From Deltaproteobacteria bacterium GWA2_38_16 (GTDB lineage Bacteria; Bdellovibrionota; JACOXK01; 2-02-FULL-40-11): a stretch of DNA of 64,000 nt. Positions 1 through 64,000 of this stretch are shown here, one piece after another. The position numbers and the translations under genes are program-made. Numbering within the stretch: position 1 is the first letter of the stretch; each line of letters opens with the position of its first letter. Location: positions 123,326-187,325 of the forward strand of contig MGPE01000006.1 of NCBI GenBank assembly GCA_001797335.1. Direction: 5' to 3'. The notes under the pieces were generated by a model. That model worked only from the letters and a program-made list of their open reading frames with translations, ran no database searches and was not told where the DNA came from.

Positions 1-2781
1 AGCTCTCATCTCGGCTTCCGTTTTTCCTTCCAGCTGGCTGCAATCATCTACCACGCATTCAATAGAAGCAGGAACTGCATTTTTTGCTTCAGTAACCATT
101 TGTCCCATATTGGTTTCCGTCATTGCGGTTTGAAAACTAAAATTACATCCACTCTGAACAGAAATACAACTTTCTCTGGTTGTCTGGGCTTGGGTCATAT
201 TCCTTTCTAATTGCTCCTTAAAATTTTCGATGGCTCCTTCTATTTCCTCTTTCTTATTCCTAAAAGCTTCTTGCGCTTGAACCAATGCTTGCATGGACTG
301 AGAATCCGTACTGCCACACCCTTTGTTTTTCATATCTACTAAAATGGCATTCATTCGGGCTTGTTCTTCATCGCATCCTTGATCTGTAGAATGATAGCCC
401 ATGCAAATCCGCTCTATCCGAAAACGAACAAGTGATAAATCGTTTCTTTTAGAATCGCACTGGTCTTTAAACCGTTCAAAGTTTCTCCTAGCCTGCTGAA
501 AGGTATTTCTTAAAACGTCTAATTCAGCTTCTTTTGTTTGTTTTTGGTGTTCAAATCCACTTTTTAATCCTTGAAGAGCATTTGTATATGTTGTTTCGCA
601 ATTGGCCCGGGTCACTTGAGGTAAAATAGAGGCGGCTCTTTGATCTAAGGCTTCTCCCACATTAAACACCCACCTTCTTGTTTTTGTGGAGGCATCGCTC
701 ATTCGAGAATAAAGAGCTCGATACCCTCGAAGAAGTCTTCGAGTAGAATCCAAGGTCAAAGCTATCCTATTAGCTTCATTATCAGATTCATGAATAAATT
801 TTTCGAAGTCTTCCTTCACCATTTCTTTGATAAGACTCGGGCCAAAACTTAAGAGCAGTTGAAAGCCCGGTAAATACACATCGCTTTTTCCCTTTGCCAC
901 CCATTCTTTAAGATACTTTAAAAATTTTATAATTTTATCTATTTTAACAGCCACTTTAATACTTATTTTTTTAAAAATTTTATCATTGATATGAACCAAA
1001 TGATCAATGGTTTGTTCCAAAAGCATTTCAATGCCTTTCTCAATAGCTTTTCGTACCGCTGCACTTTTTAAAGCAATCCCGATGGTTTTTTCGGCTGCTA
1101 TTTTCCACACAGAAATCACCATTCCTACACTTTCTGTCACAAAAACCATGAGATGAGTCATGATGAGTTCATTTAAACGTCGATCAATTTCTTCATAGAC
1201 CTTAGGATCATTTTTTTCAGACAATGCTCTTTTTAAACTTTTTTCTTCTACTTCCAAATCAAATATCTTCCATTCCAATTGATGACGATAAATCGAAAAT
1301 CTGACTGAAAGTTTATCGAGCACCTGATAGAGCTTTTGAAGTTGGCACACACTGGGATTACTTGTTGCAGCCCCCGTACTGCTTACTGGACAACTGCCTG
1401 CTGCTTTTAAAATTTCTTCTTGTTTTACTTTTAAATTTTGAAGCTCTTGTTCAATGGCTTGAGCTAGCCGAATGAGTTGCCTTTCCATATCCTCATTCAA
1501 TATGTTGGCTTGAGAGGTAGCTCCCCCACTCATACCAGTCGTATCTGCGACCGGGAGTGTTGTTTCCATAGGAGCTCCTCCCGCATTTTGAATAAGCTGA
1601 TTCACCTGATCAAAAAACTCTTGCTCTCCTCCCGCCCATGCATGACGGATCAATGTAGGAATAAAAGAAGTAGAAGAATCGTGAACATCATGATGATACT
1701 CCATATAAAATTTAGGCGCTAAAATTAAAGCAGAAGATTCTATAGAAGCTGCATCTTTTACTAAAATTTTTATTTTCGTTTTTTCATCTGCATTGTCTGA
1801 AAAAATGAGAACTGCTTTATCGATAACAACCAAATCAATTCTGGATGGATCATTTAAAATAGGTCTGTACGTAGCATTTGAAAATGACGTTAAAAAGGAG
1901 GAATCCATCGAATAAGATAGAGTACCTACATAAGTTGAAATCTGATCACTGCTTATCTTTTCTAATGCCAGATTTCCTTCAAAATCTAAAATTACTACCT
2001 GCGCTTTTTGCTCTTTAGAATATTGTTCTGTAGGAATACCGATAGAGGGAGGAGAGATAGAGTTAGGATTTCCCCACATTCTAGATTTAAATGAATTCTC
2101 TTTAATATCTAAAAAATAATTCCAATAATAATAGTGAGAGTTAATCTCTTCCGAACTCATGCCCTCTTGATACATGGGTTTAATTGTTTTAATAAAATCC
2201 CCACGATCCACCTTTCCATCTCCATTCGTATCCAAAGAGGATTCACTCACCCGAAAGGAGCTAGCCAGGCTTGCAGTAGCTCGAATTAATTCTTGCATCT
2301 GTGCTTCATTAAATAAAGGCAATGATTTTAATGTATTTTCTAAAGCACTCGCATCCTCCACATCTATATCAGTCATCTTAGGCAAATCTTCCAATGCCTG
2401 TTGCGTAGTTCCTGATAATTTACCCTGCCACACACGATCAACGTTCAGCGTTGATAGGGATTCAGGGGAAGGTAAAAACAATTTATCTTTTAAAACTTGT
2501 GTTTGATCTGGATCTAAAACCTGATGCGTATCTGCCAAATACTGTGAAACAAAAGTATCTTGTTCTTCTTGAGAACCAATCGATTGATCTGTGGGAAAAT
2601 GTTTGGCTAAATCTTCATAAGAAGTATTCTGAACGGTATCGGCCACAGCAGAGGGTCCTTCTTCAGTCGGTAAAACACCAACAGTATCTCCTCCCGTAGG
2701 ACCGCCTCCGCCGCCGCCACCACCTCCGCAAGCAAAGAAAAAGAGAAGGCCAAAAATTGTGAACAACACACGTACCATCAT
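1..2781 (-). CDS. Large exported lipoprotein with EF-hand-like loop and coiled coils (3' end outside window)
   Basis: Reading from the tandem ATG codons at 2781/2778, the frame stays open to the window edge (927 codons; the stop lies outside). Residues 1-18 form a lipoprotein signal ending in the lipobox FFAC, with Cys18 as the predicted lipidated residue, followed by a run of nine glycines that probably acts as a flexible tether. Residues 184-195 (DTNGDGKVDRGD) fit a calcium-binding EF-hand/dockerin-type loop, with Asp at positions 1, 5, 9 and 12. The C-terminal half is Lys/Glu-rich, heptad-like and contains several cysteines. Only 13 bases separate it from the upstream lipoprotein gene, so the two are probably co-transcribed. 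I do not recognise the family; outer-membrane or surface location is inferred from the lipobox. Confidence 0.8.
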   Translation of the reverse strand, partial: MMVRVLFTIFGLLFFFACGGGGGGGGGPTGGDTVGVLPTEEGPSAVADTVQNTSYEDLAKHFPTDQSIGSQEEQDTFVSQYLADTHQVLDPDQTQVLKDKLFLPSPESLSTLNVDRVWQGKLSGTTQQALEDLPKMTDIDVEDASALENTLKSLPLFNEAQMQELIRATASLASSFRVSESSLDTNGDGKVDRGDFIKTIKPMYQEGMSSEEINSHYYYWNYFLDIKENSFKSRMWGNPNSISPPSIGIPTEQYSKEQKAQVVILDFEGNLALEKISSDQISTYVGTLSYSMDSSFLTSFSNATYRPILNDPSRIDLVVIDKAVLIFSDNADEKTKIKILVKDAASIESSALILAPKFYMEYHHDVHDSSTSFIPTLIRHAWAGGEQEFFDQVNQLIQNAGGAPMETTLPVADTTGMSGGATSQANILNEDMERQLIRLAQAIEQELQNLKVKQEEILKAAGSCPVSSTGAATSNPSVCQLQKLYQVLDKLSVRFSIYRHQLEWKIFDLEVEEKSLKRALSEKNDPKVYEEIDRRLNELIMTHLMVFVTESVGMVISVWKIAAEKTIGIALKSAAVRKAIEKGIEMLLEQTIDHLVHINDKIFKKISIKVAVKIDKIIKFLKYLKEWVAKGKSDVYLPGFQLLLSFGPSLIKEMVKEDFEKFIHESDNEANRIALTLDSTRRLLRGYRALYSRMSDASTKTRRWVFNVGEALDQRAASILPQVTRANCETTYTNALQGLKSGFEHQKQTKEAELDVLRNTFQQARRNFERFKDQCDSKRNDLSLVRFRIERICMGYHSTDQGCDEEQARMNAILVDMKNKGCGSTDSQSMQALVQAQEAFRNKKEEIEGAIENFKEQLERNMTQAQTTRESCISVQSGCNFSFQTAMTETNMGQMVTEAKNAVPASIECVVDDCSQLEGKTEAEMRA

Positions 2782-2794
2782 ACAATCTTCTTTC

Positions 2795-3628
2795 TTACCG
2801 ATGTGTTAAGAGAACAGGTTCGGGTTTAAATTTCTTAGAAAATTTAGCTAAAAAATTTCCCGCCTCGTCTAATACCCAAAAATAAATAACGTACTGACCC
2901 TCTTTATTAAAAACGATAGAGGGATGAATCGAAGTTTCTTTTTCTAAATGATAATCTTCGCCACTGATAGCAACCTCTTCATAAGATTTATTGCAAATAT
3001 CTACAGAGTCAAAACCAGAGGGACAATAAACAGGTTTTATTTTTTTAATTTCCCATTGATATTTTAAAATTTCATTCTCGTTAAAAGTATGTTGATTTTT
3101 TTCTACCTCTCCCATCAATTCCACTTTTTCACCCACCTGAAATGCCAGTTTATCCACACCAAAATCAGCCCTAATGTCATAAGAAGGTTCTTCTAAGCGG
3201 GTTAAATCAATGTCTGTTTTTTTAAGAATTTGTTTTTCGCCGTTTAAAATAACGGCTGCCAAAACTTCATATTTATTTTTTTGTAAAAATAAAATAGTTC
3301 GTTGAGTGGGACGTTTATTTTGAAGTTCTGGCACTTCTTCATCTAAAATATAGTAGCGGCCGCCACTCACTTCCCAGGTCACTTCTATGTCAGAAGAAAG
3401 ATCGGATTTTAAAGCTACGTGATATAACGTATTATAAAAACTATCCTTATAAGAGGCTAAACTGATGTTCTCCTCTTCTTCTTCAGTGGGTGTTTCTAAC
3501 ATCATATTGTGATTTTCATCGCTTTTGGCAGGCAAACGCTCTTCTTGTGGAAGTGAATTCTTTTCCCCACAAGCAAAAAGAAACACACCCATGAGAACAC
3601 TTAAAAATATAAACAATGAGCGCTGCAT
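2795..3628 (-). CDS. Lipoprotein with PKD-like C-terminal region
   Basis: A 277-residue protein starting with a lipoprotein signal (lipobox LFAC, lipidated Cys20). An acidic low-complexity linker (about residues 25-55) follows. Residues about 155-268 look like an immunoglobulin/PKD-type beta domain: a VGEKVEL strand, a Y-x-W-E-I strand, and a terminal GQYVIYFWVLDEAGN strand typical of PKD folds. PKD-like domains usually serve binding or spacing at the cell surface; no catalytic motif is visible. It lies directly upstream of the large EF-hand lipoprotein, so the pair may form one surface complex. Function unknown. Confidence 0.75.
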   Translation of the reverse strand: MQRSLFIFLSVLMGVFLFACGEKNSLPQEERLPAKSDENHNMMLETPTEEEEENISLASYKDSFYNTLYHVALKSDLSSDIEVTWEVSGGRYYILDEEVPELQNKRPTQRTILFLQKNKYEVLAAVILNGEKQILKKTDIDLTRLEEPSYDIRADFGVDKLAFQVGEKVELMGEVEKNQHTFNENEILKYQWEIKKIKPVYCPSGFDSVDICNKSYEEVAISGEDYHLEKETSIHPSIVFNKEGQYVIYFWVLDEAGNFLAKFSKKFKPEPVLLTHR

Positions 3629-3665
3629 CTTATTGATTTTACTCTGTAAAATAACGTTCTTATGC

Positions 3666-3704
3666 TTAAGCTTTTTATCTACTTACGTACATTTAAAAGC
3701 TTAA
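3666..3704. other. Inverted repeat between two exported-protein genes
   Basis: TTAAGCTTTTTA at 3666-3677 faces TAAAAGCTTAA at 3694-3704, giving an 11-bp arm pair with one extra T and a loop of about 16 bases. It lies in the 119-base gap downstream of the minus-strand gene ending at 3748 and upstream of the lipoprotein gene starting at 3628. No clear T-tract follows on either strand, so it could be a weak terminator, an mRNA stabilising hairpin or a binding site. Confidence 0.35.
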
Positions 3705-3747
3705 CTATAATGATATCGCAGATTTAAATTAAGTCAAATAAGAGGAT

Positions 3748-4749
3748 TTATTGGCCCCAATCAAACGCATCATCAGGATCTCGAAACTGTGGCCATCGTC
3801 TTTCCTGAATAGAGTCAACCATGCCTTTAAGTTCTTCTAGAAGCTTTTCTTGGCCGGGGCCACAACTGGAATGTTCTTCTACTTCTTCTGTTCGGTGAGA
3901 AACGATATTTTCAGCACCCCGCAACTTAGCCTGTAAACAATCATTAAAATCGACTTTAGATTCTGAAGTTAAACGAATAGAATCAATATTTTCATGACGC
4001 TCGTCAAAAGGAGTCATGGAAGTCCCTTCTTGTCTGGGTAGATTCAGTCGAATTTCATTGGCGTGATCATTGTCCCATGCCATTCCTACTCGATAGCGAC
4101 CATTCACATCTTCTTCTTTTCTATAACTTAAAAAATAATTAAATATGGTTCGAATAGGTGGGGTAGTAGAGCGCATGCCGGTAAAGTCACTCCCCCCTAA
4201 AAAAAGATCTGGGTTTAATACAGAAGTTCCTTCTTTCATGATGGCAATTTGATTCTCGCAAGGATTAAAATAAGCTTCTACTTTTTTCCCTCGTCTATCT
4301 TGTCCTGTAAATTTAGTTAAAGGAATAATGTGTTCATTTTTTAAATCAGGCTGATTATGCGGGGTAAACTGAAATTTACCTTGAGCATCTTGAGTCATAT
4401 TTAAAACATGTGCTCTCCACCCTCCCTCTTGTTTTTTAAATACAAAAGCATAATGAAGTTCAGGATCTAAAACAGCTCCGCTATCTGGTTTAAATGATCC
4501 ATCGTCTCTGGTATCGTAACTTTTTTCCATGCGACCATCGGGTTCTATGAACCGTACTTTTATTTTTCCACTGAGTTCATCAATTAAAATCCGGGCATCA
4601 CGCCTTGTGCCATTAGGAAGATCAAATGTTGTGGTATACACATAAATACGTTTTTCAGGAGCCGGAGTTGTTTGAGAAGTAGGTGGATTTTGAGCAAATA
4701 CAGAAACACACAACAATAAAAGCACACTTAAAAAAATTATTTTTTTCAT
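3748..4749 (-). CDS. Secreted protein of unknown function
   Basis: A 333-residue protein with a clear Sec signal peptide (residues 1-19, predicted cleavage after VFA, before Gln20) and no lipobox. The mature part is predicted beta-rich in its first half, ends in a charged helical tail, and contains four cysteines. It lies 18 bases downstream of the subtilase gene on the same strand, so it is probably translated from the same message and could be a substrate, inhibitor or partner of that protease. I do not recognise a family. Confidence 0.7.
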   Translation of the reverse strand: MKKIIFLSVLLLLCVSVFAQNPPTSQTTPAPEKRIYVYTTTFDLPNGTRRDARILIDELSGKIKVRFIEPDGRMEKSYDTRDDGSFKPDSGAVLDPELHYAFVFKKQEGGWRAHVLNMTQDAQGKFQFTPHNQPDLKNEHIIPLTKFTGQDRRGKKVEAYFNPCENQIAIMKEGTSVLNPDLFLGGSDFTGMRSTTPPIRTIFNYFLSYRKEEDVNGRYRVGMAWDNDHANEIRLNLPRQEGTSMTPFDERHENIDSIRLTSESKVDFNDCLQAKLRGAENIVSHRTEEVEEHSSCGPGQEKLLEELKGMVDSIQERRWPQFRDPDDAFDWGQ

Positions 4750-4767
4750 GGGCGCTCCTTATTCTTC

Positions 4768-6195
4768 TTATCGGACATTCACCCATGAAACTTGAATTCG
4801 TGCGGGAAGTTGAATTAGGACAAAGAAGAAGGCCACCAAAATTAAAGAAAGGGTATTTCCCCCGGTCCAATCCGAAGGGCCAGACGTTGTAATAATGCCA
4901 CACCCCGAAGGACCCATATCAACAGAGTTTTGAGGATCATATTCTGACGACAAAGACGTAGTTAAGGGAGTATAGGGAGGAATCACGCCATCCGGAACCG
5001 TTGATTGAGCTTCCAAAATAGCTTTTGAAGCATCCACAATGCCACCAGAGGCAATAATAGGATCCAATTCTGCTACAAACGTAGCCGTATCCATAATAAT
5101 TTCTTTCACCTGAAAAGAAGAAATCCCTCGATTTTGATCCATCATGAGCATGGCTACTCGACTTACGTAGGGAGTCGCCATCGAAGTTCCACTCATATAT
5201 CCATACATGCCATTGGGCATTGAACTATAAATGGAAACTCCAGGAGCAGCAACATCGACTGATTTTTTCCCAAAATTTGAAAACCAAGCCAAAGACCCTA
5301 AACTCGTCGATGCAGCAATAGACAAGAGATTGGGATGTTCAAAACTTGCCGGGTAAGAAGGAGTGGCATCAATATCTGTACTTTCGTTACCCGCCGCTAC
5401 CACAAAGAGTGCCCCTTTTTGATAGGTTTGAGTAACTACATCGTGCAGAGCTCTCGATGTCCCTCCCCCTCCCCAGCTGTTGTTGAACACCTTCACGCCC
5501 ATTTGTAATCCATAGGAAATCGCTGAAATAGCATCTAAAGTTGTCCCCATGCCGTCACCATCTAAAAATTTTAAAGGCATAATTTTAAAATTCCCACTCA
5601 TGTCTATTTCGGTGGGAGATTTAACTCCCGCAATGGTTCCAGACACATGGGTTCCATGGCCATGGTCATCCATGGGATCATTGGTATTGGTCACAAAATT
5701 CCACCCTTGAATATCGTCAATAAAGCCATTACCGTCGTCATCTTTTCCATTTCCGGAAATTTCTTTGGCATTGATAAAAATTCGATTTTGAAGAATTGGG
5801 TGCATATAATCTACACCGGTATCTACCACCGCCACCAAGATAGGATCCTGCTGAGCGGGGGACAAAGTTGAAACACCAAAAGTATCATTAGCTGTCATTG
5901 CTGTTTTATCAAAAACTGAAAAACGAAAAGAAGTAGCTTCTAAAATATAATTGGGCTCCACAAACTCCACATCAGGATCCTGTTTAAGTTTGTCCATCGT
6001 GGCTTCTACCGTACTTCCCTCATGGATTTTGAATGCCATCATTTTAAATTCAGGAAATAGTTTATGCAGCTTCAAATCCTTAGAAAAGATAGGAGCTGTT
6101 TTATATTTTACAATCACTTCATGCGGCGTGTGCGCCGCAAATGCTTCTAAAGAAGTCGTGATTAAAATGGTGGTAAAGATAATAATGCCCTTCAT
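4768..6195 (-). CDS. Subtilisin-like serine protease (S8) with C-terminal membrane anchor
   Basis: Signal peptide (residues 1-20), an inhibitor_I9-type propeptide (about 25-85, ending VEFVEPNY), then the S8 catalytic domain: Asp125 in VVDTG, His180 in HGTHVSG, oxyanion Asn270 in AAGN and Ser338 in GTSMATP. A KDDDGNGFIDD segment (151-161) is the Asp-rich insertion common in bacterial surface subtilases. The C-terminus is unusual: GCG (Cys432), a glycine-containing spacer, a hydrophobic helix (about 448-463) and arginines at 466 and 475. This resembles tripartite sorting signals such as MYXO-CTERM, so the mature protease is probably anchored in or sorted through the envelope. A second subtilase at 22776-24110 lacks this tail. 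Confidence 0.93.
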   Translation of the reverse strand: MKGIIIFTTILITTSLEAFAAHTPHEVIVKYKTAPIFSKDLKLHKLFPEFKMMAFKIHEGSTVEATMDKLKQDPDVEFVEPNYILEATSFRFSVFDKTAMTANDTFGVSTLSPAQQDPILVAVVDTGVDYMHPILQNRIFINAKEISGNGKDDDGNGFIDDIQGWNFVTNTNDPMDDHGHGTHVSGTIAGVKSPTEIDMSGNFKIMPLKFLDGDGMGTTLDAISAISYGLQMGVKVFNNSWGGGGTSRALHDVVTQTYQKGALFVVAAGNESTDIDATPSYPASFEHPNLLSIAASTSLGSLAWFSNFGKKSVDVAAPGVSIYSSMPNGMYGYMSGTSMATPYVSRVAMLMMDQNRGISSFQVKEIIMDTATFVAELDPIIASGGIVDASKAILEAQSTVPDGVIPPYTPLTTSLSSEYDPQNSVDMGPSGCGIITTSGPSDWTGGNTLSLILVAFFFVLIQLPARIQVSWVNVR

Positions 6196-6212
6196 GACTC
6201 ACCTCGGGTTTT

Positions 6213-6461
6213 CTAATGAACAGAAAAAAGTTGAACTTTTGAGTTATCAAAATCCTCTTCTTCATCCGCTGCTTCCTGAATCAACCCATTTTGAGCGAAA
6301 ACCTCATGAAGGTATTGTGCGAGCGCCCCACGGAGTTCTTCTAAGGAAACGCGATCTTTGCTAATTCCTTGATTTTCAAGGATTTTTTCAAGTTCATTCG
6401 TGATTTGATCTGACGGTAATTGTGTAAGATCGATGATCTTTTTTAGAAGTTCGTTTCCCAT
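6213..6461 (-). CDS. Small acidic hypothetical protein
   Basis: An 82-residue protein with no signal peptide, predicted helical, with an acidic patch (EEEDFD) near the C-terminus. It precedes the subtilase gene by 17 bases on the same strand and is probably the first gene of that operon. A run of six G at 6465-6470 (minus strand) lies three bases before the ATG and is the only possible ribosome-binding signal; it is one arm of a hairpin listed separately. No family recognised; a cytoplasmic regulator or chaperone for the secreted cluster is possible but not shown. Confidence 0.6.
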   Translation of the reverse strand: MGNELLKKIIDLTQLPSDQITNELEKILENQGISKDRVSLEELRGALAQYLHEVFAQNGLIQEAADEEEDFDNSKVQLFSVH

Positions 6462-6464
6462 AAG

Positions 6465-6494
6465 CCCCCCTTTTGTCTATATAGACGAGGGGGG
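6465..6494 (-). promoter_or_regulatory. Hairpin that would sequester the ribosome-binding site of the 6461 gene
   Basis: On the minus strand, six C (6494-6489) are followed by the 12-bp perfect palindrome GTCTATATAGAC (6486-6475), four A and six G (6470-6465), then CTT and the ATG. The C run can pair with the G run, with the palindrome forming an inner stem. The G run is the only Shine-Dalgarno-like sequence of the gene, so folding would occlude initiation. The palindrome could instead be a DNA operator. Confidence 0.45.
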
Positions 6495-6618
6495 TAAGAA
6501 ATAAGTTTATTTTAGGTGATCCAAATCATAAAATATGGGGTATAGGTAAGGTATATATGCACCGTGTCAAATTTCTATTGAATTGAAATATTAACCTGTT
6601 AATATATGAAGGAACTCT

Positions 6619-7758
6619 ATGGCTGCCTACAATAAAGGATTAGAAGACGTCATTGCTGGAGAAAGTAAGCTTGGATTTATTGACGGCTCAAAAGGACTTT
6701 TAGCATATTGTGGTTATCCGGTTGAAGTTTTGGCCAAGGATTCTTCATTCTTAGAAACTTCTTATCTACTCCTCAATAGTATTTTGCCCAATAAAAATCA
6801 GCTTCAAGAATTTGATAAGGCCTTAAGGGAAAAAAGAGAACTGCCTAAAAATATTTTGGACATCATTTCTAAATTTCCACCTAATACTCATCCCATGGTA
6901 AGTCTTCAAGCCATTGTCGCTCTACTGGGTGCATTTACCGATGACCCAGCCGCAGAAAAAAAGACTCCTCTTTTATATGAAAGATCACTGGAACTGATTG
7001 CTCGATTTCCGACGATTGTAGCCGCTTGCCAGAGAGTAAAAAATAAAAAAGACATTATTGCTCCCAACCCAAAATTAGATCACAGCAGTAATTTTCTCTA
7101 TATGACCACAGGAAAAGTTCCAGATCCTGAAGAAGCACACATGTTTGATGTTTGTCTTATTCTTCATGCTGAACACAGTTTTAATGCTTCAACGTTTGCT
7201 GCACGGGTTGTTGCCTCTACGCTGACTTCTCTTCATTCGTCTATCGCTGCAGCGATCGGTTCTCTCTATGGTCCTCTTCACGGGGGAGCCAATGAAAAAG
7301 TGTTAGAAATGATTTCTCAAATTAAAAGTCCCGATACCGTTGAAAAATGGGTGCTTGATAAATTTGCTAAGAAAGAAAAAATTATGGGAATGGGTCATCG
7401 TATTTATTCTGTAAAAGATCCTCGTTCTTATATTTTAGAAGACATGCTGGGAAGACTCTCTAAAAAGAAAAATAATACAAAATCTTATGAAGTTTTAAAG
7501 AAAATTGAAGAGGTCACCTGCCGAGAAATGCAAAAATTAGGGAAAAATATTTGGCCCAATGTGGATTTCTTTTCTGGCGCTCTCTACACCCTCATGGAAA
7601 TTCCTTCAGAAATTTTTACTCCGGTATTTGCTATTGCCAGAATTTCTGGCTGGTGTGCCCATGTCATTGAACAGCTTAAAGACAATAAACTCTTTAGACC
7701 TGAGTGTGAATACACGGGAGCCCGAAATTTAACCTATGCCAGCATTGAAACCCGCTAG
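6619..7758 (+). CDS. gltA: Citrate synthase (citrate/2-methylcitrate synthase family)
   Basis: Condenses acetyl-CoA with oxaloacetate (or propionyl-CoA in the methylcitrate branch) in the cytoplasm. At 379 residues it has the length of compact bacterial citrate synthases. The catalytic triad is visible: His221 in GPLHGGAN, His260 in MGMGHRIY and Asp316 in NVDFFSG, with spacing matching the family. LHAEHSFNAS (182-191) is the other family signature. The ATG at 6619 has a GAAGGA ribosome-binding site. It is divergent from the 6461 operon. Sequence inspection cannot separate citrate from methylcitrate specificity; no prp genes are nearby, which favours citrate. Confidence 0.92.
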   Translation: MAAYNKGLEDVIAGESKLGFIDGSKGLLAYCGYPVEVLAKDSSFLETSYLLLNSILPNKNQLQEFDKALREKRELPKNILDIISKFPPNTHPMVSLQAIVALLGAFTDDPAAEKKTPLLYERSLELIARFPTIVAACQRVKNKKDIIAPNPKLDHSSNFLYMTTGKVPDPEEAHMFDVCLILHAEHSFNASTFAARVVASTLTSLHSSIAAAIGSLYGPLHGGANEKVLEMISQIKSPDTVEKWVLDKFAKKEKIMGMGHRIYSVKDPRSYILEDMLGRLSKKKNNTKSYEVLKKIEEVTCREMQKLGKNIWPNVDFFSGALYTLMEIPSEIFTPVFAIARISGWCAHVIEQLKDNKLFRPECEYTGARNLTYASIETR

Positions 7759-7919
7759 GCTCTAAACCAATTCCTTTCATCCATCGTCTTTATCATCAAG
7801 AGAATGAGAAAAAGATCGAGAGATCGTGGGGCTTCCTTAAAAAAGGGAGGGACTTCTTCTGCGGGTTCGAATATGGGGTAAGAACAACGCGAAAGAAGGA
7901 ATAAACAAAAACTTTTTAA

Positions 7920-8771
7920 TTAGGGAGCTCTCGGTCTCTCTAAGCGTCTGCGAGCCGCAGCCTTCTCTGGTTTTCCCTCGCGAGTTTCTTCTACTTTTTT
8001 ACTTTCTCTAATTTCGCCTTCTCTGGCTTCTACTAAATCTATGGTTTCTACTGGCTTCGCCTCGGCCATTCTCTCTCGCATCAAACGTCTTGATTCCACC
8101 ATCTCTACTAAATCCACTCCCAGCTTTTCAGTAAACTCTGCCCGAAGGGTTTCATTCCTCTCTAAAAGAGGTTTAATAATATTATTCAATAAAAAAGAAC
8201 TCACTGCTTGTTTAGACATAGCATGAACTTGAAATGTCATATTTAAAAGGGTGCGCTGCGTATCTATAGAAAGTTCTCCACTTTCTACCATTCTTTGGAG
8301 AAGCCCTGCTGAATAAAAAACTTCTTCTCCCTTTACATAAGACATCATTAAAGAACCAGAAAAAATTCCTAGAAGCCGTTGTTTTACAGGCTCCAATTTT
8401 TCTTCTGATTGAGAACGACTGCGCTCATTTTCTAGTATCGCCCCAAAACCCAGTCCTCCAGCATTTTTAATATTCTCGAGTGCTGTTAAATAGGCATTCG
8501 TGGCTGTCAGCAGTGTTTCCATATCAATGACATCATAATGACTAAAAAGATCTAATATTCTTTCTGTAATCAAAGATAATTCAGAAAAATTTTGAGCTTT
8601 TAAAATATCTACGGCAATATTTAAATTACGATATCCTCTGGATTCTCTTTGTGGCTCTGTTTGTTGAACCTCTTTGACTTCTTTTTCTCCCGGCCAAGAT
8701 GCTTCTACCAGAGAAAAACTCAGAAACATTCCTAGAACACCTATTGCACCAACAACACCTTTTCTCATCAT
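7920..8771 (-). CDS. Exported protein of unknown function behind a sigma-54 promoter
   Basis: 283 residues with a Sec signal peptide (about 1-24, ending VEASW) and a mature part predicted mostly helical; the last 60 residues are highly charged (Glu/Arg/Lys-rich), ending in arginines and prolines. Two adjacent ATGs occur at 8771 and 8768; a GGGAGG box sits one base from the first and four from the second, so the second may be used. A sigma-54 -24/-12 element lies about 60 bases upstream. It has the same orientation and control type as the next gene at 8972-11023. Family not recognised. Confidence 0.7.
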   Translation of the reverse strand: MMRKGVVGAIGVLGMFLSFSLVEASWPGEKEVKEVQQTEPQRESRGYRNLNIAVDILKAQNFSELSLITERILDLFSHYDVIDMETLLTATNAYLTALENIKNAGGLGFGAILENERSRSQSEEKLEPVKQRLLGIFSGSLMMSYVKGEEVFYSAGLLQRMVESGELSIDTQRTLLNMTFQVHAMSKQAVSSFLLNNIIKPLLERNETLRAEFTEKLGVDLVEMVESRRLMRERMAEAKPVETIDLVEAREGEIRESKKVEETREGKPEKAAARRRLERPRAP

Positions 8772-8830
8772 ACCTCCCTTTGAACACCTACTCTCAAATA
8801 TTACTCAACAACGATTGTCTGAATACTTAA

Positions 8831-8846
8831 GCAAAGTCCATACCAA
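8831..8846 (-). promoter_or_regulatory. Sigma-54 (-24/-12) promoter for the 8771 gene
   Basis: Minus strand TTGGTATGGACTTTGCT: GG (8844-8843), ten bases, GC (8832-8831), with the TTTGCT -12 block shared by other sites in this window. The expected start is near 8820, giving a leader of about 50 bases. The -24 block (TGGTAT) is less perfect than the other sites. Confidence 0.6.
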
Positions 8847-8971
8847 CTTTAAGAAATTTTAAAAAAATAAGTAATCCCCTTAATATTATTAGGTTATTTT
8901 AATTTCTCTTCTGTAAAAATAAAGGAGGGACTTCGTTTAGGATGTAATCAGGAATGAAAAAATTACACTAT

Positions 8972-11023
8972 CTAGTCCGAGAAATGAAAAGCCTTTTGTA
9001 ATCTTTCGGGGTTAGATAAAAGAATAAGATTCTCTTTACGTTGTTTTAAAAAATTCTTGAAATACAAAATATCATCAAAGGATTCCAATGCTTCTAATTC
9101 CTTATAAAATTGAATTTGTTTTGAAAAAAGAGAAGACCATTGAGGGGCAACATCTTTTATCTTCTTTTTAAAAGATTCTTCTTCTGAGGAAAAAATAGAA
9201 CGCTCAAGCTCTTTCACTTGAAGACTGGCATCCATGGATAGTTGAAAAACCAGGTCCAATTTTCCTTCCTGTTGAGCTTTTTCTATCCTTTTTAAAGTTT
9301 CACCCAAAAGTTCTTGTTTTTGTTTTTCAAATACTTTTTGAAGATTTATCATGGTTTTATAAATATCTCGAAATAAAAATTCTCTGTATCCACTATACAC
9401 CTGATCTAAAAGCTCAAAAGAAACAAAAAGATGAAATAGTTTATGAAGCAAAAGAGTTGTTTTAGGATATTGCTCCTTTAAAGTTTGAAGCCTGATTTCT
9501 TCTTTTTCTTTTTCCTGAAAAGCCCTAGCCAAGCTTAAAAGTTCTACTCGGTACACTCCTTCGACCAAGGGTTGAATCTGCGGATCACTTAAAATATCCT
9601 CTATGTTTAAAGAAGAATTTAATTCTTTTAGATTTTCTTTAAAAATCATTAATCTTTCTTGAACCAGCGCGTGAGCCATTTTAAGACGATCTTGCCAATC
9701 CCACTCTTGAAATGTGGGATTAATTTTTTCTAGAAGCAAATCATGTGCAATGAGGGCAGAAGTAAAAACGATAAAAGAAGAGGTGGGCGAAAAAGAGGCT
9801 TTTTTCCCACCGTAGCGAAGAAGCGAATGAAGCGTTAAGTTATATCCTGAAAAAACAGCCGTTGAAAAAAGAGCTTTTGCTAAAAATGTCCGCCGAAACC
9901 ACACTTCATTGGCTAAATCAAAAAAAAGATTTCCCGCTTCTTTTATTTCTCCTTCTTTCATGAGCCACCAAATTTCTAAAAATCGGGGATGTTCTACCAT
10001 CTGAAAAATAACATCACTCACAAAGATGCCAATAAAAAGAGGGCTCGCATCTAAAATGGATTGTGCCAACAGAGGATGCTTCATCCCAAATTTATAAAAA
10101 GCAGAACTCCGGTTAAAAAGATGCCGAGTGCGATCGGCAGCAATGGAAAACGTTATAAAATTTAAATGCATCATGGGATCAGAAAGAAGATGTTTAAAAT
10201 AGATTTTTAATCGTCCTTCCTCTCCATGATACAAACTTAAATAGGCCTCGGCAAAAGCCCTCATGAAATAAAACTGAACCATCGATCGTGTCATTAAAGC
10301 AGGCTCTGATTCTGTTAAAAAATATTTCAGGGCTTCTTTTTTTCCAAATTCACCTCGACGAATAAGTTCTTTAAGCCCCTTCGAATATTCACCATTAACG
10401 GTATCGGTTGCCCGAATGAGCTCTAACCAAAGTTCTCGATGCGTTGCATAGTCTTGATACTGCTCTCTTGCTTTTTTATAAAAATCATTTTCAAAAGATT
10501 GAACTTTGGGATTATAAAGATCTGCCATCTTTTGAAGAAGATTAAAATAGCTACCATAGTTAATATCCCCATCTCGCAGTATTGGATTTACATCTACTTT
10601 CAAACGACTAAATAAGCGTTGATTCTCCTGAAGAGTTTTTAGTGTATAAGTCATCATCCCTCGAACCGTTAAAAGCTTAGAAGCCGCTAAAGCCAATTTT
10701 TGAGCCAATTCTTTTTGCCCATGTTTTTCACAATACTCATAAAAAGACATCACTCCTTCATATAAAGAAGGCGTTCGAACACGTTTCAAAACGATACCCT
10801 CTTCTTGGGCCAACGCTTTTAAGAAAGGTTCTTTTAAACGAACTATATTTTTAAGAAGTATAAGTTCTGAATCGGTCAAAGAATGAATATCTTCCAAATT
10901 CATCTGATCTAAATGCATTTCAATGGTATTGAGTAATTCCAAAGGTGAAATTTCAGTTTTAGAAAAGGCAAAAAGAGGCACAATCACAACAAACAGTAAA
11001 ACTGGCCAAAAACACTTTTTCAT
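8972..11023 (-). CDS. Large exported helical protein of unknown function
   Basis: 683 residues with a Sec signal (about 1-21, ending FAFS). The mature chain is predicted almost entirely alpha-helical. Two hydrophobic stretches near residues 315-340 and 395-440 could be membrane-associated hairpins; the C-terminal 200 residues are coiled-coil-like (KEKEEIRLQ, KKKIKD). No cysteine motif or enzymatic signature is visible. It has its own sigma-54 promoter about 100 bases upstream, with a palindromic repeat inside the presumed leader. Length and layout resemble the exported protein at 32134-34161, also under a sigma-54 element, but I cannot establish homology by eye. Confidence 0.72.
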   Translation of the reverse strand: MKKCFWPVLLFVVIVPLFAFSKTEISPLELLNTIEMHLDQMNLEDIHSLTDSELILLKNIVRLKEPFLKALAQEEGIVLKRVRTPSLYEGVMSFYEYCEKHGQKELAQKLALAASKLLTVRGMMTYTLKTLQENQRLFSRLKVDVNPILRDGDINYGSYFNLLQKMADLYNPKVQSFENDFYKKAREQYQDYATHRELWLELIRATDTVNGEYSKGLKELIRRGEFGKKEALKYFLTESEPALMTRSMVQFYFMRAFAEAYLSLYHGEEGRLKIYFKHLLSDPMMHLNFITFSIAADRTRHLFNRSSAFYKFGMKHPLLAQSILDASPLFIGIFVSDVIFQMVEHPRFLEIWWLMKEGEIKEAGNLFFDLANEVWFRRTFLAKALFSTAVFSGYNLTLHSLLRYGGKKASFSPTSSFIVFTSALIAHDLLLEKINPTFQEWDWQDRLKMAHALVQERLMIFKENLKELNSSLNIEDILSDPQIQPLVEGVYRVELLSLARAFQEKEKEEIRLQTLKEQYPKTTLLLHKLFHLFVSFELLDQVYSGYREFLFRDIYKTMINLQKVFEKQKQELLGETLKRIEKAQQEGKLDLVFQLSMDASLQVKELERSIFSSEEESFKKKIKDVAPQWSSLFSKQIQFYKELEALESFDDILYFKNFLKQRKENLILLSNPERLQKAFHFSD

Positions 11024-11035
11024 TTTTTCCTCTTA

Positions 11036-11111
11036 TGTCATTCTGAGCAAAGCGAAGAATCTCGTTTTCATTAAGGCGAGATCCTTCGTCACTTCGCTCC
11101 TCTGGATGACG
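11036..11111. repeat. Palindromic short interspersed repeat (TGTCATTCTGAG type)
   Basis: The left arm TGTCATTCTGAGCAAAGCG and continuing AAGAATCTCG pairs with a right arm ending GGATGACG. This is the widespread TGTCATTCTGAG(C/T)GAAGCGAAGAATCT family of REP-like elements. A half copy is at 20221-20250. It lies in the presumed 5' leader of the 11023 gene, downstream of its sigma-54 element, and would fold into a long imperfect hairpin. Confidence 0.8.
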
Positions 11112-11116
11112 CTTAA

Positions 11117-11132
11117 GCAAAAACAATGCCAA
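11117..11132 (-). promoter_or_regulatory. Sigma-54 (-24/-12) promoter for the 11023 gene
   Basis: Minus strand TTGGCATTGTTTTTGCT: GG (11130-11129), exactly ten bases, GC (11118-11117). It matches TTGGCA-N6-TTGCW. The predicted start near 11106 places the palindromic repeat within a leader of about 83 bases. Confidence 0.7.
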
Positions 11133-11239
11133 AAAAACTGAGATAAAACTGAAAGAATATTGATGTATATACCCTCATCAGCCATGTAATTATTACACAT
11201 TTGACTAGATAAGGGATTGTACGATAGTTTTTAATAGGT

Positions 11240-12013
11240 ATGAGCAAAAATAACATTCCTCTTATTTTTGGAAATCCTAAAGATGCGGCCTTTTTTAATC
11301 CTACCGACTGGATTTCTTATGCCAAAGAACAAGGAAAATTTAAAAATTGGCAGCCGGTGACTTCCTGTATCCTCACATTTAATTATGATTGGTTTAATTT
11401 GCTTAAAAAATCTCTCAAACTTTACACCAAATATGATCGCCAAATTCATGTATTTAAGGTGGGATCTAAAAAAATTGCTGCCCAACATGTTTCTGTCGGT
11501 GCTGCAAAAGCTGGAATTGAATTAGAAGTTCTCGTAGCTTTGGGAATTAAAAAATTTATTGCCATCGGGTCTGCCGGTTCTCTCCAAGAACATGTTACTA
11601 CCGGAGATATTTGTCTTCCCACCAAAGCCATTCGAGATGAAGGAACTTCTTACCACTACATGTCCCCTTCTAAATATAGCTATCCCACTCTCCCTTTATT
11701 TAAAGCGCTCAAAAAAATACTCCAAAAAAAGAATTTTACTTATTTTGCGGGACCTACGTGGACAACCGATGCTCCTTATCGAGAAACCATTCGAAAAATT
11801 CTAACCTATCGAAAAGAAGGCTGCCTTACCGTAGAAATGGAAGCGGCTAGTCTTTTTGCCATTGCCAAACACAGAAAAGTTTCTCTTGTTTCGATTTTAA
11901 ATATCTCTGATGAACTCACGGGTACTCATTGGAAGCCCAATTTCCATCACAAAAAACACCAGCAATCTAAAGAAAAACTGATTGAAGCCGCCATCGAAAC
12001 CCTATCGATCTAA
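11240..12013 (+). CDS. Nucleoside phosphorylase family protein (PNP/UDP type)
   Basis: 257 residues of the PNP_UDP_1 fold. Family marks: IAIGSAGSL (phosphate/ribose site), GDICLPTKAIRDEGTSYHY, GPTWTTDAPYRE, and the VEMEAASLFAIA block whose Glu binds ribose, followed by NISDEL. It would cleave a purine or pyrimidine nucleoside with phosphate in the cytoplasm (nucleotide salvage); base specificity cannot be read. The ATG at 11240 has only a weak upstream purine stretch. Its last 45 bases plus three downstream bases are duplicated exactly at 13826-13873, on the far side of the papain cassette. Confidence 0.85.
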   Translation: MSKNNIPLIFGNPKDAAFFNPTDWISYAKEQGKFKNWQPVTSCILTFNYDWFNLLKKSLKLYTKYDRQIHVFKVGSKKIAAQHVSVGAAKAGIELEVLVALGIKKFIAIGSAGSLQEHVTTGDICLPTKAIRDEGTSYHYMSPSKYSYPTLPLFKALKKILQKKNFTYFAGPTWTTDAPYRETIRKILTYRKEGCLTVEMEAASLFAIAKHRKVSLVSILNISDELTGTHWKPNFHHKKHQQSKEKLIEAAIETLSI

Positions 12014-12016
12014 AAA
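11969..12016 (+). repeat. 48-bp direct repeat, left copy (native 3' end of nucleoside phosphorylase gene)
   Basis: This copy is the authentic 3' end of the phosphorylase gene including its TAA. It is identical over all 48 bases to 13826-13873; the sequences diverge immediately outside on both sides (T versus A on the left, G versus A on the right). Confidence 0.97.
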
Positions 12017-12018
12017 GA

Positions 12019-12450
12019 CTACTTCTTAATAATATACTCTTTCCATCGGATTAATAAATATGCCCCTTGAACATAGGAAGAATCTTTAAATACACACCGA
12101 TTAGATGCTATCCATTCCCCTTTCCATTGATAAGACATAATGTGAGGAGTACCCAAGAGAGCTTTGCATAGTTTAAAAACAGGCGTTCCATATTCAGAGT
12201 AATAGTCTTTCACAAAAATTGGTTTTTTAATCTCTTGTTTCGCTAAACAAGGTTCCTGGTAACATGATTTTGAAATAAAGAAAGATTGGTCCTGATACGA
12301 AAAAAGGCAATAAGAACTTTTTTCATATTTTTCTTTTCCCATTTTAAACCATTTTATTTTTCCATTTACACATGACGCCTCATAAGCAAGGGTATTTTGA
12401 ATCAAAAATAAAAATAAAAACATGATCATTAAAAATATTTTATTGAACAT
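12019..12450 (-). CDS. Small cysteine-rich secreted protein, partner of papain-like protease
   Basis: 143 residues starting at the ATG at 12450, chosen because it opens a proper signal peptide (MFNKIFL..., cleavage near LAYEA); the frame extends further upstream but that part is antisense-like and lies inside the protease gene. The mature chain is about 120 residues with six cysteines, suggesting disulphides in the periplasm or outside. The start overlaps the protease stop by 11 bases, implying translational coupling. No family recognised. A protease inhibitor, immunity factor or co-secreted effector is plausible from the coupling but unproven. Confidence 0.7.
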   Translation of the reverse strand: MFNKIFLMIMFLFLFLIQNTLAYEASCVNGKIKWFKMGKEKYEKSSYCLFSYQDQSFFISKSCYQEPCLAKQEIKKPIFVKDYYSEYGTPVFKLCKALLGTPHIMSYQWKGEWIASNRCVFKDSSYVQGAYLLIRWKEYIIKK

Positions 12451-13804
12451 ACGTAATCCCCTCAAGAGTCCTAGATAAAAAATCTTCAGGTACCCAAACA
12501 TATCCTCTGTCACAAGAAAAATCATAGGTACAATTTGCTCCCCATGAATTCCGAACAAGATATTCGCAAGACTGCCTATTCTCAACCCATCGCCTCCCCA
12601 CCACACTAGAAGCATGTGGTCCTTCTAACTCAAGAGCGAAGCGATTATCTAAAATATTGGCATAATAGCTAATGCCTACAATATTATTGTGATTAAGTTG
12701 ATCATCCATCTCTTTAATTAAACTGCCTGTATCTGAAAATAAGCCTTTATATTTTGCAGTGATGCTTAAATTTTCAATAGGCTCCAATCTTTTCCCTTTA
12801 CAATTTTCTTCTATTAATGTGTCCATCAACACAAAATAAGGCGTTCTATTCAAAATATCGGTAATATCCGATATACTTAAATTAGGAAGCATTCTGGCAA
12901 ACAAGGGTCCTTCACAGGCTTGAAATTCTTCTTCCTGATGTTGTTTCTTGGCTTCTTCTAGTTTTGTTTGATCCTCTTCAAGTCTTTTCAATGCTTGCTT
13001 TAATGATAAATATTCCGTAAAAGCCACATCTGAAGAAGGAAGATCTTGTTCTAAACAAAGGCCTCTTTTATTAGCTGCCTCCAAAGCATCTTCTATCCAT
13101 CCGCCTTCGATATCGGCTTCCTTGTATCCAAATAAAGATTTAAAGGCCCCTCTCATGCTTTCATCATTATATGCATTGGCCACATCCACCGCAGAGATGA
13201 GTTGTCCTGTTTTATAACTTAAAAGATCTGCTGCCGTAAAAGCATAACACCACCCAATACCATCTTGATCCCGAACCCCCATCAAAGGAAACCTTCGATT
13301 ATCTTGGTTAGAACAAGAATGTTTTCTTTGATGCGCGGCATTTCTCCCCTGTTCTTCCAGCTGAACCTGAACAGGAACAGACAGGTGATTTACTAATGGG
13401 ATAGAAGTGCTCCAAGCATCTAAAACATCTCTTAATTTTTGTATGGCCGCATAAGGTGGACGATACCTTGAACTTCTTTCGATTTCACTGGTCAGAAATG
13501 CAATTTGTTTTTTATAGAGCTCTTTAAAGTGGGCATTAACAAATAAGATTATCTTTTGCCTATCCTCAACATAGCCACCACAATGCTTATCAATATCATC
13601 CAAAAAATTTATTATGCGTGGTTTAAGTGCCACCACATCTTCAATTTCTTGTAATCTCTCCCATTGATTTTGATATTCTCTCTTTTGATTGGAATTCATG
13701 AAAGGACACCCTCTTAAATCTAGCGGGCGACTTAAGCTTTCGTAGGGCATCCAAAATAAAGTTAAAAATATAACACCAATAAAAAATTTAAAATAATATT
13801 CCAC
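12440..13804 (-). CDS. Secreted papain-like (C1) cysteine protease
   Basis: 454 residues with an N-terminal signal (about 1-25), a helical pro-region (about 40-135) and a C1-type catalytic domain: Gln180 and Cys186 in RDQDGIGWCYAF, the GGW motif (234-236), His397 in GPHASSV and Asn419 in VRNSWG, followed by GYVWVP. A charged coiled-coil insertion (about 267-297) interrupts the domain. The start is GTG at 13804 with no good ribosome-binding site. Cleavage of extracellular or envelope proteins is inferred. It forms a pair with the overlapping cysteine-rich gene, and the pair sits between 48-bp direct repeats, downstream of comM and the toxin-antitoxin genes on the same strand. Confidence 0.88.
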   Translation of the reverse strand: MEYYFKFFIGVIFLTLFWMPYESLSRPLDLRGCPFMNSNQKREYQNQWERLQEIEDVVALKPRIINFLDDIDKHCGGYVEDRQKIILFVNAHFKELYKKQIAFLTSEIERSSRYRPPYAAIQKLRDVLDAWSTSIPLVNHLSVPVQVQLEEQGRNAAHQRKHSCSNQDNRRFPLMGVRDQDGIGWCYAFTAADLLSYKTGQLISAVDVANAYNDESMRGAFKSLFGYKEADIEGGWIEDALEAANKRGLCLEQDLPSSDVAFTEYLSLKQALKRLEEDQTKLEEAKKQHQEEEFQACEGPLFARMLPNLSISDITDILNRTPYFVLMDTLIEENCKGKRLEPIENLSITAKYKGLFSDTGSLIKEMDDQLNHNNIVGISYYANILDNRFALELEGPHASSVVGRRWVENRQSCEYLVRNSWGANCTYDFSCDRGYVWVPEDFLSRTLEGITYVQ

Positions 13805-13825
13805 AGATGTCTTATCGGCATTTTA

Positions 13826-13873
13826 AAAGAAAAACTGATTGAAGCCGCCATCGAAACCCTATCGATCTAAAAA
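13826..13873 (+). repeat. 48-bp direct repeat, right copy
   Basis: Exact copy of 11969-12016. Here it is not part of a gene: it encodes the last 14 codons of the phosphorylase with no gene in front and ends five bases before the antitoxin stop. Removing 12017-13873 would restore a simple convergent junction between phosphorylase and antitoxin genes. Confidence 0.97.
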
Positions 13874-13878
13874 ACACA

Positions 13879-14175
13879 TCAGGCTACTTTTTCAAGTTCA
13901 ATCTTTATTTTTAAACGAAATGGATAAAGATAAAGGTCCAGAGTTTCTGGTTTTGGACGCCTTCGATCTTTTAAGAAATCAACAATGTTTGGAGATGGGA
14001 TACCGGATACTTCTGAGAATTCCTTTACTCCCATTCGTTGAATGGCATGCTTAAGAGCTTCTTCCACACTTAGCCCTTCTTCTCCTTCCATAAGGGTGAT
14101 AAAAAAATTCTGAGCAAATTTTGGATTTCTCATTTTTTCACTTAATCTGTGATCATAGGATTTACTTCGATTCAT
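13879..14175 (-). CDS. HigA-like antitoxin (XRE helix-turn-helix)
   Basis: 98 residues. The segment from about 40 to 85 (ALKHAIQRMGVKEFSEVSG and PNIVDFLKDRRRPKPETL) reads as a Cro/XRE-type helix-turn-helix of the addiction-module antidote family. It starts inside the toxin gene (14-base overlap) with a GGAG site, the toxin-first order typical of higBA-like modules. The protein should bind and neutralise the toxin and repress the operon. Confidence 0.85.
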   Translation of the reverse strand: MNRSKSYDHRLSEKMRNPKFAQNFFITLMEGEEGLSVEEALKHAIQRMGVKEFSEVSGIPSPNIVDFLKDRRRPKPETLDLYLYPFRLKIKIELEKVA

Positions 14176-14476
14176 ATATTCTCCAAAATTCTTTTGCCTT
14201 TTGTATATTCTTATCCTGAGAACTCTTATCTCCTCCCAAAAGAAGGATCATTTGATTTTTACTCCTTCCAAAATAAACTCGATATCCAGGACCATAATCA
14301 ATTTTAATTTCAAAAACACCATCTCCCACAGGTTTTAAATTTTTCCTACCACCCCCTAATGCAATACGATCTACATAGGCATAAATCTTTGCTTGAGTTA
14401 CAATATCCAGTGTCTCTATCCATACTGAATAAGGCTCCCTATTTTTAATATTACCAAAAATGATAATTTTAATCAA
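14162..14476 (-). CDS. HigB/RelE-family toxin (Gp49-like)
   Basis: 104 residues of the RelE/ParE superfamily, phage Gp49-like branch: GDGVFEIKIDYGPGYRVYF followed by LLLGGDKSSQDKNIQKAKEFW is the family signature. Members are ribosome-dependent mRNA nucleases. The start is TTG at 14476 with GAGGAA six bases away. Only nine bases separate it from the comM stop, so the module can be co-transcribed with comM from the sigma-54 promoter near 16022, although it may also have its own promoter inside comM. Confidence 0.9.
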   Translation of the reverse strand: MIKIIIFGNIKNREPYSVWIETLDIVTQAKIYAYVDRIALGGGRKNLKPVGDGVFEIKIDYGPGYRVYFGRSKNQMILLLGGDKSSQDKNIQKAKEFWRIYESK

Positions 14477-14485
14477 GTTTTTTCC

Positions 14486-15997
14486 TCATCTATCTAAAAA
14501 GCGAAGCTGGATGGCTTGGGCAATGTGGGGAGTTCTTATATTTTCTTCTCCTTCCATATCGGCCAACGTTCTCGATACTTTTAAAATTCGATGATAGGTC
14601 CGATAGCTCAATCCAAATTTTTCCATCGCTTCATTTAAAATTTTTTCTGCCGAAGATTCTAAGGTACAAAACTCTGCAATAGCCCTAGGAGACATGTGAC
14701 TATTGGTAAAAAAATGACACTCCTTAAATCGAGATCCTTGGATGTTTCTGGCTTTCAACACTCGTTCTAAAATATCTTTCGATGATTCTTCTAGTGATGA
14801 AGACCCCTCTTCTACAGTAACTGCCGGCACCAACACTTGAACATCAATTCTATCCATTAAAGGCCCTGACAGCTTTCCTCGATAGTGCTGGATCCGGGCA
14901 TCACTACAGATACAATCTTTTTTAGGATGATTTAAATACCCACACGGGCAAGGGTTCATCGCTGCTACCAGCATAAATCTAGCCGGATATAAAAATCGTC
15001 CATTGACCCGACATACAGAAATTTTTCCTTCTTCCATGGGTTCCCTTAAGACTTCCAGTACATCTCTTTTAAATTCGGGAATCTCATCTAAAAAAAGTAT
15101 CCCATGATGCGCAAGACTGACTTCCCCAGGCATAATAGAATTTTTTCCACCTCCTACGAGCGCCGCATAAGAAGCCGTGTGATGGGGACTTCGAAAAGGA
15201 CGCTCATAAATAAGTGATTCCTTAGGTTTTAATAACCCAGATACCGAATAGACCTGGGTTGTTTCCAAAGATTCTTTAAAAGTTAAAGGAGGTAAAATCG
15301 ATGGTAAGCGTCTAGCCAACATAGACTTTCCACATCCCGGAGGACCCATCATGAGTACATTGTGTCCTCCCGCCGCAGCAATTTCTAACGCCCGCTTAGC
15401 CCACTTTTGCCCTTTCACCTCAGAAAAATCTATTTCTGACTTCTGTGAGGAAGAAGGCTCAGAAAATTTAACGGGAGTTAAAGATATTTCTTCTTTTAAA
15501 AATTGAATAGCTTCCATCAAACTTTCAATACCATACACATTCATCTGAGAAACAACCGAAGCTTCCAGTGCGTTTTCTTTTGGTAAGAGAACGGTTTTAA
15601 TCCCTTGTTTATAGGCCGAAAGCACTAGCGGCAATACCCCTCGAATAGGCTGGAGCCTCCCTTCCAACGATAGTTCACCTAAAAAAAGATATTCTTTATA
15701 TTTTTGACAATTCCATTGTTGGTCGGCCATAAGAAGTCCTAACGCAATGGCCAATTCAAAAGAAGATCCCTCTTTTTTAAGGTGGGCAGGGGATAAATTC
15801 ACCGTAATTCGTTTCATGGGAAAAGAAACATCACTATTTTTAAATGCCGATCGAACACGCTCTTTACTTTCTTTTACCGACGTATCCGGCAACCCTACTA
15901 CACAAAAAGAGGGGAGCCCAGATTGTAAATCCACCTCTACCCTCACTAAACACGCCTTAAGCCCCACCACACACCCACTCATCACATATGAAAGCAT
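14486..15997 (-). CDS. comM: YifB/ComM family Mg-chelatase-like AAA+ ATPase
   Basis: 503 residues from the ATG at 15997. That start has a perfect AGGAGG six bases upstream and lies just downstream of a sigma-54 promoter; a longer frame opening at 16042 would begin upstream of that promoter and is rejected. Domains: N-terminal ChlI-like domain (VVGLPDTSVKES), Mg-chelatase AAA+ core with Walker A GPPGCGKS (218-225), Walker B LFLDEIPEF, and the C-terminal Mg_chelatase_C domain (SYRTYHRILKVSRTLADM). ComM is a hexameric branch-migration helicase that helps integrate single-stranded DNA during natural transformation. Sigma-54 control of comM is unusual. Confidence 0.93.
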   Translation of the reverse strand: MLSYVMSGCVVGLKACLVRVEVDLQSGLPSFCVVGLPDTSVKESKERVRSAFKNSDVSFPMKRITVNLSPAHLKKEGSSFELAIALGLLMADQQWNCQKYKEYLFLGELSLEGRLQPIRGVLPLVLSAYKQGIKTVLLPKENALEASVVSQMNVYGIESLMEAIQFLKEEISLTPVKFSEPSSSQKSEIDFSEVKGQKWAKRALEIAAAGGHNVLMMGPPGCGKSMLARRLPSILPPLTFKESLETTQVYSVSGLLKPKESLIYERPFRSPHHTASYAALVGGGKNSIMPGEVSLAHHGILFLDEIPEFKRDVLEVLREPMEEGKISVCRVNGRFLYPARFMLVAAMNPCPCGYLNHPKKDCICSDARIQHYRGKLSGPLMDRIDVQVLVPAVTVEEGSSSLEESSKDILERVLKARNIQGSRFKECHFFTNSHMSPRAIAEFCTLESSAEKILNEAMEKFGLSYRTYHRILKVSRTLADMEGEENIRTPHIAQAIQLRFLDR

Positions 15998-16021
15998 AAT
16001 AAACCTCCTGAAATCAGGATA

Positions 16022-16037
16022 TGCAAAGCGTGTGCCA
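16022..16037 (-). promoter_or_regulatory. Sigma-54 (-24/-12) promoter for comM
   Basis: Minus strand TGGCACACGCTTTGCA: GG (16036-16035), ten bases, GC (16024-16023). This is a full match to TGGCAC-N5-TTGCA. The expected start is near 16011, leaving a leader of about 14 bases with AGGAGG at 16008-16003. Confidence 0.85.
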
Positions 16038-16059
16038 GGCATTTTGAGCTTGAAATGAG

Positions 16060-16083
16060 AAAAAAGCGGACGGAAAACCGTCC
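16060..16083 (-). terminator. Rho-independent terminator of lgt
   Basis: Directly after the lgt stop (16085-16087), minus strand: six-base-pair stem GGACGG/CCGTCC with a TTTT loop, GC, then six T. It separates lgt transcription from the comM promoter immediately behind it. Confidence 0.85.
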
Positions 16084-16084
16084 A

Positions 16085-16879
16085 CTACGACGGAAGCTTA
16101 CGAGCGCGCCACCAAAGAAGAATTCCTCCCAGGATCATAAAAAGTCCTAAAAACTGAGAGGTAGAAAGAATATTGGAAATAACAAAACCACGGACTTCAT
16201 CCCCTCTAAAAATTTCAATAACACCACGTCCGATAGGATAAAAAATAAGGTACCCCGCTAAAAGTTGGCCATCAAACTTTTTTCGTTTTCTCATCCAAAT
16301 TAAAATTAAAAATACCAAAAAATTAGCGCTAGCTTGCCACAGCTGAGTTGCATAAAGAGGAATACCCAGCGGTCTAGAAAAACTATCGGGATTAGTAGCC
16401 ACATAACTAATGGGAAATTGTACAAAATCACAAATTTTCCCATGACAACATCCCGCTAAAAAACATCCCAATCTTCCAAACATGGTTCCCAATGCCAAAT
16501 AGGGCGCGAAAATATCCATAGATTTTAAGATGGGTATTTTGTGCTTTTTTGTATACCACCAAAGCACAATAGCAGCGGGAATAAACCCTCCTAAAAAGGT
16601 ATATCCCCCCTTCCATACTTTTGGAATTTCAAGAGGATTAGAAAAATAATAAGAAGGCTTTTCAAAAAATACATGAAAAAGACGAGATCCAATAAGGGCC
16701 GCTAAAATAATATAGGTCGCTACATTTAAAAAATGTTCAGGATCTAACCCCTCTGTTTTAGCTCGTCTGACGACTAAATATAACGCTAGGCTAAAACCAA
16801 TAGCTAACATCGTCCCATATCCGGGAATAGGGATATAAGAATCTGCTCCGAACGGAATCTTTAGTAAAATCGGATACAT
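16085..16879 (-). CDS. lgt: Prolipoprotein diacylglyceryl transferase
   Basis: 264 residues, about seven membrane helices. Lgt moves a diacylglyceryl group from phosphatidylglycerol to the lipobox cysteine of prolipoproteins in the inner membrane, the first step for the many lipoproteins in this window. Visible marks: the N-terminal GYGTMLAIGF segment, GGYTFLGGF, and GRLGCFLAGCCHG, a cysteine-containing variant of the usual GRLGNFxNxE signature, then YPIGRGVIEIFRGDE. Length is normal. A strong terminator follows the stop. Confidence 0.95.
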   Translation of the reverse strand: MYPILLKIPFGADSYIPIPGYGTMLAIGFSLALYLVVRRAKTEGLDPEHFLNVATYIILAALIGSRLFHVFFEKPSYYFSNPLEIPKVWKGGYTFLGGFIPAAIVLWWYTKKHKIPILKSMDIFAPYLALGTMFGRLGCFLAGCCHGKICDFVQFPISYVATNPDSFSRPLGIPLYATQLWQASANFLVFLILIWMRKRKKFDGQLLAGYLIFYPIGRGVIEIFRGDEVRGFVISNILSTSQFLGLFMILGGILLWWRARKLPS

Positions 16880-16935
16880 AAATAGAAGTATGACCTATTT
16901 TTAAAGATTCTGTCAATAAAACCTCTTAGATTTAG

Positions 16936-16964
16936 TTGCTTGAAAGACAATTTTACCGTATACT
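16936..16964 (+). promoter_or_regulatory. Probable sigma-70-type promoter for the response regulator gene
   Basis: TTGCTT (16936-16941), 17-base spacer, TATACT (16959-16964), about 57 bases before the start codon at 17022. The -10 box is good, the -35 weak. Confidence 0.45.
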
Positions 16965-17021
16965 AAGAGTGTTTCAAAGGTATCGTTTTCTCATTCATCT
17001 TAACCAAAAAAGGGGTAATGT

Positions 17022-17534
17022 ATGGGAAGTTTTGATTCTAAAGGCCTGTCTACTAAAAAGTTAGCAGAAGAAATCGAACGGATTAAAAAAAATAAACTTC
17101 TTAAAAATAAAGTTGTCTCTTTGGCAGACTATAGAAGTGTTCATCATAAAAAATCAGCAGCCCATCTTTTAGTGGTAGATGATGATGAAACCACCCGAAA
17201 TGTTTTAAAGCGTTTATTTGAAAAAGAAGGCTTTGATGTCATGCTTGCCTCTGATGCTACAGAACTGGTTAAAGTTTTAGAAGATCACCCTCCAGAACTC
17301 ATTCTTCTAGATATTAATCTTCCGTGGGTCGATGGATTTGAACTGTGTAAGCTTTTAAAAAATCACGAAGACTTAAAAGACGTTCCCATTGTGTTTATTT
17401 CAGGAAGAAAAAGCGAAATCGATAAAAAACACGCCTTTAAACTCGGCGCACATGACTACTTAACAAAACCTTTTAATATTAAAGAAATTACCCAAACCGT
17501 AAGAACCCTTATCAATCTTCACTTAGCTAAGTGA
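17022..17534 (+). CDS. Single-domain response regulator with N-terminal extension
   Basis: 170 residues. Residues 47-168 are a CheY-like receiver: acidic pocket Asp53-55, phospho-acceptor Asp97 in LLDINLP, Ser127 in FISG and Lys149 in LTKPF. The first 45 residues are a basic, helical extension (KKLAEEIERIKKNKLLKNKV) of unknown role. There is no output domain, so it acts through protein contacts. No histidine kinase is encoded nearby. GGGG four bases before ATG serves as ribosome-binding site. It converges with oppF, overlapping it by 16 bases. Confidence 0.9.
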   Translation: MGSFDSKGLSTKKLAEEIERIKKNKLLKNKVVSLADYRSVHHKKSAAHLLVVDDDETTRNVLKRLFEKEGFDVMLASDATELVKVLEDHPPELILLDINLPWVDGFELCKLLKNHEDLKDVPIVFISGRKSEIDKKHAFKLGAHDYLTKPFNIKEITQTVRTLINLHLAK

Positions 17535-18499
17535 CACGAAACCCAATGACTAGGCGCTAACTCTCGCAGAGGAGGATGCTCTGTTTTACATCTCTCAATA
17601 ATCTCATAATGACATCGGGTATGAAAAGGACATCCCGACGGAGGAGAAATGGGACTAGGCACATCTCCTTTTAAAATAATTCGCTTTTTATTGGTTTTAG
17701 GATCTGCTACCGGGATGGCCGATAAAAGAGCTTGGGTATAGGGATGTTTTGGACTTCGATATAAATCTTCACTTTTTGCAAGCTCCACAATTTCTCCTAA
17801 ATACATGACCGCCACTCTGTTGCTCAGATACTCAACCACTTTTAAATCATGAGAAATAAAAAGATACGTTAGCCCCAATTTTTTTTGTAGATCAGACAGT
17901 AAATTAATGACTTGAGCCTGGATCGACACATCCAGGGCTGATACCGGCTCATCACACACAATAAATTCAGGTCTTAAAGCAATGGCTCTGGCAATTCCAA
18001 TCCGTTGACGTTGCCCCCCACTAAATTCATGGGGATATCGGTTAATCACTTCCCCCCTCATCCCGACCTCTTCTAAAAGTTCTACTATCTTATCTAGTTT
18101 TTCTTTTCTGGTTTTTACTAAATTGTGAATAACCAGTGGCTCTCCAATAATATTTCCGACGGTCATTCGAGGATTTAATGAGGCATAAGGATCTTGAAAA
18201 ATAATTTGCATATGTCGTCTGGCACGCCTTAACTCTCGAGAATTAAATTTTAAAATATTACTGCCTTTTAAAATTATTTCACCCCGAGTAGGCTCAATGA
18301 GTCGCAAGATAGCTCGTCCCAATGTAGATTTCCCACAGCCGCTTTCTCCTACCAAGCCTACCGTTTCTCCTTTAAAAATATCCAGCGTAATTCCATTGAC
18401 GGCTTTTACGGTGGCCATTTCTCTTGAAAAAAGCCCTTTTTTAATGGGGAAATGTTTTACAAGATCTTTAATTTCTAAAAGTTTTTCATTTCCGTTCAT
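17519..18499 (-). CDS. oppF: Oligopeptide/dipeptide ABC transporter ATP-binding protein OppF-like
   Basis: 326 residues from the ATG at 18499, which overlaps the oppD stop as ATGA and has GAGG upstream. ABC ATPase: Walker [11 protein letters not shown]-loop in [12 protein letters not shown], signature [13 protein letters not shown], Walker [11 protein letters not shown], and the C-terminal oligo_HPY region with cysteines (CPFHTRC) found in Opp/Dpp ATPases. It powers peptide (or nickel) import together with OppD. The matching permeases and binding protein are not in this window. Confidence 0.92.
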
Positions 18500-19485
18500 A
18501 CTTTTGCCTCGAAGCAACTTACCCAGTGTCCTGGTAAAATTTCTCGTAATTGGGGTTCTTCTTTCTTACAGTGAGGAACCTTTAAATAACAGCGCTCCTC
18601 AAAGGGACATCCCCCTTGAAGTTCCAAAATATTGGGTACCATACCAGGAATGGTTTGAAGTTTTTCTAGTTTTTCAGCCCCATGTCCTGCCATTTGTAAT
18701 GAGGGAATCGATTTTAAAAGTCCAACGGTATAGGGGTGAAGTGGCCGTTCAAAAATTTCTGCAACCAATGCCTGCTCTACAATTTTTCCCGCATACATGA
18801 CAATAACTTCATCGGCAACTTCTGCCACCACTCCTAAGTCATGGGTAATGAGCATAATAGACATGCCAAATTCATCTTGGAGTTTATACAATAAATCCAA
18901 AATTTGAGCTTGAATCGTCACATCCAAAGCTGTCGTAGGTTCATCGGCAATTAAAAGTTCTGGCTCACAGGATAACGCCATAGCAATCATCACCCGTTGC
19001 CGCATTCCCCCGCTCATTTGATGAGGATATTCATCTACGCGCCTTTCAGCAGAAGGAATTCCAACCAATCTTAGCATTTCAATGGTTTTATTTTTAACTT
19101 CTTTTGGAGACAGATCCTGGTGAAGAGCAATAGCTTCTTCAATTTGATTTCCGATGGTAAAAACAGGATTTAAGGAGGTCATGGGTTCTTGAAAGATCAT
19201 GGAAATTTTATTTCCCCGAATGTCTCTCATTTCATGAAGGGGAATTTTGGTTAAATCTCGACCTTGATATAAAATTTGTCCCCCTGTAATTTTTCCCGGA
19301 GGTTCAGCAATCAACCGCATAATGGAAAGTGCAGTGACACTTTTTCCACAACCACTTTCTCCAACAATTCCTAAGGTTTTTCCTTTATAGATTTTAAAAC
19401 TCACATCATCAACGGCTTTGAGCTCCCCCTCTTCAATAAAAAAAGAGGTCTTTAAATTTCGAATATCTAATAGAAGATCACTCAT
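18496..19485 (-). CDS. oppD: Oligopeptide/dipeptide ABC transporter ATP-binding protein OppD-like
   Basis: 329 residues. Walker [11 protein letters not shown]-loop [10 protein letters not shown], signature [13 protein letters not shown], Walker [12 protein letters not shown]-terminal oligo_HPY region with CPFEERC. Together with OppF it forms the heterodimeric ATPase of a peptide-type importer. The transporter is incomplete here; the partner permeases must be elsewhere or the ATPases serve several transporters. Confidence 0.92.
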
Positions 19486-19542
19486 ATAGCTTACCTCATG
19501 AAATACGAAATTCCCCCCCCTTTCGCAAGGACTATTTCAATT

Positions 19543-20262
19543 TTATTCAGACTCTTCTTCCCCCTTAAAAATGGGAGATGTTTTATGAGCACCCCTTAAA
19601 TCAATCCACCGGGCTTGAGCAGGTTTTTCAATTTTAAAATGCATGGAAGAAAACTTGGGAGGATTTAAATCATATGCATCCCATCTCCACTCGACCGTGT
19701 CTTTTGTTTTCTTATCCGTCAACTTAAATCCTCGGGGATAAAACAATTTTAGTTCTTCCTTCTCCTTCACTTCATAAAAATCTAATTGAAAACGTTTATG
19801 GTGTTTAAAAAAATCATACGTCTTTTGAGAAAAATAAATAAGGCCAAATATGTTTTCTTCCGTCAATTCAAAAGGCAAAAATTGCTGCGTTACCTGTTCT
19901 TTGGCTTCTCCCACATAGTATTTCTCTTCCGGAATCACATAATAGGTCACTTTTCCCTGATAAATGGTTAACACACTTAAGGGAACACCAAAAAAATTTC
20001 CCGTTTCCATTCTTAAATGATCTGGTTTTTCACTCACCACTAAAACTTCTACAGAACCTTTTTTCTTGCCAAACGAAAAAAATACACGCGCAACTCCGCG
20101 AAAAGAATGGATTTTTTCTTGATTATGCTTAAATGCTGGAGACAACTCGGTTTCTTTAACTACCTCCTGAAGCGATGGCCCACATGCTATGAAAAGTAAG
20201 CAACTTACCCAAATAATGAATGTCATCCTGAACGAAGTGAAGGATCTCATCTTAAAGAACAT
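19543..20262 (-). CDS. Outer-membrane lipoprotein, LolB/DUF4292-like, with repeat-derived signal-peptide n-region
   Basis: 239 residues from the ATG at 20262. Lipobox LFIAC with Cys27. The mature part (SFRGVARVFFSFGKKKGS, then PDHLRMETGNFFGVPLSVL and KYYVGEA) reads as the lipid-binding half-barrel of LolA/LolB or DUF4292 proteins, so lipoprotein insertion or lipid transfer at the outer membrane is the best guess. The first residues (MRSFTSFRMT) are translated from a TGTCATCCTGAACGAAG repeat at 20221-20250. An alternative ATG at 20226 would give a signal peptide with no positive residue, so the repeat probably supplies the functional n-region. It lies 14 bases behind the TPR gene. Confidence 0.78.
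   Translation of the reverse strand: MFFKMRSFTSFRMTFIIWVSCLLFIACGPSLQEVVKETELSPAFKHNQEKIHSFRGVARVFFSFGKKKGSVEVLVVSEKPDHLRMETGNFFGVPLSVLTIYQGKVTYYVIPEEKYYVGEAKEQVTQQFLPFELTEENIFGLIYFSQKTYDFFKHHKRFQLDFYEVKEKEELKLFYPRGFKLTDKKTKDTVEWRWDAYDLNPPKFSSMHFKIEKPAQARWIDLRGAHKTSPIFKGEEESE
20221..20250. repeat. Half copy of the TGTCATTCTGAG-type interspersed repeat
   Basis: TGTCATCCTGAACGAAGTGA and the following AGGATCTCAT match the arm of the palindrome at 11036-11111 and the general family. It lies in frame at the 5' end of the LolB-like lipoprotein gene. Confidence 0.75.
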
Positions 20263-20276
20263 CTAAAAAAGATAAC

Positions 20277-22100
20277 TTATTTGTTTGTGGCAGGGAAGCG
20301 TTTTTTAATAATTTCTTCTTGGGAAAGATTTTCTATCTTTTGTTTAATAGAATCTACTATTTTTTTATCCACATTGGCTGGATTGGCTTGAGCCGCCTTT
20401 TGATAAAACTCATAGGCTTTGGCCAAATCTCCTAATTTCATATATACATCTCCCAAGTGATCTAAAATAACCGGTTCATCTGGTTTCATGGAGACTGCTT
20501 TTTCTAAAATGGATCTGGCTTTTTTATAATTCCCTCTTAAATAATACATCCATCCCAAACTATCTTCGATATATCCTTCTCCAGGCTTTAATTTCAAGGC
20601 AGCTTGAATCAGCTTTTCAGCTTCATCTAGCTTCATGTTATGGCTAACATAAGTATACCCCATAAAATTTAAAGCATCCGCATTGTTTGGATTTATTTTT
20701 AAAATATCCTGCATCACACTAATAGCCCTCTCAAAATCTCCCTGTTTGTCATAGATGGCTCCTAAATAGTATAAAATCCTTTCTTCTTTAGGAAACTTTT
20801 GGACCCCTTCTCGTAAAATTTTTGCCGCCTCATCATATTTTTCTTCCCGCTCGTAGACAGACGCCATTAAATCATAAAATTGATTTTGAAGTGGATATTT
20901 TTGAAGTGCATGTTTAATGATTTCCAGGGCTTCTTTATATCGTTTTTCTTCTCTTAATAAATATGCTTGGCGACTGACCGCATCTACATAGAAAGAAGAA
21001 CTATCCGGAACTTGTTTTAATTCTTCCATAGCCTTGGAGAAAAGATTTAATTTCTCATAGGTCGCAGACAAATAATAATGAATTCTATCGGAATCTGGAT
21101 ATTGTTTTAAAAGCTCTTCAAATTCTAATTTTGATTTTTCGTATTGGCCAATTTCATAATAAATGAGGCCAATCCGCACCCGGTTATTCACATCTTGAGG
21201 ATCTTGATATTTAAGATCCTCTAAAAGCCTCAAAGCCCTAGCATAATCTTTTTTTGCCAGCAAAAGCTGTACCGCTCGTCTTAACAGACGAACATTGGAC
21301 GATCCTTTTTCCAAAACACCCATATAAATATCAATGGCCTTATCTACATTATCTTTGGTTTCATAATAAAGTCCCAAAGCGATTGCCGCTGATTGAAACG
21401 ATGGGTTAATCTCTAAAGATTTTTTATAGTTACTGATCGCTTTAGACATTTGGCCTTTTTCTGAATATACCTGTCCCAAATAATAATAGGCTAAAAAAGA
21501 CTGAGGCTCTATTTTAAGTAGCTTTTGGAGAGTTTGAATCGCATTATCGTATTTTTTTTCTTCTGAATACAGTGTGGCTAAGAAAATATAGGTTTTTTCA
21601 TTTTCAGGATTTAATTTAATAGCTTTTGTATAATGATCTTCGGCTTTTTTATATTCTTTGGTAGCAGTATAAATCCCTCCCAACAAGAGATGTGCATTGA
21701 GTTCCTGGGGATTAAGCTCAATAGCTTTTTTAAGATAGGTTGTTGCAATTTCAAATTCAGATCTTTTTAAATATTCTTCTCCCAGCCGTGTATTTAAATA
21801 AGAAGAATCTGGATCTAATTTTAAAGCTTTCTTAAAATACTCAGTTGCTTCTTTTAAATCTCCCTTCTCACTGGCCAATTCTCCTAGTGAAAAATAAAAT
21901 CCAGCTTTTTGAACATTGATATCTTCTTTTAAAGAACGAGATTTTCTAATCACCCCACCCACATCTTCATCATTGGAAGAAATCTGAAGAGGTTTATTTT
22001 TTTCCTTTAACCGAGTTTCTACATGATAAAAGATAAAACTGGCACACAGCGTAAAAACGCTCATCCACAGTGTTGCTCTCCATAGGATTTTTTTATTCAC
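20277..22100 (-). CDS. Membrane-anchored TPR-repeat protein
   Basis: 607 residues: short cytoplasmic N-terminus, one hydrophobic helix (about 8-26) and then roughly fifteen tetratricopeptide repeats from about 60 to 590, recognisable by repeated A-x-x-x-F/Y and L-x-P-x-x motifs (ALKLDPDS, AIELNPQE, AIKLNPEN, LLKIEPQS, SLEINPS, ILKINPNN, ALKLKPGE). TPR arrays are protein-interaction scaffolds. The GTG start at 22100 has GAGG seven bases upstream. Co-orientation with the LolB-like lipoprotein, 14 bases apart, suggests shared envelope biogenesis work. Confidence 0.9.
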   Translation of the reverse strand: MNKKILWRATLWMSVFTLCASFIFYHVETRLKEKNKPLQISSNDEDVGGVIRKSRSLKEDINVQKAGFYFSLGELASEKGDLKEATEYFKKALKLDPDSSYLNTRLGEEYLKRSEFEIATTYLKKAIELNPQELNAHLLLGGIYTATKEYKKAEDHYTKAIKLNPENEKTYIFLATLYSEEKKYDNAIQTLQKLLKIEPQSFLAYYYLGQVYSEKGQMSKAISNYKKSLEINPSFQSAAIALGLYYETKDNVDKAIDIYMGVLEKGSSNVRLLRRAVQLLLAKKDYARALRLLEDLKYQDPQDVNNRVRIGLIYYEIGQYEKSKLEFEELLKQYPDSDRIHYYLSATYEKLNLFSKAMEELKQVPDSSSFYVDAVSRQAYLLREEKRYKEALEIIKHALQKYPLQNQFYDLMASVYEREEKYDEAAKILREGVQKFPKEERILYYLGAIYDKQGDFERAISVMQDILKINPNNADALNFMGYTYVSHNMKLDEAEKLIQAALKLKPGEGYIEDSLGWMYYLRGNYKKARSILEKAVSMKPDEPVILDHLGDVYMKLGDLAKAYEFYQKAAQANPANVDKKIVDSIKQKIENLSQEEIIKKRFPATNK

Positions 22101-22113
22101 TCTGTAACCTCAC

Positions 22114-22143
22114 TTGACAAAAAACGTTCCTTTGTCCTAGCTA
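22114..22143 (+). promoter_or_regulatory. Probable promoter of tRNA-Sec
   Basis: Consensus TTGACA at 22114-22119, 18-base spacer, TAGCTA at 22138-22143; start expected near 22150, just before the tRNA 5' end at 22156. The -10 box is weak. Confidence 0.45.
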
Positions 22144-22155
22144 TGAATAGGGTGT

Positions 22156-22255
22156 GGAAGTGTAAAAGTCTCTGGTGTGCTTCCTGGACTTCAAATCCAG
22201 TGGCGGGGATAGTCACTATGTCCGCGGTGGGTTCGATTCCCATACACTTCCGCCA
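22156..22255 (+). tRNA. selC: Selenocysteine tRNA (anticodon TCA)
   Basis: 100 bases with encoded CCA. Eight-base-pair acceptor stem GGAAGTGT/ACACTTCC plus G73, T-arm GTGGG-TTCGATT-CCCAT, and anticodon arm CTGGA-CTTCAAA-TCCAG with TCA at 22191-22193. A long variable arm (GGCGGGGATAGTCACTATGTC region) and the 8+5 architecture are diagnostic of bacterial tRNA-Sec. It implies SelA, SelB and SelD elsewhere and that UGA is read as selenocysteine in some genes. I found no UGA-interrupted gene in this window. Confidence 0.95.
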
Positions 22256-22329
22256 ATCCTTTCTATTGTCTTTATCGGTATTTTTTACACTTTACTTAAG
22301 GAGCCGATTGGCATAAGTATGGGCAAAAG

Positions 22330-22779
22330 ATGAGTACCCAACCCACGATTATTAAACGGTATCAAAATAGAAAACTCTATAATACAGAAAAAAGTTGCTA
22401 TGTAACGCTCGATGATCTAGCAGAAATGATCCGTCGAGGAGAAGAAATTGTAGTGCTTGATAATCGCACCAAAAAAGATATTACCTCTAACACCCTGACC
22501 CAAATTATTTTTGAAACAGAGAAAAAATCAAAGAGTCTTCTTCCCATTCATATCTTAATCGATATTATTAAAGGCAATGGAGGATCGATTTCAACTTTTT
22601 TCCAAAAAACTATTAAGACAGGGGTTAAAGAATTTACTCAAGTCAAAGACGAAATCCAAAGACGTATTGAAGATGTCACAGGAAAAGTCCATCTCCACAA
22701 AGAAATCGCCCAGCTTCGTAAGAAGGTCAGCGACCTTCAAAAAAAGCTGAGCGAATACGAAGAAAATTCAAAGAACTAG
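22330..22779 (+). CDS. phaR: PhaR-type polyhydroxyalkanoate synthesis regulator
   Basis: 149 residues. Residues about 8-68 are the PHB/PHA accumulation regulator DNA-binding domain (IIKRYQNRKLYNTEKSCYVT, DLAEMIRRGEEIVVLDNRT, DITSNTLTQII). The C-terminus (about 115-147) is a coiled coil. PhaR binds DNA and PHA granules and controls granule protein genes in polymer producers, but homologues also occur in bacteria without PHA, so the exact role here is open. A four-codon reading frame (22319-22333) overlaps the start as ATGA, and AAGGAG lies 26 bases before the ATG. Confidence 0.9.
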   Translation: MSTQPTIIKRYQNRKLYNTEKSCYVTLDDLAEMIRRGEEIVVLDNRTKKDITSNTLTQIIFETEKKSKSLLPIHILIDIIKGNGGSISTFFQKTIKTGVKEFTQVKDEIQRRIEDVTGKVHLHKEIAQLRKKVSDLQKKLSEYEENSKN

Positions 22780-24110
22780 AACTGCAATAAACTAAACGCC
22801 ATGGCATTAAACACGTTTAGCCGTCCACCCGTCACGGTAATATCTTTCATCGAATCTACTGGATCTACCGTCTTAAAGATAAGATCTTTCAGATCGTACA
22901 TACTTAAGGCTGGTTTATACGCCCAAATCAACGCCGCAGCTCCTGCCACATGAGGAGTTGCCATGGATGTTCCACTTAAATTTCCATAGAGATTATTAGG
23001 CACCGTACTAAATACAGCCACTCCCGGCGCAGCTAAATCAACAGTTGTTTTTCCATAGCTTGAAAAAGAGGCTCTTTGATCTAAATAATCCGTCGCTGCC
23101 ACAGAAACAATATTTGCTGCATCGTAGCTTGCAGGATACATCGGGTTTTTATCGTTATCCGCATTGCTATTTCCAGCCGCGGCCACAAATAATACCCCTG
23201 CACGTTCAGCCGTTTTAATAGCATCTAAGAGCGCTTGAGAATAACCTCCCCCACCCCAACTGTTATTGAGGACTTTGGCTCCATTCATCACCGCATAGCT
23301 AATGGATCGAATAGCTGCATCGATAGATCCCCATCCATCTTTACTTAAAAATTTACAGGCCATAAGACTCACTTTGGGACTCACACCAATGGTTCCCAAG
23401 CCATTTCCGGCCAATGCTCCAATCGTTCCCGAAACATGGGTTCCATGACGATTATCATCAAAGGGATTATTGTTATTGCCCACAAAATTCCACCCATAAA
23501 TGTCATCTACAAAACCATTGTTGTCATCATCAATACCATTGCCCTCAATTTCTTTCGGATTTTTCCATATATTGGCAGCTAAATCTTCATGCGTATAATC
23601 AATACCAGTATCGATTACACCCACCACAATTTCTCGACTTCCCGTTGTAAATTGCTCCCATGCTTTAGGTGACCCAATAAGACTAATCCCATAGCTTCGA
23701 TCAAAAAAAGGATCGCCAAAGGGATTGGGAGTGGGGTCTGGATTATCTGGCAAAGGACGAGGAGGGAAAATGCCTCCATTAATATATACCAAATGATTAG
23801 GCACCGCATATAAAACGCCCGGAGTGTTTTGATAATACGCCAAAGCTTCTTCTACACTTTGCCCTTGAGGTAATTTTACCAATTCCAAATTTGGAACAAT
23901 AAAATGATTATCCGCTATTTCACCTCCCATTTGAGAGCGAATCAAATCGCGTTCTTCGGGAGCCGTTGCACTCAAATAGCGTACTAAAATTTCTCCTTCT
24001 TTATAAGGATGATCCACAATATCACTTGGGAAATCCTCCATTTGAGAAAAACTATTTTGAGAGGAGATCAAACATGAGAATACGATTAGAAACAAATACC
24101 CTTTTTTCAT
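22776..24110 (-). CDS. Secreted subtilisin-like serine protease (S8)
   Basis: 444 residues: signal peptide (about 1-22), inhibitor_I9-like propeptide (about 35-110), catalytic domain with Asp167 in VIDTG, His222 in HGTHVSG, oxyanion Asn314 in AAAGN and Ser382 in GTSMATP. The IDDDNNGFVDD insertion matches that of the subtilase at 4768-6195, so the two are paralogues. It ends shortly after the catalytic domain and lacks the anchor helix of its paralogue, hence probably periplasmic or fully secreted. Its 3' end overlaps convergent phaR by four bases. It lies 82 bases downstream of prs. Confidence 0.93.
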   Translation of the reverse strand: MKKGYLFLIVFSCLISSQNSFSQMEDFPSDIVDHPYKEGEILVRYLSATAPEERDLIRSQMGGEIADNHFIVPNLELVKLPQGQSVEEALAYYQNTPGVLYAVPNHLVYINGGIFPPRPLPDNPDPTPNPFGDPFFDRSYGISLIGSPKAWEQFTTGSREIVVGVIDTGIDYTHEDLAANIWKNPKEIEGNGIDDDNNGFVDDIYGWNFVGNNNNPFDDNRHGTHVSGTIGALAGNGLGTIGVSPKVSLMACKFLSKDGWGSIDAAIRSISYAVMNGAKVLNNSWGGGGYSQALLDAIKTAERAGVLFVAAAGNSNADNDKNPMYPASYDAANIVSVAATDYLDQRASFSSYGKTTVDLAAPGVAVFSTVPNNLYGNLSGTSMATPHVAGAAALIWAYKPALSMYDLKDLIFKTVDPVDSMKDITVTGGRLNVFNAMAFSLLQF

Positions 24111-24192
24111 ATATCATTCACCTTTCCGTGCCACTTTCAAAGACCTTGTCGGTTATGGATGTAAAAAGTTTAAGATTTTTTTTAAAAAAGTG

Positions 24193-25134
24193 TTAACTAA
24201 AGAGCTCACTGACGGAAGCACCTTCATGAACACGGCGAATGGCCTGGGCTAAAATAGAGGCAATGGATAAAATTTTTATTTTTTTACTTCTAGCTTTAAG
24301 AGGAACTGTGTTGGTCACAATTAATTCTTTTAAAGGAGATTGAGTTAGTTTTTTTTCTGTGCTTTGAGCAAAAACAGCATGCATGCAAACCGCCAAAATA
24401 TCTTTGGCTTTTGCTTTTTTTAATGCTGAAACCGTTTCAAAAAGAGTAGATCCCGTTGTAATTTCATCATCAATCACAATGGCATTTTTACCCAATACAT
24501 CTCCAATAATAACTCCCATTTTTACTTTTTGATTTTTTTTATCTCGCCTTTTATCCATAATGGCTAAGGGAAGATCTAATTTCTTAGCATAAAAACGGGC
24601 CCTATGAAGTCCACCCACATCTGGAGAAACAATAACGGTATTACTTAAATCCTTTTTTCTTAAGTACTCTTCAACGACTGAAATAGACAGTAATTGATCT
24701 GCAGGAATTCTCGAAAAACTTAAAATCTGAAGGGCATGTAAATCCATGGTTAAAAGCCGTTCTGCTCCCGCCGTTTGTAAAAGATCTGCCACCAGGCGTG
24801 CGGTGACAGGGATTCTAGGCTGATCTTTTTTATCGGATCTTACATAGGGATAGTAAGGAAGAATGGCTGTAATTCGAGCAGCAGAGGCGTATTTAGCCGC
24901 ATCAATCATAAGCAGGAGTTCCATGAGCATATCGTTTACTGGCCTAGAAGAGGTTTGAAGAATAAAAACATCATCTCCGCGGATGGATTCTTCAATACGG
25001 CAAAAAAGATTGTCATTGGGAAATCGAGTCAAGGTAACAGGCGTAAGTTTTATCTTTAAGAGTTTAGCAATTTCTTGAGCCAGTTCTGGATGACTACTCC
25101 CAGCAATAAGTTTTATATCCTTTACTCCATTCAT
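24193..25134 (-). CDS. prs: Ribose-phosphate pyrophosphokinase
   Basis: 313 residues from the ATG at 25134, chosen because GGAG lies five bases upstream and the product then begins like other PRPP synthases (KLIAGSSHPELA); the frame opens 17 codons earlier. It makes PRPP from ribose 5-phosphate and ATP for nucleotide, His and Trp synthesis. Marks: RFPNDNLFCRIEESIRG (ATP loop), PYYPYVRSDKK, SPDVGGLHRARFYA (flexible catalytic loop region) and VIDDEITTGSTL (PRPP-binding loop). Length is normal for class I. Confidence 0.95.
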   Translation of the reverse strand: MNGVKDIKLIAGSSHPELAQEIAKLLKIKLTPVTLTRFPNDNLFCRIEESIRGDDVFILQTSSRPVNDMLMELLLMIDAAKYASAARITAILPYYPYVRSDKKDQPRIPVTARLVADLLQTAGAERLLTMDLHALQILSFSRIPADQLLSISVVEEYLRKKDLSNTVIVSPDVGGLHRARFYAKKLDLPLAIMDKRRDKKNQKVKMGVIIGDVLGKNAIVIDDEITTGSTLFETVSALKKAKAKDILAVCMHAVFAQSTEKKLTQSPLKELIVTNTVPLKARSKKIKILSIASILAQAIRRVHEGASVSELFS

Positions 25135-25214
25135 ACGAACTCCAATACGCTTATCGGAAAAATAAAATTTTACTTGATTATTCATCCGAAGACATAGAGG
25201 ATCCTGCAGGGAAG

Positions 25215-26057
25215 ATGAAAGATATTTTTTTAGAAAAGCGCCTTCATTTCATTACAGGCAAAGGAGGAGTGGGGAAAACCACCGTTGCAAGGCTACTTGC
25301 CTTAAAAGCAGCACAAGCGGGGAAAAAAGTTCTCCTCGTAGATTTAGATCCTGAAAGTGATATTTCAAACCAAAAATTAGGTCCCCATATTGATAGCCTG
25401 TGTGTAACTCCCCGAGCTTCCCTTCGCGAATATATTATTCGCCAAATTAAGATTGCCCCCCTCTATCGCCTCGTTTTTGAAAATAAAATCATGAATTTCT
25501 TTTTAGATGCTGCTCCGGGGATAGATGAAATTGCTGTCATTGGAAAAATATTTTATTTAGAAGAAGAAAAATTAAAAAATAATATTAGATGGGATACGAT
25601 TATTGTCGATACCCCTGCTACAGGACATGGTCTTTATCTTTTTAAAAGTCCAAAAGTATTTTTAGAAATCGCCCAAATTGGCCCCATTGCTAAAAAAGCA
25701 CAAGAACTTTTAACCATGCTTTCTGACCCCAAGCGTTCTTCTTTTCATATTGTAACCCTTCCAGAAGAACTTCCTATTCAAGAAACCATCGAGCTTTATC
25801 AAGAAATAAAAAATCTTGGACTCCCTTTTGGAAAAATTTTCTTAAATAAAATACTCCCTTCTTTTAAAACCATTAAAACAACCGCAATTAGCCAAAAATT
25901 AAGTCCTCCTACCTTTCAAAAATTAGAAAAAACTCTTTTAAAATATAAGACCAGAATAGAAATCCAAACTTCCTATCAAGAAATGCTCAAAAAAGAATTG
26001 TCCCAGGAAGATCCCATGCTTATCCCATGGTTTTTAAATGGGAAATTTGACCTATGA
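25215..26057 (+). CDS. ArsA/GET3-like P-loop ATPase (first of tandem pair)
   Basis: 280 residues of the SIMIBI class. Deviant Walker A GKGGVGKTT (15-23) with signature lysine, LLVDLDPES (40-48), and switch II VDTPATGHG (131-139). Arsenite-efflux components are absent, so a role like the myxobacterial/actinobacterial paired ArsA-like ATPases of unknown client is likelier than arsenic export. The stop overlaps the next ATPase start as ATGA. Two such ATPases in a row may form a pseudo-heterodimer equivalent to the two halves of ArsA. Confidence 0.88.
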   Translation: MKDIFLEKRLHFITGKGGVGKTTVARLLALKAAQAGKKVLLVDLDPESDISNQKLGPHIDSLCVTPRASLREYIIRQIKIAPLYRLVFENKIMNFFLDAAPGIDEIAVIGKIFYLEEEKLKNNIRWDTIIVDTPATGHGLYLFKSPKVFLEIAQIGPIAKKAQELLTMLSDPKRSSFHIVTLPEELPIQETIELYQEIKNLGLPFGKIFLNKILPSFKTIKTTAISQKLSPPTFQKLEKTLLKYKTRIEIQTSYQEMLKKELSQEDPMLIPWFLNGKFDL

Positions 26058-27073
26058 TTGAACTTAAAAAAATGACAGTAGTGGTTGGAACAGGAGGAGT
26101 AGGAAAGACCACCCTGTCTTCTGCCTTGGCCGTTAAAGAAGCTTCTCTTGGGAAAAAAACATTGGCCTTAACCATTGATCCCGCCAAACGCTTAAAACAA
26201 GCACTATCTAAATCTTCTCTAAAAAATCTAACCGTCATGACACTGGATACCCGCCAAACGTTTGATGCTCTCGTTCAAAAATATTCTCCCTCAGAAGAAG
26301 CAGCGCATCGAATTTTAAATAATCGACTCTATCAATATGTTTCAACCATGATGGCTGGCACTCAAGAATATATGGCTTTAGAAAAACTTTATGAACTTCA
26401 TGAATCAAACGCCTATGACACCATCATTTTAGATACCCCTCCTTCTAAACACATTTTAAGTTTCTTGCAGGCACCAGACCGCTTGGCTCATTTTTTAGAT
26501 GAAAATATTTTAAAATGGTTCTTAAAACCCACTCTTTCTGGATCTTCTCTTATCTTTAAATTCATTGATCGTTTAACAGGATCAAAATTACTTCATGAAC
26601 TGTCTGAATTTCTCTTAAGTCTTGAATCTCTTTACAAAGGCTTTAAGGACCGCTCTTTGAAAGCCAAAGAAATTTTACATAGTCCGAATACACTTTTTTT
26701 ATTAGTCACAAATCCCGAACGATCTGTCTTTGATCAAGGCGTTGTTTTTTATAAAAATTTACACGCCCTTCATGTTTCTCTAGGAGGAATCATTATTAAT
26801 CGAGTTGCTCACTCTTTTCAGCTCTCTCCCCAAGAACAAAAAGAATTCAACAAATTAAAATTAGAAAATCTGTCTCAAGATGAAAAAACAGTTTTAGATA
26901 TCTTCGAGCAGTACCAAATGCTTTCTCAACGAGAAAAAGAAGAAATTCAGTATTTTAAAGAAAAAATAAATTTTAAATCTGCGCGATTTCCCTTAATTGA
27001 AATCCCCTTTTTTGAAGAAGACATTTATGATATAAAAGGATTAAATCTTTTAAATCTTCACTTATTTAAATGA
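26054..27073 (+). CDS. ArsA/GET3-like P-loop ATPase (second of tandem pair)
   Basis: 339 residues: deviant Walker A GTGGVGKTT (12-20), TIDPAKRLKQAL (the A-loop/switch I analogue), MMAGTQEYMALEKL and ILDTPPSKH (switch II) are the signatures of this ArsA-family branch. The start overlaps the previous gene and the stop overlaps the next gene by four bases each, so the three genes are tightly coupled. It probably acts with the first ATPase on a membrane-related client protein. Confidence 0.9.
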   Translation: MIELKKMTVVVGTGGVGKTTLSSALAVKEASLGKKTLALTIDPAKRLKQALSKSSLKNLTVMTLDTRQTFDALVQKYSPSEEAAHRILNNRLYQYVSTMMAGTQEYMALEKLYELHESNAYDTIILDTPPSKHILSFLQAPDRLAHFLDENILKWFLKPTLSGSSLIFKFIDRLTGSKLLHELSEFLLSLESLYKGFKDRSLKAKEILHSPNTLFLLVTNPERSVFDQGVVFYKNLHALHVSLGGIIINRVAHSFQLSPQEQKEFNKLKLENLSQDEKTVLDIFEQYQMLSQREKEEIQYFKEKINFKSARFPLIEIPFFEEDIYDIKGLNLLNLHLFK

Positions 27074-27795
27074 AACTTTTTCAGGATTTTAAATCTGGTT
27101 TTATGGCTCCTTTTCAAGGCATCCGCTTTCTGTTTAAATTTCCTTCTCTTTTAAGACTAGCCCTTATCCCTTTTCTCATTAATATTCTTTTATTTATAGG
27201 TTTGATCTTTACTCTTTATAAAAATTTTGAACCTCTTATTGCTCTTCTGATTACAAAACCAGAAACCTGGTATTGGGTTGTTCTCTACTATATTTTTTAC
27301 GCCGTAGCGCTTGTTCTACTTTTAATTTTAGGAACTCTGATTTTATGTCTTATTGGAAATATTCTAGCTTCTCCTTTTCATGAATGGATAGCCCAAAAAG
27401 TAAAAACCATTGTAAAAGGCGATGTCATTGATGCACCCTTTTCTTTTGCATTCGCCTTAAAAGAATTTAGGCGAATTTTTGTAACTCAGTGTAAAAAACT
27501 TTCTCTCATCGTAATTTTAGTACTTTTTTCCTTATTTTTAGTCTTAATTCCAGGGGTGGGGATTTTTTTAAGTGGGTTTATTTCTCTTCTTCTACTCACG
27601 CTTCAATTTATGGATTTCCCATTTGAAATCGAACGATTAAGCTTTTCACAGCAGCTTCATTTTTTTTTCCATTCTTTTTTTGCATGGATAGGGTTTGGTC
27701 TGGCTATTTCTTGCCTTCTCACCATCCCTCTTTTAAATCTCTTGGTCCTTCCGGTCGGAGTTATTGGTGCCAGTTTACTATACTATAAAGATTAA
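27070..27795 (+). CDS. CysZ/EI24-family integral membrane protein
   Basis: 241 residues with about five or six membrane helices. The N-terminus (FQDFKSGFMAPFQGIRFLFKFPSLL) and the ASPFHEWIAQKV segment followed by PGVGIFLSG and LQFMDFPFE match the EI24/CysZ family (PF07264). CysZ proteins are sulfate uptake channels, but many homologues are uncharacterised. The tight operon with two ArsA-like ATPases is notable: ArsA/GET3 proteins power membrane-protein handling or transport. It converges with ctpA, overlapping by four bases. Confidence 0.82.
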   Translation: MKLFQDFKSGFMAPFQGIRFLFKFPSLLRLALIPFLINILLFIGLIFTLYKNFEPLIALLITKPETWYWVVLYYIFYAVALVLLLILGTLILCLIGNILASPFHEWIAQKVKTIVKGDVIDAPFSFAFALKEFRRIFVTQCKKLSLIVILVLFSLFLVLIPGVGIFLSGFISLLLLTLQFMDFPFEIERLSFSQQLHFFFHSFFAWIGFGLAISCLLTIPLLNLLVLPVGVIGASLLYYKD

Positions 27796-29216
27796 TTCGT
27801 GGCGGCTTGGGGCTTGGGAGGAAGAGCGTACATTTGGTTAAAGATAGCGTAGGATTTTAAATAGGAAATACCTTGCTGTAATTGATAGTCGTATTTAATG
27901 ATTTCTTCTTGGGTCAACTGAGGCTCTGGTTTGGTTTCTTCGTCTTTATTATTATTTTCCTCTTCTTTTTGGCCTTCTTTTTGTTCTCCTTTAAAATGTC
28001 TGGGAAGATCAGCCTCTCTCCATCCTTGTTTTTTACCCACTCTTTTTTGCTCTTCTTCTTTTAAAATTTTGGGATCTAATTGCTCAACCACAATGTCTGG
28101 ATCTAAGCCTTTTTCCTGAATAGAACGCCCCGAAGGCGTATAGTATTTGGCAACGGTGAGTTTTAATCCAGATTTGTCATCGAGCTCAATCACCTGTTGC
28201 ACAGATCCTTTTCCAAAGGTTTTGGTTCCCACCACCACGGCTCGTTTGTGATCTTGAAGAGCTCCCCCCACAATCTCAGAAGCAGAAGCAGAAGATCCAT
28301 TCACCAAAACCACCATGGGCACATTCTTCCACGTTCCTGATTTATGGGCATATTCAATATCTTTATTTTCTTTATGCCTCCCGATCGTAGAAACAATAAT
28401 TCCTTTTTCTAAGAAAAGATCAGAAACCCCCACGGCTTGATCCAAAAGTCCACCTGGATTATTTCTCACATCTAAAATAAGTCCCTTTAATCCCACTTTC
28501 ATTTGATTGGACTTAGATTGATATTTTTGGGCATCGTTATCTAATTTTTCAAGCGCCTTTTTTAAATCACTAGCCGTTTGTTCTTGAAAGTTTGCAAGCC
28601 TTATATATCCATATTCATTTTCTAACATCGAAGATTTTACAGATTGAATTTTAATAATATCTCGAACAATTGTAAATTTTTTGGGCTCTTTAAGTCCCTC
28701 TCTCATAATATAAATCGTCACCGGTGTCCCTTTTTTCCCGCGCATTTTAGAAACCGCTTCAATTAAATTCATTTTATCGGTAAACTCATTTTCAATTTTA
28801 ACAATCTTATCATTGGATTTAAGTCCAGCTTTAAATGCAGGCGTTCCTTCAATAGGAGAAATAACGGTTAAAATTCCATCTTTAATGGTAATTTCAATCC
28901 CCAACCCCCCAAATTGGCCCGAGGTATCCACCTTCATTTCTTTAAAAAGTTCAGGAGTTAAAAAATTGGTGTGAGGATCTAACGAAGAAAGCATGCCATT
29001 AATGGCTCCATAAATAAGATCTTGAACCTTTACTTCCTCAACATAATTATTTTCAATATAGTTTAAAACTTTAAGTAAAATTCCAATTTTTTCATATTGA
29101 CTGGTGGGAGATTTTGTCGCTGAAACTTGAGAAACTAAAAAACTTCCTAAAAAAATTCCTGCGAGAAGAGAACTAAAAATAATAAAAGTCAGGAATAATT
29201 TTCGAGATTTTCTCAT
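27792..29216 (-). CDS. ctpA: C-terminal processing peptidase (S41)
   Basis: 474 residues: N-terminal signal/anchor helix (8-32), PDZ domain (about 95-175, GGLGIEI and SNDKIVKI), S41 catalytic domain with NGSSASASEIVGGAL. Ser311, Lys336 and Gln340 have the same spacing as the catalytic residues of CtpB. The C-terminal 80 residues contain an acidic/Lys low-complexity stretch (about 415-440). Ctp proteases trim or degrade periplasmic proteins, including peptidoglycan hydrolases. It is 39 bases downstream of the MetE-like gene. Confidence 0.95.
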   Translation of the reverse strand: MRKSRKLFLTFIIFSSLLAGIFLGSFLVSQVSATKSPTSQYEKIGILLKVLNYIENNYVEEVKVQDLIYGAINGMLSSLDPHTNFLTPELFKEMKVDTSGQFGGLGIEITIKDGILTVISPIEGTPAFKAGLKSNDKIVKIENEFTDKMNLIEAVSKMRGKKGTPVTIYIMREGLKEPKKFTIVRDIIKIQSVKSSMLENEYGYIRLANFQEQTASDLKKALEKLDNDAQKYQSKSNQMKVGLKGLILDVRNNPGGLLDQAVGVSDLFLEKGIIVSTIGRHKENKDIEYAHKSGTWKNVPMVVLVNGSSASASEIVGGALQDHKRAVVVGTKTFGKGSVQQVIELDDKSGLKLTVAKYYTPSGRSIQEKGLDPDIVVEQLDPKILKEEEQKRVGKKQGWREADLPRHFKGEQKEGQKEEENNNKDEETKPEPQLTQEEIIKYDYQLQQGISYLKSYAIFNQMYALPPKPQAATN

Positions 29217-29255
29217 GATATGTCTCTACAAGATACGAAAAATGGTGCTTAAATG

Positions 29256-30263
29256 TCAATTCGAATATGATTTTCTTAAGCTTTTAACCACCGTTGCGAT
29301 GACTTCTAACTTTTTCTTGGCTTCTTCTACGGTTCTTGTCTTTAATCCGCAGTCTGGATCTACCCAAAGCTGCCTGGCCGGTATGACATCTAAGATTTGT
29401 TCAAGACGCGCTTTCAATGTAGATTCTGCTTCAATTTCATGGGTATGGACATCAACAATCCCAGCAGTTAAGTCTTTAGGAAAGCTTCTTTTCTTAAAAC
29501 AATTTAAAAGATCATTTTCGCTATTAGACATTTCTAAATCAAAATTTTCTACTGGGATTTCTGTCATCTCTGGATAGATTTTCTCAAAATCTCCATAGCA
29601 AATATGTGTAAAAAAGTAGGCTGGAAGTCCTTCGGTCACCACATTCATCGATTGAATGACAAGCGGCAATTCAGAAGGCCTCACCGAACAGGCAGGTTCA
29701 TCAATTTGAATTAATTTTGCTCCTGCTGAAATTAAAGCTTCTACTTCTTTCCGAATGACCTGAGCTAGCGCCATGCAGGTAGCTTCTCTATCCTTATAAT
29801 ACTCATTAAAGGACCAATCCATAATGGTATAAGGACCTGTCAGCATTCCTTTCATGGGTTTTTGAGTCATCGCTTGAGCTTTTTTCCACCAATCTACCGT
29901 CATCGGTTTTTCCCACACCACAGGAGCTGTAATGACCGGTTTTCGATAATATCGATTGCCATAGGAACGCACAAAACTGCTTTGGGAAAATCCTTTAAGC
30001 TCCTCTGCAAAATAAGCCACCATATCTCCTCGATACATTTCTCCATCCACCAAAACATCAATGCCGATATTTTCTTGAAACTCTATCCACTCTCGGGTGG
30101 CTTTTTCTTCTAAGGTTTCAAGTTCTTTTCGTGTTAGCTCTCCTTTTACAAATCTGGCCCTGGCTTTTTTAATATACTCTGGCTTTGGAAAGCTACCAAC
30201 AGAGGTTAAAGGGAAAAGAGGAAGTTCTACTCCCAAATTTTTTAGTTTATCTTGAGTATGCAT
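29256..30263 (-). CDS. Core-MetE methionine synthase (C-terminal catalytic domain type)
   Basis: 335 residues corresponding to the C-terminal barrel of cobalamin-independent methionine synthase. All four zinc ligands are present with spacing identical to E. coli MetE: His220-x-Cys222, Glu244 (+22) and Cys305 (+61). IDEPA (188-192) and TSVGSFPKP are homocysteine-site signatures. The N-terminal folate domain is absent, as in the stand-alone core-MetE families described in recent years, some of which use a methyl-corrinoid protein instead of methyltetrahydrofolate. It is the last of three overlapping MetE-barrel genes (17-base overlap with the previous one). Confidence 0.9.
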   Translation of the reverse strand: MHTQDKLKNLGVELPLFPLTSVGSFPKPEYIKKARARFVKGELTRKELETLEEKATREWIEFQENIGIDVLVDGEMYRGDMVAYFAEELKGFSQSSFVRSYGNRYYRKPVITAPVVWEKPMTVDWWKKAQAMTQKPMKGMLTGPYTIMDWSFNEYYKDREATCMALAQVIRKEVEALISAGAKLIQIDEPACSVRPSELPLVIQSMNVVTEGLPAYFFTHICYGDFEKIYPEMTEIPVENFDLEMSNSENDLLNCFKKRSFPKDLTAGIVDVHTHEIEAESTLKARLEQILDVIPARQLWVDPDCGLKTRTVEEAKKKLEVIATVVKSLRKSYSN

Positions 30264-31233
30264 GATTAATCTCCTCCAAAAGTTTTAATTTTTTAATGGC
30301 TTTATCTTGAGGTAAATATTCCAACCCACAAGAAGTCGTTACATAAACGGTTTTATCTTGAGCCACCTTTTTTTCTAACGATTTTAGTTCGTGAACCACT
30401 TCTTTTAGATTTTCTAACTTCGTATTACGCCCATCCAAAAATCCTAATGCTAAATCTTTTTGACTTCCTTCTTTACGAATAAGATCTAAGAGAGTGGGAG
30501 AATAAGTAACATCCACTCCTAAAACATCCACGGGCAATTCTTGTAACCGGGCATAGAGAGGAGCCACATCTCCAAAATAAGTGGTAAGCCATATTTTAGC
30601 CTTGCCCTTTTGGCTACATAATTTTTCAAAAAGTCCGCTAAGCCATTTCCAATCTGGACGTTGCAGAAAAAATCCAGGCTCATCAATTTGAATATGATTG
30701 ATGCCACTGTCGGCCAAGTCTTTAATTTCTTCGGCCAATACCTGAGCCAAAGCTTGGGCCACTTCCCGAGAAGTTTTATAAGCAGGGGTAGAGATTTTTG
30801 AAAGCACCGCCAAGGTATAAGGTCCTGTTAAAACCACTTTAGTTTCACCCTTTGCAGTATGGCGTTTTAAAAATGCTGCCTCTTCTTTTAATAAAGATGA
30901 TTTTCTTAAAATAGGCCCCGTAATTTCAGGTTGTCTAAAATAAAAGTTCGTATCAAAAAAACGAAGAAGGCCTCCAATTTTAACTCCTTCTAAATTTTTC
31001 ATGATGTGAGAAATAGGATCGTTCCATAAAATAAGACCATCAGTAACAACATCTAAATGGGCCTTCTCTTGTTCTTCAATAGCCTCCCGAGTAACATCTT
31101 GTTGAACTTTTACCACTTGGAAAGTACTAATTTTTTTACGATCAAATAAATGATACGCCTGCCTTAATTTATGCTGTTCATCTGTTTCGCCAATTTTAGG
31201 GTAATGACTATGATTAGCTGACTTTAATTTCAC
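30247..31233 (-). CDS. MetE N-terminal-domain-like barrel protein
   Basis: 328 residues. The N-terminal YPKIGE and RQAY, and LGFLDGRNT (263-271), resemble the N-terminal domain of MetE. IQIDEPGF (181-188) is a conserved barrel motif. At the zinc positions His-x-Cys is replaced by Thr-x-Tyr (TTYFGD), so this barrel is probably non-catalytic for homocysteine, although a Cys (302) remains in the last position. It may pair with the core-MetE encoded downstream, so that a split MetE is made from two polypeptides. Confidence 0.82.
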   Translation of the reverse strand: MKLKSANHSHYPKIGETDEQHKLRQAYHLFDRKKISTFQVVKVQQDVTREAIEEQEKAHLDVVTDGLILWNDPISHIMKNLEGVKIGGLLRFFDTNFYFRQPEITGPILRKSSLLKEEAAFLKRHTAKGETKVVLTGPYTLAVLSKISTPAYKTSREVAQALAQVLAEEIKDLADSGINHIQIDEPGFFLQRPDWKWLSGLFEKLCSQKGKAKIWLTTYFGDVAPLYARLQELPVDVLGVDVTYSPTLLDLIRKEGSQKDLALGFLDGRNTKLENLKEVVHELKSLEKKVAQDKTVYVTTSCGLEYLPQDKAIKKLKLLEEINHAYSR

Positions 31234-32137
31234 GCTTTAACTCCTTTGTTATTTTTTTTAAACTTTCTACGCCTTGCTTTTCCATTTCCAACGATAATTT
31301 CCCTGTCCCACAGGCAAGACTAAACAACGAACGGTTCAATATAGTAAAAACCTCTTTTCTTTTCAAATCTTTATTTTTAAGCCTTTCTATAAAATCATCT
31401 CCTACCCCACCCCACATAATCCACCCTCTTTTTAAAAATTGAAATAAAGAAGGCAAATCTTCAAAAATGGCCTCTCCCACTTCTTTCATATCAAAATTAA
31501 CCATGTCAAACTCACTTTGAAAAATATCTTGAAATAATTTTTGAGACCACTGATTACAGGAATGCACTCCAAAAAATCGTGTAGGGTTTTTTAGTTTTCT
31601 TACAAGAGGATTTAAAACGGTTAAAACCTCCTGGCTATTTCGATGGGTTAACATGGGCTCATCGAAAAACACTAATAATGTCTGATGGCGAAATTTTTCT
31701 AAGAGCACACTCACTTTATAATATAAAAACTCATTTAGATACGCACAAAGGGGTGGATGATCGCTTAAAAGTTGTTTATCGGAACATAGTAACGTATTGG
31801 CAATCGTATAAGGACTGGTAATTTGAAGCTTTATAAGAGGAACTGAATCCGCTTTTTTTATAAAAAGTGGCAGTGCTTTATAAAATGAAAAAGAAAATTT
31901 TTTATTTAAAAGATTTTCTGGATTAAATTTTTCTACATCAATAAAAGCCTGACTTGGGGTTAAGACAAATCCCGGAAAATCCTCCAAAAATTGATACACC
32001 ATGTGTTCTTGAAGGGATCGCTGAGGAAGTTGTGGTAAAAAAGGAATTTCATACGCTTGAAACACGTACTCAACGGCTTCTTTAGCCGATGTAAATGGCA
32101 AAGACCCTACACCTGTAAAGACCCCAGGAGTAATCAC
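31214..32137 (-). CDS. Divergent MetE-like barrel protein with altered zinc site
   Basis: 307 residues of the UROD/MetE-like barrel superfamily: GSLPF near the N-terminus, LQITSPYTIA, FFDEPML (158-164), His192-x-Cys194 (FGVHSCNQW), Asp216 at the position of the zinc Glu (+22) and Cys276 (+60). A zinc site with Asp instead of Glu is therefore likely. It could be a second methyltransferase with a different thiol acceptor or methyl donor. Its ATG overlaps the stop of the upstream exported-protein gene, linking methionine-type chemistry to a sigma-54-controlled transcript. Confidence 0.75.
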   Translation of the reverse strand: MITPGVFTGVGSLPFTSAKEAVEYVFQAYEIPFLPQLPQRSLQEHMVYQFLEDFPGFVLTPSQAFIDVEKFNPENLLNKKFSFSFYKALPLFIKKADSVPLIKLQITSPYTIANTLLCSDKQLLSDHPPLCAYLNEFLYYKVSVLLEKFRHQTLLVFFDEPMLTHRNSQEVLTVLNPLVRKLKNPTRFFGVHSCNQWSQKLFQDIFQSEFDMVNFDMKEVGEAIFEDLPSLFQFLKRGWIMWGGVGDDFIERLKNKDLKRKEVFTILNRSLFSLACGTGKLSLEMEKQGVESLKKITKELKREIKVS

Positions 32138-34161
32138 TCTTTAAATTCTTCGTTTTTCTTTCGAAAATCCTCTCTTAAGAGAGTTACAAGATTTTGATAT
32201 TGTTGATAGTCTTCCCAATAGCGCCTTTCCATTAAACCCATTTCACTGACTTCATTATTATTCCACCTCTGCAATAAATAATAAATCATGAAAAGACGTT
32301 TATTGGCATAATCTTTCATCGTGAGAGTAAAGGCCTCGTGAGATACTGCCAATTCTTCTTTATTAGAACTGGCCCGAAGAGCGCGTTCAAACGTATAAAG
32401 AGCCTGCCTTGATTCATCATCTGAAATCCCTAGCTGTCCTTCGTAGTCTCTCACCATATGTCCTTTTAAGGTATCTCCAGTAAAGATATAAAGCGCAGGA
32501 TCTGTAATATAATCTGACAACACCGTATAAATCACATCATGCGCTTCGGGGATATCAGAATAAACTCGATGTCCCACATCCAATGCAAAAGCTCCCCAGG
32601 CTAAATATCGAAATACCGCCCGTTGACTGACCATGGGCAAATAGTAAAGGGAGGTGGCCGTTACTTCAGAAACTGTTTTTTGAACGGCATCAATACGTTC
32701 ATATTTATCCACCGCTGAATAAATTTGAATAAACCCTTCGGTTAAATCTGCTGCCATCGTTAAAATAAGTGCAATTTTAAAATAACGATCATTGGTGGTA
32801 AGCCATTTCCCAGTTTTACTATTGAGCGATTTTGCAATCAATGCAGCTAATCGCTTATTTTCAAGTACTTTGGTAACAACGGAACCCGCACCCAACACTA
32901 AGTTTCCTGCAATTCTTACAGGATAGGCTGTAAACTTCATATACCAGGCACTGGCCGCACCCAATCCTTTTAAAAAGGTTGCAAATTCAATAACCGCTGG
33001 ACCAAACTGACTGGCCGTTGGATAAAGTTCAATAAATTTTTTCAAATAAATAATATAACGAATATTCATCATGGCAGGGCCATGAGTTAAATTCGATGTC
33101 ACATAGAGTGCTGCTTTCCCAAGAGTGGAATTTACTTCTTCTTCAACGGACAATCCCAAATCTGCCTGATCTTGAAGAACCTCTTTTAAAAAATGAGACT
33201 CTTCTGGTTTATAATCATATTCTCCCACTTTAAGCCGCAGTTTTACTCCTTGTAAAAAATCATTAAGCTGGGGGTCACTATAAATGGAATCCGGATTGGC
33301 AATAATTTGCATGAGCATGGCCCATGGCTCAAATTGATTTTGAAGTCTTACAACTTTAAATACATCTTCAATTTCTGTCTTTGTGGCTCCCAGCAAATTT
33401 CCTAGAGATTGCAATGTACTTCTTAAAAAATCTAACTGCTGCTTGGCTTCTTCTGGCGTCAGCATCACTGGCCTTACAATTTGCCCCTGAGATCCCGGTT
33501 CTCCCGGTTGCCCTTTGATCCCTGGAACTTGCGGAGGAACTTTTTTAGGATCTGGCTTAGGGACAGGTGGAAAACGAGGATCGTCAATAACCCCACTGGG
33601 AGCTGTCTCTGTTTTTAATACATTTTCTTTAACATACCCATAAATATCAAAACTATAGGAGCTCTTATCGGGAAAAATAATTTCTCCCTCATCTTCAGCG
33701 CCTGGGAAAAAATAAGTTTGTAATAGCCCTTTAATTAGCGGCACTTCACGGTCATAAGACACATTAAGCCGGGCATGATTGGCCATCAATGCTTCGATAA
33801 TACGAAGTTTAGCCACCACAAACGGCCAATCTAAAATTCGTGTTCTTACAGAACTAACAGGAAATTCGGCATCAATTTCTCGTTTGGCCAATTTCAAATG
33901 ATCTCTAACATATCGCCCTTCCAAATCAGAGGCCAAAACCTCTCTTAAAAGCTCACTTACTTGAAGCCAATTGGAGTGATCATCAATGAGTTTCAACGCT
34001 TCATAGAGTTTTGCATTATTACTTTTTAAATAAACCTGTTGGTGGATAGGCTTTTGAGGAATATCTCCCTCTTGTTCAGGAGCCGCTTCTACTAAAGCAA
34101 TAACCGGATTCATGAGTAAAGAGAGACTTAAAACCCAGATTAAAAAAAACTTTTTCATCAT
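32134..34161 (-). CDS. Large exported protein of unknown function behind a sigma-54 promoter
   Basis: 675 residues with a signal peptide (about 1-27, cleavage near VEAAP). A Pro/Gly linker with collagen-like GxxGxxG triplets (about 215-235) divides an N-terminal helical region from a larger C-terminal region that has two or three hydrophobic stretches (about 395-435 and 475-500). The rest is helical. There is no enzymatic motif. GGAGG lies seven bases before the ATG and a sigma-54 element 40 bases upstream. The stop overlaps the first MetE-barrel gene as ATGA. Confidence 0.72.
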   Translation of the reverse strand: MMKKFFLIWVLSLSLLMNPVIALVEAAPEQEGDIPQKPIHQQVYLKSNNAKLYEALKLIDDHSNWLQVSELLREVLASDLEGRYVRDHLKLAKREIDAEFPVSSVRTRILDWPFVVAKLRIIEALMANHARLNVSYDREVPLIKGLLQTYFFPGAEDEGEIIFPDKSSYSFDIYGYVKENVLKTETAPSGVIDDPRFPPVPKPDPKKVPPQVPGIKGQPGEPGSQGQIVRPVMLTPEEAKQQLDFLRSTLQSLGNLLGATKTEIEDVFKVVRLQNQFEPWAMLMQIIANPDSIYSDPQLNDFLQGVKLRLKVGEYDYKPEESHFLKEVLQDQADLGLSVEEEVNSTLGKAALYVTSNLTHGPAMMNIRYIIYLKKFIELYPTASQFGPAVIEFATFLKGLGAASAWYMKFTAYPVRIAGNLVLGAGSVVTKVLENKRLAALIAKSLNSKTGKWLTTNDRYFKIALILTMAADLTEGFIQIYSAVDKYERIDAVQKTVSEVTATSLYYLPMVSQRAVFRYLAWGAFALDVGHRVYSDIPEAHDVIYTVLSDYITDPALYIFTGDTLKGHMVRDYEGQLGISDDESRQALYTFERALRASSNKEELAVSHEAFTLTMKDYANKRLFMIYYLLQRWNNNEVSEMGLMERRYWEDYQQYQNLVTLLREDFRKKNEEFKE

Positions 34162-34201
34162 ACGAACACCTCCAAAGCTGATTTTTGGTAAGTGTTACAA
34201 A

Positions 34202-34217
34202 GCAAAGCTCATGCCAA
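34202..34217 (-). promoter_or_regulatory. Sigma-54 (-24/-12) promoter for the 34161 operon
   Basis: Minus strand TTGGCATGAGCTTTGCT: GG (34215-34214), ten bases, GC (34203-34202). Near-consensus. The expected start is near 34190, with GGAGG and ATG following within 30 bases. It would drive the exported protein and possibly the three MetE-barrel genes. Confidence 0.75.
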
Positions 34218-34316
34218 ATAAAAACATGAACTAAATCAATAGGTTTAAAAAATAAAAGCAGAGAAATTGAAAAAATTACAAAGAAAGATTTACGATTTGT
34301 TTAATCCATGGACAAT

Positions 34317-35600
34317 TTAAGGTCTCATCTCGCGAAGTAAACTTCTTAAAGGCCCCTTTAGGATCTCTGAAGCTTTTTCTTTATCAAAAATAAATTCTAA
34401 TGCGCTTTCTTCTACCCAACGACCTTCTTGCATACGTTGGAGTACGAGCTTAAAAGAACCATCTTCTAAAATCGTAAGCTCTCTTTCTAAAAAGGGAGCT
34501 CTTTCATCCCACAAAATATGGTTTAATTCAGGCCTTGCTTCCAACATACATTTAGCCAAAGGAGATTCACGATTTAAAAGCTGTCGACGGATAATTTGAT
34601 GTGCCAAATAAACATTTCCATTTTGATTACCTTCAAAGGTAATGAGCTTTCCTTCTTGTAAATCAATAGAAACACTTAAACGATCAATGAGATCATTTTG
34701 CCGATTTAAAAAACGAATGGTAATATACCGACTCCGTGCACCCACACTTGCATTAAAATGAGCAATATAAGGTCCCATCATTCTGTCTCGATAACTTCGA
34801 AGTTGTGTCCTCGTATTCGCCTCCACAATTTCAGCATACTCAGGCTCTTGATAGGCAATCATGCTGCGAATCACAGGGGTATAAATAACACTTAAGCTTC
34901 CATCTGGATGTCGGACTAAAGAAAAAGCCCGTCCAAATCCCATTCTGTGACTCACATGTTCTTCAGGAGATTTTGGCAGTGCTTCTCCCCATTCCAAGAC
35001 TTCCATCTCTCCTTTTAATGCCTCAATATCTAACTGAGATGAATAAGATTTCTTAATCCAGGTTGTCTCTCGACTTACCCAGAGTAAATTCACTTTCCAA
35101 ATGTCTAAAGGCACTTTGACAGATCGACTAAATTCTTTGTCTGAAGAAAGTAAAGATTTGCTAAACAATTCTATTCGTTTTACTTCTTCATCGGACAAAA
35201 TCATTCCCAATTGTTTTTGAAAATAAGTTTTCCGTTCATTAAAATCAACGGGCCATGCCGTTTTATCTTCCCCCAATAGTGAAAATAAACGATCCACTAA
35301 AAATCGTTCTGTTAAGTGCGACGCCTCTTCTACCCATCTGCCATTCACCACCGCTGATATTTGAACTCCCCTTGGATCTTCTGTAAAAATTCTATTCCGC
35401 CACAAAGAGGAATTGGCCACTTTTTCTATTTTTTGATTCAGTGTCAAAGGTGGTTCTTTACCCTGCTCAAATTGATCCGACAATAAAAGTCGAATAAACA
35501 ATTCTTTGAGTTGTTCAGGCTGTCTTTGTTCTTGAGAATACAATAGCGGAGAGAAAAAGAAAAAAAACATTACCGGCAGGAAAAAACGCTTCACAACCAT
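34317..35600 (-). CDS. Exported protein of unknown function
   Basis: 427 residues with a strongly hydrophobic signal peptide (1-22, cleavage near LYSQ). The mature N-terminus is helical; the region from about 180 looks beta-rich (ITIRFLNRQNDL, GKLITFEGNQNGNVYLA). No motif recognised. GGAGG lies before the ATG and the gene follows the beta-rich 36326 gene by 18 bases, so both probably share the sigma-54 promoter at 36348. A 155-base gap separates it from the next gene. Confidence 0.7.
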   Translation of the reverse strand: MVVKRFFLPVMFFFFFSPLLYSQEQRQPEQLKELFIRLLLSDQFEQGKEPPLTLNQKIEKVANSSLWRNRIFTEDPRGVQISAVVNGRWVEEASHLTERFLVDRLFSLLGEDKTAWPVDFNERKTYFQKQLGMILSDEEVKRIELFSKSLLSSDKEFSRSVKVPLDIWKVNLLWVSRETTWIKKSYSSQLDIEALKGEMEVLEWGEALPKSPEEHVSHRMGFGRAFSLVRHPDGSLSVIYTPVIRSMIAYQEPEYAEIVEANTRTQLRSYRDRMMGPYIAHFNASVGARSRYITIRFLNRQNDLIDRLSVSIDLQEGKLITFEGNQNGNVYLAHQIIRRQLLNRESPLAKCMLEARPELNHILWDERAPFLERELTILEDGSFKLVLQRMQEGRWVEESALEFIFDKEKASEILKGPLRSLLREMRP

Positions 35601-35618
35601 GGAACCTCCTTTTTTTTC

Positions 35619-36326
35619 TTAAATGCGAATGCCCAAATCAAAGTAAGGAAGCATTGACATTCCAGAAATCGCTGTCGTCTTAAATGTAAGTCCAAGTTTC
35701 AAAAATAATGACGACCACGTCCACAGGTGGCTGGCTCCAAGACTAAATTTATGCACTTTTAAATCATACCCTGTCCCTACCAACACTGTTCGTTTGTCAT
35801 CAAACCGATACTCTACATCATTTTCAACATTGGTCAGCTTTCCTTTCATGGTCGGTCCTCGATTGCTGCTTAAAAAATCCCCCTGCAAAGAAGTGTTGTT
35901 GAGATTTAAATGATACAATACAACCTCACTTAACCTTACAGAGGCAGTTGCTCCAATGAAGTAACGATACAGAGCTGAGTTTTGAACTTCAGGCAATTGC
36001 TCAAGCGTAATGTAAAACATCCCCGCTCGAGCAGAAACGGCGATGGGATCTGCTCTAAATATCCTAACCTTTCCAAATAAATTCCACGACCCTAAAAGAT
36101 CGTATAAAGGAACGGTTTCAACGGATAAGTTATCCCACAGACCATAGCTCACTTGCCGTAAGCTCAACAAGAGCTCACTCCGATTCACTGTATAAGCGGT
36201 ATCGCCTAGGTGAGCCTGAGTAAGATCTCGTCGATGAACAAGGGTAGAGGAGGAAGCGGCTAGAATAGGTCCCGTCAAAAGCCCCCCCAATATCAGAATC
36301 AAGACAAAGTGCTTTATTTCCCCCAT
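35619..36326 (-). CDS. Probable outer-membrane beta-barrel protein of unknown function
   Basis: 235 residues with a signal peptide (about 1-24, LAASSS). The mature part is rich in alternating hydrophobic strands with aromatic residues (SWNLFGKVRIF, AGMFYITLEQL, HLWTWSSLFLKLGLTF), a pattern seen in small outer-membrane barrels, although the last residue is Ile rather than Phe. There is no obvious ribosome-binding site; the start lies about ten bases from the predicted sigma-54 transcription start, so the message may have a very short leader. Confidence 0.65.
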   Translation of the reverse strand: MGEIKHFVLILILGGLLTGPILAASSSTLVHRRDLTQAHLGDTAYTVNRSELLLSLRQVSYGLWDNLSVETVPLYDLLGSWNLFGKVRIFRADPIAVSARAGMFYITLEQLPEVQNSALYRYFIGATASVRLSEVVLYHLNLNNTSLQGDFLSSNRGPTMKGKLTNVENDVEYRFDDKRTVLVGTGYDLKVHKFSLGASHLWTWSSLFLKLGLTFKTTAISGMSMLPYFDLGIRI

Positions 36327-36347
36327 AGTTTCAAGCCGATTGGCTAT

Positions 36348-36363
36348 GCAAAAGTATGGCCAA
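36348..36363 (-). promoter_or_regulatory. Sigma-54 (-24/-12) promoter for the 36326 operon
   Basis: Minus strand TTGGCCATACTTTTGCA: GG (36361-36360), ten bases, GC (36349-36348). The -12 block TTTTGCAT is very good; TGGCCA deviates slightly from TGGCAC. Predicted start near 36336. Confidence 0.65.
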
Positions 36364-36467
36364 GATGTACAGTGTAAAAAATATTGTCATTTCAATAAGT
36401 TAGACATAAAGGAAGGGCCTAAAAATGCCCAAAGGCTTGACAACGTCTAGAAACTAAACAGAAAATG

Positions 36468-36491
36468 TCATTCCTGGCTTGACTAGGAATC
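36468..36491. repeat. REP-like imperfect palindrome (GTCATTCCTGG...AGGAATC)
   Basis: ATTCCT and AGGAAT flank GGCTTGACT, preceded by TGTC. This is the form of short interspersed palindromes common in proteobacterial genomes. It lies at the 3' end of nagZ and may act as a weak terminator or mRNA stabiliser; only this copy is visible here. Confidence 0.4.
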
Positions 36492-38197
36492 TATTTTCGA
36501 GAAATAGTAGAGGTTTCTTTTTTCTCAACCAAAACCACATCCTTATTTAACGACACAGGAAGTGTCCCATAAGGCCTCAAAATCCCCGATAGTACTTGAG
36601 CAGTAGCATGAATAAGTTCTTTTTCCATCCCATAGCTACACACATAGGCAGAAACATGTTTTAGTTTTCTTAAAAAATACGGCGAACCAAAAGAAATCAC
36701 CGCAATAGGTTTTTCAATTGTTTGAGACAGCTGATTAATAATATCTAACTGAGAGGGATGTGTTACTCCAAAAATAAATAAATCATACCGTTCTTTGCGC
36801 TGAGTAATTTCTGAAACCGTCGATTCAATTTGGGAAAGTGTGGGACGGGCGGGCATTAATTGTAATCCCGTACGTTCATAGAAAAATTTAAAATCACGAT
36901 AAAAATTATCGAGCGGAGTAATTAATAATACACGTCTGGTATCTTCTTCTTGAAGAGGGAAAATCCCTCCTTCATTTGTCACAACGGTCACCGCATGATC
37001 TGCAATTTTTTGAGCCAAGTTTTTATGAAGTGTATTTCCCAACGTTTCTGCAAGTGCAGGTCCTCGGTGAGGTTCAAAAATTCCTCGTTTTAGTTTCAAC
37101 TTTAAAATTCTTTTAACGGATTGATTAAGCCTTTGCTCACTTAATTTTCCTGTTTTTACAGCTTCCAACAATGTTTTAAAAACTTCATATTTTTTATTCT
37201 TCGTCCAACTGACCATCACCATATCCGCCCCTGCCAAAATAGCTTTTAAGGCTGCCTCTCCTATTCCATAGTCATTTTGAATCGACTTCATTTCCAAATC
37301 ATCTGTAATAATCACTCCTTCAAAATTCATTCGGTTACGAATAATATTGGTTAATAAATTATATGAAAAAGTGGCAGGAATTCCTGAGGGATCTAGCCCT
37401 GGAACAGAAATATGGGCTGTCATAATGGCATCTAAGCCATTTTCAATGGCTCTTCTAAAAGGGATTAAATGAAATTTTTCAAGATCCTCTAAATTTTTTT
37501 GAAGGACAGGAACCGTATAATGAGAATCTTGGATCGTATCTCCATGCCCTGGAAAATGCTTAGCCGTGGCTACGACGCCTTGCGATTGAAGCCCTTCGAT
37601 GTACCACATTCCCAATTGCGAGACGAGTTCTGGGCTCTCACCAAAAGACCGAATCCCAATAACACTATTTTCTTCATTCGTATTAATATCCAAGACCGGA
37701 GCTAAATTCATGTTAATCCCCATCGCTGACAAATCTAGTGCTGTCATTTTTCCCGCCATAAACGCAAATTGAGGTGAACGTGTGGCACCAATGGCCATCG
37801 CCGAAGGCAAAATTTGTGTATTTTTGCGAATTCTGGCCACCGATCCGCCTTCTTGATCCACGGCTATAAAAAGAGGAGTTTGATGTTCTAAACGGGAAAT
37901 CTGCTGAAGATCCAATACAAATTCTTTGACTTGAAGAGGATGGGTTACATTATGAGAATAAAAAATAACCCCTCCTAATTTTAAATCTTTCACCAATTTT
38001 TGAGTTTCAGGAGTTAGATGCTTATCTTTTACTCCCACCATCAAGAGTTGCCCCACCTTTTGAGCTAAGGTCATATTAAATAGCATCTCTTGAACAGAAG
38101 GCGATTCTTCAGACTGAAATACTAAAGAAGTATTGGATGCATACCCATTATTGAAGATAAAACAGCCTAGGCTAATGAGAATATAAAGCTTCTTCAT
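36491..38197 (-). CDS. nagZ: Beta-N-acetylhexosaminidase NagZ-like (GH3)
   Basis: 568 residues: signal peptide (about 1-20), GH3 N-terminal barrel with VDQEGGSVAR (113-122), KHFPGHGDT (213-221, general acid/base His in a mobile loop) and ITDDLEM with nucleophile Asp299. The region beyond about 380 is a second GH3-type domain (VVTNEGGIFPL). NagZ removes GlcNAc from muropeptides. The exported, two-domain form resembles Bacillus/Bacteroidetes secreted NagZ more than the short cytoplasmic enzyme of enterics. It is 30 bases downstream of an acyltransferase gene. Confidence 0.92.
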   Translation of the reverse strand: MKKLYILISLGCFIFNNGYASNTSLVFQSEESPSVQEMLFNMTLAQKVGQLLMVGVKDKHLTPETQKLVKDLKLGGVIFYSHNVTHPLQVKEFVLDLQQISRLEHQTPLFIAVDQEGGSVARIRKNTQILPSAMAIGATRSPQFAFMAGKMTALDLSAMGINMNLAPVLDINTNEENSVIGIRSFGESPELVSQLGMWYIEGLQSQGVVATAKHFPGHGDTIQDSHYTVPVLQKNLEDLEKFHLIPFRRAIENGLDAIMTAHISVPGLDPSGIPATFSYNLLTNIIRNRMNFEGVIITDDLEMKSIQNDYGIGEAALKAILAGADMVMVSWTKNKKYEVFKTLLEAVKTGKLSEQRLNQSVKRILKLKLKRGIFEPHRGPALAETLGNTLHKNLAQKIADHAVTVVTNEGGIFPLQEEDTRRVLLITPLDNFYRDFKFFYERTGLQLMPARPTLSQIESTVSEITQRKERYDLFIFGVTHPSQLDIINQLSQTIEKPIAVISFGSPYFLRKLKHVSAYVCSYGMEKELIHATAQVLSGILRPYGTLPVSLNKDVVLVEKKETSTISRK

Positions 38198-38227
38198 GTT
38201 TTGACTCCTTCTTTACTGTACGTATCG

Positions 38228-38917
38228 TCAAAACAAAAAGAATTCTTGAGCCTGATTTTTAAGGGTTTGAAGAGAGCGCTGGAGATCTCCATCAAATTCT
38301 ATAGGCTCACCACAAATAATTACCGCTTTTGAAAAAGGGATAGGAAACCACATATGATCCCAGCTTTTATGAAACACAAATTTATGTTTGGCGTTACAGG
38401 CAACTGGAATAATGGAATAATGCCCTTTATGAGCAATATAGGTCACTCCTGGTTTTACTTCATGACGCGGTCCTTTGGGACCATCCACAGCAAAGGCCAA
38501 ATCTCTCCCTCGCATTGCATTTAAAATTTGCTCTAACGTTTCTGGCCCAAAATGACGCGTAGAACCTCTCACCATTTTAATCCCAAGGAGAGTTAAAAGA
38601 CGTGCAATGAGTTCCCCATCTTTACTTCGGCTGGCCATGCTCACAAAACCTCTGAATGCATACCGCAGGGCAAGAATGGGAATGTCTTCATGCCAATGAG
38701 CATAAATATAGGATTTTTTGCGATCTCTTTTAAAGTGCTTTAATCCTTCAGGTGTTTGCTGAAGAAGTTGAATGCGAATGGTCAGCATGTATGGATATAA
38801 AACCAGGGCAAGAACAAGAGGAAAAATCCATCTCCAAAAAAAATTTTTAAGAAACTGCATGATATTTAAAGTTATTTTCTTATATCTTAATAAAATACAT
38901 CTTGCAATTTGAGACAT
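38228..38917 (-). CDS. Lysophospholipid acyltransferase family protein (DUF374-like)
   Basis: 229 residues, or 210 if the ATG at 38860 is used (MQFLKNFFW...). One N-terminal membrane helix (about 25-50). The core has the acyltransferase pattern: AHWHEDIPIL (His/Asp-containing substitute for the HxxxxD motif), SRSKDGELIARLL, RGSTRHFGPETL, AFAVDGPKGPRHEVKPGV and IIPVACNA, typical of DUF374/KDO-lipid-type acyltransferases acting on lipid A precursors or phospholipids at the inner membrane. GGAGG abuts the first ATG without a spacer, so the start is uncertain. Confidence 0.85.
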   Translation of the reverse strand: MSQIARCILLRYKKITLNIMQFLKNFFWRWIFPLVLALVLYPYMLTIRIQLLQQTPEGLKHFKRDRKKSYIYAHWHEDIPILALRYAFRGFVSMASRSKDGELIARLLTLLGIKMVRGSTRHFGPETLEQILNAMRGRDLAFAVDGPKGPRHEVKPGVTYIAHKGHYSIIPVACNAKHKFVFHKSWDHMWFPIPFSKAVIICGEPIEFDGDLQRSLQTLKNQAQEFFLF

Positions 38918-38958
38918 CCTCCATTAAGTTTACGCCACTCTTTAAGGAGGTTTCTGGA

Positions 38959-40533
38959 TTGAGTAACAAAGATTTAATCACCTCTCATCTCACGATGGTG
39001 AACGAGGTCGGGCGAAAAATCCTCACCACCCCAAACATTGAAACTCTTTACACCGAAATCACCAACATCCTTCAACAAACCTTTAATTTTCATCACCTCT
39101 CTCTTTGGATTTATGATGTTAAAACGCAAGAAGCTATTTTAAAAGCCAAATCTGGTGTTGCCCCCTATCAAGATGAAATTGGCCAAAGACGATCTATGGA
39201 TATTGGCATTATTGGATGGTGTTTAAAAAGTGGAAAAACCATTTTGGCCAATGATGTTACTCAAGATCCTCACTACTATCACTACCCTGGTCTTCAAACA
39301 AAGTCAGAACTCTGTGCACGCATTAAAATTTATGACCAAGTCATTGGAGCGCTAAATGTGGAAAGTGATAAATTGAATGCTTTTGAGGAAAGCGATGTCA
39401 CCGTTTTAGAAACAACGGCTGATCTTTGTGCCTTAGCAATTTATCTTACCAATTTTAATAAAGAACTTGAGCATCAGGTTGAAGAAAAAACGGCTGAGCT
39501 TAGAGCTGCAAATGAAAAAATTATGCAGCAACAACAACTTTTAAAACATGAAAATAAATCTTTAAAATCTTTTATTGATCAAAAAATTCCTTCTTTAAAA
39601 ATCATTGGCTCTTCTAAGCCTTTAATGCAGCTTTTAAGTATGGTCGATAAAATTGCACCCACACAAGCCACCGTTTTAATCCAGGGAGAAAGTGGAACGG
39701 GGAAAGAACTCATTGCCCACCGCCTTCATGATATGAGCGATCGAAAAAATGCTCCCTATGTCACTATTAATTGCGGTGCCCTTCATGAAAATCTTTTAAA
39801 AAGTGAACTTTTTGGACACGAAAAAGGCTCTTTTACCGGCGCTCACGCATTAAAAATTGGCCTTGTAGAAACCGCCCATGGAGGTACGCTCTTTTTAGAT
39901 GAAATTGGAGAAATGGGAAAAGAAATGCAGGCTAAACTGCTTCGGTTTTTACAAGAGGGGGAATTTTATCGCATTGGTGGAAAAAAACCTTTAAAGGTCA
40001 ATGTCCGCGTCTTGTCTGCGACCAACAAGGATTTAGAAACAGAGGTTAAGGAAGGTCGTTTTAGAGAAGACCTTTATTATCGCTTGAATACCATTACCCT
40101 TCGAGTTCCTCCGCTTCGAAAACGCTTGGATGACATTGATCATCTTGTTGACCATTTCTTAAAATCAGATTTATGGGGAGAATCTAAAGTTAAAAAAATA
40201 TCATCAGAAGCACAAGAACTTTTAAAACAATATGACTGGCCAGGCAATATTCGAGAACTTCAAAATGTGCTTGAACGACTTAAAATTTTATCAGATGGCG
40301 ACACAATTACGGTAGAAGATATGGCAACCCACATTAAATTTTCGAATAAAGCCGCTGTTGAAACTTCTGATTATCTTTCTGTTACCGCTTTATACGAGCT
40401 TGAAAAATCTCATATTTTAAAGACTCTTGAATATTTCCAGGGAAATAAAACCAAGGCCGCCAACGCCCTAGGAATTACCATTAAAACGCTTTACAATAAA
40501 CTCAGCCGTTACGATAACGTTGTTACTCATTAA
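38959..40533 (+). CDS. Sigma-54-dependent activator with GAF sensor (GAF-AAA+-Fis)
   Basis: 524 residues from the TTG at 38959, preceded by AAGGAGG with an eight-base spacer; the frame opens further upstream but would overlap the divergent gene. GAF domain about 20-165, coiled linker about 170-205, AAA+ domain: Walker A GESGTGKE (243-250), GSFTGA (290-295, variant of GAFTGA, which contacts sigma-54), Walker B GGTLFLDEIGEM (308-319), and a Fis-type helix-turn-helix at the C-terminus (NKTKAANALGITIKTLYNKL). It has no receiver domain, so it is controlled through the GAF ligand. It is the natural candidate to activate some of the six sigma-54 elements in this window. Confidence 0.95.
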   Translation: MSNKDLITSHLTMVNEVGRKILTTPNIETLYTEITNILQQTFNFHHLSLWIYDVKTQEAILKAKSGVAPYQDEIGQRRSMDIGIIGWCLKSGKTILANDVTQDPHYYHYPGLQTKSELCARIKIYDQVIGALNVESDKLNAFEESDVTVLETTADLCALAIYLTNFNKELEHQVEEKTAELRAANEKIMQQQQLLKHENKSLKSFIDQKIPSLKIIGSSKPLMQLLSMVDKIAPTQATVLIQGESGTGKELIAHRLHDMSDRKNAPYVTINCGALHENLLKSELFGHEKGSFTGAHALKIGLVETAHGGTLFLDEIGEMGKEMQAKLLRFLQEGEFYRIGGKKPLKVNVRVLSATNKDLETEVKEGRFREDLYYRLNTITLRVPPLRKRLDDIDHLVDHFLKSDLWGESKVKKISSEAQELLKQYDWPGNIRELQNVLERLKILSDGDTITVEDMATHIKFSNKAAVETSDYLSVTALYELEKSHILKTLEYFQGNKTKAANALGITIKTLYNKLSRYDNVVTH

Positions 40534-40975
40534 CGGCATAGCCTGTGTTTTGATCCAACTTGGATTATTTCTAATCCTTTCTAAACTTCCTACTCCTGCC
40601 GATGCTCTCTTGCTTCAACTTACTTTTTCGAAAGAAACATTTACTCACATTGCTCAAACATGGGGGATAGAAGGAACCCATATTTATCTGAACCATTATT
40701 ATTTGGATATGATGTACCCTATTTTTTATTCGCTTTTTCTCTCAGGCATTCTTAAAAAATTTTCTTCCACTTCTATTATTTATCTTCCTTTTATAGCCTG
40801 TGCTTTTGACCTCATTGAAAACACCTGCCACATTCTTCTTCTTACTTCTGGAAATTTTTCTTTCTCACTTATTATTCTAGCGGCTCTTTGTGCCTGGATA
40901 AAGTGGATCATTCTTCTCATTACTCTAATTCTAGTATTTTTATTCTGGAAGAAAAGCCCATCCCCTCCATATTGA
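40520..40975 (+). CDS. Small integral membrane protein with insertion-altered C-terminus
   Basis: 151 residues, four predicted membrane helices (about 3-22, 58-75, 85-105, 113-140); NHYYLDMMYPIFYSLFLSG and CAFDLIENTCH are recognisable landmarks of an uncharacterised membrane family. It overlaps the activator gene by 14 bases, so it is coupled to it. Its last codons run through repeat copy A. Copies B and C keep the alternative ending WKKSLR-stop in the same frame, so the present tail SPSPPY probably arose when the cassette entered at 40959. Confidence 0.75.
   Translation: MLLINGIACVLIQLGLFLILSKLPTPADALLLQLTFSKETFTHIAQTWGIEGTHIYLNHYYLDMMYPIFYSLFLSGILKKFSSTSIIYLPFIACAFDLIENTCHILLLTSGNFSFSLIILAALCAWIKWIILLITLILVFLFWKKSPSPPY
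40911..40958. repeat. DUF167 3'-end repeat, copy A
   Basis: TTCTTCTCATTACTCTAATTCTAG then TATTTTTATTCTGGAAG and AAAAGCC. Read on the minus strand it spells the DUF167 C-terminus GFSSRIKILELE-stop, as in the genuine gene at 44427-44648. The similarity stops abruptly at 40958, marking the left edge of the first inserted unit. Confidence 0.85.
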
Positions 40976-41000
40976 CTTTCTATTCTTTTTCCAATATATA
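40972..41000 (+). promoter_or_regulatory. Promoter of the first exported-protein pair (possibly leaderless transcript)
   Basis: TTGACT (40972-40977), 17-base spacer, TATATA (40995-41000). The expected start is within about two bases of the ATG at 41009, and there is no ribosome-binding site, so the message may be leaderless. It lies 14 bases inside the inserted unit, next to repeat copy A. Confidence 0.6.
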
Positions 41001-41008
41001 TCCCCCGC

Positions 41009-42364
41009 ATGTTCATTCGTTTTTTAATAATTTTTGCACTCCTCTTATCTTCTCATTTTTTAAATGCCGATCGCGCCAATCACAATGATAAGATCATTTC
41101 TCTAGATCCTTCTTTGAATTCCTTTAGCAGAGATGAAGCACTTTTAGCTTCTTGGCAGGAGATGAGAGATGTTTCTGTCACACGCCCTGAAAAAATAGGT
41201 TCTGAAGAAATCCATTTATTAAGATATGCCATCAAGATTGGAAAGCATAAAAATACCCACCTTCCTCTTTATTTCTGGAAAGAAAGTTCTAAGACATTTG
41301 AGAATGGGAAGGAAAGCTCCAAAGCAGATTTTGAGCAAACACTTTCTTTAGAACAATCGCTCTCTCAAATTCCGCCTCAAGCCATCATTTATACTATATA
41401 TGATGGAGAAGAAGAGCATAAGGTCGTTTTCTTAATTCAACCAACCAAGGGACTCAACACCGTTGTTTATGGAGATAATGAAGAACCATCCAAAAATACT
41501 TTTGAATTTAAAACATCTTTGGATGCTCCTAAGATATTCTATCAAGAAAAAGTCGTACAACATATCCTTCAAGCTATTTTAAAAATGAAACCTCCAAAGG
41601 AAGACATACATTTTTCAGATCTTAAAAATGTTCAAACGGCAGAAATAGTTAGCACCTTTGAAGTAAAGCTAGGAAATAAACATAACGTCACTCCGAAAGC
41701 CCATTATGGATTTAATACCTATCAAAGAGAATCCCTTTCTATCCAAGGAAATCCAGCCATTCCTACCTTCCTAACCCATCTTAGATTGGAAGATAAAAAA
41801 GTAGAACTTGATCGCATTGTTGTTGGAGATATGGAAGCCTTAAAATCATATCTTAAAGAAAACATGAAGAAGGATAAAGCAATTGTCAGAAATGAAAAAG
41901 ATTTATTGGAGACCATAAAGGAAGATTTGAGTGCTAAAAAGATCAATAAAAAACACCAATTTTTAAAAGAAGATATAGATCGAGCAATCATTGAAGCCTC
42001 TCCAGAAGCCATTTCACAAGCAGTAGACAGTATTATTAACTACTTTGATGGAAATATGGCCTGGGACTTCATGCCTGAAAACGTAAGATCAAAAGAAGAT
42101 CTTTATGAAAACTTAAAAGATGTTATTACCACAGCTAAAAAATTACATATCCCAGATATTGTTTTATTAAATGCAGCAGAGCGAATGATCGATACTGTTT
42201 TTAATCCTCATAACTATCAATCAGTTAAAACACCAGACCATTATCTTCTGATGAAAAAAGATATTTCGCTTGGAAAATATATTGAAGGATTACCTTCTGA
42301 TATAAACGTGGAACTTTATTATGGCTATATTAATCAACAACTAATTTATTGGTTTAAAATATGA
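41009..42364 (+). CDS. Exported protein of unknown function (cassette 1, first gene)
   Basis: 451 residues with a signal peptide (1-20, SHFLNAD). The mature chain is hydrophilic, Lys/Glu-rich, mixed alpha/beta, without cysteine-rich or catalytic motifs I can identify. It overlaps the following lipoprotein gene by four bases (ATGA), so the two are made together. The pair lies between repeat copies A and B and is AT-rich with many AAA/GAA codons, compatible with recent acquisition. Confidence 0.72.
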   Translation: MFIRFLIIFALLLSSHFLNADRANHNDKIISLDPSLNSFSRDEALLASWQEMRDVSVTRPEKIGSEEIHLLRYAIKIGKHKNTHLPLYFWKESSKTFENGKESSKADFEQTLSLEQSLSQIPPQAIIYTIYDGEEEHKVVFLIQPTKGLNTVVYGDNEEPSKNTFEFKTSLDAPKIFYQEKVVQHILQAILKMKPPKEDIHFSDLKNVQTAEIVSTFEVKLGNKHNVTPKAHYGFNTYQRESLSIQGNPAIPTFLTHLRLEDKKVELDRIVVGDMEALKSYLKENMKKDKAIVRNEKDLLETIKEDLSAKKINKKHQFLKEDIDRAIIEASPEAISQAVDSIINYFDGNMAWDFMPENVRSKEDLYENLKDVITTAKKLHIPDIVLLNAAERMIDTVFNPHNYQSVKTPDHYLLMKKDISLGKYIEGLPSDINVELYYGYINQQLIYWFKI

Positions 42365-43248
42365 AAAAAATTCTTTATTCTTTAATGATTGTTTCTTTTA
42401 TTTTCCCATTAGGATGTTCTAAAAAACATAAGAGTGAACATCTTTATCCTTCTACAGGATTTTATGCTTTAAAACTTTACGCCGCTCTTAATACCATTGA
42501 TCAAAATTTTTCCCCCAATACAGCTGTGGTTTATTCCGATATTAAGCTCACTCAACTTGAAGTTCAGCATTGGTATGATCATGACAAAGGTACCCGTGAC
42601 CCTGCTTATCCTAAAAGAGATACCTGGGGACATTCTTATGTGGTTGAAGTCACCGGACAAAGTATTAAGGAAAAATTATCTGTGGCTGCATTGCCAATAG
42701 AATTTGATTATGGCCATGATTATCCTCTTCGCGATGGCGCACAAAAAATAAGTTTAAAAAGATTATCTTTACTGAACTCTGCAAATGTTTATTCATTGGT
42801 CTCGCCCCACTTAAATCCCATGCCCGCCCCTATTCAAGATCATGCTTTTTTCACGATCGCTACAGGAAGTCTTCCTCAACTTAACTCTACACTTACCAAT
42901 GGAGTGGCTTATCCCTTTAGTATCGGAATAACATCTCCACAAACAGCTCCACTTGTTTTAGCCTATTATCCCTTAGGTGCATTTGAAGGATATATACCCT
43001 CTTATGCTGTAAATAATCAGAGTAATGCTGATAGCCGTATTTCCAAACACGTTAACAATGTTCCTGTTTTATTTACAGATACCAGCGCTCGAATTAAAAT
43101 ATATGGAAGCTACACACCTTCTATTGATAAAGTAACAGGATTTATTGAACACGATTATTATCAATACGGAACATTTTCAATTCAAGATGTACAAAAACCT
43201 GAAAGCATTTTGCAATTTGAGATTTTTGGTACACCCATTCACAAATAA
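42361..43248 (+). CDS. Lipoprotein of unknown function (cassette 1, second gene)
   Basis: 295 residues with a lipoprotein signal (lipobox PLGC, Cys19). The mature part is predicted beta-rich (VVYSDIKLTQLEVQHWY, YVVEVTGQSIKEKLS, AHISLKRL-like strands) and looks like a surface or periplasmic beta-sandwich. Translational coupling with the preceding 451-residue exported protein suggests a complex or an effector/immunity-type relation, but nothing in the sequence proves either. Confidence 0.75.
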   Translation: MKKILYSLMIVSFIFPLGCSKKHKSEHLYPSTGFYALKLYAALNTIDQNFSPNTAVVYSDIKLTQLEVQHWYDHDKGTRDPAYPKRDTWGHSYVVEVTGQSIKEKLSVAALPIEFDYGHDYPLRDGAQKISLKRLSLLNSANVYSLVSPHLNPMPAPIQDHAFFTIATGSLPQLNSTLTNGVAYPFSIGITSPQTAPLVLAYYPLGAFEGYIPSYAVNNQSNADSRISKHVNNVPVLFTDTSARIKIYGSYTPSIDKVTGFIEHDYYQYGTFSIQDVQKPESILQFEIFGTPIHK

Positions 43249-43262
43249 ACCACTTTTATTAA

Positions 43263-43359
43263 TTCTTCTTACCTCTCTTACTCTAATTCTACTATTTTTA
43301 TTCTGGAAGAAAAGCCTGAGATAATTTGAATATGGGATAAAATCGATATTTATTTCTTT
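43263..43359. repeat. DUF167-locus repeat, copy B (internally deleted relic)
   Basis: 43263-43337 matches copy C (44416-44490): TATTTTTATTCTGGAAGAAA, AGCCTGAGATAATTTGAATA and TGGGAT are identical. It is then joined to AAAATCGATATTTATTTCTT (43339-43358), which matches 44695-44714 upstream of the real DUF167 gene. Copy B is therefore a second DUF167 locus lacking about 205 internal bases. Confidence 0.85.
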
Positions 43360-43373
43360 TCTACTTTTTCTCT

Positions 43374-43402
43374 TTGCTTTCATTCCTGTATCTTTATATA
43401 AT
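43374..43402 (+). promoter_or_regulatory. Promoter of the second exported-protein pair
   Basis: TTGCTT (43374-43379), 17-base spacer, perfect TATAAT (43397-43402). It lies 15 bases to the right of repeat copy B and about 210 bases before the start codon at 43613. Confidence 0.65.
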
Positions 43403-43612
43403 AAATCTTTTCTGCGTTATTGATAAAGAAATCGGCAAAATAGCTGAAAAATCCCCAAAAGAAACTTAAAATATTCCCCCTATACTTTCACCATGGAAGA
43501 AAAGTCCGAAAAATTACCCTTGCAAAAGAAAAGTTGTCAGGTAAAACATCTCTAAAATTAAAGGAAATAAATCCTTTGATGATTTTGATGATTAAGATAG
43601 GGAGGTGTTAGC

Positions 43613-43966
43613 ATGTTTAAGCAAGTTATATTGTCAATAGTTGGTTTATTGATGTTTGGATCAAATGCCTTTGCATTACAGTGGATGAACTGTTCTAATG
43701 CAGATGGCTCTCTTAAAAGAGTAGAAACGGAAGTATGGGGCGCAAATCCTGTGGAATGGCTTTCTAATGGCGAAACGGTTGTAAATGCTGAAGAGGAATT
43801 TAATGATGCCAAAAAAGTTGTTCTTGAAAAAATAGACCGAACAAAAGTTTCTGTAGATGAAGTATTTGCAACACAAGTAACTGTTAGTACTACCGTTGGA
43901 AATGCAGAATTCAGAGTCACAGATTTTGTAATTTGCAAATCACATCGAGACAACAGGAAAGATTAA
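43613..43966 (+). CDS. Small secreted protein (cassette 2, first gene)
   Basis: 117 residues with a signal peptide (1-21, NAFALQ). The mature part of about 95 residues has two cysteines (Cys27 and Cys108) that could form one disulphide, and a VTVSTTVGNAEFRVTDFVICK beta region at the end. GGGAGG lies seven bases before ATG. Its stop and the next start overlap as TAATG. No family recognised. Confidence 0.7.
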   Translation: MFKQVILSIVGLLMFGSNAFALQWMNCSNADGSLKRVETEVWGANPVEWLSNGETVVNAEEEFNDAKKVVLEKIDRTKVSVDEVFATQVTVSTTVGNAEFRVTDFVICKSHRDNRKD

Positions 43967-44412
43967 TGAAAAAAATTAACTTAATCCTAATAATTTTTGG
44001 TGTATTTATTACCTTCACGGCTTTAGCCCAGGAAGATATTTTCCAAGAAATCGCTGACAACGCCCCTGTGGGCAATGGATGGGCATCGGTCGAGAACTAT
44101 GACCTAAATACTAAAAAATCAGACTTAGTTGTACAAGCTCTAGCCGAACTTAAAGAGGAATATTGGGAGAATTGCGGTCCTTGGAAAACTTTTAGAGGCC
44201 CTCGTACTTCTATTAGAAAAATTAAAAAACTTGAAGCAGATCAAGGCATAGAAGTTTCTGCTAGAAGACTTCAGAGTCTTTATGATCAGAAAAAAATCGT
44301 TGCACTAGTAGGCACAGAATCCAATAACAGAGTAGAATGCAGTCTACATTGGTTTAACATCTATGGAACAGATGGAAGTGTCTTAAGGCTACGATATAAT
44401 TTGGGCGATTAA
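43966..44412 (+). CDS. Small secreted protein (cassette 2, second gene)
   Basis: 148 residues from the ATG at 43966, chosen because it opens a good signal peptide (MKKINLILIIFG..., cleavage near ALAQ) and overlaps the previous stop by one base. The mature chain is helical in the middle (RTSIRKIKKLEADQGIEVSA) and ends in beta strands (VECSLHWFNIYG, SVLRLRYNLG), with two cysteines. It ends four bases before repeat copy C. Co-translation with the 117-residue protein suggests they work together; function unknown. Confidence 0.7.
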   Translation: MKKINLILIIFGVFITFTALAQEDIFQEIADNAPVGNGWASVENYDLNTKKSDLVVQALAELKEEYWENCGPWKTFRGPRTSIRKIKKLEADQGIEVSARRLQSLYDQKKIVALVGTESNNRVECSLHWFNIYGTDGSVLRLRYNLGD

Positions 44413-44415
44413 ACT

Positions 44416-44490
44416 TTCTTCTCACTCTAATTCTCTAATTCTAATATTTTTATTCTGGAAGAAAAGCCTGAGATAATTTGAATATGGGAT
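44416..44490. repeat. DUF167 3'-end repeat, copy C (native)
   Basis: This copy is the genuine 3' end of the DUF167 gene plus flanking bases. It shares about 40 bases with copy A and about 65 with copy B. A small internal duplication of CTCTAATT is seen only here. Confidence 0.85.
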
Positions 44491-44648
44491 TTGGCAATTT
44501 TAAAATGCTTTGAAAGAAGCAAAATCAACGCTTCATTGGCCTTTCCTTCTTGTGCAGGCGCATGCACCCACACTTCATATTCCCCTGAAGAAATCTGAAC
44601 CACTTTTTCCTGCTTTGAATTAGGTTTTATTTTAACTCGAATTTTCAT
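44427..44648 (-). CDS. yggU: DUF167 (YggU) family protein
   Basis: 73 residues covering the whole DUF167 fold: VKIKPNSKQEKV at the start, VWVHAPAQEGKANEALILLL (the family hallmark P-A-x-x-G-K-A-N) and KSHIQIISGFSSRIKILEL. Function unknown; members are small cytoplasmic alpha/beta proteins often near yggS, as here (yggS lies about 0.9 kb away). The last 12 codons are duplicated in copies A and B. Confidence 0.92.
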   Translation of the reverse strand: MKIRVKIKPNSKQEKVVQISSGEYEVWVHAPAQEGKANEALILLLSKHFKIAKSHIQIISGFSSRIKILELEN

Positions 44649-44721
44649 AAGAATACTAATAATCCTAAGATTATTATTATGATAAGTTATCTCGAAAATC
44701 GATATTTATTTCTTTAACTTC

Positions 44722-45399
44722 TTAATGTTTTGAGGCAAGATAGCCATTGATGGTTCGGATGATGATGGGGAGGAAGGAAATAAAAATAATCCCCACAATA
44801 ACAAATTCAAAATTTTCTTTTACAATCGGGATGGCTCCAAAGTAAAACCCCAGGGCTAAAAATAGGGAAACCCACGCAATTGCCCCCACAATATTAAACA
44901 CACAAAAGCTTTTGTATTCCATTTTTCCAATGCCAGCCACAAAAGGAGCAAAGGTTCTAAAAATAGGCAAAAAACGAGCTAAAATAATCGTTTTTTTGCC
45001 GTGGCGTTCATAGAAGGCGCGTGTTGATAAAAGATGTTTTTCATTAAACCATCGGCTGGTTTTGCTTTTAAAAATTTTGGGGCCCACATGATAACCAATC
45101 ATATAATTTACAAAATCCCCTAATACGGCTGCCACAATCAACGTAGTAGCGATCCAAAAAAAATGAAGATTTCCTGTCTTTAACTGTAAGAAGGTTCCCA
45201 ATGCAAAGAGTAAAGAATCACCGGGTAAAAATGGAGTGACCACCAATCCTGTTTCACAAAAAACAATAACAAACAGCAATGCATAGATCCCAGGCCCTAA
45301 AATGAGGATCCATTTATGTAAGTAGAGGTCCAAATGTAAGAACATTTCGGTAAGCACATGAAAGTTTGTAATAAAAAAATCTAAAAAAGTATCAAGCAT
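44722..45399 (-). CDS. dedA: DedA family membrane protein
   Basis: 225 residues with about five hydrophobic segments. Typical DedA motifs: FCETGLVVTPFLPGDSLLFALG near the N-terminus (read in two parts, with E and the FLPGDS loop), GDFVNYMIGYHVG, and FYERHGKKTIILARFLPIFRTFAPFVAG (F-x-R-x-x-P-x-x-R). DedA proteins are membrane proteins linked to lipid carrier recycling and membrane homeostasis. It lies downstream of tRNA-Phe on the same strand. Confidence 0.93.
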   Translation of the reverse strand: MLDTFLDFFITNFHVLTEMFLHLDLYLHKWILILGPGIYALLFVIVFCETGLVVTPFLPGDSLLFALGTFLQLKTGNLHFFWIATTLIVAAVLGDFVNYMIGYHVGPKIFKSKTSRWFNEKHLLSTRAFYERHGKKTIILARFLPIFRTFAPFVAGIGKMEYKSFCVFNIVGAIAWVSLFLALGFYFGAIPIVKENFEFVIVGIIFISFLPIIIRTINGYLASKH

Positions 45400-45435
45400 T
45401 TAATATTCCTTAATGTCCCTATAGAAAAATAAAAA

Positions 45436-45508
45436 TGCCTCAGGGGAGAATCGAACTCCCGACACGCGCCTTTTCAGGGCGCTGCTCTACCGACTGAGCT
45501 ACCGAGGC
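45436..45508 (-). tRNA. tRNA-Phe (anticodon GAA)
   Basis: 73 bases without encoded CCA. Acceptor stem GCCTCGG/CTGAGGC (one G-U), A73, D-arm GCTC-AGTCGGTA-GAGC, anticodon arm CGCCC-TGAAAAG-like loop with GAA at 45475-45473, and T-arm GGGAG-TTCGATT-CTCCC. Confidence 0.95.
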
Positions 45509-45520
45509 ACTATTCATCTG

Positions 45521-45549
45521 GGTATAGGCAAACGAGCATTTATTGTCAA
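45521..45549 (-). promoter_or_regulatory. Promoter of tRNA-Phe
   Basis: Minus strand consensus TTGACA (45549-45544), 17-base spacer, TATACC (45526-45521), with the expected start a few bases before the tRNA 5' end at 45508. Confidence 0.7.
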
Positions 45550-45580
45550 ACAAATTGTGCCTGTGATACATAAGACGTTA

Positions 45581-46222
45581 ATGTCCGACATTAAAAAAAA
45601 TATTGAAACCATCCAAAATATTATTTCTGAGTACAAACGCCCCATTACTTTAATCGGAGTTACTAAAAATCAACCTCTAGAAAAAATAAAAGAAGCCATG
45701 GATGCAGGGCTTACCCATTTTGGGGAAAATTATGCCCAAGAGTTTTTAGAAAAATGGAAACCAGGAGATGATATTCAATGGCATTTTATTGGGCATCTTC
45801 AAACCAACAAAGTAAAATATATTATTGATAAAGTAGCCTCCATTCAAAGCGTCGATAGTCTAAAACTTTTCCAAACCATTCACAAAGAAGTTCAAAAAAT
45901 AAATCGAGTTATTTCTGTTTTTATCGAAGTCAATATTGGTGAAGAACCTTCCAAATCGGGAGTACTCCCACAAAATCTTTCTTCTTTTTTAACAACACTT
46001 CCCAAGAGTCCTTATATAGAAGTAGTGGGTTTAATGACGATTCCTCCCCATCAGGAAGACCCAGAAAAAATGAGACCTTATTTTAAAAAAATAGCTGCAC
46101 TTCAAAAAGAAACCCAATTAAAAGAACTCTCCATGGGGATGTCTCATGATTTTAAAATCGCGCTAGAAGAAGGCGCTACCTATATACGAATTGGAGAGGC
46201 TATTTTTGGGAAAAGACTTTAA
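45581..46222 (+). CDS. yggS: YggS family pyridoxal-phosphate homeostasis protein
   Basis: 213 residues from the ATG at 45581 (MSDIKKNIETI fits the family start; an upstream GTG at 45557 is possible). Single PLP-binding barrel: LIGVTKNQP with the PLP lysine, HFGENYAQEF, WHFIGHLQTNKVKYI, the VNIGEEPSKSG strand, GLMTIPP and LSMGMSHDFKIALEEGATYIR in parts. It buffers PLP and affects amino-acid balance. It converges with the M23 peptidase gene, overlapping four bases. Confidence 0.95.
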   Translation: MSDIKKNIETIQNIISEYKRPITLIGVTKNQPLEKIKEAMDAGLTHFGENYAQEFLEKWKPGDDIQWHFIGHLQTNKVKYIIDKVASIQSVDSLKLFQTIHKEVQKINRVISVFIEVNIGEEPSKSGVLPQNLSSFLTTLPKSPYIEVVGLMTIPPHQEDPEKMRPYFKKIAALQKETQLKELSMGMSHDFKIALEEGATYIRIGEAIFGKRL

Positions 46223-47076
46223 TTAAACATGAAATCGCTGGGATCGAGTGGCACATTATCGAGCCTCACTTCATAATGAAGATGAACGCCCCGAGTATGG
46301 CCCGTTCGGCCGACTAAGGCAATTTTAGAACCTCGTTTCACAAATTGTCCTGCCTTCACTAAAAGAGAAGAAGCATGTGCAAAAATGGTTTTTACCCCAA
46401 ACCCGTGATCGAGCACAATGTGACGACCATAGCCATTGGAATACCCCACATATTCTACTAATCCATCGGCAGGAGCCACCACACGTGATCCAAAATTAGC
46501 TCCTAAGTCCACCCCTTCATGCATTTTCCACTGACCAAAAGGGGTTTTTCTAAACCCAAATTTGGAAGTAATACGCCCCCACACTGGACTTATAGAAGGA
46601 ACAGAAGCCAGCAACGTTTCATTTTGACCAAAAAAATCATCCAACTCTGCTAAATATCGTTCCTGAGTTTGCGCTTCCGATTGCAGATCTTTTACTTTTC
46701 TCTTTATTTTTTCTAAGCCCATAGAAGTAGGAGGTTCATGAGGAATAAGTTCAGGGATAGACGCTTTTTTATTCTTTGATTTTTGAACTAATTTTTCTCC
46801 TGTCATTGAATTTTTAATCCGCGCAATGACTTTTAACTTTGAAGAAAATTTATTGAGTTGATTTAAAGTACGATCAATCGTAGCGAGCGAACTTTTAATA
46901 TCGAGCATTTGTGTTGTTAACGTAACGCTTTGTTCATGAAGCGCCTTAAATGCTGAAAACTCATCATGAAGTCTATAGTATTTAAATCCTAAAATAGAAA
47001 TTCCAATAAGGAGAAAAGCCAACACAATATATATTTTTTTTATTTTTACCATCGTATAAAAGAATTTGGCTATCAT
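46219..47076 (-). CDS. M23 family metallopeptidase (peptidoglycan endopeptidase or activator)
   Basis: 285 residues: one N-terminal membrane helix (about 15-32), coiled coil (about 38-145), then an M23/LytM domain. Zinc ligands are intact: HEGVDLG (His and Asp), and HLHYEVR with HxH; GRHIVLDHG and GRTGHTRG are further signatures. An active endopeptidase at the periplasmic face is likely. Its ATG overlaps the stop of the PP2C gene. Confidence 0.92.
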   Translation of the reverse strand: MIAKFFYTMVKIKKIYIVLAFLLIGISILGFKYYRLHDEFSAFKALHEQSVTLTTQMLDIKSSLATIDRTLNQLNKFSSKLKVIARIKNSMTGEKLVQKSKNKKASIPELIPHEPPTSMGLEKIKRKVKDLQSEAQTQERYLAELDDFFGQNETLLASVPSISPVWGRITSKFGFRKTPFGQWKMHEGVDLGANFGSRVVAPADGLVEYVGYSNGYGRHIVLDHGFGVKTIFAHASSLLVKAGQFVKRGSKIALVGRTGHTRGVHLHYEVRLDNVPLDPSDFMFN

Positions 47077-47774
47077 ATTTCCTCCACCTTTACAATGAGA
47101 ACCGTTATATTGTCGTCTCCTCCCCTCTGATTAGCAATTTCAATTAATTTCTTAGATGCTGCTTCTAAAGGTAAAGAAGAGACCACTTTGGCAACTTCAT
47201 GATTTTTAACACACCCGTAAAGCCCGTCTGAACACAAAACATAATAATCTCCTCTAGTAATTTTTTTAGTATATAGATCTACCTCGACTTCTCGCTCATA
47301 GCCTACTGAACGCGTAATTACATTTTTTAATGGCATGGCCATTCCTGAAACCAGTTGTTCAGAAATAAGCGTGTGATCTTGAGACAACTGCCAAATCATT
47401 CCCTCTCGAATAAAATAAGCCCGACTATCTCCCACATGGGCCACATAAACCGTGTCATAAGAAAAATAAAGAGAGGTCACGGTGGTCCCCATTCCTTTTA
47501 AGGAGGGGTTTTGAACGGCCTTCTCATAAATATTTTTATTAGCCTGCTCAATAGACTTCATAAGATAGGTAGAAGGATCCATCGAACGCCCTACTGCTAA
47601 AAAGAGGTGATTAATGGTTTCTGTAGCCACTCGGGAAGCAACTTCTCCTGCCACATGCCCGCCCATGCCATCGGCTACCACATAGAGCTTAGCCCTTTCA
47701 TTACAAACAAAGCTATCTTGATTGTTTTTTCTTTTCCGGCCAATATCTGTCAAACCAAAAGAATGTAGTTTCAT
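47073..47774 (-). CDS. PP2C-family serine/threonine protein phosphatase (Stp-like)
   Basis: 233 residues. Metal-binding motifs of bacterial PP2C: RKRKNNQDSF, VVADGMGGH (Asp35), HVGDSRAYFI, LCSDGLYG and GGDDNITVL. No membrane segment. Such phosphatases counteract Ser/Thr kinases; none is in this window. It is coupled to the M23 peptidase by ATGA overlap and lies 75 bases behind nadK, so cell-wall control by phosphorylation is a reasonable guess. Confidence 0.95.
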   Translation of the reverse strand: MKLHSFGLTDIGRKRKNNQDSFVCNERAKLYVVADGMGGHVAGEVASRVATETINHLFLAVGRSMDPSTYLMKSIEQANKNIYEKAVQNPSLKGMGTTVTSLYFSYDTVYVAHVGDSRAYFIREGMIWQLSQDHTLISEQLVSGMAMPLKNVITRSVGYEREVEVDLYTKKITRGDYYVLCSDGLYGCVKNHEVAKVVSSLPLEAASKKLIEIANQRGGDDNITVLIVKVEEI

Positions 47775-47849
47775 AATGTATTGTAATGTAATGCCACGTA
47801 CAACTAAATTGATTATAGATTGACTTTAAAATCCATGTCAACAATTTGA

Positions 47850-48662
47850 TTAGCTTAAAAAGACCTTATTTCTGAGTAGTTCAAAGTAGTTATTGGGATT
47901 ATGTTTGGCAAAATAGGCTTTTTGATCTGATTTTTGAACCTCAATCTTGTCCCCTTCTTCAAGCTTAAGCTGCTCTTGCCCATCTATGGTTAAGAGGACT
48001 TCGCAGTTCATACAGATAATTTCTATAGATATAGAAGAATTTTGGGAAATTACCATAGGCTTATGCGCTGTATTTTGGGGACAAATGGGGGTTACGACCA
48101 TGACTGAATTTTTGGGATCAATAAGAGGCCCTCCCGCAGCCAAAGAATAAGCCGTTGAACCGGTAGGAGTAGAAATTACAATGCCATCTGCCTTTAAGGT
48201 CGTTAAAAGATGCCCATCAATAGAAACTTTATAATTTGAAATCCGAGATAGCCCTGTGGTGTGTAAAACGGCGTCATTTAAGCCGTGAAAAAAAGCAGCA
48301 CTTTTTCTTCTTCTAATCACAGAGGCTCTAACTTTTAGGCGTTCTTCAATTTTAAAATCACCCTCAATATAGGGCTTAAGTTCTTTTTCAAAGTGATCAG
48401 GAGAAATTTCCGTTAAAAATCCATATTCACCCAGCCGCACTCCGACAACTGGAACACAGGCTCCATTTAAAAAGCGAACTCCTTTAATAAAAGTTCCATC
48501 TCCTCCTAAGGTCATGAGAAGCTCACAGGAGGCAAAAGAAGATTCAGACGTTTGAACTTTTACCCCCTCTTTTTTAAGCCAAAGTAGAAGTTTTTCAAAA
48601 AAACTGACTGCTTTTGGATTTTCTTTTTTAACCAACACTCCAATATTTTTAACCTTTGCCAT
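47850..48662 (-). CDS. nadK: NAD kinase
   Basis: 270 residues. GGDGT (53-57) with catalytic Asp, GFLTE, the GLNDAVLH block and STPTGSTAYSLAAGGP are NAD kinase signatures, and LTIDGQE lies near the C-terminus. It phosphorylates NAD to NADP. Length is normal. It is divergent from rarA with a 35-base gap. Confidence 0.95.
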   Translation of the reverse strand: MAKVKNIGVLVKKENPKAVSFFEKLLLWLKKEGVKVQTSESSFASCELLMTLGGDGTFIKGVRFLNGACVPVVGVRLGEYGFLTEISPDHFEKELKPYIEGDFKIEERLKVRASVIRRRKSAAFFHGLNDAVLHTTGLSRISNYKVSIDGHLLTTLKADGIVISTPTGSTAYSLAAGGPLIDPKNSVMVVTPICPQNTAHKPMVISQNSSISIEIICMNCEVLLTIDGQEQLKLEEGDKIEVQKSDQKAYFAKHNPNNYFELLRNKVFLS

Positions 48663-48697
48663 AAAGTAAAAATTAACATATCTATTTAGCTAAATCC

Positions 48698-49942
48698 ATG
48701 GATCTTTTTTCTCAACATCTCTCTCATCATCATACTCCTTCGACTCCTTTGGCTGAACGATTACGCCCAAAAACTTTAGATGAATTTGTAGGACAAACTC
48801 ATCTTTTGGGAGATAAAAAAATATTACGAAATCTTTTTCAAAGTAAGACCCTTTTTCCCATGATTTTATGGGGCCCTCCCGGCAGTGGGAAAACTACCCT
48901 AGCCAATCTTTTGGCCAGAGAAACTGCTTCTGAATTTATTGCCATCTCTGCTGTCACGGCCAATGTGAAAGACTTAAAAGAAATTATGCAAGCAGCCCAA
49001 GAACGGCTGAAACTTTATCGAAAAAAAACCATCCTTTTTATTGATGAAATTCATCGCTTCAATAAAGCTCAGCAAGATTATCTACTCCCTTTTGTAGAAC
49101 AAGGGACCGTCATTCTTATTGGTGCCACGACTGAAAATCCTTCTTTTGAGATAAATGCACCTTTACTTTCACGTACAAAAGTCATTGTCTTAAAACGTCT
49201 TGAACCCCAAGATTTAACCGCCATCATTGAAAGAGCCCTTAAGGTATTAGGCACCACAATGGACCCCTTGGCTCTTCAATTTTTGGCCGATAGCGCCAAT
49301 GGCGATGCCCGAAGTGCTTTGAATACAGTAGCCGTTTCTCATCACCTTTCCAAAGAAGCCCATGAATCTACCATTTCTCTTTCAATTGTAGAAGAAGCTC
49401 TTCAAAAGAAAAATCTCTACTACGATAAAAAAGCAGAAGAACATTACAATATTATTTCTGCTTTTCATAAAAGTATGCGTGGATCTGATCCCGATGCCGC
49501 CATTTATTGGCTTTGTCGCATGATTGAAGCCGGGGAAGATCCTCTTTTTATTGCAAGACGCATGGTTGTTTTTGCTTCTGAAGATGTTGGAAATGCAGAT
49601 CCTCATGCCCTCCCTTTAGCGGTTGCAACGATGCAAGCCGTTGACTTCATTGGAATGCCCGAAGCTAAAATTCCTCTCGCCCAAGCGGCCACGTATTTAG
49701 CCACCGCTCCTAAAAGTAATGCTTCTTATGCAGCCCTGCTCAAAGCTACAGAGGATATCAAAGCCACGGGAAATTTGGATGTTCCTCTCTATTTAAGAAA
49801 TGCCCCTACAAAACTCATGAAAGAATTAGGCTACAGCAAAGGATATCAGTACGCCCATGACCAAAAAGATAAAAAAGTTACCCATCCCCACCTCCCCGAA
49901 AAACTTCAGGGAAAAAAATACTACCTCCCTCCTCAAAAATAG
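48698..49942 (+). CDS. rarA: Replication-associated recombination protein A (MgsA/RarA) AAA+ ATPase
   Basis: 414 residues. PLAERLRPKTLDEFVGQ at the start, Walker A GPPGSGKTT (59-67), Walker B ILFIDEIHRF, sensor region GATTENPSFE, and the C-terminal tetramer domain (FHKSMRGSDPDAAIYWLCRM, NADPHALPLAVA). RarA acts at stalled forks and gaps. A strong hairpin terminator follows. Confidence 0.96.
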   Translation: MDLFSQHLSHHHTPSTPLAERLRPKTLDEFVGQTHLLGDKKILRNLFQSKTLFPMILWGPPGSGKTTLANLLARETASEFIAISAVTANVKDLKEIMQAAQERLKLYRKKTILFIDEIHRFNKAQQDYLLPFVEQGTVILIGATTENPSFEINAPLLSRTKVIVLKRLEPQDLTAIIERALKVLGTTMDPLALQFLADSANGDARSALNTVAVSHHLSKEAHESTISLSIVEEALQKKNLYYDKKAEEHYNIISAFHKSMRGSDPDAAIYWLCRMIEAGEDPLFIARRMVVFASEDVGNADPHALPLAVATMQAVDFIGMPEAKIPLAQAATYLATAPKSNASYAALLKATEDIKATGNLDVPLYLRNAPTKLMKELGYSKGYQYAHDQKDKKVTHPHLPEKLQGKKYYLPPQK

Positions 49943-49960
49943 CTTAGATATTAATCATAT

Positions 49961-49986
49961 CGGACGGTTTTCCGTCCGCGTTTTTT
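49961..49986 (+). terminator. Rho-independent terminator of rarA
   Basis: CGGACGG-TTTT-CCGTCCG stem-loop (49961-49978) followed by CG and six T (49981-49986), 19 bases after the rarA stop. Same hairpin as behind lgt. Confidence 0.88.
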
Positions 49987-50007
49987 GACATTTGAGCTCA
50001 AAACCCC

Positions 50008-50023
50008 TGGCACATGCTTTGCA
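50008..50023 (+). promoter_or_regulatory. Sigma-54 (-24/-12) promoter for the coiled-coil gene
   Basis: TGGCACATGCTTTGCA: GG (50009-50010), ten bases, GC (50021-50022). Full match to TGGCAC-N5-TTGCA. Start expected near 50034; AAGGAG precedes ATG at 50081. Confidence 0.85.
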
Positions 50024-50080
50024 TATAAATAATCCCTAGACAGAAACACTTAAATTCTTATATTTTAACAAGGAGAAAAT

Positions 50081-50578
50081 ATGACACTGACAAAACAAGA
50101 CTTAACAGAAGCACTTCAAGTAACAAAAAAAGACTTAACTGCTGCACTTCAAGAAACAAAAGAAGGCTTTACTGAGGCCCTGCAAGCAACAAAAAAAGAC
50201 TTAACTGAGGCGCTTCTAGAAACTAAAAAAGATTTGCTTCTAGAAACAAGAAAAGATCTAACAAAAGCACTTCAAAAAACTAAAAAAGAGATTTTGGAGG
50301 CGGTGGATCAAAAGCTCACTGCCCAAGAAAAGCATTTTGATGAAAAATTAGATCAACGATTCACTGATCAAAAACAATACTTAGATGATAAACTGGACCA
50401 AAAAGTAGATTCCCTAAAAGTACTCATTGAAGATATTCGAGATGACATTCAACTTTTAGTCGAAGGCAGAGATCCCATTATCAAAAAACAAGATCAGCAC
50501 GAACAAAAAATCATTCATCACGAAACCAGACTCACAACTTTAGAAGATTATACCTATACTAAAGATCGATTAAAATAA
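50081..50578 (+). CDS. Hendecad-repeat coiled-coil protein under sigma-54 control
   Basis: 165 residues, no signal peptide. Residues 5-85 consist of 11-residue units of the type KKDLTEALQET (at least five full units, one shortened to eight residues), which form a right-handed or straight coiled coil; the underlying DNA is a 33-base tandem repeat from about 50093. Residues 86-165 continue as a left-handed-type coil (KLDQRFTDQKQYLDDKLDQKV in parts). A cytoplasmic rod-like scaffold or DNA/surface-associated filament is possible. Function unknown. Confidence 0.75.
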   Translation: MTLTKQDLTEALQVTKKDLTAALQETKEGFTEALQATKKDLTEALLETKKDLLLETRKDLTKALQKTKKEILEAVDQKLTAQEKHFDEKLDQRFTDQKQYLDDKLDQKVDSLKVLIEDIRDDIQLLVEGRDPIIKKQDQHEQKIIHHETRLTTLEDYTYTKDRLK

Positions 50579-50608
50579 AGCCTGGAATAACCCTCAAAAA
50601 TCTGGTGC

Positions 50609-50637
50609 TTGAGTTTTTGGACTTTCTTTGTTATACA
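50609..50637 (+). promoter_or_regulatory. Probable promoter of gshA
   Basis: TTGAGT (50609-50614), 17-base spacer, TATACA (50632-50637), 55 bases before the start codon at 50692. Confidence 0.45.
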
Positions 50638-50691
50638 TTTGCACACATTTAAGTCATTGCTCCCTTTGAAAACTATAGTGAGGCTAAATAC

Positions 50692-51930
50692 ATGCTTGAA
50701 AAAGTGATTTCTTCAATAAAAAAGAATAGTTACGAAATTTCTGGCTGGTTTGAAAAACATCAAAAAAGGATCCCTGTTCCCCTTCTTTCCACAGTCATTA
50801 TTAAAGACAGTGGCTTTAAAACCTCTCTTTCCAATCTTTCTTTTTTTCCATCGGGTTTAAACTACTTAAGTAAAGCAGATCTTAGAAATGCACCTATTTT
50901 AGTCAAAAAATATTTTAAAAAATATTATTCTGATATCCCTAAACTTAAAAAAATACTTCTCTTGGCTTCTACTACCCACACCAATCCTTTTTATTATGAA
51001 CACTTACATGCCCTTGCTCAAGTTTTAAAGAAAAGCTCTTTTTCTGTAGAAGTAGCCACCCTAGAACCTTTGGAAAAACCCGTGTCGATCAAAACCCCTT
51101 CCAAAAAAATACTTAAAATTACTTCTGCTGCATTAGAAGGACGAAGACTGGTGGCTCAAAAATTTAACCCTGATTTTATTTTATTGACCGACTATTTTAG
51201 AGCCGATCTCATGACTCAACTATCCCATATTGAACAGTCCATGAATCCTTCTTACAGAGTCATCTCAAAGACATTAAAGAAAAGTGACCATTTAAATATC
51301 TTAAATAGCCTTGCCAAAGATTTTTCTGACATGGTGGGGATGGATCCCTGGCTATTAACAACTCAGTATAACGTAGCTCCTCATGTAAACTTTGATGAAA
51401 GAAGTGGTGTTGAAAAAATTGCTCAATGCGCCACTGAAATTTTAACTCAGCTTGAACAAAAATATACTCAATACCATATTAATAAAACTCCCGCTGTTCA
51501 AATTACCAATAACAGTGGAACCTTTGGCATGGGAATGATAACCATCAAATCTATTAAAGAGCTCTCTGAGCTTTATCATAAGAAAAAATCTAAAAAAATA
51601 TCTTCAAAAGGCCAATCAGTCATGAATGATGTTCTGATTCAAGAAGATGTTCCGTTACAATCCCTCTTTAAAAATATGCCGGGTGAAGTTGTGGTTTACC
51701 TCATTGGTAATGAAATCGCTGGTGGGTATATAAAAACTTATACTAGTGATAAAATTTCTAAAAATATTTCTGCTGCTCGAGAACTCCTTTTTAAGCCTCT
51801 CACCTTAACCAAAGGCACCAGTGTTAAACTGGGGAAAGAAACCCATAAACACACAGGACTTTTGTATCAAAATCTCTCTCGTATTGGTGGGCTAGCCCTA
51901 GGCTACGAAATCGATAGACTTCGCTCCTAA
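50692..51930 (+). CDS. gshA: Glutamate-cysteine ligase, GshA (PF08886) type
   Basis: 412 residues matching the proteobacterial glutamate-cysteine ligase family first seen in acidithiobacilli, unrelated to E. coli GshA: LLLASTTHTNPFYYEHL, FILLTDYFRADLM, DPWLLTTQYNVAPHVNFDER (in parts), NNSGTFGMGMITI and ARIGGLALGYE-like ending. It makes gamma-glutamylcysteine from Glu and Cys with ATP, first step to glutathione. gshB is not in the window. Followed 21 bases later by a HAMP-domain gene. Confidence 0.85.
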   Translation: MLEKVISSIKKNSYEISGWFEKHQKRIPVPLLSTVIIKDSGFKTSLSNLSFFPSGLNYLSKADLRNAPILVKKYFKKYYSDIPKLKKILLLASTTHTNPFYYEHLHALAQVLKKSSFSVEVATLEPLEKPVSIKTPSKKILKITSAALEGRRLVAQKFNPDFILLTDYFRADLMTQLSHIEQSMNPSYRVISKTLKKSDHLNILNSLAKDFSDMVGMDPWLLTTQYNVAPHVNFDERSGVEKIAQCATEILTQLEQKYTQYHINKTPAVQITNNSGTFGMGMITIKSIKELSELYHKKKSKKISSKGQSVMNDVLIQEDVPLQSLFKNMPGEVVVYLIGNEIAGGYIKTYTSDKISKNISAARELLFKPLTLTKGTSVKLGKETHKHTGLLYQNLSRIGGLALGYEIDRLRS

Positions 51931-51951
51931 AAATATGCTACTTTTTTCCGA

Positions 51952-52521
51952 GTGGAAAAAAAAGTTTTCCGTATTCATTATCTGATTGATAGAGATTTTC
52001 AACTTCGATACGCGCTTCTTTTAGCCTCCGTCGCCATTTTCATCGCTGTTTTGATTGGTGGGTTAGTCTTTTACTCTCTTCATGAAAGTCATGCGCTTCT
52101 TTTAAAAGCAGGGTTAACGGAGCATCCCGAAGTCAAAGCCCTTATTACTCATTGGAAAAATTTCTTAAATTATAACTTGATGATGATTTTGGCAGGACTT
52201 ATTATTTTTCTAACTCTTTTAGGAATTTTAATTACCCATAAGATGGTGGGACCTATTTTGGTTTTAAAACGAAAATTGGATCAAATTGCCCAAGGCTTAT
52301 ATGACATGCCCATGAATTTAAGACGCGGGGATGAGTTTCAAGATGTTAAAGAAAAATTTAATGATATGCTCTCTCATCTTCAACATCGCACACAAGAAGA
52401 AATAAATACTTTAAATTCTATTCTTCAAAAAACCACTGATACTAAAACACAAGAACTTTTAAAAAATCTGATTCAACAAAAACAAAAAAGTTTAGGGGGT
52501 AACAACAATCATGAAAAGTAG
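51952..52521 (+). CDS. Two-helix membrane protein with HAMP domain
   Basis: 189 residues from GTG at 51952. Two membrane helices (about 20-44 and 75-96) enclose a short periplasmic loop, followed by a HAMP linker (about 97-145; HKMVGPILVLKRKLDQIAQG and RRGDEFQDV) and a helical tail. There is no kinase, cyclase or chemotaxis output domain, so it may pass signals to a separate partner. No ribosome-binding site is visible. It overlaps the start of the cytochrome-porin gene by 11 bases, suggesting linked function. Confidence 0.8.
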   Translation: MEKKVFRIHYLIDRDFQLRYALLLASVAIFIAVLIGGLVFYSLHESHALLLKAGLTEHPEVKALITHWKNFLNYNLMMILAGLIIFLTLLGILITHKMVGPILVLKRKLDQIAQGLYDMPMNLRRGDEFQDVKEKFNDMLSHLQHRTQEEINTLNSILQKTTDTKTQELLKNLIQQKQKSLGGNNNHEK

Positions 52522-53803
52522 CACTCTTATCATCCTCTTTCTCATCTTTTTAACCTCTCCTCTTTTGGCGAGAGAGCAATATGCTTTAAAAGAAGGGGTA
52601 AACTGCTCTGCCTGTCATTACAACCCCTCTGGTGGTGGAGCTTTAAATATTCAAGGTCGTTATTACGAACGGCATGATTTTTCTCTCCATGGATATACCG
52701 AATATTTAACTTCTCTTAAAAAAATGATCTCCGGAAAAAAAGACAAAAAAGATGATTCCAGTGAATTTATTGCAGCGGCCCTTGAACGCCTAAGTCTTCA
52801 GGGAAATTTAAGATCGCAATTTAAATACACGATCGATCGTCCTAAAGATGTGGCCCGGGATAATTTTGATTTATTGGATGCAACCGCTACATTTGGATTT
52901 CAAATTCATGATCAACTCACCATGATTTATAGTGCAGAGCTCAATACCCTTCACACCAGTGATGTCTATATTGTTGGGAATGGCCCGTGGGGAACTTTTT
53001 TACGTATTGGTCGCTTTACAGCTCCTTTTGGACTGACGTCTGACGATCCCACGATTATGGTAAGAAGTCTCTATGGCCTTCCCTATTATTTAAAAGATAC
53101 GGGTGTTACCCTGGGATATGAACAAAAAGGTGCATTTCTTAACATTTCTGTTCTGAATGCTTTTAGACAATTAGCTGCTGCCAGTGGTGGAACCAATAGC
53201 ATTGGAGATCCTTTTAGAGGCTTGGGACTCACGGCTAATTTAGGTTTTCAAAGTAGCTGTTGCATTTTTGGCTTTTCAGGACTTTTTGAAGCTACAGGCG
53301 ATAAAGGACAAGGAGCTCAAGATGATGAATCTTTAGCCGCACTCTATTCTTCCATTTCTCTAGGCCCAGTGCATCTCTCTGCAGAAGTAGACGGTGGATA
53401 TAAAAAAGGCATTGGGACAGGAAATCAAACAGGATTAGAAGCAGATGCTTCTCCCTTCCCTGTTAAAAGAGCCACTGCAGAATATACAGAACCCTATTAT
53501 GGGAAATTTACAACTAAAAATAGAGATTTTGGAGATATTTCAGTAGGTGCTTTTACAAAAGTAACGATAGATATTATCCCTAAGCGATGGGATGTTTCTG
53601 CACAGTATGACATGCTTACAGGAAACTTTGAATTTTTAGGAGATGCGCCCATCCGAATTACAGGAGCTACTAAATTTTATCCTTGGAAAAATTTTTCTTT
53701 AGAACCTCAGCTTAAATTTAATCAATCTCCAAGTGGTGCCTCTGACAATGCCAAGAAAAGAAATAAGCATCAATTCTTGGTGTATGCAAAAGCCGTATTT
53801 TGA
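52511..53803 (+). CDS. Outer-membrane porin-like protein with N-terminal c-type heme motif
   Basis: 430 residues: signal peptide (1-20), one heme-binding CSACH (Cys32, Cys35, His36) followed by YNPSGGG, a charged linker (about 70-90), and a beta-barrel from about 95 to the terminal Phe, with repeated amphipathic strands (LTMIYSAELNTL, FLRIGRFTAPFGL, VHLSAEVDGGY). Single-heme cytochrome-porin fusions such as Cyc2 move electrons across the outer membrane. The architecture fits, but the heme context (NPSGGG) differs from what I recall for Cyc2. It may instead belong to the CSACHxNPxGGG group of unknown role. Confidence 0.8.
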   Translation: MKSSTLIILFLIFLTSPLLAREQYALKEGVNCSACHYNPSGGGALNIQGRYYERHDFSLHGYTEYLTSLKKMISGKKDKKDDSSEFIAAALERLSLQGNLRSQFKYTIDRPKDVARDNFDLLDATATFGFQIHDQLTMIYSAELNTLHTSDVYIVGNGPWGTFLRIGRFTAPFGLTSDDPTIMVRSLYGLPYYLKDTGVTLGYEQKGAFLNISVLNAFRQLAAASGGTNSIGDPFRGLGLTANLGFQSSCCIFGFSGLFEATGDKGQGAQDDESLAALYSSISLGPVHLSAEVDGGYKKGIGTGNQTGLEADASPFPVKRATAEYTEPYYGKFTTKNRDFGDISVGAFTKVTIDIIPKRWDVSAQYDMLTGNFEFLGDAPIRITGATKFYPWKNFSLEPQLKFNQSPSGASDNAKKRNKHQFLVYAKAVF

Positions 53804-53854
53804 TTATTTTTTAATCACGTTGCTAGAATGGCTTAAAATCAATCTTTTTAGATT

Positions 53855-54007
53855 TTATCCACAAAGTTTTTTAAAGTTATCCACAGGACTGTTGATAACT
53901 TATCCACTTAAAATAAAATATCTATAAAATTTAATTTTAAATAAATTCAAGAAGTTACGCTTTTACTCTTATTTTTGATTCACTGTGTCTAAAAGTGGTT
54001 ATCCACA
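53855..54007. other. DnaA-box cluster with AT-rich tract (candidate oriC or DnaA titration site)
   Basis: Perfect TTATCCACA at 53855-53863, 53877-53885 and 53999-54007; one-mismatch TTATCCACT at 53900-53908; and a reverse near-match (TTATCAACA, minus) at 53890-53898. The first two are 22 bases apart and the third is 23 further. Between boxes three and four lies a tract (53909-53947) made almost only of A and T, resembling an unwinding element. No dnaA, dnaN, gyrB, parAB or rpmH is adjacent. Confidence 0.55.
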
Positions 54008-54012
54008 AGCGG

Positions 54013-55344
54013 CTACTCAAGATAAGAAGACCACTCAGGAGAAGAGATATTTCCAAATTTTTGAAGAAGAGGACGTTCATTGCCTCCATCGTCATCAATG
54101 ACATAGAGCTCCCCTCGTCCATTTCGATTGGAGCTAAATACAATATGCCTTCCATTAGCAGACCAGCTGGGATGTTCATTATTTTCACGTTTCATGGCTT
54201 TGGTGAGCCTTGCAAGATTTCCCCCTTCAGAGCCAACCATAAATAAATCAAAATGATTTTCAAGTTGCCCTGCAAAAACAATTTTATCTCCCTTAGGAGA
54301 CCAACTGGGAGCCGCATTAAATTTTCCAGCAAAAGTAAGGCGCTTAATATCGCCCCCTTCTTTATTCATCACATAAAGATGGGCCAGAGGAGATCTTCCT
54401 GAAGAAAAAACAAGTCTTTCCCCATCGGGCGACCAAGTAGGCTCTACATCTAAACTCATATCTTGAGTTAAACGTCGAATATCTTCACCCGAAGGTGACA
54501 TCACATAAATTTCTGGATTACCTTCATAACTCATCGTCAGTGCAATCTCTTTGCCAGTAGAAGACCAGCTAGAACCAGAGTTTAAACCTGGTTTTTGAGA
54601 AATAACTTTTTCTTTTCCTAATGAAAGATCCAAAGAAAATAAATCAACATTTTTAATATGATTATCATGCGTCACAAAACCCGAATAACTTACTTTTTTA
54701 CCATCGGGCGCCCAGGCTGGAGAAAGAACAATTGATTTATGAAAAGTAAGTTGCTCAATATTCACTCCATCATAATCCATCACATAGAGCTCTTTGTACC
54801 CACTTTTATCTGAGATAAAAAGAATTTTGGTTTGAAAAATGCCTTTATCTCCAGTTAATTCTTCCATGAGCTGGTCAGAAAAACGGTGCGCCAAAGCTCT
54901 CATACTCTCCTTTTTAGAAATATATTTTTTCCCTAAAATCATTTTAGCCGATCTTACATCATACACCCGAGCATCAAAGGTAATGCCATCTCCTTGCACT
55001 TTATAACCACCCGTAATTAAAAATTCTGTCCCTAAGACTCCCCACTCTTTAAAATTAATTTGAGTGACTTCATATCCATCCTTTTCAAAGGGGGTCATGT
55101 CTTTTGCATCTACAAAACTAAACACATTGGTAAATTCTAGATCATGTCGAATAATTTTTTGTATTTCTTCGCCTATTTCTTCGGCCATCATATCTTTTTC
55201 TATGTTTTTAAGAGGGACCATTGAAATAAGCGATTTTCGAAGTTTAGCATTATCGACAATGACATAAATTCTTTTAGAAAAAAGAACCTCCCCACTGATT
55301 AAAAGAATAAAGCTCACAATGCTTAAAATGAAGAGTTTTCTCAT
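54013..55344 (-). CDS. tolB: Tol-Pal system protein TolB
   Basis: 443 residues: signal peptide (about 1-23), N-terminal TolB domain (about 24-150), then a six-bladed beta-propeller of WD40-like/PD40 repeats (SPAWAPDGKKVSYSG, EPTWSPDGERLVFSS, APSWSPKGDKIVFAG, HPSWSANGRHIVFSS). Periplasmic partner of Pal and TolA in outer-membrane constriction. Pal does not follow; the next DNA is the DnaA-box cluster. The start directly abuts the tolA-like stop. Confidence 0.95.
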   Translation of the reverse strand: MRKLFILSIVSFILLISGEVLFSKRIYVIVDNAKLRKSLISMVPLKNIEKDMMAEEIGEEIQKIIRHDLEFTNVFSFVDAKDMTPFEKDGYEVTQINFKEWGVLGTEFLITGGYKVQGDGITFDARVYDVRSAKMILGKKYISKKESMRALAHRFSDQLMEELTGDKGIFQTKILFISDKSGYKELYVMDYDGVNIEQLTFHKSIVLSPAWAPDGKKVSYSGFVTHDNHIKNVDLFSLDLSLGKEKVISQKPGLNSGSSWSSTGKEIALTMSYEGNPEIYVMSPSGEDIRRLTQDMSLDVEPTWSPDGERLVFSSGRSPLAHLYVMNKEGGDIKRLTFAGKFNAAPSWSPKGDKIVFAGQLENHFDLFMVGSEGGNLARLTKAMKRENNEHPSWSANGRHIVFSSNRNGRGELYVIDDDGGNERPLLQKFGNISSPEWSSYLE

Positions 55345-56105
55345 TATTTTAACTCCCGCGCATAAAAAGTAATGGATATACCATCGTATCGTACATCCTT
55401 TTGAACTTCTTGAGGAACCGACGGAAAAGGGAGCGCTTCTTCTAAAGATTTATTCATATAATCATCAAACTCGGGATTGCCACTAGAGACAATTTGTTTT
55501 CGAACAATCATCCCATCACTGTCTAAAAAAATAATCAGTTCTCCCGATAAATTCTCTAATTTTCGCAAATAAGAGGGTAATGCCCAGCGCAATTTTACTT
55601 TTTCTGTCACCATGCTGCGATATGCATCTAAAGGAATACCTTCTTGATCCGAAGGGGGTACATCTGCTCCTTCGGTTACAACATTCCCTTTTCTGAGCAC
55701 TTCTTTTTGCTCGGTCTCTTGTTTTTGTCCTAAATTTTGCAACGCTTTAAGCCGTGCAATGGCAGAGGTTGCCTCTTCTTTGAGTTTGGCTATCTGTTTT
55801 TTGGTTTTAAATTGAAGCGCATCTTTATCTTGATACCCACTTTGTGCTTCTTTTTTTAAACTTCGAATGGCATCTTGAGTAGATAAAATATTTTTATTCA
55901 CTTCTGACATCAGTTGGTCCGGAAGCTCCACAATATCGACTCTCACCGTTGAAGTATAAGTTAATCCTTTTTTCCCTTTTAAAATTGGGATCAAAGGAGC
56001 CACAGCCGCAAATGTAAATAATAACGTATGCAAAACAAGAGAAAGCAAAAAAGCATTTTTAAAATACGGGTATCTGGCAGTACTTAAATAAGCATACTGT
56101 TTCAT
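55344..56105 (-). CDS. tolA: TolA/TonB-like energy transducer
   Basis: 253 residues: one membrane helix (about 18-40), helical Lys/Glu/Gln-rich middle (about 70-135), and a TonB/TolA C-terminal domain (RMVTEKVKLRWALP-like start, GELIIFLDSDG, SSGNPEFDDYMNKSLEEALPFP). Shorter middle region than E. coli TolA. Links the TolQR motor to TolB at the outer membrane. Confidence 0.9.
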   Translation of the reverse strand: MKQYAYLSTARYPYFKNAFLLSLVLHTLLFTFAAVAPLIPILKGKKGLTYTSTVRVDIVELPDQLMSEVNKNILSTQDAIRSLKKEAQSGYQDKDALQFKTKKQIAKLKEEATSAIARLKALQNLGQKQETEQKEVLRKGNVVTEGADVPPSDQEGIPLDAYRSMVTEKVKLRWALPSYLRKLENLSGELIIFLDSDGMIVRKQIVSSGNPEFDDYMNKSLEEALPFPSVPQEVQKDVRYDGISITFYARELK

Positions 56106-56528
56106 TTATCGTCGTGTAGGTAAAGGTTCTGTCACAAGCCCAATACGAGTAATCCCTGCACTTTTAATCGATGCCATCACTTCTGCCACAAAACCATATT
56201 CAACCATTTTATCAGCTCGAATAAAAACTTCTCTACGCTTTGTGGTTAAAAGTGCCTGGTGCAGTGTTTTTTCTAAGTTTTCATACTTTAATTTTTCTTT
56301 TCCTAAAAACACATCTTTATTTTTTGTAATAATAAGCACCATTTGTTTTTCTGTAGGATCAATAGACGTGGTTTTGGTTTGTGGTAAATCAATGGGCACC
56401 CCTTGTTCTAAAAGAGGCGTTGTAATCATAAAAATAATAAGAAGTACCAGCATCACATCTACGAGGGGCGTTACATTAATATCGCCCATCACACTTCTAT
56501 GATCACCCCCATTGGAACTAAAAGCCAT
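56106..56528 (-). CDS. tolR: TolR/ExbD biopolymer transport protein
   Basis: 140 residues: INVTPLVDVMLVLLIIFM with the conserved membrane Asp, then a periplasmic ExbD domain (KEVFIRADKMVEYG-like). Proton-motive-force motor subunit with TolQ. Adjacent genes touch at both ends. Confidence 0.95.
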   Translation of the reverse strand: MAFSSNGGDHRSVMGDINVTPLVDVMLVLLIIFMITTPLLEQGVPIDLPQTKTTSIDPTEKQMVLIITKNKDVFLGKEKLKYENLEKTLHQALLTTKRREVFIRADKMVEYGFVAEVMASIKSAGITRIGLVTEPLPTRR

Positions 56529-57220
56529 TACATACTCCTTTTAATGATATTGGTAAAATCCGAAGCAAAATTTTCCATTTCAGAAATAAATACCCGAAGT
56601 CTCGATTGAAAATAGTTATAGGCCACTACTGCAGGAATCGCCGCAGCCAATCCAATGGCCGTTGCAATCAAGGCTTCTGAAATTCCCGGAGCTACCACCG
56701 CTAAATTGGCTACGCCGGTCGCTCCAATGCCTTGAAAGGAATTCATAATCCCCCATACCGTCCCAAAAAGACCAATAAAGGGAGCGGTGGCTCCCGTAGT
56801 CGCCAAAAAGTAAATCATTCTTTCAAGACGGGTGGTTTCTGCAATAATGGCGCGTCTCAACGCTCGAATGATATTATCAAAATGAGATTGATCTAGACTC
56901 CCTTTTTTATTGTTACTTTTTTCAAGTTCATTATAGCCTGCATGAAAAACATGGGCTAAAGGAGAACTTCGATAAATATTCATTTTTTTAAATAAATCAT
57001 CCCATCCACTTCCCTCATAGAAATTATTCAAAAAAAGTTCTGTGTATTTATTGGCTTCTTTATACATTCGATATTTGGCCACAATAATGGTCCAACAGAC
57101 GACTGAAGATAAAACCAAAATCAACATAACAACCTTCACCATGGGACCTGCATGGAGCATTAAATCCCATGCATTATACCGAGCTCCCACGACCGCTGTT
57201 GTTGCTAAAAAAATATTCAT
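56528..57220 (-). CDS. tolQ: TolQ/ExbB proton channel protein
   Basis: 230 residues, three membrane helices. MotA/TolQ/ExbB signatures: ATTGATAPFIGLFGTVWGIM, FQGIG, VAPGISEALIATAIGLAAAIPAVVAYN in parts. First gene of the tol operon, with GGAGGTG before its ATG. Confidence 0.96.
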   Translation of the reverse strand: MNIFLATTAVVGARYNAWDLMLHAGPMVKVVMLILVLSSVVCWTIIVAKYRMYKEANKYTELFLNNFYEGSGWDDLFKKMNIYRSSPLAHVFHAGYNELEKSNNKKGSLDQSHFDNIIRALRRAIIAETTRLERMIYFLATTGATAPFIGLFGTVWGIMNSFQGIGATGVANLAVVAPGISEALIATAIGLAAAIPAVVAYNYFQSRLRVFISEMENFASDFTNIIKRSM

Positions 57221-57266
57221 AGATTCACCTCCAACAATAAATAAAAATAACCAATAAAATTAAGAT

Positions 57267-57325
57267 GACATAAAGAAAAAATCTAGTCTAGTCAAATTGA
57301 CTTGAGGTTAAGGTCATGATATAGA
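57267..57325. promoter_or_regulatory. Head-to-head promoters for tolQ (minus) and psd (plus)
   Basis: Minus: TTGACT (57295-57290), 17-base spacer, TATGTC (57272-57267). Plus: TTGACT (57297-57302), 17-base spacer, TATAGA (57320-57325). The two -35 boxes form the odd-length palindrome AGTCAAATTGACT (57290-57302), so polymerases would compete for the same DNA face. Confidence 0.5.
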
Positions 57326-57340
57326 AGAGAGCGTTTTTTT

Positions 57341-57988
57341 ATGCAAAATCAAGGGTTTATTATAGCTTTAGAGGGTCTACCCTATCTTCTCATTGGAATT
57401 CTTATTTCTCTTCTATTGGCTTATTTTCACTTTACTTTTTTAACCGTCATGGTGGCCATATTGACTATTTTTGTGGCATTTTTCTTTCGAAATCCCAGCC
57501 GTACCATTCCACAGCAAGAAGGGCTTATTCTTTCTCCGGCAGATGGCAGAATCTGCATGATTATAGACACCTATGAAGGTAAATTCTTAAAAGAAAAAAG
57601 AAAAAGAGTCTCCATTTTTATGTCTCCTTTTAATTGCCATATTAATCGTGCCCCTGTGTCAGCAAAAGTGATTGATACTCATTACAATCCTGGGAAATTT
57701 CATCTGGCCAGTGTTGACAAAGCCTCAGAGCTCAATGAACAAAATGCCCTTCTCTTAGAAGATTCTCATCGTCAAAATCGTTTTGTGGTGGTTCAAATTG
57801 CAGGATGGCTTTGTAGACGTATTGTGAGTGACGTAAAAGTAGGAAGCACCCTTCTTCGAGGACAACGATTTGGACTCATTCAATTTGGATCTAGAGTTGA
57901 TATTTATCTTCCCAACCACATTGCACTTAAAGTAAAGTTAGGAGATCAGGTAAAAGGCGGAGAAACTATTTTAGGAGAATTTTTGTGA
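57341..57988 (+). CDS. psd: Phosphatidylserine decarboxylase (short, archaeal-type)
   Basis: 215 residues with two N-terminal membrane helices (about 8-50), FFRNPSRTIP, LSPADGRI, RVSIFMSPFNCHINRAPV in parts, and FGSRVDIYLP near residue 186, where the Gly-Ser bond is cleaved to create the pyruvoyl cofactor. It converts phosphatidylserine to phosphatidylethanolamine. Operon with pssA (GTGA overlap). Confidence 0.94.
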   Translation: MQNQGFIIALEGLPYLLIGILISLLLAYFHFTFLTVMVAILTIFVAFFFRNPSRTIPQQEGLILSPADGRICMIIDTYEGKFLKEKRKRVSIFMSPFNCHINRAPVSAKVIDTHYNPGKFHLASVDKASELNEQNALLLEDSHRQNRFVVVQIAGWLCRRIVSDVKVGSTLLRGQRFGLIQFGSRVDIYLPNHIALKVKLGDQVKGGETILGEFL

Positions 57989-58755
57989 AACGAAAGCCAT
58001 ACTCCAAAGAAAATGTCATTCATTTTTTACCCAATTTATTTACGACAGGAAATCTTTTTTGTGGCTTTTATTCCATTATTGCAGCACTTGGAGATTTATA
58101 TATTCCTTCGGCAACAGCTATTCTTATTGCTGGGATTTTTGATGTTTTAGATGGCCGCATTGCCCGCATGACCAAAGGATTTTCAAAATTTGGCGAAGAA
58201 TATGATTCACTGGCAGATTTGGTTTCTTTTGGAATTGCCCCTGCCATGCTTATTTACCTTTGGTCTATTGAATCTTTTGGTCGTATGGGCTGGCTTTCTT
58301 GTTTTGTTTTTATTGCCTGCGGGGCTTTAAGACTGGCTCGTTTTAACAGTAAAAATTCAAGTAGTGAAAAAAAATTTTTCGAGGGCCTTCCCATTCCCAT
58401 GGCTGCGTTTGGTGTGGTTACTACCATTTTTTTATTTCATGAGTTAATGCTCGAAGAAAATAAAAATTATTTTAACCTACTACTTCCTGTCATCTTGGGA
58501 TTTCTCATGGTCAGCAGTGTTAGATACCGAAGTTTTAAGGATTTAGATTTAAAAAATCGCCGTTCTTTTGGTTTTTTAGTCCTTGTTATTTTCTTGCTCA
58601 TTATTGTCGCCTATAATCCTGGAATTATGATGTTTGTCGTCATGACAGGATATATTGTTTCTGGACCCCTGCTTCACTTTACCCAAAAAACCACCCCCTC
58701 TATCGATAGAAAAAAAGGGAATGTTGTCTTATGTCTACCATCAAAAGAAATGTAG
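57985..58755 (+). CDS. pssA: CDP-diacylglycerol-serine O-phosphatidyltransferase
   Basis: 256 residues, six to eight membrane helices. CDP-alcohol phosphatidyltransferase motif DGRIAR-x8-GEEYDSLAD is complete with its Asp residues, preceded by NLFTTGNLFCGF. It makes phosphatidylserine, the substrate of the Psd encoded just upstream. GTG start with AGGAGAA. Overlaps asd by 25 bases. Confidence 0.95.
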   Translation: MKRKPYSKENVIHFLPNLFTTGNLFCGFYSIIAALGDLYIPSATAILIAGIFDVLDGRIARMTKGFSKFGEEYDSLADLVSFGIAPAMLIYLWSIESFGRMGWLSCFVFIACGALRLARFNSKNSSSEKKFFEGLPIPMAAFGVVTTIFLFHELMLEENKNYFNLLLPVILGFLMVSSVRYRSFKDLDLKNRRSFGFLVLVIFLLIIVAYNPGIMMFVVMTGYIVSGPLLHFTQKTTPSIDRKKGNVVLCLPSKEM

Positions 58756-59762
58756 CCATTATTGGTGCCACTGGAGCTGTGGGCGAAGAGATGATTTCTA
58801 TCTTAGAAGAAAGAAAATTTCCCGTGAATGATCTTTTTTTATTTGCTTCCCAAAATTCTGCCGGAACTTCGCTTTCGTTTAATCACAAAAAATATCGTGT
58901 GGAAGTTTTAAAAGAAGAAAAACTAGATATATTCGGAGCGATAGATTTAACCCTTTTAAGCGCTGGAACAGAAATCAGTCAAAAATTTATTCCTCTAATT
59001 GCAGAAAAAGGAACCGTATGTATTGATAATTCTAATGCCTGGAGAATGGATTCTGATGTTCCACTGGTAGTCCCGGAAGTTAATTATTCAGATTTAAATT
59101 ATTTTAATCGAAAAAATATCGTGGCTAACCCCAACTGCTCTACCATTCAGATGGTTCAGGTCCTAAAACCCATCCACGATATTTTTAAGATCACGCGCGT
59201 GGTAGTTTCAACCTATCAGGCCACCTCAGGAAAGGGAAAAAAGGCCATGGGAGAGCTCTCTTCTCAAACCATTGCCCTTTTAAATCAACAAGAAGTACAC
59301 GTCAAAGAATTTCCCCATCAAATTGCATTTAATTGTATTCCTCACATCGATAGCTTTTTAGAAAATGGTCATACTTTAGAAGAAACTAAAATGATCCTAG
59401 AAACTAAAAAAATAATGAATGCACCTTCTATTCGTGTTTCAGCCACCTGTGTTCGAGTCCCTGTATTTTGTAGTCATGCAGAGTCGGTCAATATTGAAAC
59501 AGAAAAAAAGGCAACCCCTGAAGAAATTCGGGCGTTATTATCAGAAACCAAAGGAATAAAAGTCATGGATGATCCCGCTAAAAAACTCTACCCTTTAAAT
59601 ATTATGGCCACCGGTAAAGATGACACCTTGGTGGGACGCATTCGGGAAGATTTTTCTATTGCTAATGGAATTAATTTATGGATTGTATCAGATAATATCC
59701 GAAAGGGAGCTGCTTTAAACGCTGTTCAAATTGCCGAAGCACTCCATACGGAATTTTTATGA
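58731..59762 (+). CDS. asd: Aspartate-semialdehyde dehydrogenase
   Basis: 343 residues. GATGAVGEE (NADP loop), Cys136 in NPNCSTIQ (catalytic), TYQATSGKGKKAM, and RVPVFCSHAES with His249. It reduces aspartyl phosphate for Lys/diaminopimelate, Thr and Met synthesis. The start overlaps pssA and the end overlaps the outer-membrane protein gene by four bases, an unusual lipid/amino-acid operon. Confidence 0.96.
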   Translation: MSTIKRNVAIIGATGAVGEEMISILEERKFPVNDLFLFASQNSAGTSLSFNHKKYRVEVLKEEKLDIFGAIDLTLLSAGTEISQKFIPLIAEKGTVCIDNSNAWRMDSDVPLVVPEVNYSDLNYFNRKNIVANPNCSTIQMVQVLKPIHDIFKITRVVVSTYQATSGKGKKAMGELSSQTIALLNQQEVHVKEFPHQIAFNCIPHIDSFLENGHTLEETKMILETKKIMNAPSIRVSATCVRVPVFCSHAESVNIETEKKATPEEIRALLSETKGIKVMDDPAKKLYPLNIMATGKDDTLVGRIREDFSIANGINLWIVSDNIRKGAALNAVQIAEALHTEFL

Positions 59763-60628
59763 AGAAAAAAATTATTATTTTTGTCACCCTTCTTTACTTT
59801 CTGACCTTCTTGTCTGCCTTTGTCATTGCAGAACAAATAGAACCCACAGAAGACTTAGGAAATCTTCAGGAAGAACTTGAAAAAGCACGGCAAGGAAAAC
59901 CAGAGCAAGCTCAAGAAACACCAGAAGAAGCAGCCATTACTCCAGAACCCCAAACCACTTCTTCTTCAGAAAGCAATAAAGTTATTTTAGAAGAACCTCC
60001 CGCTGCAGAAACTCCTCAAGAATGGGCGCTGACGTTTATGGGAGGCACTTATCGTCCCAATAAATATCAAGGTCATGGAGAAAAATTTTCTACTATTTAT
60101 ACTGGCAATGATCGTTTTTTAAAAGATCAAGGTCTTTGGGTAGATTTAAGTTTTGAATGGCAAGTTTTAAAATCTTTTGGACGACTGGGCCCAAAATTTT
60201 CTACAGGTTCTTGGTTTATTACCCGAGAGCATGATGCTACAGGTGACACCAGCACTACTAAAACGATGTATACCTTATGGGCTTTGCCTGTTTTTTTAGG
60301 AGGCATCTACCGAATGCATTATTGGCCCAAACAACCTCTAGTTCCTTTTGTAGAAGCTGCCTACGGAGGATTTAGATTTCAACAAGGGAATGCAGATACC
60401 AACGATCGATATCGAGATATTTTACGTACGGCCATCCTTTATGGTGGTGGACTTCAGCTAAATGCCAATATCTTGGATCCAAGATCTGCTCGCTCATTTG
60501 ATATTAATTGGGGTGTTAATAATACATATCTTGTTGCAGAATATCGCTTTGTCAAAAGTACTCAAACCGACGCCTTTGACTTTTCTGGAGAAAGTCTTAT
60601 TACCGGTGGCCTTCTTTTCGAATTTTAA
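59759..60628 (+). CDS. Outer-membrane beta-barrel protein with Pro/Glu-rich linker
   Basis: 289 residues: signal peptide (about 1-24), an acidic Glu/Pro/Gln linker (25-75), and a barrel of about eight strands from residue 85 on (EWALTFMGGTYRPN, GLWVDLSFEWQV, YTLWALPVFLGGIYRMHYWP, TYLVAEYRFV) ending in Phe. It resembles MXAN_2562-type small outer-membrane barrels. The linker may bind periplasmic partners. Confidence 0.8.
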   Translation: MKKKIIIFVTLLYFLTFLSAFVIAEQIEPTEDLGNLQEELEKARQGKPEQAQETPEEAAITPEPQTTSSSESNKVILEEPPAAETPQEWALTFMGGTYRPNKYQGHGEKFSTIYTGNDRFLKDQGLWVDLSFEWQVLKSFGRLGPKFSTGSWFITREHDATGDTSTTKTMYTLWALPVFLGGIYRMHYWPKQPLVPFVEAAYGGFRFQQGNADTNDRYRDILRTAILYGGGLQLNANILDPRSARSFDINWGVNNTYLVAEYRFVKSTQTDAFDFSGESLITGGLLFEF

Positions 60629-60638
60629 ATCACTTCTT

Positions 60639-61382
60639 ATGAGACGTTTAAAACTCACGATTGAATATGACGGAACACTTTATCACGGCTGGCAGCGACA
60701 ACCCGCATTTGCTTCTATTCAAGGAACCATTGAAAAAACATTGGGAGAAATTACCCAATCTAAAATTACTCTGGTGGGATCTGGTAGAACCGATAGTGGC
60801 GTTCATGCCATGGGGCAGGTAGCCCACTGCGAAGTGAAAACTCCTATTCCCAATGAAAAACTGTTAAAAGGATTAAATACTCTTCTTCCCAAAGACATTT
60901 CTATAAAAAAATTAGAGACCGTTCCTCCCACCTTTCATGCTCAAAAAAGTGCTAAATATAAAACCTATATCTATAAAATTTTAAATTCACCGGTTCCTTC
61001 TCCTCTTTTGCGCAAATATAGTTGCTGGATTATACCCCCTTTAAATATTCAAAAAATGAATAAAGCGGCACGAATGCTGATTGGGAAACATGATTTTAAA
61101 GCATTTCAAAATCAAGGCACCAAGCTTTTATCGACAGTAAGAGAAGTATATATTTCTAGAATAAAAAAAGAACCTCCGTGTATTGTCTATGAAATTACAG
61201 GAAGTGGATTTTTAAAACAAATGGTGCGAAATATTGTGGGAGCACTCATAGAAGTGGGAAAAGAAAAAATGACGGTAGAAGATTTTAAAACTCTCTTAAA
61301 ATCTAAAAATAGACGTTTGTGTCCAAAACCAGCTCCCGCCAGTGGACTTTTCTTAAAAGAAGTCTATCATAAAATTTCTTAG
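60639..61382 (+). CDS. truA: tRNA pseudouridine(38-40) synthase
   Basis: 247 residues from the ATG at 60639 (MRRLKLTIEYDGT fits the family start; a longer frame begins inside the previous gene and is rejected). Catalytic Asp52 in GSGRTDSGVH, YHGWQRQP, FKAFQNQG and GSGFLKQMVRNIVGALIEVG are TruA signatures. Its 3' end overlaps kimA by four bases. Confidence 0.95.
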   Translation: MRRLKLTIEYDGTLYHGWQRQPAFASIQGTIEKTLGEITQSKITLVGSGRTDSGVHAMGQVAHCEVKTPIPNEKLLKGLNTLLPKDISIKKLETVPPTFHAQKSAKYKTYIYKILNSPVPSPLLRKYSCWIIPPLNIQKMNKAARMLIGKHDFKAFQNQGTKLLSTVREVYISRIKKEPPCIVYEITGSGFLKQMVRNIVGALIEVGKEKMTVEDFKTLLKSKNRRLCPKPAPASGLFLKEVYHKIS

Positions 61383-63211
61383 GTCTTCCGAAGATGATAG
61401 TGAACAGTAGTCACTACTTTTCTGGGTTTAAAAAGCAGCGCTGTCCGAATAAAAAGAGCCGTTTGGTTATGAAGAAAATTATGATACCATTTTTTGGTTA
61501 CAAATTCGGGGATAATAACCGTTACCATTTCACTCCCCGTAGCATGCTCCACCCGATCAATATATCGCAATAAGGGACGAACGACCGCTCGATACGGAGA
61601 TTTAATCACTTCTAAAGGAATATGGGGTGCCCAATCTTGCCATTGCACTTTTAACCGTTCTGTAGTTTCAGGATCAAATTCAATGTAACATGCCTTAACA
61701 TCAGTAGAAATGGTCAGCGCGTATCGTAGCGCCTCTAAAATTCCTCGGTGAATTCCTGAAACTGGAATAATCACAGTATGCTTTACTGGTTTTAATTCCT
61801 CCGGAGAGGGCAGCTGTCCAATCAACGTCAATTCTTTTCCAACTAAAAGGTAGTGTCTGTGAATGCGGGTAAAAACCAATACCATCGAGGGAATTAAAAA
61901 GGCAACAAGCCATGCCCCATGGATAAATTTTGTACTCACTACTACTCCCAACACCACACAGGTAGTAACCGCACCCAAAGCATTAAAAAAAGAAGAGGTC
62001 ATCCATCCTGGCTTTTTATGCTTAAAATGGTAAAGCACCATGCCTGCTTGGGAGAGGGTAAAAGAAACAAAAACACCCACGGAATAAAGAGGAATCAAAC
62101 GATGGGTTTTCCCTTTAAAAAGAATCAGGAGAACAATAGCCGATATACTTAATCCTATAATTCCATTTGAAAATACTAGCCTATCTCCTCGACTTCGAAG
62201 CTGCCGGGGTAAAAATCGATCTGCCGCAATTAAAGAATTAAGACTTGGAAAACCTGCATAACTGGTATTGGCCGCCAATAATAAAATGAGCGCTGTTGAT
62301 ATAGGAATGGCATAATACAAAAAACTATTGCCAAAAACCATCCGCGCTAAAAGAGAAATAACCGTTTCTCCTTCTTTGGGGGTAATTCCATACACATGAC
62401 TTAAAAGCGTAATACAGAGGAAAAAAATTCCTAAAATCACGGCCATCCACGCCATGGTAATCTTGGCATTTCGCTGATGGGGAGGCTGAAAAATAGGAAC
62501 CGCATTAGAAATCGCTTCAATCCCAGTTAAGGCAACACACCCCGATGAGAAAGCCCGAAGGAGTAAAAATATGGGAATAGACGGATAGACTTCATGAACA
62601 ATAGGAGCAGCAGAAGTAATAGTTCCCGTAAAAAGCTGCCACATCCCTGAAAGAATGAGCACGATAAATGAAAAAACGAAAAAATACGTAGGAAACGCAA
62701 AAATAGTGGCTGACTCTCTGACCCCTCTTAAATTAATAAGCATAATAATAATAATCATGCTACTTCCCAATAAAACTCTATGGGAATAAAGAACCGGAAA
62801 AGCAGAGGTAATGTTTTCAACTCCTGCAGCCACAGACACCGCCACCGTTAATACATAATCAATCAAAAGGGCAGCACCGGCCACAAGCCCCGCATGTTCT
62901 CCTAAATTATCTTTGGCCACAATATAGGCTCCGCCCCCATTGGGATAAGCTTGAATGGTTTGCCGATAAGAAAGGGTTAAAATAATTAAAAGTGCTGCTA
63001 CCGCAAAAGCAATAGGTAAAGACCATACGATGGCAGCTGACGCAAATAAGACAAGAGGAATTAAAACCTCTTCCGTGGCATATGCAACGGATGACAGAGC
63101 ATCCGACGAAAGAACGGCCAATGCTTTCCATTTGGGGATATGCTCATGAGGAGCTTCATCGTTAGAAAGCGGACGTCCCAGAAACAGACGTTTAAGATAA
63201 AGTAAATTCAC
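61379..63211 (-). CDS. kimA: KimA-type potassium uptake protein (APC superfamily)
   Basis: 610 residues, twelve membrane helices plus a C-terminal cytoplasmic USP-like domain (about 450-610). It closely follows Bacillus KimA: KALAVLSSDALSSVAYATEE, AYPNGGGAYIVAKDNLGEHAG in parts, SSGCVALTGIEAISNAVP, GDRLVFSNGIIGL, and KKWYHNFLHNQTALFIR near the end. KimA is a K+/H+ symporter controlled by c-di-AMP in Bacillus. GTG start. Its leader is too short for a ydaO riboswitch. Confidence 0.88.
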   Translation of the reverse strand: MNLLYLKRLFLGRPLSNDEAPHEHIPKWKALAVLSSDALSSVAYATEEVLIPLVLFASAAIVWSLPIAFAVAALLIILTLSYRQTIQAYPNGGGAYIVAKDNLGEHAGLVAGAALLIDYVLTVAVSVAAGVENITSAFPVLYSHRVLLGSSMIIIIMLINLRGVRESATIFAFPTYFFVFSFIVLILSGMWQLFTGTITSAAPIVHEVYPSIPIFLLLRAFSSGCVALTGIEAISNAVPIFQPPHQRNAKITMAWMAVILGIFFLCITLLSHVYGITPKEGETVISLLARMVFGNSFLYYAIPISTALILLLAANTSYAGFPSLNSLIAADRFLPRQLRSRGDRLVFSNGIIGLSISAIVLLILFKGKTHRLIPLYSVGVFVSFTLSQAGMVLYHFKHKKPGWMTSSFFNALGAVTTCVVLGVVVSTKFIHGAWLVAFLIPSMVLVFTRIHRHYLLVGKELTLIGQLPSPEELKPVKHTVIIPVSGIHRGILEALRYALTISTDVKACYIEFDPETTERLKVQWQDWAPHIPLEVIKSPYRAVVRPLLRYIDRVEHATGSEMVTVIIPEFVTKKWYHNFLHNQTALFIRTALLFKPRKVVTTVHYHLRKT

Positions 63212-63242
63212 TCAAAGTAGATATTATAAAAAACTAGGAAAA

Positions 63243-63254
63243 TTCACCAGTGAA
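63243..63254. promoter_or_regulatory. Palindrome between kimA and rplM
   Basis: TTCACCAGTGAA is a near-perfect 12-bp dyad (TTCAC/GTGAA arms) located about 20 bases upstream of a TATAAT on the minus strand (63219-63224 region), the likely kimA -10. It could be an operator for kimA. Confidence 0.3.
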
Positions 63255-63273
63255 ATTTACCAGGGAAAATTAA

Positions 63274-63302
63274 TTGACATCTCACATGTCCTCTAGTATT
63301 TT
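63274..63302 (+). promoter_or_regulatory. Promoter of rplM-rpsI
   Basis: Consensus TTGACA (63274-63279), 17-base spacer, TATTTT (63297-63302). The start would lie only a few bases before the ATG at 63316 and there is no ribosome-binding site, so the transcript may be leaderless or nearly so. Confidence 0.65.
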
Positions 63303-63315
63303 TGCTCCTTAACTG

Positions 63316-63762
63316 ATGCAAACCTTAAAGCAAAAATCATATTGTGCTAAGCCTCAAGATCAAAAGAGGCAATGGTATATTATAGATGCTTCCCATAAAG
63401 TATTGGGGCGCTTGTCTACTGAATTAGCCAATGTGATTAGAGGAAAAAATAAACCAACCTTTACTCCCCATGTAGATTGTGGAGATTTTGTGGTAGTGAC
63501 GAATGCCCAAAATATTAAACTTACCGGTAAAAAATGGACAGATAAAATGTATTATGATCACAGTAAACACGTAGGGGGATTAAAAGCACAGTCCGCTAAA
63601 GCCATTTTACAGCGAAATCCACGGCGACTCATTTATGATGCTGTTAAAGGTATGCTTCCTTATAATAAGCTAGCAGATCAAATGATTAAAAAATTAAAGA
63701 TTTATAAAGGAACGGAACATCCTCATCAGGCCCAAAACCCTATTGAACTTAAACTACCGTAA
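63316..63762 (+). CDS. rplM: 50S ribosomal protein L13
   Basis: 148 residues. WYIIDASHKVLGRLSTELA, GDFVVVTNAQNIKLTGKKW in parts, YYDHSKHVGG, NPRRLIYDAVKGMLPYNKL and the terminal IYKGTEHPHQAQNP are L13 signatures. First gene of the usual rplM-rpsI pair. Confidence 0.97.
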   Translation: MQTLKQKSYCAKPQDQKRQWYIIDASHKVLGRLSTELANVIRGKNKPTFTPHVDCGDFVVVTNAQNIKLTGKKWTDKMYYDHSKHVGGLKAQSAKAILQRNPRRLIYDAVKGMLPYNKLADQMIKKLKIYKGTEHPHQAQNPIELKLP

Positions 63763-63766
63763 CCCA

Positions 63767-64000
63767 ATGGAAACACAAACTAAAAATTTAAAAGAACGAT
63801 TTTACGCAACTGGGAAAAGAAAAAGAGCCGTTGCCAGAGTGTATATTTACCCACAAGGAAAAGGGCAATTTCACATTAATTCAGAATCATTAGAAGCTTA
63901 TTTCCCACGGCTTACTTCTCAAGCCATCGTTCAAGAACCTCTGCGTATTACAAAAACAGAAGGACAATTTGATATCTATATTAATGTCGCAGGCGGCGGA
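63767..64000 (+). CDS. rpsI: 30S ribosomal protein S9 (3' end outside window)
   Basis: 78 codons from the ATG at 63767 to the window edge, four bases after rplM. FYATGKRKRAVARVYIYP and INVAGGG are S9 signatures. Confidence 0.95.
   Translation, partial: METQTKNLKERFYATGKRKRAVARVYIYPQGKGQFHINSESLEAYFPRLTSQAIVQEPLRITKTEGQFDIYINVAGGG

What the first reader, a model, noticed from the sequence alone, without database searches (positions are those of the whole stretch)
11969..13873. Perfect 48-bp direct repeat borders a papain-protease cassette at the 3' end of a housekeeping gene
11969-12016 and 13826-13873 are identical over 48 bases and diverge sharply outside. The left copy is the native 3' end of the phosphorylase gene; the right copy is an orphan next to the antitoxin stop. 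Deleting one repeat plus the 1.86 kb between restores a simple convergent junction. Attachment-site duplication at gene 3' ends is typical of integrative elements, but there is no integrase here and the cargo is just two secreted-protein genes. Perfect identity implies recent entry.
Basis: partly seen in the sequence, partly recalled or inferred. Interest (0 to 1): 0.75.

Follow-up and report, generated by a model that had tools for sequence, protein, structure and literature searches.

The report
Integrase-less cassettes splitting convergent gene pairs
A two-gene package (a secreted papain-like protease and a small partner) has been inserted where two bacterial genes meet end to end, and a 48-base piece of that junction was copied so both genes stayed intact; the same genome shows this at three further junctions without any dedicated integration enzyme, so the finding points to a recurrent, poorly understood way of acquiring genes.

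Summary
In detail: 11969-12016 and 13826-13873 are identical over 48 bp and are the only two copies in the genome. Three same-family genomes have the empty site: phosphorylase directly convergent with comM, stops adjacent or overlapping (12 bp in two of them). So the papain cassette, and a toxin-antitoxin pair next to it, are insertions. It is not a one-off. In 711 kb scanned of this 2.0 Mb genome, every other non-paralogous, non-tandem exact direct repeat of 35 bp or more is the same thing: target duplications at gene151/yggU (two insertions, also in the window), sucD, and P-type ATPase/MgtE (two insertions; overlapping empty site in relatives). All four are tight convergent junctions. Repeats differ between sites and share no significant core, dif match or hairpin. 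The only tyrosine recombinases are XerC and XerD. Cargo is secreted proteases, small secreted or unknown proteins, and toxin-antitoxin pairs. Best reading: integrase-less insertion with a long (about 40-60 bp) target duplication, tolerated at convergent junctions because both 3' ends survive. Nearest precedent: "insertion with long target duplication" of restriction-modification genes in Helicobacter pylori. The enzymology is inferred. Homology-facilitated illegitimate recombination is the main rival; a classical integrase att site is not supported.

The parts
11240..12013 (+). Nucleoside phosphorylase-superfamily gene (PF01048), host gene of the insertion; 3' end intact
   Evidence: PF01048 E 1e-32; orthologs 74% identical in G001, G004, G005
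11969..12016 (+). Left 48-bp copy of the duplicated target = native 3' end of the phosphorylase; its end also held the ancestral 3' end of comM
12019..12450 (-). Cargo gene 2: secreted small Cys-rich protein (143 aa), overlaps the protease gene; conserved partner of this protease family
   Evidence: model pLDDT 85; no PDB fold match
12440..13804 (-). Cargo gene 1: secreted papain-like (C1) cysteine protease, 454 aa; Q180, C186, H397, N419 invariant
13826..13873 (+). Right 48-bp copy: orphan 3' end of the phosphorylase
13879..14175 (-). Putative antitoxin (98 aa; no family match, named by position next to the toxin), second and older insertion at the same junction
14162..14476 (-). RelE/ParE-type toxin (Gp49, PF05973; TIGR02683)
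14486..16042 (-). comM/yifB, ancestral convergent partner of the phosphorylase; its end keeps ATCTAAAAAGCG as in the empty site
40520..40975 (+). gene151 (membrane protein), ancestral convergent partner of yggU; its 3' end carries target copy 1 and its last codons were replaced by inserted sequence (KKS-LR* became KKS-PSPPY*)
40920..40958 (+). Target copy 1 of the gene151/yggU junction (38/39 identical to copy 2)
41009..43248 (+). Cargo between copies 1 and 2: 451-aa and 295-aa genes with secretion-signal-like N-termini, no Pfam match
43278..43338 (+). Target copy 2 (middle; keeps both ancestral overlapping 3' ends)
43613..44412 (+). Cargo between copies 2 and 3: two small genes (117 and 159 aa) with secretion-signal-like N-termini, no Pfam match
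44445..44490 (-). Target copy 3 = native 3' end of yggU (46 bp identical to copy 2)
44427..44648 (-). yggU / DUF167 gene, host gene of the second array in the window
   Evidence: PF02594

Best explanation
The 48-bp repeat is a long target duplication left by insertion of a 1.8-kb, two-gene cassette (papain-like protease plus its small partner) at the tight convergent junction between a phosphorylase gene and comM, next to an earlier insertion of a toxin-antitoxin pair. It is one of at least six such insertions at four junctions found in a third of the genome. Proposed working: a foreign or relocated DNA fragment is captured at a chromosomal break whose two strands are interrupted about 40-60 nt apart; joining and gap filling duplicate the stretch between the nicks. 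At an overlapping or abutting convergent gene pair such a duplication gives each gene its own complete 3' end and breaks no promoter, so these are the insertions that survive. Direct repeats then let further cassettes accumulate or be lost by recombination. Shown here: empty sites at two junctions (phosphorylase/comM, ATPase/MgtE), the duplications, recurrence, absence of an integrase in the insert, absence of a shared site sequence. Inferred: staggered break, fill-in, the joining enzyme, and mobility.
For: Empty site phosphorylase/comM in G001, G004, G005. Empty, overlapping ATPase/MgtE in G001 and G002, split in G000 by a subtilase gene and a toxin-antitoxin pair with 39-45 bp duplications. 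sucD is followed directly by ndk in relatives but by a cassette and an orphan 3' end in G000. gene151/yggU split twice. Gene 3'-end copies downstream (score >=22): 8 of 632 genes, of which about 5 are clear target duplications, against 0-1 for mid-gene, inverted and 5'-end-downstream controls. 4 of 4 sites are convergent while 84 of 540 adjacent pairs are, P about 6e-4. Recent copies are identical (48/48, 39/39, 45/45, 46/46). No shared core, dif match or hairpin. Only XerD and a XerC-like tyrosine recombinase.
Against: In sucD both differences between the copies are synonymous, and over G000 5 of 7 differences are (expected 23%, P about 0.009), which hints at two functional alleles rather than a duplication that later decayed neutrally. 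No enzyme known to make 40-60 nt staggered cuts was identified. Two large serine recombinases and one small resolvase exist in the genome, and a trans role was not excluded. Only 36% of the genome was scanned, and no second strain of the species is available.
Confidence: 0.55

Rival explanations
1. Homology-facilitated illegitimate recombination: incoming donor DNA carrying the host gene's 3' end followed by the cargo recombines homologously in the gene, and its other end joins illegitimately just upstream of the resident stop, so the resident 3' end becomes the orphan.
For: Differences between native and orphan copies lean synonymous (sucD 2/0; G000 5 of 7; a related pattern in G011 13 of 18). 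The same model has been proposed for orphan arrays of Vibrio type VI effector genes (PMC5361080). A comM homologue, a gene linked to natural transformation in other bacteria (own knowledge), is present and intact.
Against: Four of six events have perfectly identical copies, and repeat lengths sit in a narrow 39-66 bp range, whereas illegitimate joints should scatter over hundreds of bases. No donor arrangement (host gene followed by the same cargo without a duplication) was found: the three empty-site relatives have no match to the papain.
Confidence: 0.27
2. Remnant or satellite of integrase-driven elements (gene-3'-end islands, CIME-like): the repeats are attL/attR, and the integrase was lost or acts in trans.
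For: Integrases often target gene 3' ends and leave direct repeats of this size; arrays of units at one 3' end resemble accretion; two large serine recombinases exist in the genome.
Against: Four sites with four unrelated repeat sequences and no common core; no tyrosine integrase besides XerC/XerD; inserts hold only one or two short genes with no relaxase or integrase remnant; papain modules elsewhere lack flanking repeats; papain homologs absent from phages and viral contigs.
Confidence: 0.1
3. Tandem duplication of the gene end by slippage, followed by independent insertion between the copies.
For: The second papain module in this genome lies behind tRNA-Leu, whose 3' end is tandemly duplicated over about 18 bp with nothing between the copies.
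Against: Requires two independent events at each of four sites, always in this order and always at convergent junctions.
Confidence: 0.04
4. Assembly artefact.
For: The genome is a draft in 19 contigs.
Against: Completeness 100, contamination 0.12; six events with different cargo at four sites; empty sites in independent assemblies.
Confidence: 0.02

Closest known systems
Insertion with long target duplication (Nobusato, Uchiyama, Ohashi, Kobayashi, Gene 2000, known here through PMC3031569 and PMC1643837)
   Same: Gene insertion without transposase or integrase, flanked by long direct repeats that are single-copy at the empty site; mechanism unknown
   Different: There tied mostly to restriction-modification genes in H. 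pylori, with long and variable duplications; here about 40-60 bp, at tight convergent gene junctions, with proteases, small secreted or unknown proteins and toxin-antitoxin pairs, in a distant uncultured lineage
Homology-facilitated illegitimate recombination arrays (Vibrio T6SS effector-immunity modules, PMC5361080; Rhs C-terminal displacement)
   Same: Orphan gene 3' ends accumulate downstream of a host gene as new cargo arrives
   Different: There the cargo replaces the variable end of the host gene; here the host gene product is unchanged and the cargo is unrelated and mostly convergent
CIMEs and integrative elements at gene 3' ends
   Same: Host gene 3' end restored, direct repeats at both borders, accretion of units
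   Different: No integrase, no common att sequence, very small cargo, several unrelated target genes
Parabacteroides distasonis dipeptidyl aminopeptidase / cathepsin-like C1 proteases (cargo)
   Same: Predicted C1 papain fold with Gln, Cys, His and Asn of the active site
   Different: About 13% identity, a long helical N-terminal region, and an obligate-looking small Cys-rich partner gene with no known fold match

Membership tests
Insertion with long target duplication | Insert absent and target single-copy in relatives | tested here: met
   phosphorylase/comM and ATPase/MgtE; sister genera, not strains
Insertion with long target duplication | Flanking direct repeats consist of target sequence and exceed transposon target duplications | tested here: met
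   39-66 bp at four junctions
Insertion with long target duplication | No transposase or integrase in the insert | tested here: met
   cargo ORFs and Pfam/NCBIfam scans
Insertion with long target duplication | Restriction-modification cargo (usual in H. pylori, not strictly defining) | tested here: not met
   proteases, small secreted or unknown proteins, Gp49 toxin-antitoxin
Integrative element / genomic island with att duplication | Integrase gene in the element | tested here: not met
   none in the inserts; genome has only XerC/XerD tyrosine recombinases
Integrative element / genomic island with att duplication | A site sequence shared between insertions made by one integrase | tested here: not met
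   longest shared 11-mer, between ATPase and the G006 pyk repeat, P about 0.045
CIME (cis-mobilizable remnant) | Related complete element at the same site in relatives | tested here: inconclusive
   the three relatives examined at the phosphorylase site are simply empty; no closer genomes available
Integron gene cassette / XerCD (dif) module | attC hairpin with IntI, or dif-like site at the borders | tested here: not met
   no hairpin excess, dif matches at most 17 of 28; no integron integrase over cut-off
Transposon or insertion sequence | Terminal inverted repeats and a short fixed target duplication | tested here: not met
   no inverted repeat pair at the cassette ends; duplication 48 bp
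Homology-facilitated illegitimate recombination product | Donor allele on the anchored side differing from the resident orphan copy | tested here: inconclusive
   identical at four events, mostly synonymous differences elsewhere
C1 papain-like protease (cargo) | Catalytic Cys-His-Asn with oxyanion Gln in a papain fold | tested here: met
   invariant Q180, C186, H397, N419; Foldseek hits to C1 proteases

The most novel reading that the evidence does not exclude
This lineage has a dedicated but unrecognised gene-capture process, with no element-borne integrase and no fixed site, that opens DNA with a stagger of about 40-60 nt and preferentially fills tight convergent gene junctions with one- or two-gene cassettes of secreted proteases, small secreted proteins and toxin-antitoxin pairs, building arrays over time.
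Probability: 0.2. Interest if true: 0.85.

Novelty: new variant of a known kind. Interest (0 to 1): 0.6.

Why it matters
How small non-mobile genes such as secreted enzymes and toxin-antitoxin pairs enter genomes without transposons or integrases is an open question. This genome offers at least six insertion events of apparently different ages at four junctions, two of them with empty sites in relatives, and a simple rule (duplication across a convergent junction keeps both genes whole) that explains where such insertions persist. The orphan gene-end signature can be searched automatically in any genome, so the frequency, length distribution and enzymology of this route become directly testable.

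Tried and rejected
Shared att core among the repeats: best shared 11-mer not significant. Hairpin (attC-like) and dif similarity: none. Flanking repeats around 14 other papain modules in the phylum and around the second module in this genome: none of 14 bp or more within 700 bp, so the module is not itself a repeat-bounded element. Papain in phages and viral contigs: none; plasmids: one weak hit. Pfam and NCBIfam do not name the papain or its partner. The small partner has no convincing PDB fold match, so a protease-inhibitor role was not claimed. Other direct repeats in G000 were set aside as paralogous genes (C6:82020/83882), tandem repeats within a gene (C6:115858) or REP-like elements (C6:282799, C2:209915). 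The Dps-like candidate (score 18) was kept only as an uncertain older case.

Full report
Observation. The two 48-bp copies at 11969-12016 and 13826-13873 are identical and end sharply. A whole-genome search allowing three mismatches finds no third copy. The left copy is the 3' end of a PF01048 gene. The space between holds two overlapping genes on the minus strand: a 454-aa secreted protein with the active-site residues of papain-like proteases, and a 143-aa secreted Cys-rich protein.

Empty site. In three genomes of the same family (G001, G004, G005) the phosphorylase ortholog (74% identity) is directly convergent with comM/yifB, with stops adjacent or overlapping by up to 12 bp. The G005 junction reads ...TTATCGATCTAAAAAACGAAGC; the window repeat ends ...CTATCGATCTAAAAA, and the present comM end reads ...ATCTAAAAAGCGAAGC. 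So the repeat carries the old comM end as well as the phosphorylase end. Two insertions sit at this junction: the papain cassette (48-bp duplication, perfect) and, on the comM side, a Gp49-type toxin with a putative antitoxin (duplication now only about 9-12 bp, the rest eroded or never there). The family relatives searched have no match to the papain. Relatives in the database are titled Deltaproteobacteria MAGs from groundwater.

Not a single case. An unbiased list of exact direct repeats of 20 bp or more in contig C6 (313 kb) shows the same structure at two further places. At yggU (DUF167) three copies of one junction separate two cargo blocks; this array lies in the window at 40920-44490. 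Reading the copies in the other frame shows that the middle copy still encodes the last residues of the convergent gene151 (FLFWKKSLR*), whereas gene151 itself now ends FLFWKKSPSPPY*, so gene151 and yggU once overlapped (inference; no empty site in a relative was found for this pair). At sucD the orphan copy lies about 1 kb downstream, 7-9 bp from a convergent gene; sucD is followed directly by ndk in five relatives. In contig C2 (239 kb scanned) three copies of one 39-45 bp sequence separate a subtilase-family gene and a Gp49/HTH toxin-antitoxin pair; the sequence is the overlap of a P-type ATPase and MgtE, and in G001 and G002 these two genes are convergent with stops overlapping by 17-21 bp. 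Contig C1 (159 kb) has none. Gene 3' ends have strong copies downstream in 8 of 632 genes, about five of them clear cases; mid-gene and inverted controls give none, and hits in the other controls include paralogous genes. A pyruvate kinase 3' end with a HEPN/nucleotidyltransferase pair in G006 looks the same.

What the duplication does. All four G000 sites are tight convergent pairs, against 84 of 540 adjacent pairs (P about 6e-4). A duplication across such a junction leaves both genes with a complete 3' end and touches no promoter. This explains the location by survival rather than by site recognition, and it fits the lack of any shared sequence: the longest common word between repeats is an 11-mer (P about 0.045 against random gene ends), hairpins are not in excess and dif similarity is poor.

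Which machinery. The genome has two tyrosine recombinases, XerD (above the NCBIfam cut-off) and a XerC-like protein just under it. It has two large serine recombinases and one small resolvase; large serine integrases normally leave only a few bases of identity between attL and attR (established knowledge), so they are poor candidates but were not excluded in trans. Target duplication by a staggered break predicts identical copies, and four of six events are identical. Recombination with a donor predicts allelic, mostly synonymous differences: sucD has two, both synonymous, and over G000 5 of 7 are (P about 0.009). Both can operate. The narrow length range (39-66 bp) and perfect identity of recent copies favour target duplication; the synonymous bias keeps the donor model alive. 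A G011 lipoprotein gene with a diverged orphan end (13 of 18 differences synonymous) looks more like an old allele or paralog remnant.

The cargo. Papain plus small partner occur as overlapping neighbours in nearly all of 16 examined loci across the phylum and again in this genome behind tRNA-Leu. Protease homologs are found in 194 of 368 genomes of the phylum. Q180, C186, H397 and N419 are invariant; profile and fold searches point to C1 proteases (model pLDDT 85). The partner has six invariant cysteines, a confident model and no known fold match. An inhibitor or chaperone role is a guess. None of the other modules tested is bounded by direct repeats, so the module is cargo, not a self-contained mobile element.

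Literature. Insertion with long target duplication was described for restriction-modification genes in H. pylori (Nobusato et al. 2000, as cited in PMC3031569 and PMC1643837); the original paper was not held and was not read. Homology-facilitated illegitimate recombination was proposed for arrays of orphan 3' ends in Vibrio (PMC5361080). The present case differs in cargo, lineage, duplication length and the convergent-junction rule.

Limits. 36% of the genome was scanned; no conspecific strain and no reads are available; the relatives are sister genera. The insertion mechanism itself is inference.

Noticed in passing
L035:6510-6620 (G000:C6 about 202510-202620): tRNA-Leu(CAG) 3' end is followed at once by an 18-bp tandem copy of itself and then by the second papain module; the site has different downstream genes in G001 and G005 and no duplication there.
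   Followed up: partly
L021:1501-1623 (G002:C54): In G002 an orphan 3' end of the phosphorylase (38 codons) lies downstream of comM in the same orientation, with no full-length ortholog found in that genome.
   Followed up: partly
G006:C21:54531, 54739, 59532: Three copies of a tRNA-Leu 3' end 208 bp and 5 kb apart, bordering a methyltransferase- and nuclease-like gene set: looks like a tRNA island.
   Followed up: no
G011:C1:228206 and 231265-232119: Diverged orphan 3' end of a lipoprotein gene about 3 kb from the gene, 13 of 18 differences synonymous.
   Followed up: partly
window 22156-22255: Selenocysteine tRNA predicted by ARAGORN.
   Followed up: no
G000:C8 about 178 kb, G000:C10 about 24 and 27 kb (L336, L337, L333): Two large serine recombinases and one small resolvase; their insertion sites were not examined.
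   Followed up: no
G000:C6:195682-196158 and about 197392: Dps-like gene with a short (about 24 bp) diverged orphan 3' end 1.2 kb downstream, possibly an older event of the same kind.
   Followed up: partly

Follow-up and report, generated by a model that had tools for sequence, protein, structure and literature searches.

The window, as the whole analysed stretch of 64,000 nt is called here, carries two copies of a module of roughly 65 bases, at 49961-50026 on the plus strand and at 16083-16018 on the minus strand, both exactly where a preliminary description had placed them. The plus-strand copy lies between rarA (48698..49942, plus) and a gene for a coiled-coil protein of 165 aa (50081..50578, plus), the predicted regulated gene. 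Its anatomy can be read directly in the sequence. A palindrome, GGACGGTTTTCCGTCC (49962..49977), referred to below as UAS for its putative role as an enhancer, is followed by a T-rich spacer (49978..49990), by a dyad, TTTGAGCTCAAA (49991..50002), centred 11 bp upstream of TGGCAC and regarded as a putative accessory site, and by a sigma-54 -24/-12 promoter, TGGCACATGCTTTGCA (50008..50023). In the minus-strand copy, the same palindrome GGACGGTTTTCCGTCC (16068..16083) abuts the stop codon of lgt (16085..16879, minus) and is followed by an imperfect dyad with two mismatches in one half, TTCAAGCTCAAA (16043..16054), and by the sigma-54 promoter TGGCACACGCTTTGCA (16022..16037) of comM (14486..15997, minus), which encodes a Mg-chelatase-like competence helicase, is the second predicted regulated gene and has orthologues likewise preceded by sigma-54 promoters. 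The flanking genes are those named previously, with the correction that comM likely starts at the ATG at 15997; the longer comM ORF, starting at 16042, runs through the sigma-54 promoter. In both copies the start of the palindrome is 46 bp from TGGCAC, and these are the sole palindrome sites in the window (two found, 0.37 expected).

A whole-genome search (2.0 Mb, 19 contigs) with a 68-base query returned 11 full-length copies with E-values of 1.3e-29 to 9e-16, the window pair and nine more, followed just by fragments with E of at least 0.03. Repetition of the module by chance is excluded. The copies were 79-98% identical across the module in unrelated contexts, and the T-rich spacer, alike in these copies, differs in the sister genus. 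Homology between copies ends at the module edges unless the genes behind them are also related. One decayed copy (G000:C6:41809-41849; L014, L085:7810-7850) precedes another two-gene cassette of the MGKYATHYTD type; here AAACGGTTTTCAGTC is joined straight to ACCCCTGGCAC, about 30 bp of the interval between UAS and promoter having been lost in a natural deletion.

Behind the 11 copies lie the coiled-coil gene and comM of the window, a Tad operon with genes for CpaC, an FHA-CpaF ATPase and a sigma-54 activator (bEBP) with an FHA domain, a second Tad locus starting with a Flp-like pilin gene, a DUF4258/MqsR-like gene paired with an MqsA-like gene, a gene for a RelE/HigB-like toxin together with one for an HTH antitoxin, and two types of two-gene cassette, MGKYATHYTDEEL (three copies) and SKRTLEWRD (two copies). 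Neither cassette type gave a convincing match in Pfam, NCBIfam or PADLOC. A UAS without the dyad was found 87 bp from TGGCAC ahead of an operon of a coiled-coil gene, a pgpA-like gene, cinA and recA, at 87 bp ahead of another coiled-coil gene, at 66 bp ahead of a third SKRTLEWRD cassette, at 76 bp ahead of an mqsA-like gene with a weak -12 element, at 77 bp (with two changes in the UAS) ahead of an addiction-module antidote gene, and also inside the second Tad locus. At comEC, the UAS lies 118 bp downstream of the promoter, within the gene. dprA has no UAS/sigma-54 promoter, so that not every competence gene is included.

Each of the two cassette types is a family of small gene pairs, overlapping or adjacent, in a toxin-antitoxin-like arrangement. 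They were located at L079, L080, L087, L085, L081 and L084 in the own genome, at C46 and C52 in G001 and at C55 and C58 in G007. Within family f1, every SKRTLEWRD copy found stands behind a UAS; the two in G007 do not.

The sigma-54 promoter proposed earlier, TGGCAC-N5-TTGCA, was borne out. TGGCAC-N5-TTGCAT occurs at 14 sites in the genome and the reversed pattern at none, all 11 module copies have the promoter (one as TGGTAC), matching TGGCAC-N5-TTGC(A/T) with the invariant GG and GC, and the genome encodes rpoN and eight clear bEBP genes. The palindrome is tied to promoters of this type: each of the 15 exact palindromes (GGACGG-N4-CCGNCC) has a sigma-54-like site no more than 120 bp away, the weaker sites having been surveyed in part of the genome, from chosen stretches. 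The distances are 46 bp (the 11 copies), 66, 76 and 87 bp, plus the 118 bp downstream of the comEC promoter. When the palindrome was searched for by itself, it was also found ahead of sigma-54 promoters with neither dyad nor T-tract, so that an inverted repeat is linked to these promoters at variable distance.

For comparison, UAS sites were counted in related genomes against a reversed control. The excess was clear in the own genome (14 forward hits against 1), in G001 of the sister genus (12 sites against none) and in G003 (4 against none). In G004 and G005 (4 against 2 strand hits each) the numbers are too small to be informative on their own, yet they lie at the same genes. A clear excess was confined to family f1. 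In the relatives the UAS is mostly GGACGGAAATCCGACC, with a mismatched stem. Its association with particular genes is conserved: in the sister genus, comM, flp, cpaC, comEC, mqsRA and SKRTLEWRD cassettes also have a UAS and a sigma-54 promoter. The comM UAS is at 78 bp in G001, G004 and G005 and at 79 bp in G002, a third genus (with one UAS change, and TGGCCC in the promoter); the flp UAS is at 66 bp in G001 and G005 and is interrupted by the contig end in G004; the cpaC UAS is at 47 bp, with the dyad, in G001 and G004. The comEC UAS of G001 again lies within the gene, 164 bp downstream of the promoter. Further spacings in relatives are 77 bp (mqsRA), 67 and 47 bp (SKRTLEWRD cassettes), 47, 57, 57 and 66 bp (coiled-coil genes) and 78 bp (ORF6N-like genes of G003). 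Because the relatives retain the UAS at orthologous genes despite its mismatched stem, selection appears to keep the palindrome and not a hairpin with T-tract.

The distances between UAS and promoter are quantised in helix turns, at 46/47, 57, 66/67, 75-79 and 87 bp. Among 21 non-redundant promoters, phase concentration was R = 0.86 at a period of 10.2 bp (p ~2e-5 against uniform spacing), and a stricter set of 13 promoters shared the helical phase with p ~4e-5, both p-values being optimistic because some promoters are related by descent. The spacing clusters are found in more than one gene class and in more than one genus. When an activator acts through a short DNA loop, dependence on the face of the helix is expected. 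A short loop would force the enhancer onto one helix face, which would account for the 10-bp steps. Enhancers of the sigma-54-dependent qrr genes of Vibrio tolerate insertions and deletions of 10-11 bp, the helical repeat (PMC4740811).

In every dyad promoter, TTTGAGCTCAAA or a near copy is centred 11 bp (once 12 bp) upstream of TGGCA, at UAS distances of 46/47 and of 57 bp alike. In promoters with the UAS at 66 bp, and in most of those at 75-77 bp, its place is taken by AATAAAA(T/A)CAA, which ends 10 bp upstream of TGGCA and usually contains the WATCAA half of an IHF site, with the TTR part absent. Since both occupy one fixed position, the dyad and AATAAAA(T/A)CAA look like alternative accessory sites; the dyad is a probable site for an accessory or DNA-bending protein. 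At cpaC the dyad is kept across two genera and the adjacent spacers differ. Conservation of the module as a whole, as first proposed, therefore holds in part: copies of palindrome and promoter lacking the dyad are common, which makes the dyad, first suggested to be an operator, an optional sub-element.

From its linkage to sigma-54 promoters and its phased spacing, the palindrome GGACGG-N4-CCGTCC is very probably the enhancer of a sigma-54 activator. A bEBP dimer would bind it and, across a very short loop, touch sigma-54 RNA polymerase at TGGCAC-N5-TTGCA, with the enhancer confined to one helix face. The module as a whole is most likely a compact sigma-54 promoter with its own enhancer, activated by a bEBP, likely the FHA-bEBP, and co-expressing DNA-uptake, Tad and cassette genes. 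Promoters controlled by NtrC, NifA or, at qrr, LuxO likewise have a palindromic enhancer upstream of a -24/-12 promoter. The present ones differ in the fixed dyad or AATAAAA(T/A)CAA 10-11 bp upstream of TGGCA and, at comEC, in a UAS downstream and inside the gene. We know of no bEBP enhancer with this UAS sequence. The UAS also starts only 46-87 bp from TGGCA, nearer than the usual 100-150 bp (PMC7057263), which counts against the enhancer reading. If that reading is true, the promoters form a natural series of enhancers phased at steps of about 10 bp, in which either of two accessory elements occupies the same fixed place.

As regulator of the UAS set, the FHA-bEBP is the probable candidate, an assignment made from linkage and distribution in a genome that encodes seven other bEBPs. 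It has 430 aa, with an FHA domain, an AAA+ domain with GAFTGA and a Fis-type HTH, and is encoded by the third gene of the cpaC operon; no other of the eight clear bEBP genes was found in an operon that follows the module. The closest orthologues of the protein occur in G004 (66%; HTH IPKSTLMDKIKRY against IPKSTLLDKIKRY) and G003 (53%; HTH not readable). The HTH of the own genome matches that of G004 and is unlike that of the sister family, where the UAS is absent. No orthologue was found in G001 and G005, both incomplete genomes. G002, where UAS sites are few and a clear orthologue is missing, still has a UAS-like site at comM. With its own operon behind a module promoter, the FHA-bEBP would be part of a positive feedback loop. 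A gene for a Ser/Thr protein kinase with a PEGA domain (L076:16762-18027) lies beside the second Tad locus; because FHA domains bind phosphothreonine, the kinase might act as an input to the pair of FHA proteins encoded in the cpaC operon, or as their partner.

The functional theme of the set suggests DNA uptake: comEC, comM and cinA-recA are combined with Tad-pilus genes, and a role in competence is on balance the better reading. Under it, comEC, comM, cinA-recA and the two Tad-pilus loci would be expressed jointly, together with a variable complement of toxin-antitoxin, two-gene and coiled-coil genes. It is rather unlikely that a real enhancer serves another bEBP, such as the GAF-domain activator encoded in the window (38902..40533, plus), and that the regulon is chiefly one for the Tad pilus or for stress, not for competence. 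The eight clear bEBP genes, the UAS-like comM site of G002 in a genome with no clear FHA-bEBP orthologue and the position of dprA outside the set agree with this alternative; against it, the own genome has no module promoter linked to the GAF-bEBP gene but has one ahead of the cpaC operon, which includes the FHA-bEBP gene, and comEC, comM and cinA-recA together indicate DNA uptake.

In the competence regulons of ComK, SigX/ComX, Sxy-CRP and TfoX-QstR, one regulator induces genes for uptake and recombination, with cinA-recA and comM often among them; the control proposed here differs in its sigma-54/bEBP logic. In Liberibacter crescens, the Tad pilus is reported to be essential for DNA uptake and cooperates with ComEC in natural transformation, in a paper that mentions neither sigma54 nor RpoN (PMC8513845), whereas here Tad and comEC genes appear joined in one sigma-54 regulon. 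In commensal Neisseria, RpoN, IHF and Npa are reported to control pilE (PMC6528607). PilR/Npa control of type IV pilins shares with the present case a pilin gene, for a type IV filament of a DNA-uptake kind, under sigma-54 and an activator; here a Tad pilus together with comEC, comM, cinA-recA and toxin-antitoxin genes would be controlled, and the candidate activator has an FHA domain in place of a response-regulator receiver. No sigma-54 competence regulon of this kind was found in the open-licence PubMed Central papers searched, which is weak evidence of novelty. If the reading is true, the sigma-54-controlled regulon for competence and the Tad pilus belongs to a lineage known from uncultured genomes alone, and its regulator, the FHA-bEBP, is testable, with the Ser/Thr kinase encoded next to the second Tad locus as a possible input.

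The compact form of the promoter seems to have spread within this lineage. In relatives, comM (three sister-genus genomes) and flp (two) have UAS-sigma54 promoters of other spacing with no dyad, and comM of the third genus is likewise non-compact; in the own genome both genes have the compact module. G001 lacks the coiled-coil gene and its module at rarA, which is followed immediately by the next gene; this genome has coiled-coil genes with UAS promoters of their own at other places. The simplest reading is that the compact module replaced older promoters of the same regulon. The architecture would thus have spread through the genome, displacing those promoters. The mobile insulated promoter unit suggested in the preliminary description stands as far as a compact unit has been multiplied; no hallmark of a mobile element was seen in the loci compared. 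That the 65-bp block, alone or with its gene, inserts as a mobile cassette is improbable. Unrelated loci do have just the block in common, comM and flp differ from their orthologues in relatives in the type of UAS-sigma54 promoter, and the coiled-coil cassette after rarA is missing from G001; against insertion, terminal repeats, a target duplication and a shared 3' end or recombination site were not seen in the compared cassettes, homology stops at the module edges or within genes, and ordinary recombination or gene conversion between promoters would suffice. Integron-like cassettes were rejected for the absence of the shared 3' end, and so was a phage origin: viral contigs yielded nothing for the dyad-promoter motif and one match for the palindrome, behind which no promoter of this type lies. 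More tentatively, and with some doubt on our part, the toxin-antitoxin pairs, two-gene families and coiled-coil genes might be incoming accessory cassettes furnished with the competence promoter and expressed only during DNA uptake, within a sigma-54/FHA-bEBP competence programme.

The composite first proposed, an intrinsic terminator of the upstream gene fused to a sigma-54 promoter for the next, is very improbable: in the own genome the 6-bp stem has no mismatch and leads into 5-6 T (-11.3 kcal/mol), and upstream genes run into the module in 6 of 11 copies, but the upstream gene is divergent in the other 5, the site lies within the comEC coding sequence in two genera, and the relatives have mismatched stems (-4.9 to -7.3 against about -11 kcal/mol; at cpaC, -4.9 against -11.3 kcal/mol), often with no T-run, while half-sites and phase are kept. 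A GC-rich stem with T-run is thus not conserved at gene ends. The palindrome may incidentally terminate lgt and rarA.

In the sister family (f2), comM (L248, L249; G006, G007) has a sigma-54-like promoter with different upstream DNA and no GGACGG UAS, which suggests that comM came under sigma-54 control before this UAS arose. TGGCAC-N5-TTGCAT sites with no UAS nearby were noted at L018, L019, L023 and L031 (position 1501); UAS-less sigma-54-like promoters precede genes for a sensor kinase and secreted proteins and presumably respond to other activators. Two coiled-coil genes are built of short tandem repeats, at L083:8721-9260 (FATKDDLKN) and at L078:6829-7317 (KEDVKVL). The latter heads the pgpA-cinA-recA operon, and both repeat genes contain a long open antisense frame.
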